A DNA stretch of 43,091 nt from a virus. Positions 1-43,091 of the stretch are shown piece by piece (position 1 is the first letter of the stretch; every line of letters begins with the position of its first letter). The notes under the pieces were generated by a model, which searched no databases, was not told the DNA's origin, and saw nothing but the letters and a program-made list of their open reading frames with translations. Location: the IMG/VR virus record IMGVR_UViG_3300015360_000080, positions 1 through 43,091 of that record; one strand, given 5' to 3'. A program made the translations under genes and the position numbers.

Positions 1-1
1 G

Positions 2-226
2 CAGCTACAGGTCATTGAGCGAGGAATGGAGCTGTGGAGCAACCCAGGGGATACCGTACTCAGCCCATTCGCAGGGATTGGCAGCGAAGGATATACCGCA
101 ATCCGCGCAGGCCGCAAGTTCGTCGGGGTAGAGCTCAAGGAGAGCTACTACAAGCAGGCATGCCTGAATATTGAATCAGCCGAGAAGCTAAAGACGCAAT
201 CTTCTTTGTTCGCCAACATCGGATGA
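2..226 (+). CDS. DNA methyltransferase (beta-class N4/N6), C-terminal part
   Basis: Open from the window edge to a TGA, this reads as the last 74 residues of a phage DNA methyltransferase. The AdoMet-binding motif I is visible as FAGIGSEG after an NPGDTVLSP lead-in, followed by GRKFVGVELKESYY. In beta-class amino-methyltransferases motif I lies C-terminal to the catalytic SPPF/DPPY motif, which is absent here but present in the partial gene at the other window end (42747-43091). The two pieces are probably one gene interrupted by the ends of the sequence. The stop overlaps the ATG of the next gene (ATGA), so the methyltransferases are coupled. Whether it makes N4-methylcytosine or N6-methyladenine cannot be told. 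Confidence 0.85.
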   Translation, partial: QLQVIERGMELWSNPGDTVLSPFAGIGSEGYTAIRAGRKFVGVELKESYYKQACLNIESAEKLKTQSSLFANIG

Positions 227-1410
227 CGTACATTTCCCTTTGTGCCGGCATTGAGGCCGCGTCCGCCGCGTGGATTCCGCTTGGCTGGGTTCCAGTGGCT
301 TTCAGCGAGATTGAGCCGTTCCCTTGCCGCGTGCTGAAGCACCACCACCCCGGCGTTCCAAATCATGGCGACTTCACGGCATTCGATTGGAGCGCTTACC
401 GCGGCGCGGTCGATGTCTTGATCGCCGGTACACCCTGCCAAGCCTTCTCGGTCGCTGGCTTGCGCGGATCACTTGGAGACGCCCGCGGAAATCTAACACT
501 GGAGTTCATACGTGCAGCAAACGCTATTCAACCTCGAATCATTGTCTGGGAAAACGTCCCAGGAGTTCTCTCGACGAGCGACAACGCCTTTGGCTGCTTC
601 CTGGCTGGCATTGTCGGCTGCAATGAGCCCATCCTGGCAGAGCACGGATGGCCTAACGCAGGTGTGGTTCATGGACCCGCACGAGCCGCTTGTTGGCGAA
701 TCCTTGATGCCCAATACTTCGGATTGGCCCAACGACGCAAGCGTTTGTTCGTTGTCTCGTGTCCTCGAAACGGAGCCGATCCCGCAGAAATACTTTTTGA
801 GTTTGAGAGCATGCGCCGGGATTCTCCGCCGCTGCGTGAATCGAGGCAAAAGGTTACCGGAACCCTTAGCGCGTGCGCTAACAGCGGTGGCGGGCTTGGC
901 ACAGACTTCGAGCTTGATGGCGGACTCGTGCCAGAAATAGCCTCCACTCTGGACAAAGGAACCCCAGGCAGAAGCCCAGGGTTCGGCAGGCAGTACGAAG
1001 ACCAGTTGATTACAGGGCCAATAATGAGCAGAGAAGGTGCCGGCCTGTACGATCCGACTTATCAAACATTTGTAGTTTCCCCGCCGTTGACCCAAAACCC
1101 TTACGGCGATCACGAGTCGATGCCGACCATGCGCAGCAAAGACCTTGACACTTACGTCGCACACACCCTGCGAGGCCGCGGCTTTGATGCCAGCGAGGAT
1201 GGGACGGGCCGAGGTACGCCGTTGGTGCCGGTCGCGATGGCCGTCAGACGATTAACCCCGCGAGAGTGCGAAAGACTTCAGGGATTTCCCGACAACTACA
1301 CCGCAATTCCCGGTGCTGCCGATTCGCCGCGGTACAAAGCAATCGGGAACTCGATGGCCGTTCCGGTAATTGAATGGATCGGCCGGCGAATAATGGAGGC
1401 CGCCAGATGA
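223..1410 (+). CDS. C5 cytosine-specific DNA methyltransferase
   Basis: This 395-residue protein transfers a methyl group from AdoMet to C5 of cytosine in a specific DNA sequence. Conserved blocks appear in the family order: motif I SLCAGIEAAS near residue 5, the catalytic PCQ loop at 71-73 (Cys72), ENV at 110-112, QRRKRLFVV at about 170-178, and the C-terminal YKAIGNSMAVP around 371-381. The long segment from about 185 to 335, between motifs VIII and IX, would be the target-recognition region. It is rich in Gly, Thr and Pro, as in many phage Dcm-like enzymes. It is ATGA-coupled to the amino-methyltransferase fragment upstream and to the DUF1376 gene downstream. Likely roles are protection from host restriction or marking of phage DNA. 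Confidence 0.95.
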   Translation: MTYISLCAGIEAASAAWIPLGWVPVAFSEIEPFPCRVLKHHHPGVPNHGDFTAFDWSAYRGAVDVLIAGTPCQAFSVAGLRGSLGDARGNLTLEFIRAANAIQPRIIVWENVPGVLSTSDNAFGCFLAGIVGCNEPILAEHGWPNAGVVHGPARAACWRILDAQYFGLAQRRKRLFVVSCPRNGADPAEILFEFESMRRDSPPLRESRQKVTGTLSACANSGGGLGTDFELDGGLVPEIASTLDKGTPGRSPGFGRQYEDQLITGPIMSREGAGLYDPTYQTFVVSPPLTQNPYGDHESMPTMRSKDLDTYVAHTLRGRGFDASEDGTGRGTPLVPVAMAVRRLTPRECERLQGFPDNYTAIPGAADSPRYKAIGNSMAVPVIEWIGRRIMEAAR

Positions 1411-2324
1411 GCAAGCTCCACTCTTATCCTTGGTATCCAGCCGACTGGCGGGACAGCGAAACCCGCGCGGCCATGTCGATGGAAGAGCACGGGATCTATC
1501 GGGAGTTGCTCGACTATTGCTGGGTCGAAGGAACCCTCCCTACAAGCCATAAACTGTTGATTAAACTGACCGGATGCACGGCCGAGGAGTGGGAACGATC
1601 AAGCGCATCGGCGCTTACCAAGTTTGAGGAGATCGATGGACGGCTGCACCATCGCAGGGTAGATGATCGGCGACCGGAACTGGTTCGATGGCACGAGCAG
1701 AAGGCGGAGGGCGGCAGGAGATCAGGCGAGGTGAGGCGTGAAAGAGCGCTCGAACACTCTTCGAACACTCTTCGAACAGACTTCAAAGACTCTTCGAACG
1801 GACTTCGAACACTCTTTGAACCATCCGCATCCTCATCCACATCCTTATCCGTAGTAAGCGGCGCTCAAAATATTCCAAGTCCCGATCAGCGGCCAGAGCC
1901 GGAAGATCCTGCGCCGCTGCCATCCGGGAGAAGGAAACCAACCCAATCGAAGAAATACCCGTGGCAGGGGCTGGACCGGCCAACGCTTGCCGAGATCCCC
2001 AAGCCGCCAAAACCACCGTCAAAAGCCGAAACCGACGAGGTAGCACGCATTCTAAGCGATTTTGGGGAGGTCTCGAGGGGGTTATCCCCACCCGATTCCG
2101 CCTTGGTTGCAAGGATTTGCACGGTTTTGGGCCGATCCGGCCAGCCGCCGGACGCACTAGTTGAGATTCTCAAACCGAGGCGCGATGCGATTCGCAATGC
2201 CAATTCGTGGGGTTTAGTGATCACCATCATCGAGGCGGCTTGCCGTGGCCGACCGGGGAATCAAAATGCCAATCCTACCCGCCAAGGACACACCGCCACT
2301 GCATCGTCGCCGTTCTTAAGGTAG
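1407..2324 (+). CDS. DUF1376 protein, putative replication initiator-like (lambda O-type position)
   Basis: The 305-residue product begins with a DUF1376 domain over about residues 1-100, recognised by YPWYPADWRDSETRAAM followed by EEHGIYRELLDYCW. Such proteins occur in phage replication modules and are often treated as O-like initiators; that role is inferred. The start at 1407 is preferred over an in-frame ATG at 1374 because it is preceded by GGAGG and forms the usual ATGA overlap with the methyltransferase stop. Residues about 115-137 are encoded by six 11-bp direct repeats, and the following Ser-rich stretch by hexamer repeats, so this part is probably constrained as DNA. The C-terminal half is Pro/Lys-rich, then helical. 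A bidirectional terminator follows. Confidence 0.85.
   Translation: MSKLHSYPWYPADWRDSETRAAMSMEEHGIYRELLDYCWVEGTLPTSHKLLIKLTGCTAEEWERSSASALTKFEEIDGRLHHRRVDDRRPELVRWHEQKAEGGRRSGEVRRERALEHSSNTLRTDFKDSSNGLRTLFEPSASSSTSLSVVSGAQNIPSPDQRPEPEDPAPLPSGRRKPTQSKKYPWQGLDRPTLAEIPKPPKPPSKAETDEVARILSDFGEVSRGLSPPDSALVARICTVLGRSGQPPDALVEILKPRRDAIRNANSWGLVITIIEAACRGRPGNQNANPTRQGHTATASSPFLR
1751..1816 (+). repeat. Six tandem 11-bp direct repeats (candidate replication iterons)
   Basis: Six consecutive 11-bp units with consensus CGAACACTCTT lie inside the DUF1376 gene. Units 1, 2 and 6 are identical and the others differ by 1-3 bases. The 11-bp period does not match the codon period, so selection on the peptide does not explain it. 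Iterons inside an initiator gene are known from lambda O, which suggests an origin; that function is inferred. Confidence 0.8.
1822..1851 (+). repeat. Hexamer repeat (five CATCCN-like units) ending in a DnaA-box-like site
   Basis: Five 6-bp units (CATCCG, CATCCT, CATCCA, CATCCT, TATCCG) follow the 11-bp repeats directly. The last overlaps TTATCCGTA at 1845-1853, which matches a DnaA box at 7 of 9 positions. A second site, TTATCCCCA at 2082-2090, matches at 8 of 9. The repeats encode a Ser/Thr-rich linker, so simple replication slippage is an alternative explanation. Confidence 0.6.
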
Positions 2325-2411
2325 TCGGATGGCGGAACTTAGATTGGAATGCGCTATCGTTCGTTTCTGACGAAAAAGGCGAAAAGTACTAAAAGACCGC
2401 TCCGGGCAAAG

Positions 2412-2445
2412 AAAAACCCTCAGCGCGTCAACGCTGAGGGTTTTT
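2412..2445. terminator. Bidirectional rho-independent terminator
   Basis: A perfect 9-bp stem, CCCTCAGCG with CGCTGAGGG, and a 6-base CGTCAA loop are flanked by A5 on the left and T5 on the right. It can therefore end transcripts from either side. It lies between the rightward DUF1376 gene and the end of the leftward operon, which converge here. Confidence 0.92.
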
Positions 2446-2449
2446 CTCA

Positions 2450-2487
2450 ATAAGAAAAGAGGTCTTGTATGTTCTCCATACAGGACC
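2450..2487 (-). terminator. Intrinsic terminator of the leftward operon
   Basis: On the minus strand an 11-bp stem (GGTCCTGTATG with CATACAAGACC, one G-T wobble) with a 5-base GAGAA loop is followed by the T-rich tract TCTTTTCTTATT. It lies 26 bases beyond the stop of the last leftward gene, so it is the natural first terminator of that operon, backed up by the bidirectional one 5 bases further on. Confidence 0.75.
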
Positions 2488-2512
2488 TACCGACTGGGCC
2501 ACCCACACTGTA

Positions 2513-2713
2513 TCACGGCTTGCCTTGAGTGGGTGAGCATTTGTGTCGTCGGGCAGCGGCGCGTTTGGCGGTCATTGCCCCGCAAGGGCAACGGTCAGGC
2601 CCTCGCGGCCGACCAGTATTTAGCGCTTGCGAGTATGCGTCCTTGATCGCGTCGCGACTGGCTGTCAGGATTGCGGCCACTTGTTCGAGGGGCGGGAGGT
2701 TGGCCAGGGTCAT
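2513..2713 (-). CDS. Small basic hypothetical protein with Cys/His cluster
   Basis: This 66-residue protein is the last gene of the leftward operon. Its start overlaps the stop of the gene before it (ATGA on the minus strand), which supports it as real. The N-terminal half is a probable helix and the C-terminal half is rich in Arg, Lys and Ala. A CPCGAM motif and a later HKC could bind a metal. The family is not recognised. An intrinsic terminator follows 26 bases after the stop. Confidence 0.7.
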   Translation of the reverse strand: MTLANLPPLEQVAAILTASRDAIKDAYSQALNTGRPRGPDRCPCGAMTAKRAAARRHKCSPTQGKP

Positions 2714-3504
2714 TGGGCGGTCTCGGCTTGTTTTGTAGCGTATCGCTCAGCCAGTACGGCGTGGTTGAGGTGTAATTTACCATCGAGTACCCAGGCCAGC
2801 AGTGCGCCGGCCTGATAGATGTCGTAGGATCGCCAGTCGATCTGATCCGACTCATCCTCTAGCTCTGGCCATTTGACCGGCCAAAGGATTTTGTATTCTT
2901 CCCCTGCGTTATCCACGGCAGCTGCTTGGTAGGTGCCGTTTTGGTCGCTCGGGTAGGGATCCTGTGTGAGCACCAAGTGCTTCTCGCCGTAAGTCGCTGA
3001 GCCGTGAGGCTCTGGGTCTTTTGGGGCTGGGAGATCATAGTCTTCGGCGAATTCGATATTGGCCCAGCCTGTCTTGGGCAACACAAAGCTACCGCAGGAG
3101 CCATCTGCTTCCCACCGCGTGACTTCGGCGAGTGTGCAGGTAATCGCTCGCGTCGTGTAGTCGTGGTAGCACTCAACGTTAATTTCACTCGCGACAGTGG
3201 CCCAGTCTCCCCCGGCCATCTGAAAAGACTGTCGAACATCGCTCAACCAGTTCACAACACACCTGTTGCTATCGCCCCGCGCTCCGCTGTAAACTGGCCA
3301 AGGCCGGTATTCGATAAACCGCTTCACTCTCATCTGTTTCCCGTTAGCGCGTAGGACGATTTTGATTTCTTTTATGGCTTTCAATCGGCTCTCGATATTG
3401 TCGAGTTTTCGGTGCATCTCAGCATCCAGTTCGTCGATCGAGTAGCGATCAATTCCGGCCGGTCCGTCCGCGTAATCTCTTGTTGATGGGTTTGTGGTGT
3501 TCAT
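2710..3504 (-). CDS. Hypothetical protein (264 aa), leftward operon
   Basis: A 264-residue soluble protein with no signal peptide or membrane segment. The start at 3504 is chosen because AGGAG lies just upstream (CACAGGAGAAAAAAACA before ATG); an open extension to 3636 lacks such a site. The protein has a predicted N-terminal coiled helix (about residues 15-50) and a mixed alpha/beta body with many Trp and Tyr, ending in a short helical tail. The family is not recognised. The leader with CAGACACAGGAGAAAA is almost the same as that before the gene at 3881-4471, so the operon reuses two leader types: this one and the ribozyme type. Confidence 0.75.
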   Translation of the reverse strand: MNTTNPSTRDYADGPAGIDRYSIDELDAEMHRKLDNIESRLKAIKEIKIVLRANGKQMRVKRFIEYRPWPVYSGARGDSNRCVVNWLSDVRQSFQMAGGDWATVASEINVECYHDYTTRAITCTLAEVTRWEADGSCGSFVLPKTGWANIEFAEDYDLPAPKDPEPHGSATYGEKHLVLTQDPYPSDQNGTYQAAAVDNAGEEYKILWPVKWPELEDESDQIDWRSYDIYQAGALLAWVLDGKLHLNHAVLAERYATKQAETAQ

Positions 3505-3533
3505 TGTTTTTTTCTCCTGTGTCTGGTGGGGGG

Positions 3534-3791
3534 TTACTTGACGGGGCTCGCATTCATCCATAGGATCGCCACGCTGCCCCTGCGTGGGTGCCCGTAGTTG
3601 GCCAGCACTGTATTCGCCGCGTACGACGCAATGCACCGCTCAGCTCCATTGGCGGCACGCAAATCATAATACCCACGCTCATCGTACGTCTTGCGGATTG
3701 GTGCGAGGTTGTTGTCCTTGACGAACTGAATGGCTTCTTCGATTTCCTCGCGGCATCCCGCGTTGTTCAAATTGCTTCCGTATTGGTACAT
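3534..3791 (-). CDS. Hypothetical protein (85 aa), downstream of ribozyme copy 1
   Basis: An 85-residue protein of unknown family with an acidic N-terminal helix and a C-terminal part containing RCIASYAANTVLANYG. The start at 3791 gives a natural N-terminus (MYQYGSNLNN) and sits behind the purine-rich leader AGAAAAGACA used by several operon genes. A longer reading from 3851 would run into the ribozyme. If the hammerhead at 3829-3878 cuts, the mRNA for this gene starts about 65 bases before its ATG. Confidence 0.75.
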   Translation of the reverse strand: MYQYGSNLNNAGCREEIEEAIQFVKDNNLAPIRKTYDERGYYDLRAANGAERCIASYAANTVLANYGHPRRGSVAILWMNASPVK

Positions 3792-3823
3792 TGTCTTTTC
3801 TCTTTTCTCCGTCTGGCTTTCTT

Positions 3824-3887
3824 CTGATGGCCTCATCAGCGCCGGATTCACCGGCAGACCCCGGGTGGGGTTTCGGCCTGTTAGGCG
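3824..3887 (-). ncRNA. Type II hammerhead ribozyme, copy 1
   Basis: On the minus strand the core (3878 down to 3829) contains every invariant hammerhead element in type II order. These are stem II strand GGCC, then GAA and A15.1, stem III CCCC-ACCC-GGGG, U16.1 and C17 at the cleavage site, stem I UGCCGG-UGAAU-CCGGCG, then CUGAUGA and the second stem II strand GGCC. The predicted cut lies between 3857 and 3856. The preceding gene's TAA is 2 bases upstream of the stem II strand. Stem I differs in sequence from the other two copies but still pairs over 6 bp (one G-U). The family is known from phage and bacterial genomes; activity here is inferred. Confidence 0.88.
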
Positions 3888-4471
3888 ACGACAGAATCTG
3901 TTACCGGCTCAATCGACACCGGCGGGAGCAAAGCAACCTTGAGGCGTTTAAGGATGTCTTTTTGGCGCTTTTCGTCGAGCTTGACCAAGATCTCCAGGCA
4001 AGAGGTATAGGCGCTGTCAGCGGTCACGGAGGCTAGCACTTTTTCAGCCTGTAGGGCCGTGCGAATCCGGTACTTGCTTTGGTTAACATCCGCGTCATCG
4101 CGGAGCACTTCGCAGATGTCCTCAATGCTTTCACCTTTGTCCAGCCGCGCCGTGATCTTATTCAGCGCCGTTCTTTGGCTGATCTTTGGTTCGTGCTCCG
4201 TGTCAATTTCAAATGGAGCAAGAACTCCATCCAGAGGCAGGTAAAGAACGAACGATATCTCGGCATTTCCTTTTTTGTTGATGCTCTGAGACTTGATTAG
4301 GCTGGCTTCGTCGAAGTCGGCAAAATTCTGCTGTCCAGACTTGCGGCCAACGAATGTGAGCGCTTCTCCATACTTGGGGTCTGTACCTGTTACGAGTGCA
4401 ATGTACTGCTTCGTGTTGCCGTAGCATTTGGATACTACGGTTTTCGTTCGGACTGGGTATGTGGTGGTCAT
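3881..4471 (-). CDS. Hypothetical protein (196 aa), upstream of ribozyme copy 1
   Basis: A 196-residue soluble protein. The N-terminal half is beta-rich (residues 1-90, many Thr and Lys) and the C-terminal half helical, with an acidic segment DKGESIEDICEVLRDDADV and a Lys/Arg-rich helix near residues 160-180. The family is not recognised. The start follows CACAGGAGAAAAGAAA, a good ribosome site. Its last codons and stop (GCC TAA) are part of the repeated cassette that carries the hammerhead, a feature shared with the gene at 5205-5525. Confidence 0.78.
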   Translation of the reverse strand: MTTTYPVRTKTVVSKCYGNTKQYIALVTGTDPKYGEALTFVGRKSGQQNFADFDEASLIKSQSINKKGNAEISFVLYLPLDGVLAPFEIDTEHEPKISQRTALNKITARLDKGESIEDICEVLRDDADVNQSKYRIRTALQAEKVLASVTADSAYTSCLEILVKLDEKRQKDILKRLKVALLPPVSIEPVTDSVVA

Positions 4472-4497
4472 TTTCTTTTCTCCTGTGTCTGGGGGAC

Positions 4498-4692
4498 TTA
4501 GCGGCTGAGGTTAATATCGGCAACGAGCTTGCTGTCGGTCGTTGTGAAAATCTGAGTGCTGTACGTCCGCGCACCGTGGTAGCTGTCCTGAGTGCGGATC
4601 GCGCCGTACTGGCGCTTTGATCTGGCGATTGCATTGCGGCGGATCTTGTTGGCTTCCTTGGACTGGTCTGCGCTTAGCTGTTTGAATGTCAT
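4498..4692 (-). CDS. Small basic hypothetical protein (64 aa), downstream of ribozyme copy 2
   Basis: A 64-residue basic protein. The N-terminal part is a probable Lys/Arg-rich helix (SADQSKEANKIRRNAIARSK) and the C-terminal part beta-like. It might bind nucleic acid, but no family is recognised. The ATG follows the purine-rich leader AGAGAAAAGACA, directly downstream of hammerhead copy 2. It is separated from the next leftward gene by 26 bases without a ribozyme. Confidence 0.65.
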   Translation of the reverse strand: MTFKQLSADQSKEANKIRRNAIARSKRQYGAIRTQDSYHGARTYSTQIFTTTDSKLVADINLSR

Positions 4693-4694
4693 TG

Positions 4695-4779
4695 TCTTTT
4701 CTCTTTTCTTTCTTCTGATGGCCTCATCAGCGCCGGATTCACCGGACGGACCCCGGATGGGGTTTCGGCCTGTTAGGCG
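4695..4779 (-). repeat. 85-bp intergenic repeat, identical partner at 5127-5211
   Basis: The 85 bases here recur without a mismatch 432 bp to the right, and a diverged copy occupies 3824-3887. Each unit carries, in minus-strand order, GCC TAA (terminal Ala codon and stop position), the hammerhead and a purine-rich pre-ATG leader. The perfect identity suggests a recent duplication of a gene-plus-ribozyme cassette, or gene conversion between copies. Confidence 0.92.
4715..4779 (-). ncRNA. Type II hammerhead ribozyme, copy 2
   Basis: The core runs from 4770 down to 4720 on the minus strand, with the same invariant positions as copy 1. Stem III has an AUCC loop in place of ACCC. Stem I is CGUCCGG-UGAAU-CCGGCG with one bulged U, leaving 6 pairs. 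C17 is at 4749, so the predicted cut is 4749/4748, which would give the downstream gene at 4498-4692 a 56-base 5' leader. Stem II is GGCC/GGCC with a possible internal loop and CU/AG extension that could contact loop I. Confidence 0.9.
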
Positions 4780-4788
4780 ATGCGTTCA

Positions 4789-5124
4789 CTATTCGCCGCA
4801 GTCGTCTCCTGTCCCTGGGGGGTATAGTGCGGCTTCGAGATCGGCGGTAATCTTCTCATAGGTAGCTTGGTAGCCTTCCATGTCGGTCGCCATTTCCAGA
4901 TCAGCTTCGGCTGATTCCAGGATCTCCGCGAGCGCTTGAGCGTTAGGTCCAATCTCGGCGATCCGGCCCTTGGCCTCGACCTTGGCAACCTCATAAGCGT
5001 GCTCGGTCTTCAATGCCTCTGCGCTCCAATCGTCATGGTCGTCAGTGGTGATCGTTTTTAGGGAGCGCATCGGGTTCCCGGTCTGGTGCATGTAGTCGGT
5101 GGTTTCAATCGTTGTGTTGGTCAT
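4789..5124 (-). CDS. Acidic helical hypothetical protein (111 aa), between ribozyme copies 2 and 3
   Basis: A 111-residue acidic, mostly helical protein (EALKTEHAYEVAKVEAKG, then ILESAEADLEMATDMEGYQ), probably a small coiled coil. The family is unknown. The ending looks frameshifted. The current frame stops at TAG 14 bases before the repeat's own TAA, while the neighbouring frame reads ...SERIA and stops exactly at that TAA, as the other two genes before ribozymes do. A run of six C on the coding strand (4815-4820 region) is the likely indel site. Whether this is a sequencing error or real cannot be told. Confidence 0.7.
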   Translation of the reverse strand: MTNTTIETTDYMHQTGNPMRSLKTITTDDHDDWSAEALKTEHAYEVAKVEAKGRIAEIGPNAQALAEILESAEADLEMATDMEGYQATYEKITADLEAALYPPGTGDDCGE

Positions 5125-5146
5125 TTTCTTTTCTCTTTTCTTTCTT

Positions 5147-5211
5147 CTGATGGCCTCATCAGCGCCGGATTCACCGGACGGACCCCGGATGGGGTTTCGG
5201 CCTGTTAGGCG
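5147..5211 (-). ncRNA. Type II hammerhead ribozyme, copy 3
   Basis: The core runs from 5202 down to 5152 on the minus strand and is identical in sequence to copy 2. C17 is at 5181 and the predicted cut is 5181/5180. It would separate the first operon gene (stop TAA at 5205-5207, 2 bases before the stem II strand) from the gene at 4789-5124, whose ATG lies 56 bases after the cut. The CUGAUGA box is at 5162-5156 and GAAA at 5198-5195. Confidence 0.9.
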
Positions 5212-5525
5212 CGGTCGATCATCCGCAGGTTGAACGGGTGCTGGTAGCCTTCTGGACCCCAGGAGGCGAGGATCGCGGATACCGCTGTTTCGCCCGCATC
5301 TACTTTTACAGCGGTTTCAGACTCTTTGCCATCGCCGTTGCGGGACCAGATAAAGCCATCTTTTGCGAACAGCTCGTACTGCCTGTCGTCGCTCCCGAGT
5401 ATCCTTGCGAGTGCATCATCGTTGTGGCGGTATGAGCAAAATGCGTCATAGTGGCGAACCTGGCCGAAAATCATTACGCTGATTTCGTTTTCGGTGATTT
5501 CTGTTTTGCAATCGAAGCAGGTCAT
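5205..5525 (-). CDS. Hypothetical protein (106 aa), first gene of the leftward operon
   Basis: A 106-residue protein starting with a CFDC pair and with another Cys and His near residues 25-33 (HYDAFCSYRH), so an N-terminal metal site is possible. The rest is mixed alpha/beta and acidic. No family is recognised. The start at 5525 follows the AGAGAAAAGACA leader; the reading from 5597 would begin upstream of the putative -10 box. Its stop lies in the ribozyme cassette. A promoter- and operator-like segment lies at 5566-5597. Confidence 0.75.
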   Translation of the reverse strand: MTCFDCKTEITENEISVMIFGQVRHYDAFCSYRHNDDALARILGSDDRQYELFAKDGFIWSRNGDGKESETAVKVDAGETAVSAILASWGPEGYQHPFNLRMIDRA

Positions 5526-5565
5526 TGTCTTTTCTCTTTTCTGTCCGGCATCGCTGCCTGACATA

Positions 5566-5597
5566 ACTATATTGACAGAGATTGACGGCCATGTCAA
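5566..5597 (-). promoter_or_regulatory. Putative early leftward promoter with operator-like dyad
   Basis: On the minus strand a perfect TTGACA (5597-5592) precedes TATAGT (5571-5566) by 20 bases, or CAATAT by 17. Overlapping it, TTGACGGCCATGTCAA (5582-5597) has an inverted repeat TTGAC/GTCAA with a 6-base gap, and a further direct TTGAC copy lies at 5572-5576. This could be a repressor operator over the only promoter available to the leftward genes. The spacing to the better -10 box is not ideal. Confidence 0.5.
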
Positions 5598-5988
5598 GAA
5601 CTATTTTGGCAGCGCGCGAGAATAACTGGTGATTGACCTGGCGGGTGGGGAAATGCCAGAATCTCAAGCATCTGGCCGCGAGCTGTGCAAGCTCGCTATC
5701 CAGGCTGATTGGCGGATGGCGAGCAACCCGAGAGGGCCAGCTCACCGAAGCGCACCGGCAGCAAGATCGCGTGGAATCGCTAATCTAGGCCCAACATGAG
5801 CAATGGGGGGTAGGGGGGAGCTGTTTGGGAAAACGATGCCCTTGCCATGTGACAACATTTTGTGCAATAAATGTTTCAAGCGCGGCAAAGATTTAATTAG
5901 ATTGCGTACTGGGCTAGGAGTACTCTCCTCAGCCAACTGTCGATGGGTGGTGCAATCGCTCCGCTGGCGAGTACAGCGAGACCCCAAC
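5598..5988. other. Intergenic control region between leftward operon and late genes
   Basis: This stretch separates the leftward promoter from the late genes and should contain the late promoter and perhaps the packaging initiation region. Two G-runs (GGGGGGTAGGGGGG, 5805-5818) and a short AT-rich segment (5860-5905) are visible. No convincing -10/-35 pair was found on the plus strand. A 48-codon reading frame with a ribosome-site-like GGTGGGG lies at 5653-5799 and is listed separately. Confidence 0.4.
5653..5799 (+). CDS. Possible small protein (48 aa)
   Basis: ATG preceded by GGTGGGG opens a 48-codon frame with a helical first half (SGRELCKLAIQADWRMA) and an Arg/Pro/Ala-rich second half. 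Nothing on either strand competes with it. No family is recognised, and it may be chance. Its position before the terminase genes would suit a small DNA-binding protein, but that is only context. Confidence 0.3.
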   Translation: MPESQASGRELCKLAIQADWRMASNPRGPAHRSAPAARSRGIANLGPT

Positions 5989-6294
5989 ATGATCGCACCA
6001 GCGTACCCAGACATCCTGCAACTCTTCGATTCTGCCGGCGTGGCTCAATGCACCATCTACGCCGGCGACGCTAAGCGCCTGGTCAAGCGCGGACTTGCCG
6101 AACTGGTACTGGACCACGGCGAAATCGCAGGAATCATCTGCACCGGCGGCATAGGTAAACCCTCACATCCCAAACCCAAGCTTGGCCACAATCACACTGT
6201 CACCATCACAGTCGCTGGCGGTAACTGCCAGTGCGAGATCCAACGGTTACCATCTGGCCATGGCGTGTACAAACTGAAAAATTGCATCGGCTAG
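5989..6294 (+). CDS. Hypothetical protein (101 aa) upstream of terminase
   Basis: A 101-residue protein: an alpha/beta N-terminal part with TIYAGDAKRLVKRGLAELV, then a Gly/Pro/His-rich linker, then a beta-rich end with two Cys in NCQC. The chosen start gives a compact protein. The frame stays open to an ATG at 5803, whose extra 62 residues contain a CNKC pair and low-quality sequence. Neither start has a clear ribosome site. The family is unknown. Confidence 0.55.
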   Translation: MIAPAYPDILQLFDSAGVAQCTIYAGDAKRLVKRGLAELVLDHGEIAGIICTGGIGKPSHPKPKLGHNHTVTITVAGGNCQCEIQRLPSGHGVYKLKNCIG

Positions 6295-6338
6295 CGTGGC
6301 AAATAAGACACACATTACCCTATACCTGAGTCAACCCC

Positions 6339-6677
6339 ATGCCGCAGTGTAAGGCCAAAGGGAAGACATCGGGCAAGCCCTGCACTCAGTCTGCGATCAA
6401 GGGCGGCACGGTATGCAGGATGCACGGAGGCAGCGCTCCACAGGTTCGAGAGGCGGCTAAGCTCCGGCTGTTGGCGATGGTGGATCCGGCACTGGCAGCA
6501 CTGCATGAGATCGTGGCGGATAAGGACCCAGTCGCGCGGCAACAGCGGTTAGGCGCAGCTCGGGACATCCTCGACCGGGCCGGACTCAAGGCCAAAGATG
6601 AGGTAGAGATCAGCGGGCCTGACGGTGCGCCGGTCAACTTTGTGATTCATGGCGTCAAACCCAACTCAACAGATTGA
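6339..6677 (+). CDS. Putative terminase small subunit with CxxxxG..C..HGG zinc motif
   Basis: A 112-residue protein beginning with CKAKGKTSGKPC and then VCRMHGGSAPQV, a four-ligand Cys/His motif common in small phage proteins just upstream of large terminases. The middle is a helical segment (ALAALHEIVADKDPVARQQR) of the type that oligomerises. By position and architecture it would recognise DNA and recruit the motor. It overlaps the large subunit start by 29 bases. The terminase-small assignment rests on context plus the motif, not on a full family match. Confidence 0.65.
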   Translation: MPQCKAKGKTSGKPCTQSAIKGGTVCRMHGGSAPQVREAAKLRLLAMVDPALAALHEIVADKDPVARQQRLGAARDILDRAGLKAKDEVEISGPDGAPVNFVIHGVKPNSTD

Positions 6678-8235
6678 GTTCCCCGAAAAGGCGCTCTTCC
6701 TCCTGAGCGAGGCGGCGCGGTATAAGGGCATCTACGGCGGGAGAGGTAGCGGTAAATCATGGTCAGCAGCTCAAGCGTTGGTGCTCCTTGGGATCAAAAG
6801 CCCTGAGCGCATGCTATGCGTCCGGGAGACTCAAAAGAGCATCGCCGATTCGGTTCACCAGCTCCTCAGCGACCAGATAGCGCGGCTGAATCTGGGCCTG
6901 TACTACCGGATTGAAAAAGCTCGCATCATCGGCCTGCAACGCTGGGGTGGGGAATCAACGTACTTCACCTTCGGCGGATTGAGAAACGATCCCGATGCCA
7001 TCAAGTCGATGGAGGGCGCGACTAAGGTATGGGTGGAGGAGGCGAACGGCGTCGGCAAGCGATCCTGGGACATTCTGATCCCCACGGTGCGGCGCGAGAA
7101 GTCGGAGATCTGGCTGACGTGGAACCCCGAGTTGGACTCAGACGAGACGCATATTCGCTTCGTTCTGCAACCACCGCCGAATTCGATCATCCGCAAAATG
7201 AACTACCTGGATAATCCGTGGTGTCCCGACACGCTCAAGAAAGAGGCGGCATATCTCAAGAGCATCAATCCACGCGAGTACGAGCATATCTGGCTCGGGC
7301 ACTGCAAGAGCGCCGTGGAAGGTGCCATCTACGAGGCTGAGCTAGCGCAGGCTGAAGTAGAGGACCGGATCACTCGCATCCCCTACGACCCTGCCAAGCC
7401 GGTTCATACGTTCTGGGACTTGGGCTGGAACGACGAGACGGCCATCATCATGGCTCAGTCGGTGGGATTTGAATTTCGCATCATCGACTATGAGGAGGGA
7501 CGCAAGACTACGCTTGAGGCGTTCATCAAGCGCTTGCAGACTCGGCCTTACGTGTGGGGCACGGACTGGTTGCCTCACGATGCGGTGAGCGGGCAGTTCG
7601 CGGCGGGTGGGCGCTCGATCCAGCAGCAAATGATGGAGATGGGACGCAAGGTGCAGATAACCCCTAAGCTGCTCGTGCATGATGGCATCAACGCGGCTCG
7701 AACGATCTTCCCTAATATCTGGTTCGACCGGGAGCGATGCGCGGATCTGATCCAGCACATGCGGCACTACCGATACGCTGAGTCGGTCAACGGCATGGTT
7801 CGTCGGGAGCCGTTTCACGACACGCACAGCAATGCTTGCGACGCCTTCCGGTACATGGCTGTGGCGCTCAAGGCTGCACCGAATCCATTGGCGGGCCGAA
7901 GCCGCAACGACGATGGCAGACAGGGGATTGGAATTAAATGCCAACAGCACAAGATATCATCACCGACGCGCTGCTCGAAGCCAACGTACTCGATCAACCT
8001 GGGCAGACTCCCAGCGCTGAGCTACTCGCGTACGGCCTCGGCAAGATCAACAGGCACAACGCGATATGGAGCACCCGACAGCTCTACATCTGGACCGAGC
8101 TATTCACGCGGTTCACTCTCGTCGCCAGCCAGCAGAGTTACACGATCGGACCGGCCAGCACATCGGCTAACTGGACGGCGGATCGGCCTGTTGGGCAGGG
8201 TCCTGGCAACGGCATCAAGTACGCCAACCTGGTAA
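6649..8235 (+). CDS. Terminase large subunit (P22/PBSX type), 3' end probably frameshifted
   Basis: The packaging motor cuts and translocates DNA into the prohead. ATPase motifs are Walker A GGRGSGKS at 30-37, Walker B KVWVEE at 116-121 and the coupling motif LTWNP at 146-150. The RNase H-like nuclease has Asp in FWDLGWND (237), in GTDWLPHD (about 286) and in DTHSNACD (391 and 398). Real similarity ends near residue 425 (nt 7930). Beyond it the frame runs 298 bases through the next gene as Ser/Arg/Thr-rich nonsense. Adding one base near the G4 run at 7922-7925 would bring the TAA at 7935-7937 into frame, giving about 429 residues and a stop touching the next ATG. Confidence 0.95.
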   Translation: MASNPTQQIEFPEKALFLLSEAARYKGIYGGRGSGKSWSAAQALVLLGIKSPERMLCVRETQKSIADSVHQLLSDQIARLNLGLYYRIEKARIIGLQRWGGESTYFTFGGLRNDPDAIKSMEGATKVWVEEANGVGKRSWDILIPTVRREKSEIWLTWNPELDSDETHIRFVLQPPPNSIIRKMNYLDNPWCPDTLKKEAAYLKSINPREYEHIWLGHCKSAVEGAIYEAELAQAEVEDRITRIPYDPAKPVHTFWDLGWNDETAIIMAQSVGFEFRIIDYEEGRKTTLEAFIKRLQTRPYVWGTDWLPHDAVSGQFAAGGRSIQQQMMEMGRKVQITPKLLVHDGINAARTIFPNIWFDRERCADLIQHMRHYRYAESVNGMVRREPFHDTHSNACDAFRYMAVALKAAPNPLAGRSRNDDGRQGIGIKCQQHKISSPTRCSKPTYSINLGRLPALSYSRTASARSTGTTRYGAPDSSTSGPSYSRGSLSSPASRVTRSDRPAHRLTGRRIGLLGRVLATASSTPTW

Positions 8236-8687
8236 TTACCGGCTCGCCTGATGTTTTGCTGCCAATGGCAATTCTCAACGCGGAGGATTGGGCCTCGATG
8301 CGGGTACGAGACATAGACACGACCACGCCAACAGCAATCTACAATGACGGGGCAACTCCAAAGTCTACGCTGTACTTGTACGGCGTCCCAACGCTGGCAT
8401 ATCAGCTTGAGCTGTGGCGCAACAAGCAGATTGGCCAGTTCTCCATGCTCTCCGATGCGTTCGATTGGCCTGCCGGGTATCAGGAGGCGGTGACGCTGAC
8501 GCTGGCAGAGGGATTGTGTGGGCCACTCGGTCGCAAGATGCCTAATGGGTTGCCGGAGATGGCACGACGGGCAAGGGCAGCGGTTACCAGCCTCAATTCA
8601 GCCCCGGGCAAGCTCGACAACGATGCAGCGCTGAGCGGCGGGCGATCTGGCGGGTACTTCAACTACAAGACTGGACAGGTGATCTAA
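7938..8687 (+). CDS. P22 gp4-like head-tail adaptor (head completion protein)
   Basis: A 249-residue protein. An N-terminal helical part (ITDALLEANVLD, then LAYGLGKINRHNAIWSTRQL) leads into a beta segment with FTLVASQQSYTIGP, then a helical C-terminal part (WPAGYQEAVTLTLAEGLCGPLG). This is the layout of gp4-like tail accessory factors that bind the portal after packaging. P22 gp4 is shorter (166 residues); the extra length is in the middle beta region. TAA ATG adjacency with the corrected terminase frame supports this start. The next gene looks like a shortened relative. Confidence 0.75.
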   Translation: MPTAQDIITDALLEANVLDQPGQTPSAELLAYGLGKINRHNAIWSTRQLYIWTELFTRFTLVASQQSYTIGPASTSANWTADRPVGQGPGNGIKYANLVITGSPDVLLPMAILNAEDWASMRVRDIDTTTPTAIYNDGATPKSTLYLYGVPTLAYQLELWRNKQIGQFSMLSDAFDWPAGYQEAVTLTLAEGLCGPLGRKMPNGLPEMARRARAAVTSLNSAPGKLDNDAALSGGRSGGYFNYKTGQVI

Positions 8688-9137
8688 ATGGCATCAGCGC
8701 TAACGCATATCACAACGTCGATGCAGCTATTGAGCAAGCTGGCACCGGGCGGCACTCCCAACGCAAGCGAGCAAACGCTATTCCTCGCGCTTCTGAACGG
8801 GATGCTCGAATCGTGGACGATGCGCCGATTGCTCGGAGCGGTTCGCACAATCACAATTTCGGGCAAACAAACCACGGTGGGCGTGTCTGGATCGGTCACG
8901 ACGCTGACAGACGTAGGCGGCACCGAAACCACCACGGTTACGCCGGTCACTGTGACGCTGTTTGCCTCAACGGCAACAAGCAACACATACCCGACGGGAT
9001 GGGATCAGGCGATTCAATTCAATCTGGCGCTCGTGATCGCCTCAACTCTGGGCGTCAAGCCATCCGATTACGTGACATCCAACGCGCAAGCCACACTGGC
9101 AGCGATTACCCCTCCCGAGCCGACTCCAACAGCATAA
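8688..9137 (+). CDS. Second, shorter gp4-like head-tail adaptor
   Basis: A 149-residue protein that resembles the neighbour at 7938-8687 in outline: an N-terminal helix pair ending LLNGMLESWTMRRLL, a Val/Thr-rich beta middle, and a C-terminal helix WDQAIQFNLALVIASTLG matching the helix of gp4-like proteins. It starts right after the stop of the previous gene. Tandem adaptor genes could form two rings of the neck, or one may have another structural role. The assignment is by pattern and position. Confidence 0.6.
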   Translation: MASALTHITTSMQLLSKLAPGGTPNASEQTLFLALLNGMLESWTMRRLLGAVRTITISGKQTTVGVSGSVTTLTDVGGTETTTVTPVTVTLFASTATSNTYPTGWDQAIQFNLALVIASTLGVKPSDYVTSNAQATLAAITPPEPTPTA

Positions 9138-9140
9138 ACA

Positions 9141-10565
9141 ATGCCATTTGTAACTTACCCAGGCTTCGCTGATGCGACCTATCAGCAGTCGTCTGAAAAT
9201 TTATCCGTTGATCGGGCGATAAACTGCTACCCGCACCGCAACGAGCTAGGAACCGGCAAGGGTTCGCCGGGGTTGATCCTTCGTCCGGGCCTGACATCTT
9301 TCTCCGTGCCAGGTCTGGGCGTGGGACGTGGCATATTTGCAGGCGATGAACGCATGTTCGCCGTCGTCGGTACCAAGCTCATCGAAGTCAGCAGCGCTGG
9401 AGTGGTCACCGTGAAAGGTGACATAGGGTCGGGCTCGTCTCCCTGCTATATCGGCATTATCGGGACAAGCGCTACGGCGCAATTGTTCGTTGTTAATCCC
9501 GACACTGGCAAGGCATATTACGATGTTGGGGCAGGCCCAGTGCTCTGCCCCACGCCGGCTGATGTTTCGTGGGGCGCGGTACTCAAAGGCTTCGGCTATG
9601 CAGTCGGAATCAACAGCAATTCCATTTTTCAGAGCGCATTTCTCGATTTGTCCTCGTGGCCGGTGCTTACGCAGGGGCAGAGCGTTGCATCGAGCGACCG
9701 GGTAGCGATGATCTACAGCGACTACGACACGCTGATGATCTGCGGACGGCGCACCACACAGTTCTGGTACAACAACGGACAGGCGGGCTTTGCGCTTACG
9801 CCGATCATCAATTCGTTTGTCCAGGAAGGCACCAGCGGGCCGTTCTCGTTGGCCTCCGTCGATGGGATTCTCTGCATGTTGAGTGGCTCCGAGCGTGGCG
9901 CGGGGCGGGTGATAGCGATTACGCCGGGCAGGGCGACGCGGATCTCAACGTACGCCATTGAGCAGCAGATACAGGCCTATTCGAGCACCGGCGAGGCGGT
10001 CAGCTATGCGTACCAGTCGAATGGCCACAGTTTCTACGTGATGGCGTTCCCTTCGGCGCTGGCTTGCCTTGTCTACGACTTCACGGAGAAGGCATGGCAT
10101 GAGCGGGCGGGCTGGGATGGCTCAGCGTACACGGAGTATCTGGGATACCTGCACGCGGTCACCTTCGACAACCGCCATTACGTGATGGCTCGGGCGAATG
10201 GCACGATTTACCGGCAGCAGGAGACGGTCTACCGGGATGCCGGGGTGTCGTTTCGGGCTCAGCGCGTCGCGCCGGTACTCTACAACGGCGGCCGCGTCAC
10301 CTACCACGCGCTCAGAATTGACCAGCAGATTGGCGATGGCTCGGGGACGCAGGGCGCGAAGATGAGCTACTCGGTTAACGGCGGTCTGAATTATGGCTCG
10401 GATGTCACCGAGACCACCGGTGCCAATGGCGAGGAAGGCGTCCTCGAATGGCGCAATCTTGGGCAAGCCGGGCCGCGCGGATTCGTTGCCAACGTGAAAT
10501 GGGATGACGGTTTGGAGATGGTTTGCTCTGGCGCCAGGGTGGACGTGCGAGAGGATGCGCCGTAA
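9141..10565 (+). CDS. P22 gp10-like packaged-DNA stabilisation / tail hub protein
   Basis: At 474 residues it matches P22 gp10 (about 472), which forms the tail hub below gp4 and keeps packaged DNA from leaking. The sequence is almost all beta, with propeller-like repeats. Marker segments are the N-terminal INCYPHRNELGTGKG, the TQFWYNNGQAGFALTPI stretch and KAWHERAGWDG near residue 325. It follows the adaptor genes as in P22 (gp4-gp10). The start at 9141 is 3 bases after the preceding stop. Confidence 0.85.
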   Translation: MPFVTYPGFADATYQQSSENLSVDRAINCYPHRNELGTGKGSPGLILRPGLTSFSVPGLGVGRGIFAGDERMFAVVGTKLIEVSSAGVVTVKGDIGSGSSPCYIGIIGTSATAQLFVVNPDTGKAYYDVGAGPVLCPTPADVSWGAVLKGFGYAVGINSNSIFQSAFLDLSSWPVLTQGQSVASSDRVAMIYSDYDTLMICGRRTTQFWYNNGQAGFALTPIINSFVQEGTSGPFSLASVDGILCMLSGSERGAGRVIAITPGRATRISTYAIEQQIQAYSSTGEAVSYAYQSNGHSFYVMAFPSALACLVYDFTEKAWHERAGWDGSAYTEYLGYLHAVTFDNRHYVMARANGTIYRQQETVYRDAGVSFRAQRVAPVLYNGGRVTYHALRIDQQIGDGSGTQGAKMSYSVNGGLNYGSDVTETTGANGEEGVLEWRNLGQAGPRGFVANVKWDDGLEMVCSGARVDVREDAP

Positions 10566-11129
10566 ATGGCAGGCCAACCGCCGCCACCGGTATTCAACCC
10601 CGCGCCAGTCAGAGAACACGCTGTAGGGGTAAGGGTTGGCAATGAAGAGGTATTCGGGGAGTTCACTCGCGCCTGGCTGATGTTCTTCATGCTCTTGCAG
10701 GACCAGATTGGCCACTCGCTTGAGCAGATTGAGATCCTGGGCGGGCAGGACATCTTCCGGGGTACGGCGTTGCTCGAGGGCATCCAGGCCGTAGGGACCA
10801 ACAAGCTCAATCCTGAGTACGTGGTTCAGCTTCCAGCGGGCTACAAAGCGGTGTTGTCGCGTGGGTTCGCCAGTTCCATCGTCAACCCGGCGACAACGAG
10901 TTTCATCATGAATTTCACCGTGAACACGGACAACCGGGCAACGGCAACTTACACGCCGATCATGACTTCAGGCATCACTATCGCAGTCGCGGCAAGCCGT
11001 GGGCAGTCCGCGGCGCTCGACATCACCGAGCTATTCGATGGGGACATTATCCAGGTGAATGTGACGCAAGCGGACGGCACCGTGGCGGGAGTGGACGCGG
11101 TTTTATTGGGCACTGTCGAGCCGATCTAA
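10566..11129 (+). CDS. Hypothetical virion protein (187 aa) in tail-needle position
   Basis: It begins on the base after the gp10-like stop. It has a Pro-rich N-terminus, a helical segment with WLMFFMLLQDQIGHSLEQI (about residues 37-55), and a beta-sandwich-like C-terminal domain rich in Thr, Val and Asn. In P22 this slot encodes the tail needle gp26, but the long trimeric coiled coil expected for gp26 is not visible, so equivalence is doubtful. A minor tail or fibre-attachment protein is plausible. Confidence 0.6.
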   Translation: MAGQPPPPVFNPAPVREHAVGVRVGNEEVFGEFTRAWLMFFMLLQDQIGHSLEQIEILGGQDIFRGTALLEGIQAVGTNKLNPEYVVQLPAGYKAVLSRGFASSIVNPATTSFIMNFTVNTDNRATATYTPIMTSGITIAVAASRGQSAALDITELFDGDIIQVNVTQADGTVAGVDAVLLGTVEPI

Positions 11130-11141
11130 GGATACAAATAT

Positions 11142-12131
11142 ATGGCAGCAATTTTACAATTCGCGGATTCGTTCGATCACTATGCGCTAGTGCAAATCAA
11201 TGGTAAATGGACGGCTGTTGGTATGCCAGGTCCATCTTTAGTGGTTGGCCGTACCGACATGGCACTTAACTTGGTTTCTCAAGGATTCACCACCCTCCCA
11301 GGTGGTGCTCGCGATAACTTAACAATGGGTGCATTTCGTAGGTCGAACACAATGGGTGATACGCAAGGGCAGTTGATCATTGGTTCTAATGGTTCCTTTG
11401 CAAATGCCACGGCACGCTTTGAAGCCGATGGCAGGATCAGTGCCTACAACAAGTTGGGCACAAAAGTCGGCACATCTACCAATGTCGTGTATGAACTTAG
11501 CGTTGGACACTACATTGAGTTGGGTGTTTCTTGTAGTGAAACCCTTGGGCAAATCATCGTGCGCGTGGATGGCGAAGAGGTGATCAATGTCAGCGGCACC
11601 AACACGGGAGCAACCACACAATCGTTTGGCGTTGCGGGGACTGGCGGAGGCACTTTCACCAACTACGACGATCTTTACGTGAGTTGGGACAATGCCAGCG
11701 CAATCTCGTTCATGTCGGATGTCGAGGTGCGGGCCATTTTCCCGGATGGGGCTGGGGCACTCACTGATTGGACTGGAGTGTCGGGCGCGAACTATACCAA
11801 CGTGGATGAAGATCCTCCCGATGTTGCTGACTACAACAAATCCGCGGTGGTGGGCAACGTAGACACCTTCACGTTCCCTGACCTGACATTCACTGGCACG
11901 GTGTGGGGTGTACAGTTTTGTGCCTATGCAAAAAAAGATGACACCGAGATTCGCGCAATCCAAGGCGTCTGTCGAATTGGCGGCGTGAATTACCTCAGCA
12001 CCAACACCGAGTACCTCTCCACGGATATCATGTACTACCGTTTCGTCTGGGGATTAAACCCGGCAACCACTGCGGCATGGACCGTTGCGCAAGTGAATGC
12101 GGCTGAGTTCGGTTACCGGATGGCGATTTAG
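11142..12131 (+). CDS. Lectin-like tail fibre protein 1 (ConA-like fold)
   Basis: A 329-residue secreted-phase virion protein. It starts with the strand pattern DSFDHY and has GHYIELGVSC, then VRVDGEEVINV and YDDLYVS near residue 180, the pattern of concanavalin-like jelly-roll domains in phage fibres. A second beta domain follows, and it ends WTVAQVNAAEFGYRMAI. The next gene is a clear paralogue with the same landmarks. It likely binds surface glycans. Base composition is more AT-rich than the head genes. Confidence 0.75.
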   Translation: MAAILQFADSFDHYALVQINGKWTAVGMPGPSLVVGRTDMALNLVSQGFTTLPGGARDNLTMGAFRRSNTMGDTQGQLIIGSNGSFANATARFEADGRISAYNKLGTKVGTSTNVVYELSVGHYIELGVSCSETLGQIIVRVDGEEVINVSGTNTGATTQSFGVAGTGGGTFTNYDDLYVSWDNASAISFMSDVEVRAIFPDGAGALTDWTGVSGANYTNVDEDPPDVADYNKSAVVGNVDTFTFPDLTFTGTVWGVQFCAYAKKDDTEIRAIQGVCRIGGVNYLSTNTEYLSTDIMYYRFVWGLNPATTAAWTVAQVNAAEFGYRMAI

Positions 12132-12132
12132 T

Positions 12133-13383
12133 ATGGCGCTGTATTTTTGTGATTCATTCGATCACTACAATACTTTCGGTCAAATGGCGTTGAAGTGGAC
12201 TTTGGTTAGTACACCCTTTGCGTCTTTGTTGGCAGGCAGGACGGGTACAGCATTCAAGCCATTATTCTCATCGCACCATATTATCCCAGGAGGATTGAGG
12301 GGGGGCTTGGTTGTTGGTGCATGGAGACTGTCTGAAGTAATCGGTCCACTTAGTGCACAGATCAGAGTTGGAAATGGAGACGCTCCTAATGCCTCGGTAA
12401 GCTTTGCAGCCGATGGCACAATTACCGCACTGGATTGCTTTGGCGCGGTAGTGGGGGCGTCCACCTCTGTCGCAATTGAAGCAGCTAAGGCACATTACAT
12501 TGAAGTTGCAGTGTCATGTGGTGGGGTAGCTGGGAGTGTGCAGGCTAGAGTTGATGGGGAGTTAATACTTGATATCCCTAATGTAAATACTGGCGTTGAT
12601 ATTATTGATGGAATTCCAACTAACCGTTCCACGGAAAGCTTCTCCCTCCAAGGCTCCGGCGGAGGCACAACCACACGGTACGACGATCTCTACGTGGCCT
12701 CGTCCTTTCTCGGGGATGTGAAGGTGCTGGCGCTGTACCCGAATGCCGTTGGCACATATTCAGACTTCACAGGTGTCCCCAGTGCAACGCTATACACCAA
12801 TGTTGATGAAGCATTTCCTAGTGACGTGGACCACAACACCTCCACCACAGTAGGACACAAGGACACGTTCAACTTCACGGATATTAGCGGGACGGGGATT
12901 GTTAAGGGTATTCAACTGTGTGTTTTTGCAGACAGAGACGGGTTGTCTGGGGCGAGCATGAGGGGGGTATGTCGCATTGCTGGAACTGATTACACAAGCG
13001 TAGATGCCTTCTCAATAAATGAAGGGCCACACTACTCGATGTTTATCTGGGACGACAGCCCGGCTACTGGGGTAGCGTGGACAGTCGCAGAAATAAATGG
13101 GGCTGAGTTCGGGTATAAGTATGACGCGCTGGGGCCGGATGCCTTAAAGGCTTCTCAGGTTGTATTAGAGGTTGTGATCGCAGGTTCCTCCAATGCGGTG
13201 GTCGCACAGGTTGCGCTGGAGGCTGTGGGGATTGATCTCTCCAATGCCGTGGTTGCACAGGTTGCACTGGAAGCAGTTGGCATCGACCTCTCCAATGCCG
13301 TGGTCGCGCAGGCACTGATTGAGTTGTTGCAAGAAACCGAAGTTTGCGATTGCCCCGACGGCAACCGCAACATCATGTACTGA
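12133..13383 (+). CDS. Lectin-like tail fibre protein 2 with C-terminal tandem repeats
   Basis: The 416-residue paralogue of the preceding protein shares DSFDHY, HYIEVAVSC, RVDGELILDI, YDDLYVA and WTVAEINGAEFGYK in the same order. It then adds a unique tail with a 17-residue repeat (SNAVVAQVALEAVGIDL, two full copies and a partial) and a Cys-containing end. The start at 12133, one base after the previous stop, is preferred over 12097 because it aligns with the paralogue. The repeats resemble the AVVAQ.ALEV segments of phage tail proteins and may trimerise. Confidence 0.78.
   Translation: MALYFCDSFDHYNTFGQMALKWTLVSTPFASLLAGRTGTAFKPLFSSHHIIPGGLRGGLVVGAWRLSEVIGPLSAQIRVGNGDAPNASVSFAADGTITALDCFGAVVGASTSVAIEAAKAHYIEVAVSCGGVAGSVQARVDGELILDIPNVNTGVDIIDGIPTNRSTESFSLQGSGGGTTTRYDDLYVASSFLGDVKVLALYPNAVGTYSDFTGVPSATLYTNVDEAFPSDVDHNTSTTVGHKDTFNFTDISGTGIVKGIQLCVFADRDGLSGASMRGVCRIAGTDYTSVDAFSINEGPHYSMFIWDDSPATGVAWTVAEINGAEFGYKYDALGPDALKASQVVLEVVIAGSSNAVVAQVALEAVGIDLSNAVVAQVALEAVGIDLSNAVVAQALIELLQETEVCDCPDGNRNIMY
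13189..13314 (+). repeat. 51-bp tandem repeat, about 2.5 units
   Basis: Units start at 13189, 13240 and 13291. The first two encode identical 17-residue peptides with several synonymous differences, so the repeat is maintained at the protein level. It lies in the C-terminal extension of the second lectin-like protein and is absent from its paralogue. Confidence 0.85.
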
Positions 13384-13385
13384 AC

Positions 13386-13622
13386 ATGTCTACAAACGAA
13401 ACAACAGGGCGGCTAGAGGGTCCATGCCTCGGCTCCGTCTGGATCACATGCAATCAGAGCGGCAAGGCGGCATGTCCGCACTGCGAGAAGTTGTCCTGGG
13501 TCACGCCCTCACAGGTTGCTCCGCAGGCAGTAGGGAGTTGGGGCGGCGCATGCTCGCACGTCGTTGGCCCGGGGCTTGACGAGTACAAGAAAGTGGCGGT
13601 CATCTTCAAGGGAACAGCATGA
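13386..13622 (+). CDS. Small Cys-containing protein (78 aa)
   Basis: A 78-residue protein between the fibre and the YkuD-like gene. It has four spaced Cys, including ACPHCEKLSW, that could bind zinc, and a Gly/Trp-rich second half. The start is 2 bases after the preceding stop, and its TGA overlaps the next ATG. No family is recognised. Translational coupling suggests joint expression with the peptidoglycan-active protein. Confidence 0.65.
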   Translation: MSTNETTGRLEGPCLGSVWITCNQSGKAACPHCEKLSWVTPSQVAPQAVGSWGGACSHVVGPGLDEYKKVAVIFKGTA

Positions 13623-14080
13623 AAATTCTCATCACGCTCAACAAGGACCGCAACCTTCCCGGCACGCTCGAAGTCACAGGGGCGGACTTCGGCCAAATCG
13701 CTTGTCTGGGGCGCTCAGACGGCAACCAGGCGTCGCTGGCGAACAATCCCACGCGCAGTCCGCTTAAGCGCATGGGAGACATCCCCGCGGGACGGTATAC
13801 CGCGCGAGTTTGGCAGGCCAGCGGGCGTGCCGGCACGTTCGGACCTTACCGTCGGCTCCTGCTTGATGGCATAGAAGGGGATGCGCTCACGGCCAAACTA
13901 AATGGGCGCTCTGAGTTGATGATCCATGGCGGCGGTCCGTCGAAGAACGGATCACGCGGAGGGCTTCGGCCTACGTTCGGATGCGTGCGGGTGACAAATC
14001 CCGGCATGCTCCAAATACTCGATGCGCTCGACCGCGCCAGGCTGACACAGGTTGAAGTTCTCGTTGTCGAAAAGGATTGA
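13619..14080 (+). CDS. L,D-transpeptidase (YkuD)-like catalytic domain protein
   Basis: The 153-residue protein ends in a YkuD-type active site: the IHGGG block at 102-106 (His103) and TFGCVRV at 119-125, with Cys122 and Arg124 as expected nucleophile and partner. The family makes or breaks 3-3 peptidoglycan cross-links through a Cys thioester. There is no signal peptide, so a phage enzyme would need a holin or virion delivery. It opens a cassette with an NlpC/P60-like gene and a membrane protein, which suggests lysis or wall penetration. Confidence 0.8.
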   Translation: MKILITLNKDRNLPGTLEVTGADFGQIACLGRSDGNQASLANNPTRSPLKRMGDIPAGRYTARVWQASGRAGTFGPYRRLLLDGIEGDALTAKLNGRSELMIHGGGPSKNGSRGGLRPTFGCVRVTNPGMLQILDALDRARLTQVEVLVVEKD

Positions 14081-14087
14081 ATTAATT

Positions 14088-14606
14088 ATGGCACTCTTCC
14101 CACTCATTAACCGCGTTGCTAGATACGCGCTCATCGTGCAGTCTCGCAGCGAGCACCGTGCGCGGTTTGGCAAGGAGGCTCCGGCCTTCGATTACTCACA
14201 GCCAGTCAAGGACTGGATCGACACGCGGCAGGATCTTCCAGCGGAGGAAGAGACAAGCTATCTCGGCATATCCTACTACCCTTCTAACGGAGAGCCAATC
14301 TACGACGCGAACAGAGTCGTAAAGACGCGGGTATTTTCGCTATTCCCGGAGGTGGCGACCTCATTCAACCTTCTACCTGAGCCAGTCCCGGCGCTTGGGG
14401 CGATCACGTCCAATCAAGCGGCCATGCTCCAGCGCAAGCGACCATGGCCGCTTGAGCTGAGAGAGGGTGAGCGCGTGGTGCTGGCTCCTGGCATCGGGAC
14501 GATACCAGCGATTGACGATGGGAAGAACATCCCGTCAACCGGTGGCGGCTTTACAAGTTCTGACCGCGACTTGCTCATTCGCGTCGCTGCAAAGTTGGGC
14601 GCGTAA
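14088..14606 (+). CDS. Hypothetical protein (172 aa) in lysis cassette
   Basis: A 172-residue protein with an N-terminal helix (FPLINRVARYALIVQSRSEH), a Tyr/Pro-rich middle and a Gly-rich C-terminal part ending DRDLLIRVAAKLGA. ATG at 14088 is chosen over 14052 because the earlier one overlaps the upstream gene. It may be structural. Its stop shares one base with the next start (TAATG). Confidence 0.6.
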   Translation: MALFPLINRVARYALIVQSRSEHRARFGKEAPAFDYSQPVKDWIDTRQDLPAEEETSYLGISYYPSNGEPIYDANRVVKTRVFSLFPEVATSFNLLPEPVPALGAITSNQAAMLQRKRPWPLELREGERVVLAPGIGTIPAIDDGKNIPSTGGGFTSSDRDLLIRVAAKLGA

Positions 14607-14926
14607 TGCTTTCCGCTGTTTTGAGCCTCGGCATCCCGCTCGTTGTAAAGCTAGCTGAACGACTGAATGGCGGGGGGGCAAGTAAAAAGGCACTGGCGCT
14701 TGACGTGGTGAAGGCCATCGTGGCGCAATTCGCCGCGCCGGGCGTCGGTTTGCCGGGTGAAGACGAATTGGCCGCGCTCATTGAATCTGCTGTATCGGTG
14801 CTAAATAAGTCCGGGGATCTCGTCGGCGAGGATACCGTCATCGACGGTAAGCCGGTGGACGCTGAGCTCTTCGGCGCGGGAATGCTACTGTTGCGCCGCT
14901 CTGGCGCGTTAAGGGGTCAATCATGA
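14606..14926 (+). CDS. Hypothetical protein (106 aa)
   Basis: The protein has a moderately hydrophobic N-terminal helix (AVLSLGIPLVVKLAERL, residues 4-20), a basic turn, then helical segments alternating with acidic loops and ending in LLLRRSGALRGQS. The first helix is short for a membrane span and looks amphipathic. It lies between two wall-enzyme genes and is coupled to both by overlapping start and stop codons. The function is unknown. Confidence 0.6.
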   Translation: MLSAVLSLGIPLVVKLAERLNGGGASKKALALDVVKAIVAQFAAPGVGLPGEDELAALIESAVSVLNKSGDLVGEDTVIDGKPVDAELFGAGMLLLRRSGALRGQS

Positions 14927-15483
14927 TTGTCCATCGCGCGAGTTATCCCGCCATCCGTCCTCGGCTCCGAACCGGGGATGTGGTGTTTTTCGGCGGTGCC
15001 GACGGCTTCTGGTCGAAGCTCATTCGCTGGGGGACCATGAGCGCGTACTCGCACGCTGCAATTGTGTGGAAGGTGGAGGGGGAAGACGTGCGGCTCATGG
15101 AATCCACGACGCTGCTTGAAGGTATGCGAGGCGTTCGGCCTACATCGCTGCTGAATCGGATCGTGGGCTACAAAGGCATCGTTGACGTTGCGCCGCTCTC
15201 GAAAGATGCGCGGCAATTCTTTGACGAGAAGGCTTGCGCGGATTGGCTGGAATCAGTCAACGGCAGGCCCTACGACACGCGCGGGGCTGGTATCTCGGGC
15301 ATCGGACAATACCTTCGCATTCCTGGCCGGGAACGGGCTAATGCGCTGTTCTGCTCGGAGTTGGTAGACATTGCACACCGTAATGGCGGATTACTCGTCG
15401 GACGGGATCATACGCCAACGCCGCAAGAACTGGCCAAGCGGCCTATCTTTGAAGCGTTCTACCGCGTCCGGGAGGGGAAATGA
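14923..15483 (+). CDS. NlpC/P60 (YiiX-like) papain-fold cysteine peptidase
   Basis: A 186-residue protein with the permuted YiiX/YebB arrangement. RTGDVVFF at 16-23 leads to AYSHAAIVWK with His44, an acidic Glu60, and the catalytic FCSELV near residue 143 (Cys144). The family cleaves amide bonds in peptidoglycan peptides or related substrates. With the YkuD-like protein 840 bases upstream and a small membrane protein just downstream, it is a candidate endolysin. No classical lysozyme or amidase is visible in this window. The N-terminus has no signal peptide. Confidence 0.78.
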   Translation: MIVHRASYPAIRPRLRTGDVVFFGGADGFWSKLIRWGTMSAYSHAAIVWKVEGEDVRLMESTTLLEGMRGVRPTSLLNRIVGYKGIVDVAPLSKDARQFFDEKACADWLESVNGRPYDTRGAGISGIGQYLRIPGRERANALFCSELVDIAHRNGGLLVGRDHTPTPQELAKRPIFEAFYRVREGK

Positions 15484-15716
15484 ACTGGGAAATGGTTAGC
15501 GCCATGTGCGGAGTGTCGGTGGGGGTATCCGCGTTGATGGCGGTCTTTGTGTCGCTGATGATCCGAAGTTCAATTGCCGAGGCAACGAACAAAATCACGC
15601 TCGAACTCCATTATCTGATTAAGACGGAATACGTCCGCAAAGACGTGTACCACCGCGATTTACTCGAAGTCAAAGCCGCTATCAAGTGGATGGCTGGCGA
15701 GATGCGATCCGAATAG
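15480..15716 (+). CDS. Small membrane protein with coiled-coil tail (holin-like candidate)
   Basis: The 78-residue protein has one clear transmembrane segment at about residues 8-29 (MCGVSVGVSALMAVFVSLMI), then a charged amphipathic helix to the C-terminus. Such one-span proteins beside endolysin genes are commonly holins or membrane anchors of the lysis system. It is ATGA-coupled to the peptidase gene. No spanin pair was found, and a role as anchor instead of holin is possible. Confidence 0.65.
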   Translation: MNWEMVSAMCGVSVGVSALMAVFVSLMIRSSIAEATNKITLELHYLIKTEYVRKDVYHRDLLEVKAAIKWMAGEMRSE

Positions 15717-15753
15717 CAGCAGTGAAATCAAAGAATTGAAAGGTTAACGAACC

Positions 15754-16155
15754 ATGTCTCTATCATTGACAACCGCGCTGCGAAACGCACGCCTTGATCA
15801 GATTGTGGCCGCTCTAGGCGCAAACTGCCTGATGCGGATTTATGACGGCTCCGTACCGGCCAATGTCGGCACAGCGCTAGGAGCTCAAGTCGTACTGGCT
15901 GAACCGGTACCGTCGGCTACCTTTGCGCCTCCTGCAGACTCGGGAGTGCTGACGGCCAATGCCATTGCCAACGACACATCGGCGAATGCAACTGGCACAG
16001 CGACATTCTTCCGGCTGCTGACATCGGGCGGTACTGCCGTCGTTCAAGGCACCGTGGGGACCTCTGGGGCTGACCTCAACCTCAACACAACCAGCATTGT
16101 TGCCGCTGGCATCGTGTCGGTTACGTCGCTGACCATCACAGAGGCAAACGCTTAG
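15754..16155 (+). CDS. Conserved beta-rich virion protein (133 aa)
   Basis: A Thr/Ala/Val-rich 133-residue protein with the pattern LMRIYDGSVPAN near residue 25 and GTSGADLNLNTTSI near residue 105, seen in small structural proteins of many tailed phages. AAAGG precedes the start. It is probably a tail or decoration protein. There are no Cys-rich or membrane segments. Confidence 0.65.
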   Translation: MSLSLTTALRNARLDQIVAALGANCLMRIYDGSVPANVGTALGAQVVLAEPVPSATFAPPADSGVLTANAIANDTSANATGTATFFRLLTSGGTAVVQGTVGTSGADLNLNTTSIVAAGIVSVTSLTITEANA

Positions 16156-16162
16156 GAACAAT

Positions 16163-17149
16163 ATGGCATCGTACAAATACATTGCGAATTCCAACCTGCA
16201 AACGGTTACCCTTGGCAGCGCTTACACGGCAGCCAGCGGGAGCATGACGCTGACGGCGGGGCATGGCGCAAGGCTCCCGTCCACGGGTGATTTCTGGATG
16301 GCCTACAACAACGGCGCTGGCACCATCAGACTATTCAAGGTGACTGCGCGAGCGACTGACACGCTTACGGTGGTGGTTGATGCAACAGAAGGCAACGGCG
16401 ACGGCGACATTGCGAGCGGGGAAACGCTTCGCTCTGTCGTGAGTGTGGCGGCATTGAACCAGCTTCGGGCCGACATGTGCGGGTATGGAACATATGCAAA
16501 TCTTCCCGCAACATGCAATGTTGGAGACCAGTACAAAACTTCAGACTCCATGTTTGAGTTTGTTTGTACTGCAACTAATACGTGGACTGCGTTTCGGAGT
16601 GGCCGAAAAGTAATAATTCCCGTTAACTCAACGTTTAGCGACCTAAACGCTCCAAGCATTGTGGAAACGTCTAGAGGAGCTGTATATATTGCAGTAACTC
16701 AAAACGGTACAGATAACATTCGTGGCCGAGTGAAAAATCTTCCTACCGCACCGTGGACAATAGAAACCGCTTTTATTCCAGAATTTCTCTCGGGCACTGC
16801 TAATCGTCTTGTAGGGTTAGCGCTGTATGACGGGACTAAGCTAAAGTTTCTGTCAGTAGGCAATGAGGGGAGTTTTAAGATTCGTGTGGATAATTGGAAC
16901 TCGGTTACGTCTTGGAGTTCACAGCTAAACTATGGGACTCAAGCTTGGGGAAGTCCAGTATGTCTCAGAATTGTAGATGATAATACAAACTGGTTGTACT
17001 ATGTAGGCCCTTCGTTTGACAATATGGCACTAATTCTAACGCAGGCGAGAAATAATTTCTTGACCCCAACAAAAGCGGGTATGGTTGTGTTTAACCAGAC
17101 TGGAGTGCCAGCAACGGGAGCCCACTTTTTTCATTGGGATCAGTATTAA
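16163..17149 (+). CDS. Tail fibre or receptor-binding protein, mosaic composition
   Basis: The 328-residue protein has a G+C-rich N-terminal domain (residues 1-95, beta-rich, MTLTAGHGARLPSTGDFW) and an AT-rich C-terminal part from about nt 16480 with different codon use. That part has many Asn, Tyr and Trp residues and ends FFHWDQY. The sharp change suggests exchange of a receptor-binding domain on a conserved virion-attachment domain. The N-terminal segment is like the Ig-type module in the protein at 27192-27914. The exact fold is not recognised. Confidence 0.65.
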   Translation: MASYKYIANSNLQTVTLGSAYTAASGSMTLTAGHGARLPSTGDFWMAYNNGAGTIRLFKVTARATDTLTVVVDATEGNGDGDIASGETLRSVVSVAALNQLRADMCGYGTYANLPATCNVGDQYKTSDSMFEFVCTATNTWTAFRSGRKVIIPVNSTFSDLNAPSIVETSRGAVYIAVTQNGTDNIRGRVKNLPTAPWTIETAFIPEFLSGTANRLVGLALYDGTKLKFLSVGNEGSFKIRVDNWNSVTSWSSQLNYGTQAWGSPVCLRIVDDNTNWLYYVGPSFDNMALILTQARNNFLTPTKAGMVVFNQTGVPATGAHFFHWDQY

Positions 17150-17155
17150 GTTAAA

Positions 17156-17530
17156 ATGTCTAGCACTTTTTCAGCGCAACTAGGGCACTCCCCTCTTGGG
17201 TTGATGCAGCTTGGATACGTCGATGGGCCTTCGACCGTATCTGGAAGCTGCAATGTAACTCTCGTGCATGCCGCCTCATCGGCCTCCGGTACGTTTTCGC
17301 CCAGTCCATCTGGATCGGTAGCGGCAACACTTTCAAACGCCGTCATGGCCGCAAGCGGCGGACTGACCATTACAGGAACGGGAAACGCTTATACGGATGC
17401 CGCGTATTCAACGGCCGGCGGCGTGTCAACCGCGCCTCTGATTCCACGGGCAACGCTTTCGATGGTGACAATTCCAACGGCTTCAACGGCCATGTCGGCA
17501 AACCCAATGGCAACAGTGGAGATCTCATGA
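17156..17530 (+). CDS. Ser/Thr/Ala-rich small virion protein (124 aa)
   Basis: A low-complexity 124-residue protein, rich in Ser, Thr, Ala and Gly, with an N-terminal FSAQLGHSPLGLMQLGYVDG element that could be a docking peptide. Beta repeats follow. It sits between a fibre gene and an Ig-like gene and overlaps the latter by ATGA. Probably a fibre-associated structural protein; no family match. Confidence 0.6.
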   Translation: MSSTFSAQLGHSPLGLMQLGYVDGPSTVSGSCNVTLVHAASSASGTFSPSPSGSVAATLSNAVMAASGGLTITGTGNAYTDAAYSTAGGVSTAPLIPRATLSMVTIPTASTAMSANPMATVEIS

Positions 17531-17868
17531 GCGAACTGGTAATGACGCGGGGAGACCTGCGAGACATCACCCTCACGGTGACTGATGAGAATGGAGCGGC
17601 CTACAACCTGACAGGGAAGCGCGTCCGCTGGATGGCACGGCCTTCCGTCAACACCGCTACAGTGGCAATCACCAAGGCCATCGGGACCGGCATTACCATC
17701 GCAACTCCATCATCCGGGGTTGCCGTGGTTAGGATCAACCCGGTGGACACGACAGGATTTACGACGCAAACACGTCTGCTCTGGGACTGCCAGATAGACG
17801 ATAACCCAGGCAACGAAGCTACCGTAGGAAGCGGCACGCTGATCGTGTTGCCGGACATTACAATTTAA
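17527..17868 (+). CDS. Ig-like / BppU-N-like structural protein (113 aa)
   Basis: A 113-residue all-beta protein starting with TRGDLRDITLTVTDENGAAY and NLTGKRVRWMARP, then AVVRINPVDTTGF, the strand pattern of the small Ig-like proteins near phage baseplate and fibre genes (BppU N-terminal type). It probably connects fibre parts. ATGA-coupled to the upstream gene. Confidence 0.65.
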   Translation: MSELVMTRGDLRDITLTVTDENGAAYNLTGKRVRWMARPSVNTATVAITKAIGTGITIATPSSGVAVVRINPVDTTGFTTQTRLLWDCQIDDNPGNEATVGSGTLIVLPDITI

Positions 17869-17885
17869 GGACGGATGGGTAAATT

Positions 17886-18971
17886 ATGGGATTGATGAAC
17901 ATTTTCAAGAGCACCGTGAGCGGCTTTGCGGCTGGAGGCCCTTGGGGGGCAGCCGTCGGCGCGGGGCTAGGGATCGGTGCAAGTATATGGGGGGCGAAAA
18001 AGCAGGGATCAGCGGCTAGTAGCGCGGGTGCCGTCATGTCCAATGCCTCGAATGCAGCAGCGGATGCAGCGGCGATGGAGGGCGAGCGCGGGAGTGCGGA
18101 CGTCCGCAACACCAGCAACGCGGCGGCAACAAGCCTCGAAGAAGCTGGCAACAACGCATTCACGAACATTCAAGGCGTCGGCAATCGCGTAGGGAATCAG
18201 ATCCTTGAGGCGGGCTCGCAGGGGCGGCAAAGCATTCTCGATTCGCTCAAAGGGCTGGACCCTTACAGCGATGCGGGCAAGTCGGCATTGGACCGGATCA
18301 CGCAAGGCTTAGGTGAAGGCGGGGAGTTCTCAAAGAAGTTCGAGTTTGACCCGAACCTCATGAATGATGCGGGGATGAAGTTCCGCATCGCCCAAGGGAC
18401 CGCGGCGCTACAGAACAGCGCGGCGGGCAAAGGGATGATCGGCGGGAATCTGGCCAAGGGGATTATTGAACATTCGCAGGGGGTGGCGTCTGAAGAGTAC
18501 GATAACGCTTTCAACCGGTCGCACAAGTCATATACGACGAATCGAGCAGCTATGCTTGATCCGCTGCAAGCGCTTGTCGGTGTCGGCGAGCGGGCGAATA
18601 ACTCGCGGATTTCTGGCACGACAGCGGCGGAGGGGTTGAACTTGGACGCGACCACATCAGCGGGCAATGCGTTCCGGGATTCATCGGTAGATGCCAGCGC
18701 AGCTCAGATGCGGGGCGTGGAAGGTGCCGGGGAGTTCCGCACTCGTGGCGACATGGAAGCAGCGCGACTTCGGGCAGATGCCACGCGCAACGCTGGGTTG
18801 TTCCGGCAGGACGGGGCGAGCGCAACGGCAGCGGGCAAAGTAGGCAGCGCGAATGCTTTCGCATCTGGCCTCAGCGGCACGGTCAACGGGGTCAACTCGA
18901 TTAACTGGGGCAGCTTGCGGAAACCGCCGGTCCGGGATACCCGCATCGGCGGCGCGTACGGTGGAGGGTAA
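17886..18971 (+). CDS. Ejection (internal virion) protein, P22 gp7-like position
   Basis: The 361-residue protein has a Gly-zipper hydrophobic segment near residues 14-37 (AAGGPWGAAVGAGLGIGASI). A long Ala/Ser/Asn-rich helical body with few aromatic residues follows, and a basic Gly-rich tail. This suits a protein ejected with the DNA that inserts in the envelope. It is the first of three large genes in the order small-medium-large like P22 gp7-gp20-gp16 (229, 471 and 609 residues). The assignment is by order and composition. Confidence 0.65.
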   Translation: MGLMNIFKSTVSGFAAGGPWGAAVGAGLGIGASIWGAKKQGSAASSAGAVMSNASNAAADAAAMEGERGSADVRNTSNAAATSLEEAGNNAFTNIQGVGNRVGNQILEAGSQGRQSILDSLKGLDPYSDAGKSALDRITQGLGEGGEFSKKFEFDPNLMNDAGMKFRIAQGTAALQNSAAGKGMIGGNLAKGIIEHSQGVASEEYDNAFNRSHKSYTTNRAAMLDPLQALVGVGERANNSRISGTTAAEGLNLDATTSAGNAFRDSSVDASAAQMRGVEGAGEFRTRGDMEAARLRADATRNAGLFRQDGASATAAGKVGSANAFASGLSGTVNGVNSINWGSLRKPPVRDTRIGGAYGGG

Positions 18972-18973
18972 TT

Positions 18974-20299
18974 ATGCCAATTGATGCCAGAATCGCACTG
19001 ATGGGCCAGCCGGTCCAGCTCGAGGACCCGGCGGAGCGAAGGCTCAAGAATGCGCATGCTCAATTCTATGAGGGCAATGCTCTCCGGGCCGAGCAGCAAG
19101 CCAAGGACGAGTACGCGACAAATGAAGCACTGAAACGGCTGGGCTCTAATTACACCGACGAGGACGTTAGAGGGCTCGCAGGCGTGGACCCGAAAGCCGC
19201 TCAGATCGCCGGGGGGGTCCTCTCTAAGCAGCGGGCCGATGCTATGGCATTGCGGAAGGAATCTTTAGACGTTGCAGAAAAAGAGTTGAACGCGAAAAAA
19301 ACTAAATGGGACACGCAAGTACGCTACACGAAAACAAATGCCCAATTGTTCGCTCCGGTTGAAAATGAACAGCAAAGAATAATGGCGATTCAGCAAGCTC
19401 TAAGACTTGGCTCTATGACGGAGCAGGAGGCGCAGGAACACGCGAATCAGGATTTCGCCGAGTTTATGCAAGAGAATCAGATGCTTGGGCAAATGACGAT
19501 GACTCTTGAGGAGCAAGACAAGAAAGCTAAATCTGACTTCGATATAGCGCAGGGGAAGATTAAATCTGAACGCGAAGCGCTACTCTTCCCTGAGGAACTG
19601 AAGGCAAAACAGGCCGGCGCGATTAAAGCGGGCAACGAAGCCATCACGAGCGCACCTCTACCGAGTGGGCTGACGCCCGCACAGGATGCAGCGGATCGGC
19701 GGGCTGAGGAAGATCGGGCTCAGCGGGCAAAGTCTTCGGCAGCAACCCTTGCCGAAACTATCCGGGGCCACAATATGACCAATTCCCGAGCGATTGAGCA
19801 GAATGCAAAGGCTCGCGACGGCAGACCGTCGAGCGGCGTTGAAAAGAGAGCCCTCGGGTTTTACCAGAGAGCACAAAACGCAGAGGATGAAATTGGGCAG
19901 GTTGAACCGGAAGTCCTAAAGTTTGGGTTCAACGATCAGTTCTTGCTAAATCACGCTCCGAACATCATGCAAAGCACGACCATGCAGCGGTTCAATCAGG
20001 CTCGCAGGGCGTTTACCGAGGCCCGGCTCAGGAAAGATTCTGGCGCGGCAATTCCATTGCATGAGTACGAAAACGATGAGAGGATGGGCTTCCCGAGAGC
20101 AGGCGACGGCAAAGAGGTGCTAGAACAAAAAAAGCGCTACAGGGCATCGATTCTTAATTCCCTCAAAACTGAATCAGGCAAGGCATACCGCGAACACTTT
20201 GGGGAGGATGCTCAGTTTAGCGACGTGAGTCCGAAAGGCTCTCCGTCAAACGACCTTTCCGGCTTATCCACTGAAGACCTCTTCAAGAAGCTCAAGTAA
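18974..20299 (+). CDS. Ejection protein, P22 gp20-like position
   Basis: A 441-residue, mostly helical and highly charged protein with coiled coils at about 85-110 and 190-260 (Glu, Lys, Gln, Ala). A compact C-terminal module follows, with ARRAFTEARLRKDSGAAIP near 340, then a Tyr/Gly/Asp element and QKKRYRASILNSLK. That module recurs in internal virion proteins of many podoviruses. The last residues (STEDLFKKLK) form a short amphipathic helix. It starts 3 bases after the preceding stop. P22 gp20 is 471 residues. Confidence 0.65.
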   Translation: MPIDARIALMGQPVQLEDPAERRLKNAHAQFYEGNALRAEQQAKDEYATNEALKRLGSNYTDEDVRGLAGVDPKAAQIAGGVLSKQRADAMALRKESLDVAEKELNAKKTKWDTQVRYTKTNAQLFAPVENEQQRIMAIQQALRLGSMTEQEAQEHANQDFAEFMQENQMLGQMTMTLEEQDKKAKSDFDIAQGKIKSEREALLFPEELKAKQAGAIKAGNEAITSAPLPSGLTPAQDAADRRAEEDRAQRAKSSAATLAETIRGHNMTNSRAIEQNAKARDGRPSSGVEKRALGFYQRAQNAEDEIGQVEPEVLKFGFNDQFLLNHAPNIMQSTTMQRFNQARRAFTEARLRKDSGAAIPLHEYENDERMGFPRAGDGKEVLEQKKRYRASILNSLKTESGKAYREHFGEDAQFSDVSPKGSPSNDLSGLSTEDLFKKLK

Positions 20300-20301
20300 T
20301 A

Positions 20302-22401
20302 ATGGCCGATCAGCAATCCATCATCGCGGAACTGTACAAGCGCCGGGACTCTCTCGATCCCGAGAAGCGTGCCGTTGTCGATGAACTCGCCAAGCGCATG
20401 AGCATTGGGGCTACGCCCGCAAGTGCTCCGCAGCCTACGGCTCAGCAGGAGCGCCCTGGATTCTTTGAACGGGCCTATGATTCCACCGTTGGCGGCATCG
20501 TCAACATGGGCAAAGAGATATTGAACAAAGGCGGGATGCGCGTTGCTGATGAGATGGGCACGGCCATCAAAAAACGATTCCAGGAGAACCCACGCAAGAT
20601 TGGGACACGTGACCAAATGATGGGCGGGGCCTTGAGTATCCCTACGCGGGCGGTAGACGCTGCATTGGGACCTGTCGTTGATTCGGTGGAAGGCGATATA
20701 AAGGCCGGGAATTATGCCGGGGCAGCGGGTACGGTAGCGGGTAATGTGGCGATGCTCGGGCTACCGGCGGTACTTCGCAAGGCAGGAGCGGCCAAAGGCG
20801 CTACAGCAGCCACGAAAGCCGCACCAGTTGAGCAGGCTACAAGCACACTTAAACAGGGGCCGATGGCGAAAGCCGTGGACTATGCCGCAAAAGAAGGCAT
20901 CCCGGTAACAAGGGGAGAAGCCACAGGCAGCAAGCTTGCTCAAAAGATGGAGCGCATGGCCGAGGTGACTCCTGGTGCGTCAGATATCGCAACCAACTTT
21001 TACGCCAAACGCAATCAGCAGGTGCAGGCGAAAGGCGCTCAGTTCGTGGACCGCTTGGGCGGCGGGGCATCGGACACGACAGCGGCGGGCGAAGCAGTAT
21101 TGAACCGGATCAAGGGCCGTAGCGACGATATCAGCGAGTTCGCAGATAAGAGATACAGCGCAGTGTATGACGCGGTGGAGCGTGACGCCAATGCCGCACA
21201 GTCGGCGCAAGATGCCACATACCAGAAGCAGGTATCGGCGATTGAGAAGAGTAACAAGCTCGAACGCGAGTACTGGCAGACGCGGAAGCAGTTGCTGTAT
21301 GAATCGGGTGGGAATCCTGATCTGATCGCCGAAGCCAAGCAAGTCCCGATTCCGAAGCCTCCCGCCAAAGTCATACCAGCGGCGGTGGATATGGGGCCGA
21401 TTAAATCAAAGCTCCGGCCATTGTTCGACGAGTTGGACCGCAACTACACGACCACGCAGAAGGAAAGCTCTCCGGGGTATGCGCGGCTCAAGGCGATCAT
21501 GAACGATAAGGATGCGGTTCGCAGCGCCATCGACGTTGATCGCGATTTGAGTGAGATCAAGGGCGTTCTTCGTCGAGAGAGCCAGGGGTACGCAGAAACC
21601 AAGTCGGGCCGATACGCCTCCGCTTCTATCGACGAGCTGGAGAAGGGGCTTCAGTCAGCCATCGAGAAGGCAGGCGGGGCCAAGGCAGTTGACAGTTTGT
21701 ACAAGGGGCGAAAGGCGATACAGGAGAAGCACCGGACGCTCGAAGCGCTTGAGGAAGTTCTACCGAAGGACGCTTCCCCGGTTACCGCATTTGAGCGGCT
21801 CACGAACAAGGGCGACCGGTCCATCCTGAAATTGCTCGAAATAAAGAAGCGGGCGCCAGGTGCTATTCGGGAAATCGGGGCCACTTACCTCGAAGGCGCA
21901 TTGTCCAAGTTCACCGGGGAAGCAGGGGAAGCTGACATGCTCACGGCCAGCAACGCATGGAAGCGGCTCGGGCCGAGAACCAAACTTGAACTGTATGGCG
22001 AGGCAGCGAAAGACCTCGATTCGTTCTTTGAGAATGCGCCTCAGTTGGTTCGCAACATCAACAAGTCTGGATCGGGGTATGCTTCAACCGCTGGCAAGGC
22101 TTTAGGCTCGGGCGGGCTCGTCATCGGAACTCTGCTTCAGGGTGGAATCGCAGGGGCTTCGCTGGGCCTTGTAGGTGCTGGGGCTGCTGCTGGCAGCGCC
22201 AACGCAATCGCCAAATTCCTGTTCAAACCGGGGAATGCTCGCCTCGTCGAAAACACCTTGAGGTATGCCGACAAGCCGAAGATTCAGTCCGTCTACCTCA
22301 AGCGGCTCAGTGCCGCCGTAGAAAAAGAGCCAGAGTTGCTGGGATCTCTCCAAACCGCACGTATCGCCACACAGGGCGAACAAGCCAGCCAAGCAAAATA
22401 G
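20302..22401 (+). CDS. Large ejection / DNA-transfer protein, P22 gp16-like position
   Basis: The 699-residue protein starts with a helical head, followed by Ala/Gly-rich segments near 115-155 and a long helical middle. The hydrophobic, Gly-rich C-terminal part includes LVIGTLLQGGIAGASLGLVG near 610, suited to membrane insertion. It closes the trio of ejection genes; P22 gp16 is 609 residues. Its last 95 bases are overlapped on the other strand by a small membrane-protein frame (22307-22522). The C-terminal 100 residues are helical and basic. Confidence 0.65.
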   Translation: MADQQSIIAELYKRRDSLDPEKRAVVDELAKRMSIGATPASAPQPTAQQERPGFFERAYDSTVGGIVNMGKEILNKGGMRVADEMGTAIKKRFQENPRKIGTRDQMMGGALSIPTRAVDAALGPVVDSVEGDIKAGNYAGAAGTVAGNVAMLGLPAVLRKAGAAKGATAATKAAPVEQATSTLKQGPMAKAVDYAAKEGIPVTRGEATGSKLAQKMERMAEVTPGASDIATNFYAKRNQQVQAKGAQFVDRLGGGASDTTAAGEAVLNRIKGRSDDISEFADKRYSAVYDAVERDANAAQSAQDATYQKQVSAIEKSNKLEREYWQTRKQLLYESGGNPDLIAEAKQVPIPKPPAKVIPAAVDMGPIKSKLRPLFDELDRNYTTTQKESSPGYARLKAIMNDKDAVRSAIDVDRDLSEIKGVLRRESQGYAETKSGRYASASIDELEKGLQSAIEKAGGAKAVDSLYKGRKAIQEKHRTLEALEEVLPKDASPVTAFERLTNKGDRSILKLLEIKKRAPGAIREIGATYLEGALSKFTGEAGEADMLTASNAWKRLGPRTKLELYGEAAKDLDSFFENAPQLVRNINKSGSGYASTAGKALGSGGLVIGTLLQGGIAGASLGLVGAGAAAGSANAIAKFLFKPGNARLVENTLRYADKPKIQSVYLKRLSAAVEKEPELLGSLQTARIATQGEQASQAK

Positions 22402-22522
22402 GCGAGATTCCGAACCACATCCAGTAAATCTCTTCGGACGAGCGCGGGTTAACCAGGCCAAACAGCGCCGACGTCCCGACGATCCACAACCCACAAAAGA
22501 CGTGCCATAAGCGTCTGCCCAT
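22307..22522 (-). CDS. Antisense small membrane protein (71 aa)
   Basis: A minus-strand frame of 71 residues with two convincing hydrophobic segments (about 5-24, VFCGLWIVGTSALFGLV, and 33-51, YWMWFGISPILLGWLV) joined by a polar loop, then a basic cytoplasmic-type tail. This pattern is common in small phage membrane proteins. The first 40 codons fill a gap without a plus-strand gene; the rest lie opposite the end of the large ejection gene. A G-rich sequence sits too close to the ATG to be an ideal ribosome site. It is the only minus-strand gene in the late region. Confidence 0.55.
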   Translation of the reverse strand: MGRRLWHVFCGLWIVGTSALFGLVNPRSSEEIYWMWFGISPILLGWLVRPVWRYVRFGEIPATLALFLRRH

Positions 22523-22542
22523 CCCTCAATTCTAACCCCACT

Positions 22543-22740
22543 ATGAAGACTCTGCTCGAACGGGCAAACGACATCATTGCTCACCAGCATTTGACGCTGA
22601 CTTGCTGCGTCTGCACCAGGCAAGAACGATTCTCGGGCCAGACGCCACAGGCCGCGGCGATCAGCGCTAAAGGCCACGGCTGGACATCCCGCGCCGGCGA
22701 ACGCTTCGTCTGCCGAAAGTGCTCAAGGAAATCAAAATGA
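22543..22740 (+). CDS. Small zinc-ribbon-like protein (65 aa)
   Basis: A 65-residue protein with two CxxC-type pairs: TCCVC near residue 21 and CRKC near residue 58. This is the classic layout of a small zinc ribbon, with a basic C-terminus. It is ATGA-coupled to the portal gene. The role is unknown; a nucleic-acid-binding or assembly-accessory protein is possible. Confidence 0.7.
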   Translation: MKTLLERANDIIAHQHLTLTCCVCTRQERFSGQTPQAAAISAKGHGWTSRAGERFVCRKCSRKSK

Positions 22741-24887
22741 ACCAAGACAAACTGCTCAAAGAGATCCGCGAGAACTTCGACTACGCGCTCGAATACTGGG
22801 CGGACATTCGCGAGCAAGGCCAGATCGACATGCGCTATATCTCCGGCGATCCATGGGACCCGAAAGAGCGGAAGATGCGCGAGACGGAAGGCCAGAAGCG
22901 CCCATGCTTGACCTTCGATGAGTTGGGGCAGTTCTGCAACGCGGCGATCAACGATGTCCGCATGAATAAGCGGGCCGTCGCGGTAGTTCCCAAGGGCAGC
23001 GGATCGGACGACAAGAGCGCCGAGTTGAGGGGGAATCTCATGCGGAACATCGAGTATGAGTCCAATGCCCAATCGGCCTACACTCGAGCATTCGAGGACG
23101 CCGTACAGCGCTCCTACGGATGGGCAAAGGTCGCTAAGCGCTACGTCTCACCTGAGAGTTTCGACCAGGAACTGAAGGTTTCCCGCGTTGCAAACCCTGA
23201 TTCAATCTTGAGCGATCCGCAGGCCAAAGAAGCCGATTGCTCCGACATGAAATGGCTGTTTGAGATCGACCGCATGAGGAAGGAAGACTTCAAAGCCATG
23301 TATCCCGATGCCGCAATTCAGGAGTTCTCATCGGAACACATTACCGCCGCGCCGAAATGGATTGGCGCTGATGATGTTCAGGTGGCGAGCTACTGGTGCG
23401 TCCACAACAAGAAACGAACACTTTACATGTTTGAGAACGAGCAAGGCGAACGGCTCCAGATGTTCTCAGATGAGTTGAAGGACCGAGGCTTAGAAGTGAA
23501 AGGGGGTGATCTGGTTGCGGGGGGGGCTGACGGCCTCCCCGTTGCGGTGGCGCGAGTCATCAACAAGCGCACCAGCGAGACGCCTGGCGTTGTCCAGTAC
23601 ATCGTTAGCGGCGTTGAGATCCTGGACGAGATTCCTTGGGATGGCGATTGCATCCCTTACGCGCCTTGCTGGGGCAAGGAGTTGTTCGTCGATTCCGGCT
23701 CCGGCTCGAAACGAATGCTCTTGTCGCTGGTTCGACTGGCGCGTGATCCGTACATGTTGTATTGCTACTACCGTTCGACGGAAGCGGAGATCATCGGACA
23801 GACGCCGAAAACACCATACATCGGGTACGAAGGCCAGTTTGAGAATCATGAGGCCGACTGGGAGAATGTCAACCGCGCACCGATTCCTTACCTCCAGGTG
23901 AAGGCAACCACGGAAGCGACCGGTACGGCTATTCTACCGCTGCCACAGCGCACCACTTATGAGCCAGCCATCCAAGCGCTTGAAGTCGGAGCGGAAGGCG
24001 CGCGGCGGGCCATCCAAGCCGCAATGGGGCTCAGCTCTCTGCCGACGGCGGCACAGCGTCAGAACCAGAAAAGCGGCGTGGCTTTAGAGCGCATCGAATC
24101 TCAACAGTCTCGCGGGTCTTACCACTTCATCGACAACTATGACCGGTTCCTCCAGCGCATGGGGACGATCATGAACGGGCTGCTCGATAAGGTCTACGAC
24201 ACTCCGCGCGAAGTCGGGATGCGCAAAGAGGACGAAACCTACGAAGTGCAGCAGATCGACGGACTGGGAGAAGGGGAGCACGGCGTCACGATCTCAACCG
24301 GACCCAGCTTCGACAGCCAGCGCGAAGAGGCTCAGAAGTTCACTGAATCGTTCGTTCAGAACCCGCAGGTGATGGGCATGGCATTACAGGCACCGGACAG
24401 CGCGGCGGCTAAAGTCGTATCGCTCGGGATCAAGATGCTGAGGCTGGGGCCGCTTGGGGATCAGATCTCAGAAGCAATACACCCACCAGAAGCAAACCCC
24501 GAGGACATCCCGCCGGAAGTGATGGCGCAAATGCAGAAGATGCAACAGGCGCTCAAGGCGATGAATGCCTATGCCGAGGCCGTTGAATCGGAGAACAAGC
24601 AGCTCAAGGATGAGCGCGAGAAAACTCTGATGGAGACGCAGAGCCGGGAACGCATCGCAGCCGAAGACAACGTGACCAAGATGCAGATCGAGCAAATGAA
24701 AATTGACTCGGTGCAGGGCATGAAGGTTGTCGATATCGGCATCCATTCGCTCCACAAAAAGATTGATGTTCTGAACGCGCAAGCGCAGCAGGACGCAACC
24801 CAAGTCCACCAACAGTCTATGGCGGCGGAAGCCCGCGTGGCTGAGGCGGAAGCTCAACAGCAAGCGGCTACTGAAACTCAACAGTAG
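22737..24887 (+). CDS. Portal protein (P22 gp1-like)
   Basis: The 716-residue portal forms the dodecameric ring through which DNA enters and leaves the head. It resembles P22 gp1 (725 residues). Landmarks are the N-terminal YRYISG-type segment (DMRYISGDPWDP), KRPCLTFDELGQF with NAAINDVRMNKRAV near 60-90, and YRSTEAEIIGQTPKTPYIG near 355. A long, Gln/Ala/Glu-rich C-terminal helix corresponds to the barrel. ATG at 22737 is chosen over an ATG six codons earlier because of AAGGA upstream and the ATGA overlap with the zinc-ribbon gene. Confidence 0.92.
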   Translation: MNQDKLLKEIRENFDYALEYWADIREQGQIDMRYISGDPWDPKERKMRETEGQKRPCLTFDELGQFCNAAINDVRMNKRAVAVVPKGSGSDDKSAELRGNLMRNIEYESNAQSAYTRAFEDAVQRSYGWAKVAKRYVSPESFDQELKVSRVANPDSILSDPQAKEADCSDMKWLFEIDRMRKEDFKAMYPDAAIQEFSSEHITAAPKWIGADDVQVASYWCVHNKKRTLYMFENEQGERLQMFSDELKDRGLEVKGGDLVAGGADGLPVAVARVINKRTSETPGVVQYIVSGVEILDEIPWDGDCIPYAPCWGKELFVDSGSGSKRMLLSLVRLARDPYMLYCYYRSTEAEIIGQTPKTPYIGYEGQFENHEADWENVNRAPIPYLQVKATTEATGTAILPLPQRTTYEPAIQALEVGAEGARRAIQAAMGLSSLPTAAQRQNQKSGVALERIESQQSRGSYHFIDNYDRFLQRMGTIMNGLLDKVYDTPREVGMRKEDETYEVQQIDGLGEGEHGVTISTGPSFDSQREEAQKFTESFVQNPQVMGMALQAPDSAAAKVVSLGIKMLRLGPLGDQISEAIHPPEANPEDIPPEVMAQMQKMQQALKAMNAYAEAVESENKQLKDEREKTLMETQSRERIAAEDNVTKMQIEQMKIDSVQGMKVVDIGIHSLHKKIDVLNAQAQQDATQVHQQSMAAEARVAEAEAQQQAATETQQ

Positions 24888-24930
24888 CCAAAACACTTTT
24901 CTATTTACTTCCATATAAGAAGGGCTTATC

Positions 24931-25926
24931 ATGTCAACAGACGCCAACATAGTTGCGGAATCGTCACCCGCAGTAGCAGAAGTTGTAGAAGCTGAACCGC
25001 TCCCGATGGAGCAATGGAGTGAGACGCAGAGGGACGCATATTTCCTCAGCGGAAAACTCCCAGAGTCGAAACCAGCGGAATCGACAACCGCAAAAGATGA
25101 ACCCGTAGAGGATACGCAAGACGCATCCACGAAGCCGGAATCGGGAACCGGAACAACCCCAAAGGCAAAGAGCGCGGACACCCGCAAAGCTCAATTAGCC
25201 GATGACATTCAGGACCTGCTGAATCAACGGAAGCAATTGAGAGCGGAACTGGAAGCTGAGAAGTCCGCCAAAGCCCCTCCCAAACAGGAAGCAAAGGCAC
25301 AGGAACCGCCTGCCCGTCCACGGCTCGAGAACTTTGAAACGTTTGAGCAGTACGAGGAAGCCCGCGACGGGTTCGCCGAAGATTTAGCCGATTTCAAGGT
25401 TCAGGCCGCGCTATCGAAGGCAAGGGCTGAAGATGCCGAGAAACTGGCCAAGGCTGAATCGGAACGCAAGTCGGCTGAGATCCGTGACACCTGGGACAAA
25501 CGGGTAAAGGCATTTGAGCAGGGCGCGGCGGACTTCAAGGACGTTGCCTACTCGAAAGACATCAGAGTTACCGATGAGATGGCCTACTTGATCCGTGAGT
25601 CCGATGTCGGGCCGGAACTGCTTTACCACCTGGGGAAAAACGCAGAACTTGCATCAGAGCTGGCGGGAATGCCTCCGCTGAAGCTCGCAAAAGAAATAGC
25701 GAAGCTCGAAATTCAAATCGAGAAGCCGCAAGATCCGAAGAAGAATCCAGTTGATGGGCTCTTCAAGCCGAAGCTGGTCACCAATGCAGGACCGCCGGCG
25801 CGGGAACTGGCCGGGAACGCAACAGCGGTAGCGGACCCGATCAAGGCGGCAATCGACGCGGGCGACTTCGCAACTTACAAACATTTAACCGACGCGAAAG
25901 AAATCGCGCTCAGAAAACAAGGGTAA
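24931..25926 (+). CDS. Scaffolding protein (P22 gp8-like)
   Basis: A 331-residue, highly charged and mainly helical protein between portal and coat genes, as in P22 (gp8, about 303 residues). Features are a disordered acidic N-terminal third, a coiled coil near 85-125 (LLNQRKQLRAELEAEK), a helical middle and a helical C-terminal end with basic residues (HLTDAKEIALRKQG) where gp8 binds coat protein. It would direct procapsid assembly and leave before packaging. A GAAGGG ribosome site lies upstream. Confidence 0.85.
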   Translation: MSTDANIVAESSPAVAEVVEAEPLPMEQWSETQRDAYFLSGKLPESKPAESTTAKDEPVEDTQDASTKPESGTGTTPKAKSADTRKAQLADDIQDLLNQRKQLRAELEAEKSAKAPPKQEAKAQEPPARPRLENFETFEQYEEARDGFAEDLADFKVQAALSKARAEDAEKLAKAESERKSAEIRDTWDKRVKAFEQGAADFKDVAYSKDIRVTDEMAYLIRESDVGPELLYHLGKNAELASELAGMPPLKLAKEIAKLEIQIEKPQDPKKNPVDGLFKPKLVTNAGPPARELAGNATAVADPIKAAIDAGDFATYKHLTDAKEIALRKQG

Positions 25927-25929
25927 TCA

Positions 25930-27159
25930 GTGGCAAATACATTTCTAAACGTTGACTGGCTAGCGATGGAATCTCTTCGCATCCTGTCCAATCAACTCGT
26001 GGTAGCGGAAACCTTCAACACCGACTACAACAAAGAGTTCACCAAGCAGTTCGCCGTGGGCGAAAGCGTGCGGGTGAAGAATCCTCAGCGCTTCACAATC
26101 CGCGAAGGTCTCGGATACACTCCGCAAGCCCTCGACCGCAACTACACCACCGTCGCGTGTGATCAGATCTTCGGCATCGACTTCGAGTGGGATTCGGCGG
26201 AAGAAGCATTGAAGCTCGAACGCGGCCAAGAGATGATCCGCAAGGAATACATCGAACCGGCCATGTGCCAGCTCGCTCAGGAAATCGACTCGCGCGCGGC
26301 ATCATGGGCCTATTACAACACCAACAACATCGTTGGCATCCTCGGCACCAATCCCACCAACACCGATATCGCCCAGTCCGCACGGCAACGACTCATGGAG
26401 AATGCTTGCCCTCCCGGCGATCTTCGCATGATCGTCTCGCCTGGCACCGAAAGCGGCATCGTCAACGGCTCAACCACGATCTTCAATCCCACTTCGGAAA
26501 TTTCCCGGCAGTACAAGGAAGGCTCGATGGGCCGCGCCCGTGGCTTTGACTGGTACTCCTCGATGTCGCTGTACAACCATACATCTGGCACCTGGGCGGG
26601 CACGGTGGAAGTAACCACGGGCGGGACGGGTGGAAGCTCCCAGATCCTGACGGCCACCACGAACGACACCTTTAAGCGTGGTGACGTGTTCACCATCGCT
26701 GGCGTCAACAACGTAAACCCCAAGACGCGCCGATCCACCGGATCGCTGAAGCAGTTCGTCATCACGCAGGACGTGATTTCAGCGGCCAGCGCCGCGACGA
26801 TCAACTTCCTGCCTGCCATCGTTGGACCCGGCAGCCAGTATCAGAACGTCGATGCTTTGCCTGCAACCGGCGCGGATTTGACGCTGATGCCTGGCACCAC
26901 CTCGCCCAATGCCAAAACCGGAGTTCAGGGCCTTGCCATCCACAAGGACGCATTCGCCCTTGTCGGTGTGAAGCTCGAACTGCCCACGGCGGTCGAACTC
27001 AAGTCGCAGGCTCGCGATCCAAAGACTGGATTGAGCATCCGATTCATCCGTCAGTTCGATGCAATCCAATCGAAGATGGTCAACCGCTTTGACGTGTTGC
27101 TTGGTTTCGGCAACCTGTACCCGGACAATTGCGCTGTTCGCATCATGTCCAGCACCTAG
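25930..27159 (+). CDS. Major capsid (coat) protein, P22 gp5-like, GTG start
   Basis: The 409-residue protein is recognisable as a P22-type coat protein (gp5, 430 residues; HK97 fold with an extra beta domain). Landmarks are NVDWLAMESLRILSNQL, EFTKQFAVGESVRVKNPQRF, QIFGIDFEWDS, EIDSRAASWAYYNTNNIVG and GSMGRARGFDWYSSMSL near 195-211. A Thr/Gly-rich beta insert near 215-275 follows and likely matches the I-domain region. The start is GTG 4 bases after the scaffold stop; AAGGG lies within the scaffold end. Confidence 0.95.
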   Translation: MANTFLNVDWLAMESLRILSNQLVVAETFNTDYNKEFTKQFAVGESVRVKNPQRFTIREGLGYTPQALDRNYTTVACDQIFGIDFEWDSAEEALKLERGQEMIRKEYIEPAMCQLAQEIDSRAASWAYYNTNNIVGILGTNPTNTDIAQSARQRLMENACPPGDLRMIVSPGTESGIVNGSTTIFNPTSEISRQYKEGSMGRARGFDWYSSMSLYNHTSGTWAGTVEVTTGGTGGSSQILTATTNDTFKRGDVFTIAGVNNVNPKTRRSTGSLKQFVITQDVISAASAATINFLPAIVGPGSQYQNVDALPATGADLTLMPGTTSPNAKTGVQGLAIHKDAFALVGVKLELPTAVELKSQARDPKTGLSIRFIRQFDAIQSKMVNRFDVLLGFGNLYPDNCAVRIMSST

Positions 27160-27191
27160 GCATAGAGAAAGAAACAGAACAGGAATCACCC

Positions 27192-27914
27192 ATGACCAAT
27201 TTTAAGAATCTTTTTGCAATCGTCGCTTTGATGCTTGTGCCCTTGATCGGGGCACAGGCACAGACGGCGCTAACCCAAACCACGCTTTCGGCGGCTGTCA
27301 CCAGCACGACCGATACTTTCACGGTCGTATCGGCAACCGGGATCTCAGCCAACATCAACCTGTACATCATTGACAAAGGCCATGTGCTGGGGGAACTGGT
27401 TACCGTTCGCTCTGTCTCTGGCACCACGCTCAAGGTGAATAGGGGCGGCGGCTTCCAGCGGGATCACGTTACCGGCTCTCTCGTTGTTATTGCGCCGGTC
27501 GCGTCGGCATTCAAGAGTCACAACCCTTACGGCTCCTGTACCGGGTCGGCTACTGGCTATGCGCCGTGGATCAACACCACGACGGGTGAGCAGTGGCTAT
27601 GCTCCAGCGTCACCGGTGGATGGGTCCCAGGATTCGGCAACTCTAACCCGAAGTCTCCCACTGTGGCCGTAGCGTCCGCGGCTGGCACCATCACGCCTAG
27701 CGGTCCTCTCTTTCACGTCACAGGCACGGCGGCGATCACTGGCTTCGTCATCCCAATCGGCTACACTGGCGGCGGATTCTGCATCATCCCTGATGGAGCA
27801 TTCACCACAACCAACGCCACGAACATCGCCATTGCATCCACCGGGGTAGTTTCGCAGCTGCTCTGTTATGGCTATGATCCGGCGGCGACCAAGCCGTTCT
27901 TCCCCACCTACTAA
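27192..27914 (+). CDS. Exported Ig-like protein after the coat gene
   Basis: The 240-residue protein starts with a Sec signal peptide: a Lys-containing N-region, a hydrophobic core FAIVALMLVPLIG and a probable cut AQA|QT after residue 23. The mature part is Thr/Ser/Val-rich beta with a module VTVRSVSGTTLKVNRGG near 70-87 and two Cys pairs. ATG 27192 has AGGAA upstream; an earlier ATG at 27129 lies inside the coat gene. A signal peptide on a gene in the head module is unusual, since decoration proteins act in the cytoplasm. It might remodel the host surface. A strong terminator follows. Confidence 0.7.
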   Translation: MTNFKNLFAIVALMLVPLIGAQAQTALTQTTLSAAVTSTTDTFTVVSATGISANINLYIIDKGHVLGELVTVRSVSGTTLKVNRGGGFQRDHVTGSLVVIAPVASAFKSHNPYGSCTGSATGYAPWINTTTGEQWLCSSVTGGWVPGFGNSNPKSPTVAVASAAGTITPSGPLFHVTGTAAITGFVIPIGYTGGGFCIIPDGAFTTTNATNIAIASTGVVSQLLCYGYDPAATKPFFPTY

Positions 27915-27931
27915 CCCACCACGCAATCACA

Positions 27932-27964
27932 AAAGGGCCTCTGCTTTGGTGGAGGCCCTTTTTA
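27932..27964 (+). terminator. Rho-independent terminator of the late operon
   Basis: A stem GGGCCTC (27936-27942) with GAGGCCC (27953-27959), extended by A-T pairs, has a 10-base loop and is followed by T5. It lies 17 bases after the last structural gene. Confidence 0.92.
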
Positions 27965-27980
27965 CAGAAAGAAGGAATCC

Positions 27981-28139
27981 ATGGAGTATCCAAAATGGGT
28001 GAGAAGCCCAATCGACGGGGTGAAGGTCTTATGTAAAGACGTTCAGGCGGAAGTGAACCTTCTGGACCTGGCACCACCGAAAGCACAGGAATCGCCGAAA
28101 GAAGAGAAGATCAAGAAGCCGAAACGGGGCGGTCAGTAA
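27981..28139 (+). CDS. Small acidic/basic phage protein (52 aa)
   Basis: A 52-residue protein: an N-terminal MEYPKWVRSPIDGVKVLCKD resembles small proteins found near phage head genes, an acidic middle (VQAEVNLLDLAPP) follows, and a Lys-rich tail ends it. AAGGA lies 6 bases before the ATG. It sits just after the late terminator, so read-through or a nearby promoter is needed. The function is unknown. Confidence 0.7.
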   Translation: MEYPKWVRSPIDGVKVLCKDVQAEVNLLDLAPPKAQESPKEEKIKKPKRGGQ

Positions 28140-28238
28140 TGGCCGCAACTGATAGTCATTCAGATCTACATTCTCTTTGCTGAACGTGATGTCGGCTACA
28201 GTGGAACCGACTGGAACGTACGGTCCCGCGAACCTCAG

Positions 28239-28262
28239 GCCCCTACGCTACGGCGTGGGGGC
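28239..28262 (+). ncRNA. 10-bp hairpin with UACG tetraloop
   Basis: GCCCCTACGC pairs with GCGTGGGGGC over 10 bp (one T-G), closed by C-UACG-G, an extra-stable UNCG loop on the plus strand only. No T-tract follows, so it is not a classical terminator. It lies in a 233-base gap between convergent small genes (28139 and 28373) and is preceded by a weaker hairpin at 28202-28226. It may block 3' exonucleases or be part of an RNA. Confidence 0.6.
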
Positions 28263-28372
28263 TTCGCTATTTGCGGTTCAGTGCTTCGATAGGGCCAAGA
28301 AACCCACGCGACCCTCCAAACGATCACTATGGGCATACAAAGAACAGCCATAGTCGGCTCTGTCCTGATCTG

Positions 28373-28522
28373 CTAAGGCTTTTGACTCTCAAGCCAATCG
28401 GCAAAGAGTTCAAGCAGCAACCCTTGGAATTTGTAACCCCTGCGCTTCATATACGGGGACGCCTCAGCGACGAGATCCAAGGGGATTTTGACCGATTGCC
28501 GAGATAGTTCATTTTCAGGCAT
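28373..28522 (-). CDS. Ribbon-helix-helix (Arc/Mnt-like) repressor, leftward
   Basis: A minus-strand gene of 49 residues. QSVKIPLDL near residues 9-17 is the beta strand expected to enter the major groove as a dimer, and two amphipathic helices (VAEASPYMKRRG and QGLLLELFADWLES) follow. This is the size and order of Arc (53 residues). It diverges from the plus-strand RHH gene at 28595 across a 72-base gap with palindromes, like the mnt-arc pair of P22 immI. The fold call comes from pattern recognition of a short protein. Confidence 0.65.
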   Translation of the reverse strand: MPENELSRQSVKIPLDLVAEASPYMKRRGYKFQGLLLELFADWLESQKP

Positions 28523-28541
28523 TTGCAAACTTTCTTTTTTG

Positions 28542-28579
28542 AAATGCGCATTTGGCTATTGCGCAAATGCACATTTGCG
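28542..28579. promoter_or_regulatory. Two palindromic operators between divergent RHH genes
   Basis: AAATGCGCATTT at 28542-28553 is a perfect 12-bp palindrome. CGCAAATGCACATTTGCG at 28562-28579 is a perfect 8+8 inverted repeat with a 2-base centre. A further related half, GCATTTGC, is at 28519-28526 over the minus-strand start codon. The shared element GCAAATG is a good candidate recognition site for the flanking RHH proteins. Confidence 0.7.
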
Positions 28580-28587
28580 TTTAATAT
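28559..28587 (+). promoter_or_regulatory. Putative promoter of the rightward RHH gene (possibly leaderless)
   Basis: TTGCGC (28559-28564) and TAATAT (28582-28587) are separated by 17 bases, and the larger palindrome covers the spacer. Transcription would begin at about 28594-28595, which is the ATG of the RHH gene. No ribosome site precedes that ATG, so a leaderless mRNA is suggested. Confidence 0.45.
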
Positions 28588-28594
28588 CTAACCA

Positions 28595-28804
28595 ATGAGT
28601 CAATCAAACAACCAAGCAAGCAGTGTATCGCAGGAGCTTTGCGCCCTGAACTTTCGCGTCCCGGTCGAATTGAACGTGCGGCTCGAAATCAAGGTCGCCC
28701 GGTTGCGAACCACAAAACAAGAAATCGTCCGTTCGGCACTTGAGCAATGGCTCGACCGGGCAGACATTGAAGCAGATATCAAGGAGGGGAATACACATGT
28801 CTAA
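28595..28804 (+). CDS. Ribbon-helix-helix (CopG/Arc-like) regulator, rightward
   Basis: A 69-residue protein. LNFRVPVEL at about 18-26 is the DNA-contacting strand, followed by helices VRLEIKVARLRT and KQEIVRSALEQWLDRA, the typical RHH order. The C-terminal tail is acidic. It is preceded by palindromic operators and a probable promoter. Its end overlaps the next gene by 8 bases, and GGAGG for that gene lies inside it. It probably represses its own promoter, the opposing gene, or both. Confidence 0.75.
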   Translation: MSQSNNQASSVSQELCALNFRVPVELNVRLEIKVARLRTTKQEIVRSALEQWLDRADIEADIKEGNTHV

Positions 28805-29069
28805 GGTCATAAGCATTGATCGTGAATCCGACGCCACGATTGAGCAAGCGATGCAGCGGCAACTTGCTGTAGATGCACGGGAAAAGACTCGCGCGGTTCT
28901 GGAGCGGGAGCGGCTGCGGCATTCGATCCCAAAAATCGTGACGCGAACCAAGGTGGGCTATCTGGCTGTAAGTGGGATGCTGTACAGCTACATTGATTAT
29001 CCGCGACTGGAGGCTGATCTGAAGCGTCTGCGGTGCGTGAACACTGGCCGGGAAAGGCGGGCGGCATGA
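28797..29069 (+). CDS. Hypothetical protein (90 aa) coupled to RHH regulator
   Basis: A 90-residue basic helical protein. An acidic N-terminal helix (SDATIEQAMQRQLAVDAREK) is followed by a basic one (RAVLERERLRHSIPK) and a C-terminal part with GYLAVSGMLYSYIDYPRLEA, which may form a small winged or hairpin fold. AAGGAGGGGA precedes ATG 28797, a very strong ribosome site, so the earlier in-frame ATG at 28740 is rejected. A DNA-binding or anti-repressor role is possible from context only. Confidence 0.65.
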   Translation: MSKVISIDRESDATIEQAMQRQLAVDAREKTRAVLERERLRHSIPKIVTRTKVGYLAVSGMLYSYIDYPRLEADLKRLRCVNTGRERRAA

Positions 29070-29209
29070 ACTTCGATCAGAGGATGTTCCTGTTGATGCG
29101 CCTTAACGCGGCGATGAAGGTTCAACGGCGGATTGACCGAATGGCAATGGGAGCCACCGCGATTGCTGTTGGAGTGGCCTTAGCATTCATGATGGCGAAT
29201 CTACCCTAG
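29066..29209 (+). CDS. Small single-span membrane protein (47 aa)
   Basis: A 47-residue product, ATGA-coupled to the previous gene. The first 27 residues are a basic, Met-rich amphipathic helix (LMRLNAAMKVQRRIDRMAMG). The last 20 are a transmembrane span (ATAIAVGVALAFMMANL) ending at the C-terminus, so it is tail-anchored with its N-terminus in the cytoplasm. The family is unknown. A long hairpin starts 8 bases after the stop. Confidence 0.6.
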   Translation: MNFDQRMFLLMRLNAAMKVQRRIDRMAMGATAIAVGVALAFMMANLP

Positions 29210-29216
29210 TGGACGC

Positions 29217-29315
29217 CGCTGGGTGCTCTGGGCATTCTGATCGCAGGATGTCCGCACGACAGAGCACCCAGCGATCTGTACTAGACAGATTTCCCGCATG
29301 GCGGCGGGATTAGCT
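29217..29315 (+). ncRNA. Structured intergenic RNA candidate (three hairpins)
   Basis: Three consecutive inverted repeats are seen. A 14-bp perfect stem (29217-29230 with 29260-29273) has an inner 7-bp hairpin CATTCTG/CAGGATG closed by ATCG. A short ATCTGT/ACAGAT hairpin follows, then TCCCGC/GCGGGA. An intrinsic terminator follows at 29334. There is no coding frame on either strand. It could be a small RNA, a 3' stability structure or a protein-binding site on DNA. Confidence 0.5.
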
Positions 29316-29333
29316 TTGTGAAGACGTTTCTTC

Positions 29334-29372
29334 CCGTGCCGACGGTTGCATCCATAGTTGGCACGGTTTTTT
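29334..29372 (+). terminator. Rho-independent terminator after regulatory island
   Basis: CCGTGCC (29334-29340) pairs with GGCACGG (29360-29366) over 7 bp with a 19-base loop, followed by T6. It isolates the RHH island from the next operon, which must have its own promoter in the 82 bases before 29455. Confidence 0.85.
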
Positions 29373-29454
29373 CCCCTCGACTGAGGACTAGCGATCTGGA
29401 GCCTGCACCATCCAGCCGCGTTGTGTACTACCGGTGCGCTAAAAAGGTGCATTT

Positions 29455-29817
29455 ATGCTTGTTCTCGAATATTCCGCATGGCGATACCCTCCAGAGCCTA
29501 ACCCCAAGGACAAAAGCGGCGAGTGCCCGCACTGCAAAACAGCTCACCACCACGGCAAAGACGAAGGCTTCAGGGCTCAAGCATGCGCTTGCGCCAGCCT
29601 GGAAGGCTACGAGTGCGACAACCAGGTGTGCGACCAATGTACTGAGTGCGAAAAATGCAAGCAGCGGGCGTGCTCGGACTGTATGGGCTACACTCGCTTC
29701 GGCGGGATGCTGTGGAGGCTGTGTTGCATCTGCCTCGCCGATCACGTCGCGGAAGTAAATGCGGGCGCGGAGAAGGCGGCTAAGGCTGTCAAGGATTCTA
29801 TGCGGGGCGCTGCATGA
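29455..29817 (+). CDS. Cys-rich, multi-zinc-binding protein (120 aa)
   Basis: A 120-residue protein with about 15 Cys in paired motifs: CPHCKTAHHH near 24, ACAC near 44, then CDQC, CEKC and CSDC between 58 and 75, and CCIC near 90. It probably holds three or more zinc ions in a treble-clef or B-box-like array. The C-terminal 25 residues are an Ala/Lys helix. It opens the operon. The family is not recognised, and the function may be protein or nucleic acid binding. Confidence 0.7.
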   Translation: MLVLEYSAWRYPPEPNPKDKSGECPHCKTAHHHGKDEGFRAQACACASLEGYECDNQVCDQCTECEKCKQRACSDCMGYTRFGGMLWRLCCICLADHVAEVNAGAEKAAKAVKDSMRGAA

Positions 29818-30218
29818 ATCGCAACTGGTTTGCGACGCTCAACGATGGGCCGGACGCTCATCGCCATGTTTCCCGTATTGATCTGATTAGGCCCTGTGCC
29901 GGCGAGCCTGATCGCTTCCTCGCCTACCTGTCGAATGATGAGGTGTACTCCATCAGCAAGACCGAACGCGACCGGATCATTGGCCGGATGCCAGCGCCGG
30001 ATTACTCCGCTCCGCAAAAACTCAGACCGATGGTCGAGCTGTCAAAGGCCAACGGATTGGTTTTGCTGTATGGGGGCGGATGGGCAGGATGTGAGATTGG
30101 GCGGTGGTCGGATATTCCTGACTGGGGACCAGCAATCGAAACTTTCCCGGGCAACTTTATATCATTCAGGTGTTTCACTGGATGGCTGCCCGTCCCGAAA
30201 GCGGCCGCCAATGCCTAA
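29814..30218 (+). CDS. Hypothetical protein (134 aa)
   Basis: A 134-residue protein, ATGA-coupled to the Cys-rich gene. The N-terminal half is mixed alpha/beta (SRIDLIRPCAGEPDRFLAYL), and the C-terminal half is Gly/Trp-rich with LVLLYGGGWAGCEIGRW. The latter looks like a compact beta domain. No membrane segment or known motif is seen. Confidence 0.6.
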   Translation: MNRNWFATLNDGPDAHRHVSRIDLIRPCAGEPDRFLAYLSNDEVYSISKTERDRIIGRMPAPDYSAPQKLRPMVELSKANGLVLLYGGGWAGCEIGRWSDIPDWGPAIETFPGNFISFRCFTGWLPVPKAAANA

Positions 30219-30465
30219 GCCAATCGACTGGAAGCTTGTGGCTGAAATGATGTGCCCAGGCACGTACGAGCGTATCGGCAGCAAGGACGGTGCTGAGGCA
30301 TTAGCTACTGAGATTCGCAATCAGGGCTACGGATCTAAAGTCGGCATCCAAGACGCAGTGTCGTACACGTACAAGGGCGACCGATGCACACTGCCACCGT
30401 ATGAGCCAAAGCGCAAGCCGTATGAAACGCGGCGTATGGTGCGCATGGAAGGGGCGGCGCGATGA
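30211..30465 (+). CDS. Hypothetical protein (84 aa)
   Basis: An 84-residue protein. An N-terminal helix (DWKLVAEMMCPGTYERIG) is followed by an alpha/beta middle (EALATEIRNQGYGSKVGI) and a strongly basic tail with Pro, Tyr and Arg. The start at 30211 overlaps the preceding stop by 8 bases; the frame is open further upstream but there reads antithetically inside the previous gene. It may bind nucleic acid, by charge only. Confidence 0.55.
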   Translation: MPKPIDWKLVAEMMCPGTYERIGSKDGAEALATEIRNQGYGSKVGIQDAVSYTYKGDRCTLPPYEPKRKPYETRRMVRMEGAAR

Positions 30466-30668
30466 AGATCAACGGACTGACCCCGGAAGAGCTTGCCCAC
30501 GAAATACAGGTGCTGCTGGTGCTCGGATGCGAGCCGCACTCGTTGTTCACGGCATTGATCGAGCGCTGCTACTGCGAAGGCATTCACAGCCACGCGCAGA
30601 GCGTGATACGGGCGAGCGTTGAGGAGAGGCAATCCATCCGCAAGCATCAGAACTCGGCGGTGAACTGA
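30462..30668 (+). CDS. Hypothetical helical protein (68 aa)
   Basis: A 68-residue, probably all-helical protein (LTPEELAHEIQVLLVLGCEP, HSLFTALIERCYCEGIHSHA). It starts in an ATGA overlap, and its TGA shares one base with the ATG of the nuclease gene. Coupling to the nuclease suggests a partner or small accessory role. No family is recognised. Confidence 0.6.
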   Translation: MKINGLTPEELAHEIQVLLVLGCEPHSLFTALIERCYCEGIHSHAQSVIRASVEERQSIRKHQNSAVN

Positions 30669-31804
30669 TGCCGATCACTACCGATCAAATGAGCGAGTTC
30701 GCAGACGAAGCACAGAACACACCCGCCACCGTCGATATGGTGACTGAGCCACTTGTTGACGCCCCAACAAGGCTAGGCAGATCCTTTGCGGCAATAAATG
30801 CACGCTGCGCTGATCCGGTCATCGCCGCCAAGTTGCGCGGATTGATGAGAGGTTACGAGGCGATCTACGGCGATGGGCCGCATATGCAAGTGCTGGACAT
30901 CGAAAGCGTCGCTAAGTCAGACCTGTATAACCCCGATTCGCAGCGCACCAGCCGATCTTTCGTGACCGCCGGCGTAATTGATAGCCGACTCCTCAACGCT
31001 CAAGACCATCTGGTAATAATGGACCACAAAACCACGAGCGATGACATTGAAGATCCAATGTCGTCCTATTGGAAGCAGCTGGTTATTGAGGGCCAGGCAA
31101 GCCACTACCTGTTGATGGAATTCCTGAACGGTCGCCGCGTGGAATATGCCCTTTGGGATGTCGTAAAGAAACCGGGAATTTCACCGCGAGAAATCTCCAA
31201 GAAAGAGCAAACCGAGATTGCACTGACCGGGCAGTACTTCGGATTCACGCTCACGCAAGAGCAGGTGGACCACGCGCTGAGACTCAAGCGGGAAAGCCCT
31301 GAATTGTACGAATACCGACTCGCGCAGGATTGCACCGACGAGCGCCCAAGCCGCTACTTCCAGAGGCGGCGCGTCCCTCGGCTAGACAGCGAACTGGGTG
31401 AGTATGCCCAGGAGCTCTGGGAGCACTCGCAAGAGATCTTAGCGGCCCGTCGCAATAAGCGATGGATGCGGAATAGCGGAGCCTGTATGCTCTACGGCTC
31501 GCCTTGCAGGTTCCTCAATATTTGCTCTGGCCACGATGAACCAGATAGCGACAAGTGGCGCAAAAAAGAATGGGTCCATAACGAACTTCCAATCTTTGGG
31601 CAAGGCGCTGGACGGGATGTTCTGACCAACAGCCGCATCCGCTGCTTTCAGACGTGCCGCCGGAAGCACTACTACGAATACGAACTTGGCATTGAACGCA
31701 ACGAGGACGAAGACAAAGAAGCGCTGATCTTCGGCACCCTCTGGCACCACGCACAAGCGGCATGGTGGGGCGCTTTGAAATCAACAGGAGAAACCAGTTT
31801 ATGA
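30668..31804 (+). CDS. PD-(D/E)XK nuclease (RecB/Cas4-like, Fe-S) with permuted domain order
   Basis: The 378-residue protein has the exonuclease motifs GVID (Asp105), MDHKT (Asp119, Lys121) and the QxxxY-type EGQASHYLLM at 141-150, plus three Cys at 273, 280 and 286 as in Fe-S clusters of AddB/Cas4 relatives. In this phage family the segment with TNSRIRCFQTCRRKHYYEYE and EALIFGTLWHHAQAAWW normally begins the protein and supplies the fourth cluster Cys. Here it is at 320-367, the C-terminus, and nothing like it precedes residue 50. It probably processes DNA ends beside the Sak4-like ATPase and SSB. Confidence 0.82.
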   Translation: MPITTDQMSEFADEAQNTPATVDMVTEPLVDAPTRLGRSFAAINARCADPVIAAKLRGLMRGYEAIYGDGPHMQVLDIESVAKSDLYNPDSQRTSRSFVTAGVIDSRLLNAQDHLVIMDHKTTSDDIEDPMSSYWKQLVIEGQASHYLLMEFLNGRRVEYALWDVVKKPGISPREISKKEQTEIALTGQYFGFTLTQEQVDHALRLKRESPELYEYRLAQDCTDERPSRYFQRRRVPRLDSELGEYAQELWEHSQEILAARRNKRWMRNSGACMLYGSPCRFLNICSGHDEPDSDKWRKKEWVHNELPIFGQGAGRDVLTNSRIRCFQTCRRKHYYEYELGIERNEDEDKEALIFGTLWHHAQAAWWGALKSTGETSL

Positions 31805-32661
31805 GTACACCGAACGCGGTCCGGCCAACGAGGTTGGGCACGCTACCACCTAAAGTACTGCTTTCAGAAGCGGTCAAGACCAGTGGGGATTCATTGCCGA
31901 ATCGCTACGTCCTCCATGCGGTCGAAGGATTTGGGAAAACGTCCCTTGCCGCAAAGATGCCAAAACCGATCTTCCTCATGTCGAAGGGGGAAACCGGGTT
32001 GCTGACGCTCATCGGTTCCGGTCTGTTGCCGACCGATATCCCGCGGTTTGAAGAGACACAGGACTGGCTGACATTCATCGAGCAGCTGAAGGCGCTACGG
32101 GATCAAGAGCACTCACACAAGACGCTTGTGCTCGATGCGCTGAACGGATTCGAGCGGCTGAATCACGAGCACGTTTGCGCGACCGAGTATGGCGGAGAGT
32201 GGGGAGATAAAGGCTTTACCTCCTACATGCGCGGCTACGAAGTCAGTCTTGGTTCGTGGCGGGAAATGCTCAACCTGCTTGATGACATCCGGGCACAAAA
32301 GAAGATGATTATCTTCGCGCTCTGCCATACCAAGGTGAAGCCGTTCAAGAACCCGGAAGGGCCTGACTATGACCGCTACACCGCGGACATGCACGAAAAG
32401 ACATGGGGGCTAACTCACAAGTGGGCAGACGCTGTGCTCTTCGGCAACTTTGAGACGGTTGTGCGCGACGAGAACGCGAAAAAGAGCAAAGCTTCAATGG
32501 CTGCTCAGTCTCGCATCCTCTATACGGAGAGACGCGCCGCTTGGGATGCCAAGAACCGAAATGGGCTGGCGCCTGAAATCGACCTTGGCAATAGTCCCGA
32601 TGAAGCATTCCAGGCGTTCAAACTCGCCATATCAACCAGAAAGCCAGAGGTGTCCCAGTAA
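31801..32661 (+). CDS. RecA-fold ATPase, Sak4-like recombinase
   Basis: A 286-residue AAA_24 / Sak4-type ATPase. Walker A is EGFGKTS at 42-48 and Walker B is KTLVLDALNGFE, ending near 118 with Asp112. Beta strands IFALCHTKVKPFKNPEG near 178 and the C-terminal region complete the core. Sak4 proteins anneal or exchange single strands in phage recombination and often pair with a phage SSB, which is the next gene here. ATG 31801 overlaps the nuclease stop. Confidence 0.85.
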   Translation: MSTPNAVRPTRLGTLPPKVLLSEAVKTSGDSLPNRYVLHAVEGFGKTSLAAKMPKPIFLMSKGETGLLTLIGSGLLPTDIPRFEETQDWLTFIEQLKALRDQEHSHKTLVLDALNGFERLNHEHVCATEYGGEWGDKGFTSYMRGYEVSLGSWREMLNLLDDIRAQKKMIIFALCHTKVKPFKNPEGPDYDRYTADMHEKTWGLTHKWADAVLFGNFETVVRDENAKKSKASMAAQSRILYTERRAAWDAKNRNGLAPEIDLGNSPDEAFQAFKLAISTRKPEVSQ

Positions 32662-33212
32662 TGCTCATCACTTACGCGGAAGGCCTCTACATTGGGGAAA
32701 TCAAAGAAGCGAAACTCACGGAATCCAGTGGCGGAACCCCAGGATTTGCGATCCGTTTCACCGTCAAAAGATTCGGCGATGGAGAGACAGAAGAAGTTGA
32801 TCGGCAATATGACCGAACCGCCTACCGCTACTTGACGGAGAAGACTATTGACTTCGCCACGAAGGAATTGAGGGCCCTCGGCTACGACCGCGACAATTTC
32901 AGGGAACTGGACCAGTCCGCACCGAATGCGTTCCCGCTGATTGGCTGCATGGCGACATTCTATTGCAAACACGAATCCTTTCAAGGCAGTCAACGCGAGA
33001 AGTGGAACATTGCGGCAGGCGGCGCTTCAGAGATTAAGCCAATTGACCAGGCAAAGGCCCGCAAGCTGGATGCTCTATTTGGCAAGGCGCTAAAGGACGC
33101 ACCAATTCAGGCCACTCCTCGCGTTGAACGCGCCAAAGCATCAACCCCGGTTGAAGTAGGTCCGCCACCGACAGAGAATTGGATCCCGAGCGACGAAGAC
33201 GTTCCATTTTAA
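32661..33212 (+). CDS. Single-stranded DNA-binding-like protein with acidic tip
   Basis: A 183-residue protein: a beta-barrel-like N-terminal 115 residues (AIRFTVKRFGDGETEEVDRQ), then a Lys/Ala-rich linker and a Pro-rich region ending in WIPSDEDVPF. The final DEDVPF is the typical acidic, hydrophobic-ended tip by which SSBs bind partner proteins. It follows the Sak4-like ATPase with a one-base TAATG overlap, forming the usual recombinase-SSB pair. The body resembles phage OB-fold proteins rather than bacterial Ssb. Confidence 0.75.
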   Translation: MLITYAEGLYIGEIKEAKLTESSGGTPGFAIRFTVKRFGDGETEEVDRQYDRTAYRYLTEKTIDFATKELRALGYDRDNFRELDQSAPNAFPLIGCMATFYCKHESFQGSQREKWNIAAGGASEIKPIDQAKARKLDALFGKALKDAPIQATPRVERAKASTPVEVGPPPTENWIPSDEDVPF

Positions 33213-33225
33213 AAGGAAATCAACC

Positions 33226-33354
33226 ATGAACACGAATATGCAGTTGACCCGCGAAGACTACGAATTCGCCGCGCTAGTCATCATCGCCGTGGCTGTCTGG
33301 CTTCTTTGGTATCACGGAATCCGCAAGGTAAATATCGAGGTGAAACATGACTGA
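33226..33354 (+). CDS. Small membrane protein (42 aa)
   Basis: A 42-residue single-span protein: a polar acidic N-terminus, a transmembrane helix at about 14-30 (AALVIIAVAVWLLWY) and a short basic tail. AAAAGGAA precedes the ATG. It overlaps the next small membrane-protein gene by 8 bases. The pair could act together at the membrane; the function is unknown. Confidence 0.7.
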   Translation: MNTNMQLTREDYEFAALVIIAVAVWLLWYHGIRKVNIEVKHD

Positions 33355-33451
33355 CGCGATACTCATCGTCGTGCAGTACGCGCTGACGCTGTTGGTTTGC
33401 GGCGTGGTTGTGGCGTTTGCGGTCAAGGCCATAGCAAAGGGCAGGTACTGA
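33347..33451 (+). CDS. Small membrane protein (34 aa)
   Basis: A 34-residue protein that is nearly all transmembrane helix (ILIVVQYALTLLVCGVVVAF) with a basic end KAIAKGRY, so the C-terminus probably faces the cytoplasm. It overlaps genes on both sides, and its TGA shares a base with the next ATG. Too short for family assignment. Confidence 0.65.
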   Translation: MTDAILIVVQYALTLLVCGVVVAFAVKAIAKGRY

Positions 33452-33750
33452 TGCCAGCCCCATCGTGTCTCGACACATCCCGCGAGGACTGGCGACGGCA
33501 ATCGACCGGCAAGGGTACATGCAGGGCGTGCGATGCAGAGATCCTGTGGTGCTCTTTCGCGGACTCGCAAGGTCACGAAATCAAGCGCCCGTACAACTAC
33601 AGCGATGGGTTGCTCCACTTCGGGACCTGCCCGGACCGACGCGCCTTTCGCACGGCAAAGCCTATTGTGCAGCCGGAGCCGAAGAAGGAAGCAGAGAAAC
33701 CTCAGGCCCCGCAAGCATCGCTGTTTGCGATGACGGACTACCCAGATTAG
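33451..33750 (+). CDS. Zinc-finger-like protein (99 aa)
   Basis: A 99-residue protein with TCRACDAEILWC near residues 23-34 and a further Cys with His near 57-60 (HFGTC), a plausible four-ligand zinc site. The C-terminal third is Pro/Lys/Ala-rich and unstructured. The start at 33451 is set by the TGATG overlap. Similar small Cys proteins recur across this accessory region. Confidence 0.65.
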   Translation: MPAPSCLDTSREDWRRQSTGKGTCRACDAEILWCSFADSQGHEIKRPYNYSDGLLHFGTCPDRRAFRTAKPIVQPEPKKEAEKPQAPQASLFAMTDYPD

Positions 33751-33761
33751 AAAGGAGCAAT

Positions 33762-34127
33762 ATGTGCGAACAAATAGAAATAGATCTAGCCAAGATCGCG
33801 TTTGACGCGATGGTGAAAGGTGTCCGCCCGCGTACTTACTGGATTGACCTGGCGGAACAAGACAGGAATCGCTGGCGGCGCGCGGCTCAAGCCGTCAAGG
33901 ACGCCCTCGAAGCAAAGGCCCCGCAGCCCGCCGAGCCAGCTAAGCCGTATATAGGTGCGGTGGTGCTGTATCACTACGAAAACCAATTATTCAGTCCCGC
34001 CTTCGTTGATCGGATCTACCCGAGGCTGGCTTTAACAGTCCTTAATGGTGGCGCCGCCTACTATCGTGAACCTTCCGGCTACGGCACAGACCCGCACCAG
34101 TATTCCTGGCCGGAGCGTGGCGAATGA
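33762..34127 (+). CDS. Hypothetical protein (121 aa)
   Basis: A 121-residue protein. A helical N-terminal half contains IDLAEQDRNRWRRAAQAVKD, after which an Ala/Pro linker leads to a small beta domain (GAVVLYHYENQLFSPAFVDR). The second part resembles short domains in other phage accessory proteins. AAAGGAG lies before the ATG. The family is not recognised. Confidence 0.65.
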   Translation: MCEQIEIDLAKIAFDAMVKGVRPRTYWIDLAEQDRNRWRRAAQAVKDALEAKAPQPAEPAKPYIGAVVLYHYENQLFSPAFVDRIYPRLALTVLNGGAAYYREPSGYGTDPHQYSWPERGE

Positions 34128-34450
34128 GGAAGGACGAAATGGAGGCACAACTGAAGCGAGCGCGGCACGAACGCGATGCGATGGCTGCCACGATCGCCGC
34201 AATCGACCGGCACCATGCTTTCGTTTGCGGCGGGAGCCGTTCGATTGTTTATCAGCTCAGCGGGCTATCAAAGATTTTACAAGCGTATCCCGCTGCCCTT
34301 CTAGCCGCCAGAGATACCGAGATCCGCCGTAAAGCCATTGAAGAAGTAGCTAGTTATTTCGATGTCGGCGAAGGGCGCGAATCGGTTTTAGGTAACGAGA
34401 TCAGGTCGTTGATTAGCACCGCAGACAGCCGAGCGAGCAAAGGAGATTAA
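34124..34450 (+). CDS. Helical hypothetical protein (108 aa)
   Basis: A 108-residue helical protein. A charged N-terminal coiled-coil helix (KDEMEAQLKRARHERDAM) is followed by two more helices, one with IRRKAIEEVASYFDVGEGR. Such proteins are common in phage early regions without known role. ATGA-coupled upstream; AAAGGAG for the next gene lies at its end. Confidence 0.6.
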   Translation: MRKDEMEAQLKRARHERDAMAATIAAIDRHHAFVCGGSRSIVYQLSGLSKILQAYPAALLAARDTEIRRKAIEEVASYFDVGEGRESVLGNEIRSLISTADSRASKGD

Positions 34451-34452
34451 CT

Positions 34453-35187
34453 ATGCACAGCACGATTGAATCCCACGAAGACTCCGAGAGGATGCGACAA
34501 ACCGTAGAGAGGTTGGAGGTTGAGAACTGCGGCCTGGCCGAGCAGGTGCGGGTGATGCGGGAGGCACTGGAAGAGGCCAGTTGCTATATCGGTATGTACC
34601 GGTATGAGCGTCCCGTCACCGACAGAGACCAAGCTGAAATCACAGCAGATCATTTCTTGGCTGAAAACGCCCTAGCCCTCCCAGTCACCGCCGCCGAACA
34701 GCAAGCGCGGAGCAACGCAGAGGCGCATGTAGTTCTCAATGACGTCCTGTCCCGGTTCCACACCTTCATGGACCATGCTGATCGCCGTGATTTTGCGATT
34801 CTTGGCCGCAACGTATACGACAGTTTGATTAACTATACCCGTCTCGTGGAAGCGCAAGTGCGGAGCAACGCAGAAGCCAAAGACTTACTGCTGCAAATTA
34901 TCAGTCTCTCGCCAGATGACAACTCTTACATGGTTGCGCTACTGCGGGCATGTAAGTTACTCGGTATCGACATGCCGAAATGCCCGGTCATTGATGAGAT
35001 TGAAAGCAGGAACTGGACTAACGCAGAACAAGCGGCCCGGCTGGCCGAGTACGAAAAGCACCTGCAAACGCTAGACGATAACGCACAAGAGGAAATTCGA
35101 GACGACAAATCAAGCGGGGAAGCGTCCGGGCTGGAGACTGAGTTAAGACACTTACGAAACCTACGCCAGATCAAGGAGACCCAATGA
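34453..35187 (+). CDS. Coiled-coil protein with internal repeats (244 aa)
   Basis: A 244-residue coiled-coil-rich protein. Near-identical DNA segments encode QARSNAEA (about residue 83) and QVRSNAEA (about residue 135), each after a helix, and a weaker third copy TNAEQAARL appears near 198. This suggests internal duplication of a helix-linker unit. The N-terminal 40 residues are a leucine-heptad helix. The role is unknown; a scaffold for other early proteins is possible. Confidence 0.65.
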   Translation: MHSTIESHEDSERMRQTVERLEVENCGLAEQVRVMREALEEASCYIGMYRYERPVTDRDQAEITADHFLAENALALPVTAAEQQARSNAEAHVVLNDVLSRFHTFMDHADRRDFAILGRNVYDSLINYTRLVEAQVRSNAEAKDLLLQIISLSPDDNSYMVALLRACKLLGIDMPKCPVIDEIESRNWTNAEQAARLAEYEKHLQTLDDNAQEEIRDDKSSGEASGLETELRHLRNLRQIKETQ

Positions 35188-35741
35188 GAATCAACACCAC
35201 CCAACTCAATCAACTGCTGGCAACGGTCGGCCCTTACGACACGCAGGAACAAGGATGGCGGCTATCCATGCAGGATTTGCTAGCCATCGATCTCCGCGAC
35301 GAGCGGGCAATGTTGACCCGCATTGCCGACGCCATCAGCTGCGTCAATGACCTTGAGCAACACGACCCAGAGCGATTAGTTCACACGCTGCTATTGCAAC
35401 TCCGCGACGAACGGAAGAAAGCCCGCGCACTGGAGCAAGATCTCGACTGCGACAGGAAGATGGACGAAGCGATCCACGCCATCTGTCACCAAGCTATAGG
35501 CCGCACAGACTCCCACAGCACTCAAGAAGCCGTGGAGCGAATGGCGGCACGTATTACCACTCTTGAGGCCGAGCTAGCCGCCGCCAAGAAGGACACCGAA
35601 CGGCTGAACCACGCTATCGCTATCTGGTCTAATGCGCACTACAACACAGTATGGAGATCGGCGCTGCACCAACGGATACGCCAAGAATGCGTGGATGATT
35701 TGAAGGTTGCAATTGAGTCAGTAAAGGAAGAAACCAAATGA
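35184..35741 (+). CDS. Coiled-coil protein (185 aa) with Ea22-like C-terminal module
   Basis: A 185-residue helical protein. The C-terminal module AELAAAKKDTERLNHAIAIW is similar to ALAAAQKDSERLDHAEAII in the protein at 39122-39565, a module widespread at the ends of phage early proteins. The two genes begin duplicated gene blocks (35.2-37.1 kb and 39.1-40.4 kb). The N-terminal part differs. ATGA-coupled upstream. Confidence 0.65.
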   Translation: MRINTTQLNQLLATVGPYDTQEQGWRLSMQDLLAIDLRDERAMLTRIADAISCVNDLEQHDPERLVHTLLLQLRDERKKARALEQDLDCDRKMDEAIHAICHQAIGRTDSHSTQEAVERMAARITTLEAELAAAKKDTERLNHAIAIWSNAHYNTVWRSALHQRIRQECVDDLKVAIESVKEETK

Positions 35742-35826
35742 ACCACGCAGACAGGTTAGACGAGATCGCCTGACCGAACGCGAGGTTGAGCAGATGCAAC
35801 GGCAGGTGGGCGGTCGAAGCCGCTAA
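35738..35826 (+). pseudogene. Truncated, frameshifted remnant of the 39748-type gene
   Basis: The ATG follows the same leader GTAAAGGAAG...AAATGA as the gene at 39748-40038, and it encodes MNHADRLDEIA, close to MTNADRLDELA there. It then stops at TGA. In the next frame coding-like sequence continues as LTEREVEQMQRQVGG to a TAA at 35824. A one-base change plus a large deletion would explain this. It is a remnant in the first copy of the duplicated block. Confidence 0.6.
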
Positions 35827-35847
35827 AAACTAACGAAAAGGACAATC

Positions 35848-36360
35848 ATGAAAGCATATATTGCGTCTAGCTGGAGCAATGAAGAGCAGGGCAAGGTGGT
35901 GAGCCTATGCCGAGGTCTTGGGATCGACACTTACGATTTTAAGTCGCCACCAAATGGCGAGCCGTTCTCCTGGAAAGCGACTGCATATCCTGGCGTTAAC
36001 TACAAAGAATGGACACTCCAACAATACCTGGAAGCCTTACGCCATCCCCGCGCGGTCGAAGGCTTCCATAGCGACATGGATGCCCTCAAAGAATGTGACA
36101 TTTGCATTCTTGTGTTTCCGGCCGGCGTGAGCGCATCACTTGAGTTTGGATTTGCGGTGGGCGCTGGCAAGCAAACCGCAGTGGTAGGTATGCCCCGCGA
36201 GGCTGATTTGATGGTTAAAATGGCCGACTTCTATGCCCCAAGCATGAATGCACTTGAAGAATTTTTAGTTCGCAGATTGCGGGCCGCGTGCCACATCGCC
36301 CGGAACTTCGCCCCGGTGGGCGAACAACACGAAAGAAGGACGCCAGAGGTGAAGCCATGA
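35848..36360 (+). CDS. Nucleoside 2-deoxyribosyltransferase-like protein
   Basis: A 170-residue protein with the Rossmann-like pattern of the NDT superfamily. It starts MKAYIASSWSNEEQ, has SDMDALKECDICILVFPAG at 75-93 and the key SASLEFGFAVGAGKQ at 95-109, with Glu99 in the place of the catalytic nucleophile. The family cleaves or exchanges N-glycosidic bonds of deoxynucleosides or nucleotides. In phages such proteins may alter nucleotide pools or act against nucleotide-based defence; here that is open. The end PEVKP matches that of the protein at 39748, both just before homologous genes. Confidence 0.72.
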   Translation: MKAYIASSWSNEEQGKVVSLCRGLGIDTYDFKSPPNGEPFSWKATAYPGVNYKEWTLQQYLEALRHPRAVEGFHSDMDALKECDICILVFPAGVSASLEFGFAVGAGKQTAVVGMPREADLMVKMADFYAPSMNALEEFLVRRLRAACHIARNFAPVGEQHERRTPEVKP

Positions 36361-36717
36361 ACGAACCATTCGACAATATCGAACAGTTGACAGACGCCGA
36401 GATACTGGCGACCAAACTGCTGGGCTGGTCTCCAATACCGCCACAGGATGACGAGGTACGCTCCTACTACCACGATGAGTTTGGCGCTGCCGAAGTGTAC
36501 CCCAACGATGGCGTATGGGATGGGGCCTACGAATGGCCGGATCTCGCCGACTGGAACACAATCAGGCGGATCGAGGATGCTCTTTGGGTCAAGGGGCTGG
36601 CCGTATTTGATTCGTACATCACCTACCTCACATGGTCATGCGAGTACGACCGCCGGTTGACGTTGCGGGCTACACAAGAGCAGTGCGTGGCAGCGGCGCT
36701 CCGGGTGATTGAGGAGG
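36346..36717 (+). repeat. Diverged direct repeat, partner at 40024-40391
   Basis: From CCAGAGGTGAAGCCATGAACGA onward the two regions align over about 370 bases, with near identity over the first 85 and the last 100. They encode the paralogues at 36357 and 40035. After the repeat the second copy jumps to sequence matching the end of the ASCH gene (37094-37141), so it lost about 380 bases. Confidence 0.85.
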
Positions 36718-36728
36718 CAGGGCTATGA
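36357..36728 (+). CDS. Hypothetical protein A (123 aa), duplicated gene copy 1
   Basis: A 123-residue acidic protein with a repeated Trp/Tyr pattern: TDAEILATKLLGW near 12-24, YEWPDLADWNTIRRIEDALW near 60-80, YLTWSCEYDRRLTL near 92-105 and ending AALRVIEEAGL. It resembles small phage proteins of unknown role. The paralogue is at 40035-40445. ATG is coupled to the NDT-like gene by ATGA and to the ASCH gene downstream. Confidence 0.72.
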   Translation: MNEPFDNIEQLTDAEILATKLLGWSPIPPQDDEVRSYYHDEFGAAEVYPNDGVWDGAYEWPDLADWNTIRRIEDALWVKGLAVFDSYITYLTWSCEYDRRLTLRATQEQCVAAALRVIEEAGL

Positions 36729-37141
36729 AGGCGCTAACAATTCGCCAGCCGTGGGCGAGCTTCATAGCACTCGGCGAAAAGGACATCGAGAACCGCAATT
36801 GGCCAACGCGATTTCGCGGGCGCGTGGCGATCCACGCCAGCGCACGGCTGACAGATTCCGAGGTAGACGCAGCCTTTGCAATCTGCAACCACCGACACCC
36901 CAACATTCAGCTTTCCGTGCTTCGTGAGCGCGTCCAGCGGATGCCACTTGGCTCCATTCTCGGTACGGTGGATATTGTCGATTGTGTCACGGCTTCCGAC
37001 TCGCCTTGGTTTTTTGGCACTTACGGATTTGTCCTCAAGGATGCCAAACTCGTGCAACAGCCGATCCCTTGCAAAGGTGCCCTATCCTTTTGGACCGTGC
37101 CGGATGAAATCGCGGCGCAACTTGAGGAGGCGGGACTATGA
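36725..37141 (+). CDS. ASCH (PUA-like) domain protein
   Basis: A 138-residue ASCH-domain protein, recognised by ALTIRQPWASFIALGEKDIE and then NRNWPTRFRGRVAIHASA, with a following beta-rich core (GSILGTVDIVDCV) and the typical FGTYGFVL strand. ASCH domains bind RNA or modified nucleosides, and some have amidohydrolase activity. The C-terminal WTVPDEIAAQLEEAGL recurs in the chimeric paralogue at 40035-40445. ATGA overlaps join it to both neighbours. Confidence 0.85.
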   Translation: MKALTIRQPWASFIALGEKDIENRNWPTRFRGRVAIHASARLTDSEVDAAFAICNHRHPNIQLSVLRERVQRMPLGSILGTVDIVDCVTASDSPWFFGTYGFVLKDAKLVQQPIPCKGALSFWTVPDEIAAQLEEAGL

Positions 37142-38367
37142 GCAACCGCCGCACCCCCAAAACCCCCGCTTTTCGGATCTCACTCTTGCTAATCATGGCA
37201 GGGGTAGCTCAAGCACAGACAGCGCCGCCAATCAACTACGTAACCACGCGATGCGGCCCTCAAGCGTCAGGACAGGTTTATTTCGTCATGCTTGGTCAAG
37301 TGTCGTACCCGACATGCCTGGCTAAGGGGGTCAACCTCAAGGTAACCAACGTAAACGGTGTGGCCACTCTCGATGTTGATCTTGAAAAACTAGCCTTGTC
37401 GCTCGCTCCTCTTATCAGGCCGCTTGTGCAGCCACCCGCGACGGTCGCACACATGGAATGGTGTCCGGGACCCGTCATCACGCGAACCAGTCCTACGACT
37501 ATTCGCATTGGCGCGAACTGGTCAGAAACCACGCCTTGCTTTATCAATTTCGCCATTCAGTCGTCGATGCCTGATCCGATCAGCGTGCTGAGGTATACAA
37601 AACCGGTGGATGTCACGTTTACCAATCCTTTGGATGCGCTGGTCAACGATGAGGCGTATATCTACTTCACCACACCCACGACTAGCACACCACCGAAACC
37701 CACGGTGGAGGTGCTAAACAACGCGATAGTGTCTTGCAATTCGGAGTGTGTCATAGCCAAAGCCGACTTGCCGCGCAGGATGTTCCCCGCGGGTACGGCG
37801 CCGCAAGGAGTCGTCACAATTTTACTGTCCAAGGTAGCTTTCGTGAACAACATTGCTGGCGGCAACAGACAAATCACCTTGAGCCAATCGGCGGCGATGA
37901 CGGTGGTAGATCGTGACGGTGTGCTCCTGTATGAGGTGAGCCCTGTCAATGCTCAAATAGCAATGCTTGAAAGATCTGTTGCTCAGGCGCAGGTGAATCT
38001 CAAATTGATGGAACTCAACCACAAAGAACAAATCCTTGCCATGACCACGCCGCCGATGGTGACGCTGCAACGGTTAGAAGCTCGTATGCAAGAACTGCAA
38101 GAAGAGTTTTCGGCAGTGAAACGATCAGAACCCATGAACGAGCGCGAGGCACGTCAACTCACGGCCGAGTTGAAGGCTCTGTACACGCAATCTCAGGGCA
38201 TGAGATACCAAAACCACCAGGAGGCAGAGTATAGCTACCGGATGCTAAACAGTGGTTTGCAGAGTCAGGTGCAGGCTATGCGTGACACGCTCAATAGCCT
38301 CATGCGTGTCCGTCGCGAAAAGCGCGAACTGATCAACGAAAGTGAGGAGGTCATGAGCACCCAATGA
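37138..38367 (+). CDS. Exported coiled-coil protein (409 aa)
   Basis: The protein has a basic N-terminus, a hydrophobic core (ISLLLIMAGVA) and a probable signal peptidase cut AQA|QT after residue 26. The mature part to about 270 is beta-rich with paired Cys (TRCGP, PTCLAKG, EWCPGP, CNSEC), consistent with disulfides. The last 140 residues are long coiled-coil helices. It would act in the periplasm or outside. For a phage accessory gene this is unusual; superinfection exclusion or surface change is possible. Base composition is like its neighbours. Confidence 0.75.
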   Translation: MSNRRTPKTPAFRISLLLIMAGVAQAQTAPPINYVTTRCGPQASGQVYFVMLGQVSYPTCLAKGVNLKVTNVNGVATLDVDLEKLALSLAPLIRPLVQPPATVAHMEWCPGPVITRTSPTTIRIGANWSETTPCFINFAIQSSMPDPISVLRYTKPVDVTFTNPLDALVNDEAYIYFTTPTTSTPPKPTVEVLNNAIVSCNSECVIAKADLPRRMFPAGTAPQGVVTILLSKVAFVNNIAGGNRQITLSQSAAMTVVDRDGVLLYEVSPVNAQIAMLERSVAQAQVNLKLMELNHKEQILAMTTPPMVTLQRLEARMQELQEEFSAVKRSEPMNEREARQLTAELKALYTQSQGMRYQNHQEAEYSYRMLNSGLQSQVQAMRDTLNSLMRVRREKRELINESEEVMSTQ

Positions 38368-38486
38368 TCCGCGACGCCATCCTCCTCTACGCGGCCTACT
38401 CTGCTGCCATCCTGATCGCTGGCATCGTTGCCTACGCCATCTTCGTTGCGTGGTGCGCCGATACCGCCGCCGACCCCCAGGAGTAG
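38364..38486 (+). CDS. Small membrane protein (40 aa)
   Basis: A 40-residue protein, ATGA-coupled to the exported coiled-coil gene. A transmembrane span at about 5-30 (AILLYAAYSAAILIAGIVAY) is followed by a short acidic, Ala-rich tail. It might work with the upstream exported protein at the membrane. No family is recognised. Confidence 0.65.
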   Translation: MIRDAILLYAAYSAAILIAGIVAYAIFVAWCADTAADPQE

Positions 38487-38491
38487 CCGCC

Positions 38492-38947
38492 ATGCAGACC
38501 ATCAACCTCCTGTTCGATTCCGGGTGCGAGCCCAGCGACGAGCTGCGCCGCATCCTCACCATGCTCACCCAAGTAAATGAAAGACAAGAAAGACTCATGA
38601 AACTAACCAAAGACCAAGCGTCAGTAATTAACCAAAAACTAGATCAGCTCAAATCCGCTCTTGCGATGATGCAAAACCGAGTGCACATTGACTTCGACTA
38701 TTTAAGGACACGACTCAATGAGGGCGAGCAGATTACGCAATCGGACATGGACGCGCTGGAGGCGAAATTCAATAGCATCCTCAGCGACGTGTCGCGCGTT
38801 GACCTGATCCCCGATATCCCGCCCGTCGGGCCAGTTGACCTGATCCCCGGTATGCCGCCCGTCGGGCCAGTTGACCTGATCCCCGATATCCCGCCCGTCG
38901 AGCCAGTTGACACCGCAACCACGCCCGACGATCCAACAACCACCTAG
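38492..38947 (+). CDS. Coiled-coil protein with Pro-rich tandem repeat (151 aa)
   Basis: A 151-residue protein. The first 100 residues are coiled coil (LTQVNERQERLMKLTKDQAS and later heptads), and the rest is a 12-residue repeat VDLIPDIPPVGP in three copies plus a partial, ending in a Thr/Pro tail. Such Pro-rich repeats can be extended spacers or SH3-like ligands. ATG 38492 is 5 bases after the preceding stop; a start at 38450 lies inside the preceding gene. Confidence 0.65.
   Translation: MQTINLLFDSGCEPSDELRRILTMLTQVNERQERLMKLTKDQASVINQKLDQLKSALAMMQNRVHIDFDYLRTRLNEGEQITQSDMDALEAKFNSILSDVSRVDLIPDIPPVGPVDLIPGMPPVGPVDLIPDIPPVEPVDTATTPDDPTTT
38798..38911 (+). repeat. 36-bp tandem repeat, three units plus 6 bases
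   Basis: Units start at 38798, 38834 and 38870, each beginning GTTGACCTGATCCCC, with only a few substitutions and no indel. They are nearly identical, pointing to recent slippage expansion. Confidence 0.92.
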
Positions 38948-39121
38948 ACCCTTCCTGCACACCGGACCATCCTTGCGACGGGGCCACCAGCGTCGTCCAA
39001 CTTTCGTCACTTGCCCGGTGGGGCTTCGTACCTACCCTCATCCCCGAGGGGAAGCCTGGAGTAGAGGGGCGATGGACTGGTGGTCACAAAACAAGAGTGC
39101 AGCGAAGAAAGGACAATACTC

Positions 39122-39565
39122 ATGGACAAGTCAACTGACTCCGAGCTAGCCGCCGCCTGGCAAATAAGTGACGCGTGGCAGTGTAAATGGAGGGCATCCG
39201 AGATCTGGCGTAAGGCGTACCAGGAGGCGTACCGGGAGGCGAAACACAAGCTATATGCGATGGGTGGCGCAATCACCGAAGCCGCCATAGCAGTGATGCC
39301 CGTGATGCCGTGCAACGAGGGAGAGCTGGACAAATGGCACCGGCACGAGTACATACACCGGGACGCTATCGCCCCACTGAAGGCTGCGCTAGCAGCCGCA
39401 CAGAAGGACAGCGAACGGCTGGACCACGCGGAAGCCATCATTGCGGCCATCTACCGCAATGCCGACAACTCGCTATGGTTCGGCACCACGATCCACGGCA
39501 ATGGGAGAGACTTCGATGGCGCTGATTTCCGCGCCGCGATTGATGCAGCCAGGGAGGAAAAGTAA
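39122..39565 (+). CDS. Hypothetical protein (147 aa) with Ea22-like C-terminal module
   Basis: A 147-residue protein with a Trp/Ala/Tyr-rich N-terminal helix region (WRASEIWRKAYQEAYREAKH) and the C-terminal module ALAAAQKDSERLDHAEAII, then a Gly/Asp-rich strand region and FRAAIDAAREEK. The module is shared with the gene at 35184. AAAGGA precedes the start. The 174 bases upstream (38948-39121) hold no gene and only weak hairpins (CCCTC/GAGGG near 39040), so an internal promoter could lie there. Confidence 0.65.
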   Translation: MDKSTDSELAAAWQISDAWQCKWRASEIWRKAYQEAYREAKHKLYAMGGAITEAAIAVMPVMPCNEGELDKWHRHEYIHRDAIAPLKAALAAAQKDSERLDHAEAIIAAIYRNADNSLWFGTTIHGNGRDFDGADFRAAIDAAREEK

Positions 39566-39751
39566 ATGGCCCGCCCTAAACCGTTGTGGTTGGTGGACTC
39601 GCTCATACGACTGGGCAACTCCACCAAGATGTGCGCGGTACATGATGCTTACGGCAACCAATTGAGCTATACGCCGCCAGGTGTCATAGAGACTGCACTC
39701 CGTCTTGCCTATCAGACCGGGCGACAAAGTGTAAAGGAAGGAAACAAATGA
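39566..39751 (+). CDS. Hypothetical protein (61 aa)
   Basis: A 61-residue protein beginning directly after the previous stop and ending in an ATGA overlap. The N-terminal half has a basic/hydrophobic helix (KPLWLVDSLIRLGNSTKM), then a Gly/Tyr/Pro turn and a helix TALRLAYQTGRQSVKEGNK. No known family. Confidence 0.6.
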   Translation: MARPKPLWLVDSLIRLGNSTKMCAVHDAYGNQLSYTPPGVIETALRLAYQTGRQSVKEGNK

Positions 39752-40038
39752 CCAACGCTGACAGACTAGACGAGCTTGCCGACCGCCTGGATCGGGATCA
39801 TTGCAAACCGATTCCCGACGCAGATCAATCATTCCGGGATTCTGAAGTTATCTCGATTACAGCCCTCCGCGCCGGTGCCGCAGCACTGCGTGAGCTGGAG
39901 AAGCTGCCACTGCTACAGCAATTCGATGCATATTCGTGGTCATGTGATGACGGAGCGTGCGCCTTCCATACCGCCGCAGAAGCCCTTGAAAGTGCCGTGT
40001 TGAGGCAATTGCCAACGCAGCCAGAGGTGAAGCCATGA
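39748..40038 (+). CDS. Hypothetical protein (96 aa), intact relative of the 35738 remnant
   Basis: A 96-residue, mostly helical protein. The N-terminus TNADRLDELADRLD is shared with the broken gene at 35738. The middle ITALRAGAAALRELEKLPLL is a common element of small phage proteins, and the C-terminus PEVKP is like that of the NDT-like protein. It is ATGA-coupled on both sides, so the duplicated block kept the gene order. Confidence 0.65.
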   Translation: MTNADRLDELADRLDRDHCKPIPDADQSFRDSEVISITALRAGAAALRELEKLPLLQQFDAYSWSCDDGACAFHTAAEALESAVLRQLPTQPEVKP

Positions 40039-40445
40039 ACGAACTATTCGACGATATCGAACAGTTGACAGACGCCGAGATCCTGGCGACCAAGCTGCTG
40101 GGCTGGGAATCAATACCGCCAGAATTTGACGAGGCACGCGCCTACTATCACAATAAGTTTGGCCCTGCCTACGTGTTCCCCGATGGCTCATGGACTGGCG
40201 CAAGCGAATGGCCGAATCTCGCCGACTGGAACACAATCCGGCGAATCGAGGATGCCATCTGGGGCAAAGGCCGAGCATACTCCGACCGATACATAGCCTA
40301 CCTCACGTGGTCATGCGAGTACGACCGCCGGTTGACGTTGCGGGGTACACAAGAGCAGCGCGTTGCAGCGGCGCTCCGGGTTAGTGAAGCGGCATGGACC
40401 GTGCCGGACGAGATCGCGGCGCAGATTGAGGAGGCGGGACTATGA
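40035..40445 (+). CDS. Chimeric paralogue of protein A with ASCH-gene tail (136 aa)
   Basis: The first 118 residues align with the protein at 36357-36728 (QLTDAEILATKLLGW, YLTWSCEYDRRLTL). The last 18, AWTVPDEIAAQIEEAGL, match the C-terminus of the ASCH protein at 36725-37141, including the following GGGACTATGAGC DNA. The simplest history is a duplication of the A-ASCH gene pair, then an in-frame deletion joining A to the ASCH end. Intact ATGA coupling on both sides suggests it is still expressed. Confidence 0.75.
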   Translation: MNELFDDIEQLTDAEILATKLLGWESIPPEFDEARAYYHNKFGPAYVFPDGSWTGASEWPNLADWNTIRRIEDAIWGKGRAYSDRYIAYLTWSCEYDRRLTLRGTQEQRVAAALRVSEAAWTVPDEIAAQIEEAGL

Positions 40446-40834
40446 GCTGCAATGTCTGCTTAGATTCCGACAGCCTCGACATATGGGTTGACTGGACCGC
40501 CATAATCGCCGTTGCCGCGACGGATTACCGCTGCCTCGAATGCGCCGACTGTATTGAGCTTGGCAGTCAATATCAACGCACCGACGCCCAACTCAGCGAG
40601 GACGAGGATGACGCCGAAGAAGCGGAATGGGAAGAGTACGCAACCTGCCTTGGTTGCGCTGAGTGCCGCTCCGCTTACTGTTGCGGGATTAAGCAATACG
40701 GTGGCTTTTGGGACTCCTTGTTCGAGGCCCACGATTTAGCTGAGATCACGATGTCAGGCGAGTGCTGGGACACGCTCGGAGCGGCGGGCAAGCTCAAATT
40801 GCAAGCCATGTGGCGGAAAGAGGCAGGGTTATGA
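40442..40834 (+). CDS. Cys-rich acidic protein (130 aa)
   Basis: A 130-residue protein with many Cys (CNVC near 3, CLECADC near 34-40, CLGCAEC and YCC near 73-86) and a strongly acidic middle (SEDEDDAEEAEWEEYATC). It probably binds several zinc ions. The pattern is reminiscent of the Cys-rich protein at 29455, but no clear homology was seen. The C-terminal 35 residues are helical. Confidence 0.65.
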   Translation: MSCNVCLDSDSLDIWVDWTAIIAVAATDYRCLECADCIELGSQYQRTDAQLSEDEDDAEEAEWEEYATCLGCAECRSAYCCGIKQYGGFWDSLFEAHDLAEITMSGECWDTLGAAGKLKLQAMWRKEAGL

Positions 40835-40893
40835 TCCAATTCACCGTTCCGGGCGTCCAGGCGCTTCAGGCGATTCAGGAAGCTGAGCTATGA
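40831..40893 (+). CDS. Possible 20-aa peptide in translational-coupling position
   Basis: Twenty codons (starting MIQFTVPGVQ) lie between two ATGA overlaps: the upstream stop covers its ATG and its own TGA covers the ATG of the DUF1064 gene. The exact fit suggests it keeps ribosomes moving between the neighbours, or that it is the rest of a longer gene. It may also be chance. Confidence 0.45.
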   Translation: MIQFTVPGVQALQAIQEAEL

Positions 40894-41276
40894 GGCACAC
40901 TCGGTACGCCAAAGGCTTCCAGCGCGGCAAGAAAAAAGGCCAAAACAAGGCCGAAGCCGCTTACGATGCCTATCTGTGGGGCCTCAAAGTGTCCGGGCAG
41001 ATCCTCGATTACTGGTACGAGGGCATAACTCTCAAGCTCGCAGACGATACCCGCTACACTCCAGACTTTCTCGTGTTGGCCATCGACTCCACGCTCGAAT
41101 GCCACGAAGTCAAAGCTGGAAAACTGAACCCCACCACCGGCAAAGTCGATGCCATTTCCGAGGATGCCGGCAAGATCAAAATCAAGGTAGCAGCCGAGAA
41201 GTTCCCGATTTGCTTCAAGGTTGCGGCGTTGTGCAAGGGCGCGTGGACATGGCGTGGAATTGGAGACGGGGAATGA
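40890..41276 (+). CDS. DUF1064 (VRR-NUC/PD-(D/E)XK-like) endonuclease
   Basis: A 128-residue protein with a basic N-terminus (TRYAKGFQRGKKKGQ) and the nuclease core YTPDF at 56-60 (Asp59), then LECHEVKAGK at 69-78 with Glu70, Glu73 and Lys75, matching D-(D/E)xK. DUF1064 proteins are small phage nucleases proposed to act on branched or recombining DNA. Coupled by ATGA to the helicase, it fits a repair or replication role. A restriction-like role with the adjacent methyltransferases is an alternative. Confidence 0.8.
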   Translation: MRHTRYAKGFQRGKKKGQNKAEAAYDAYLWGLKVSGQILDYWYEGITLKLADDTRYTPDFLVLAIDSTLECHEVKAGKLNPTTGKVDAISEDAGKIKIKVAAEKFPICFKVAALCKGAWTWRGIGDGE

Positions 41277-42763
41277 CCAAACTCGCAAAGGATCTTGAGA
41301 GATGCCTCTTGGAGTCCGGGCAAGCCAAGAGCCTCATACATGCCGAAATTGGGGCGCTGATCGGATGGGCAGATTGGGAAAACGAGGCGAAATTGATTAG
41401 GGAAGAAATGAAACTAGAGAAATCTGCCGACATTCGCGCAATAAAGTACATTTCGGATGGGGATGGAATGGATAACTATCAGAAGTTTTTAGCATCTAAG
41501 CGAATGGCCCACGCGCCATCCGGTTTTGATTCTGGCGCGTTCCACGGGCCCCTGTTCCCGTTTCAACGATTCATCGTTGACCGTGCGCTACGAATGGGGA
41601 AGATGGCCGTGTTCGCTGACTGCGGGATGGGCAAAACCTTAATGCAGCTCGAATGGGCACATCAGGTCCACGCCAGAACGGGAAGGCAGGTGATTGTCGC
41701 TGCTCCTTTGGCCGTCGGCAATCAATCAGTAGCGGAGGCGATCCGGTTTGGGTACGACGCAACATTCAGTAAGCGGCCCACCAAGGATGCCGCCATATGC
41801 ATCACCAATTACGATAGCCTTCACCGCTTTGATGCTGCCGATTATGCCGGGATTGTAGCCGACGAGTCGAGCATCCTGAAAGGCCAAGGCGCAATGCGCC
41901 GAATGATTCAAGATTTTGTTACGCGCATCCCATACAGGCTGGCATGCACCGCCACTCCTGCGCCAAACGATTACACCGAACTTGGCAACCATTCCGAGTT
42001 TGTGGGTGGATTGTCGTCGGCGGAGATGCTGGCTTCGTACTTCGTTCACGATGGAGGCGAAACAAGCGTATGGAGGCTTAAAGGTCATGCCCGCCGCGCA
42101 TTCTGGCATTGGGTTGCCTCATGGAGTGTTTTTTGCGCCAAGCCTTCAGATTTAGGATTCGAGGATGAAGGGTATGATCTGCCACCCCTCCGATACCACC
42201 ATCATCAGGTCGGCGGAGGATTCGACGCTGGGCTGTTATTTGACGTCGAGGCGGAAAGCTTAACAGAGCGGCGTGACGCCAGGAGGTCTTCATTGAAAGA
42301 TAGATGCGAAATGGCCGCATCGCTCGTCAATGAATCCGATGAGCCGTGGCTTGTGTGGTGCGACCTAAATGCCGAAAGCGAACTGCTGGATAAGTTAATC
42401 CCATCGGCCATCGAAGTCCAAGGATCGCATAAAGACGATTACAAGTCCGATGCCTTGATTGGATTTGCCGAAGGCCGATATACCGATCTTATCAGCAAGC
42501 CAACTATTGCCGGATTCGGGATGAACTACCAGCATTGCTCCAATATGGCATTTGTGGGCCTTTCGGACTCGTGGGAGCAGATATACCAAGCCGTCCGCCG
42601 ATCATGGAGGTTTGGGCAAGTCAACCCAGTTAACGCTCACGTCATTACATCGTTGGCCGAGGGCGCTGTAGTGCGCAACATTCAAAGGAAAGACGCCAAC
42701 GCTAAGGCAATGGCAGCAGAACTATCAGAGATTGCAAGGGAGATTTATGCACAGAACAGATAA
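41273..42763 (+). CDS. SNF2/DEAD-like helicase with N-terminal extension
   Basis: A 496-residue superfamily 2 ATPase: motif I DCGMGKT at 116-122, motif II DESS at 197-200, motif III CTATPAPN at 225-232 and motif VI QAVRRSWRFGQ at 439-449. Relatives usually begin near MDNYQKFLASKR, which is residue 66 here (ATG 41468, with a G-rich site before it). The 65 extra residues form an acidic helical domain of unknown origin, open and ATGA-coupled to the nuclease. It overlaps the methyltransferase start by 17 bases. Confidence 0.9.
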   Translation: MTKLAKDLERCLLESGQAKSLIHAEIGALIGWADWENEAKLIREEMKLEKSADIRAIKYISDGDGMDNYQKFLASKRMAHAPSGFDSGAFHGPLFPFQRFIVDRALRMGKMAVFADCGMGKTLMQLEWAHQVHARTGRQVIVAAPLAVGNQSVAEAIRFGYDATFSKRPTKDAAICITNYDSLHRFDAADYAGIVADESSILKGQGAMRRMIQDFVTRIPYRLACTATPAPNDYTELGNHSEFVGGLSSAEMLASYFVHDGGETSVWRLKGHARRAFWHWVASWSVFCAKPSDLGFEDEGYDLPPLRYHHHQVGGGFDAGLLFDVEAESLTERRDARRSSLKDRCEMAASLVNESDEPWLVWCDLNAESELLDKLIPSAIEVQGSHKDDYKSDALIGFAEGRYTDLISKPTIAGFGMNYQHCSNMAFVGLSDSWEQIYQAVRRSWRFGQVNPVNAHVITSLAEGAVVRNIQRKDANAKAMAAELSEIAREIYAQNR

Positions 42764-43091
42764 CGCCAAGGTGATCCTTGGCGATTGCGTTGAAGAGCTA
42801 ATGAAGATGCCAGATAGCAGCATCGACTATTCGATATACAGCCCGCCGTTTGCAAGCCTGTATACGTACAGTGCTAGCGACCGAGACATGGGCAACTGCC
42901 GAAGCCATGCCGAGTTTTTCGAGCACTACGCCTTCCTCTGCCAAGAGTTAACGCGAGTGCTGAAGCCGGGACGATTGCTGAGCTTCCACTGCATGCTGCT
43001 GCCCACCAGCAAGGAGCGCGACGGATACATAGGGTTAACCGATTTTCGCGGCCAGCTCATCAAGGCCCATCAAAACGCCGGGATGATCTAC
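42747..43091 (+). CDS. DNA methyltransferase (beta-class N4/N6), N-terminal part
   Basis: The first 115 codons of an amino-methyltransferase, open to the window edge. VILGDCVEELMKMPDSSIDY leads into the catalytic motif SPPF at about 33-36, and LTRVLKPGRLLSFHCM is the next conserved strand. The missing second half with motif I is likely the fragment at 2-226. The reading frames at the two edges do not join directly (3n+2 bases needed), so DNA is missing, not just circularised. Confidence 0.9.
   Translation, partial: MHRTDNAKVILGDCVEELMKMPDSSIDYSIYSPPFASLYTYSASDRDMGNCRSHAEFFEHYAFLCQELTRVLKPGRLLSFHCMLLPTSKERDGYIGLTDFRGQLIKAHQNAGMIY

Follow-up and report, generated by a model that had tools for sequence, protein, structure and literature searches.

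Three type II hammerhead ribozymes between genes of a phage operon and a covarying tail that may pair with the ribozyme core

Type II hammerhead ribozymes were described by Perreault et al. in 2011, along with clusters of copies that flank prophage genes (PMC3088659). Since the same mRNA processing of long phage transcripts was already proposed in that work, the processing idea is not new here. Tandem arrays cleaved in vitro, and one array cleaved in E. coli (PMC3088659). The array beside ardA in Agrobacterium tumefaciens, for which cleavage was observed both in vitro and upon expression in E. coli, resembles the present locus in placing three hammerheads in one phage gene run, but the genes concerned are different (PMC3088659). 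A likeness is also seen in HHphage of the haloviruses HF1 and HF2, a hammerhead located 13 nt upstream of a viral start codon; however, HHphage has a variant core, possibly tuned to salt, and is found as one copy ahead of a helicase gene (PMC3088659). A 2017 review regards the role of the hammerhead in prokaryotes as an open question (PMC6155905). The Rfam family of type II hammerheads (RF02276; PMC3088659) and the locus described here share the core, the open stem II, the closed stems I and III, the phage or prophage setting and the presence of copies flanking genes. They differ in stem II, which has 4 bp (GGCC/GGCC) here and two pairs in the Rfam model, and in the tail, where the AGCC of the model is replaced by an anti-core AUCAG.

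The DNA analysed (hereafter the window) is the complete 43,091-nt virus record IMGVR_UViG_3300015360_000080. The window encodes a terminase large subunit and a head-closure protein and is therefore assigned to a tailed phage. A minus-strand run at 5525‒2710 comprises six genes, none with a known family, and three hammerhead copies separate codirectional genes of this run, all on the same strand (Table 1). The 196-aa gene before copy 1 has no relatives in viral contigs or phage records, and no DNA similarity to phage records was detected for positions 2500‒7000 of the window. A scan for sigma-70 promoters gave no excess over shuffled sequences. The inverted repeat at the other end of the run is likely a two-way intrinsic terminator that closes the operon, and the three copies are probably carried on one shared transcript. 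The original prediction that the copies separate the genes of one operon is borne out in three of the five gaps within the run, but the gaps 4498/4471 and 3534/3504 lack a ribozyme, and the predicted mRNA pieces are therefore partly bicistronic.

Table 1. Positions of the ribozymes, their tails and the surrounding genes in the window.
Feature	Position	Strand	Details
Type II hammerhead, copy 1	3828..3879	minus	predicted cut 3857/3856, C17 at 3857; RF02276 26.2 bits; R1 57.0 bits, E 1.7e-17
Type II hammerhead, copy 2	4719..4771	minus	predicted cut 4749/4748; RF02276 23.5 bits; R1 50.2 bits, E 3.9e-15
Type II hammerhead, copy 3	5151..5203	minus	predicted cut 5181/5180; RF02276 23.5 bits; R1 50.2 bits, E 3.9e-15
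Anti-core tail CATCAG, copy 1	3824..3829	minus	complement of core CTGATG; covariation in relatives
Anti-core tail CATCAG, copy 2	4715..4720	minus	from sequence
Anti-core tail CATCAG, copy 3	5147..5152	minus	from sequence
Gene upstream of copy 3	5205..5525	minus	106 aa, no known family
Gene between copies 3 and 2	4789..5124	minus	111 aa, no known family; predicted single-gene piece
Gene after copy 2	4498..4692	minus	64 aa, no known family
Gene before copy 1	3881..4471	minus	196 aa, no known family
Gene after copy 1	3534..3791	minus	85 aa, no known family
Last gene of the run	2710..3504	minus	264 aa, no known family
Inverted repeat	2410..2447	none	perfect, 16 bp, with A and T runs; from sequence, not reported by a simple scan

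In all three copies, the conserved core CUGANGA and GAAA with the A15.1-U16.1 pair is present, position 17 is C, a cleavable residue, and not G, stems I and III are closed by loops, and stem II is open. The three minus-strand motifs with CUGAUGA, GAAA, A15.1-U16.1 and C17 were located where the original prediction had placed them, together with the cut sites it gave for copies 1 and 2; the third site lies in copy 3 (Table 1). Copy 1 is composed of the conserved A, stem II (GGCC/GGCC), stem III (CCCC-ACCC-GGGG) and stem I (GCCGG-UGAAU-CCGGC). As also predicted, copies 2 and 3 are identical in the ribozyme part, and copy 1, in which stem I has no bulged U and loop III has one changed base, keeps the pairing. 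The TAA stop codon of the gene upstream of copy 3 ends 1 nt ahead of the conserved A of the ribozyme. A 92-nt unit of stop codon, ribozyme and purine leader is identical at 91 of 92 positions between 4688‒4779 and 5120‒5211, where the flanking genes are unrelated, and looks as if it had been copied as a cassette. At 4779‒4771, the TAA of this unit sits behind the real TAG stop codon of the gene.

At its own cut-off of 37 bits, RF02276 reported nothing for the region, and all three copies score below this limit. When the threshold was opened and 4,227 Rfam families were searched, the three best matches in the region were Hammerhead_II (RF02276), with E values of 0.017‒0.087. The low scores arise because stem II in the Rfam model has 2 bp and the tail of the model reads AGCC, whereas the window has GGCC/GGCC and another tail. 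The 37-bit limit is a detection cut-off tuned to a different tail and a shorter stem II rather than a feature of the ribozyme itself, and it is exceeded by relatives in two other loci, L256 and L019. Since the subtype in the window falls below the Rfam cut-off, such ribozymes are probably under-counted. A descriptor of the paired stems matched three times in the window, whereas 300 dinucleotide shuffles together yielded a single match. With a covariance model trained on 35 other phage ribozymes and not on the window (hereafter R1), the three copies were the only hits up to E = 1.

Because of the low Rfam score, relatives were collected with patterns that fixed the core and stem II alone and did not require pairing in stems I and III. 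Depending on the pattern, at least 118, at least 120 and 47 stretches matched in viral contigs. The dead-core pattern CTAATGA was found in none of the viral contigs, compared with at least 118 for the intact core. Bacterial and archaeal genomes gave 21 matches, 13 of which pair properly; the remaining eight, including one in Mycobacterium lepromatosis, failed the pairing test and are not claimed. Both stems I and III are present in 380 of the 421 distinct pattern matches listed, and when the halves of stem I were exchanged between ribozymes, they paired in 68 of 1,946 trials. In the 35-row R1 alignment, whose rows were picked for paired stems, 12 of 16 pairs are changed on both sides, with covariation in all three stems, and slid controls fail. 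Across more than 500 relatives from viral contigs, stems I and III covary. Frequencies among the matches listed describe only the subtype with a 4-bp stem II, to which the search patterns were restricted. The covariance models, the relatives, the covariation and the dead-core control all support the type II assignment of the original prediction, and judged by its sequence, the motif is a true hammerhead of type II.

The position of the ribozymes between genes recurs in the relatives. For 530 unique ribozymes with flanks, the median distance from the end of a long upstream ORF to stem II is 2 nt (70% lie within -3 to +6), and the median distance to the start of a downstream ORF, which has a purine-rich leader, is 22 nt. 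The conserved A before stem II favours chance stop codons, which makes the ORF figure more reliable; the short distances between stop codon and ribozyme may reflect only the compactness of phage genomes. Among the matches listed, 118 of 444 ribozyme-bearing loci have at least two ribozymes, and all copies lie on one strand in 117 of these 118. The largest array, in L256, has 11 ribozymes in 5 kb (2227‒7188). Nine to eleven hammerheads per locus, about one per intergenic gap, were seen in L256, L213, L019, L442 and L475. The cultured Streptomyces phage Puginator (L484, PP978857) carries seven type II hammerheads at 903‒4926, all above the Rfam cut-off and none annotated. The layout in the relatives agrees with a putative processing of long transcripts. 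Large phage arrays with a constant geometry of stop codon, ribozyme, ribosome-binding site and start codon, among them the 11-copy, 5-kb array and the array of the cultured Streptomyces phage, make the processing hypothesis directly testable.

We consider it probable that the three type II hammerheads cleave the RNA of the minus-strand operon in cis, after C17, and leave products closed by hairpins, with an anti-core hairpin acting as a lock or a trap. In the type II arrangement, stems I and III each form a closed hairpin, and each product would keep one of them. On the upstream mRNA, the stop codon would be followed by a short stretch, stem III and a terminal 2',3'-cyclic phosphate; the downstream mRNA would begin with a 5'-OH on stem I, and a ribosome-binding stretch rich in purines would then precede its start codon. 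The terminal hairpins of the two products would be expected to slow exonucleases and thereby protect the mRNA ends. A putative role in mRNA processing fits this layout.

The AUCAG tail, which the original prediction did not mention, is the less expected part of the finding. AUCAG follows all three copies in the window and, together with the last C of stem II, forms CAUCAG, the complement of the core CUGAUG. CATCAG outnumbers every other tail 6-mer in the relatives, ribosome-binding words included (60/313, versus 2 to 7 for control stretches), and its enrichment holds within all three large stem II classes. Among the matches listed, 63 of 349 ribozymes have a tail complementary to CUGAUG, compared with about 1‒2% in control stretches; any other ribozyme 6-mer is complemented by the tail at most seven times in these 349. 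Most ribozymes have no anti-core tail.

The single free position of the core is number 7, and a pairing of CUGACGA with CGTCAG was predicted before such ribozymes were inspected. Ribozymes with U7 have 58 CATCAG and four CGTCAG tails, the latter allowing a U-G pair, whereas those with C7 have no CATCAG and ten CGTCAG tails (Fisher P = 2e-9). The relatedness of the contigs was roughly controlled by clustering on shared 20-mers, as 14-mers chained nearly all of them, and the CATCAG:CGTCAG counts by cluster were 15:4 for U7 and 0:7 for C7 (P = 5e-4). In L298, two ribozymes with the same stem I differ by exactly the double change of core position 7 and tail. CTTCAG or CCTCAG tails were present in none of the 66 ribozymes with A7 or G7 cores, and the covariation between core and tail therefore holds only between U7 and C7. 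Cores of CTGAAGA or CTGAGGA occur in phage arrays (e.g., L019, L256, L287 and L238), never with an anti-core tail. We found no earlier description of the anti-core pairing in the open-access literature, and one may exist elsewhere; the main text of PMC3088659 mentions no anti-core tail and contains neither "sequester" nor "alternative structure". Within the open-access literature searched, the anti-core tail seems to be new. A separate hairpin, GCCUAACAGGC, which hides the 5' strand of stem II in the window, was rejected as a family feature, being found in eight of 530 relatives and 27 times in a control stretch.

The anti-core hairpin and the active core are mutually exclusive. In computed folds of the full RNA, the anti-core hairpin is favored over the hammerhead by about 5 kcal/mol, a figure that does not include tertiary contacts, and it becomes the best fold only after AUCAG is present. 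The hairpin also forms in computed folds of the 3' product alone. The computed advantage, again without tertiary contacts, means that uncleaved RNA could be trapped. During transcription, AUCAG would emerge from the polymerase just past the complete ribozyme and pair with the core strand (CUGAUG-AGGC-CAUCAG). Before cleavage, this pairing would trap the RNA uncleaved; after cleavage, it would draw the core strand away from the other product, so that the cut could not be reversed. Cleavage and trapping would thus race during transcription. A lock after cleavage is the simplest interpretation, as both partners of the hairpin reside in the 3' product, and the hairpin may serve as a post-cleavage lock or a co-transcriptional timer. 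It is conceivable, and we propose it only tentatively, that a subset of phage type II hammerheads is self-controlled by the covarying anti-core hairpin, with cleavage timed by transcription, perhaps also by the ribosome at the stop codon, and then locked. In attenuator-type bacterial leaders, two exclusive pairings in one RNA settle the outcome during transcription. Here, unlike in attenuators, one of the two folds is a self-cleaving ribozyme core, and there is no terminator and no known ligand. If this is true, a small self-cleaving ribozyme would naturally carry its own control, and would do so repeatedly between the genes of one operon. The anti-core hairpin provides a specific prediction on the timing or the irreversibility of the cut that can be addressed by mutation.

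The main alternative to the lock is a regulated off-switch, which we regard as unlikely but worth weighing. The anti-core fold would then be the default of the uncleaved mRNA, and cleavage would occur only if something keeps the tail and the core apart, such as a ribosome at the abutting stop codon or at the start site, a protein or an ion level; the ribozymes would switch the operon instead of processing all of it. Consistent with this, the types with an anti-core tail form stem II with a computed probability of 0.10, versus 0.52 for the others, and the values for core-tail pairing are 0.88 versus 0.19. A ribosome terminating at the stop codon would presumably cover the 5' strand of stem II. 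However, the presence of both partners in the 3' product suits a step after cleavage at least equally well, no ligand-binding domain or partner was seen, and ribozymes without the tail occupy the same contexts.

Three further explanations are improbable. Copies 2 and 3 could be decayed or selfish cassettes, a recent duplication of stop codon, ribozyme and leader that is kept by recombination and has no role for the phage, as the 91/92 identity of ribozyme and leader between unrelated genes would suggest. We consider this improbable, since the core is fully conserved and the stems covary in hundreds of relatives, and the position and strand between genes are consistent. CATCAG could also be the tail partner of the loop I pseudoknot described by Perreault et al. 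(PMC3088659), unrelated to the core. Loop I UGAUG could pair with CAUCA, and complementarity between loop I and tail in the relatives overall is 2.65 versus 2.32 in shuffled pairs (sd 0.058). However, UGAUG is found in stem-loop I of five of 63 ribozymes with CATCAG and 20 of 269 without it, and the tail covaries with core position 7, which pairing with loop I does not predict; this explanation is therefore very improbable and was rejected. In the window, the contact between loop I and tail is weak, UGA:UCA at most. Scarcely credible is the view that the palindrome CTGATGAGGCCATCAG and the hairpins are a DNA operator or ordinary mRNA stability hairpins with an inactive or incidental hammerhead: tail and core do make a DNA palindrome and hairpins at mRNA ends are common, but the invariant hammerhead core lies outside the paired stems, dead-core forms are absent, and the distance of CATCAG from the core varies (offsets 3‒18), which an operator would not tolerate.

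Two further repeats were observed in the window. At 1750‒1821, 11-nt repeats, TCGAACACTCT (22-nt unit, 3.3 copies), lie within a plus-strand ORF, and at 38798‒38911, a 36-nt repeat of in-frame length is present in 3.2 copies with 93% identity.
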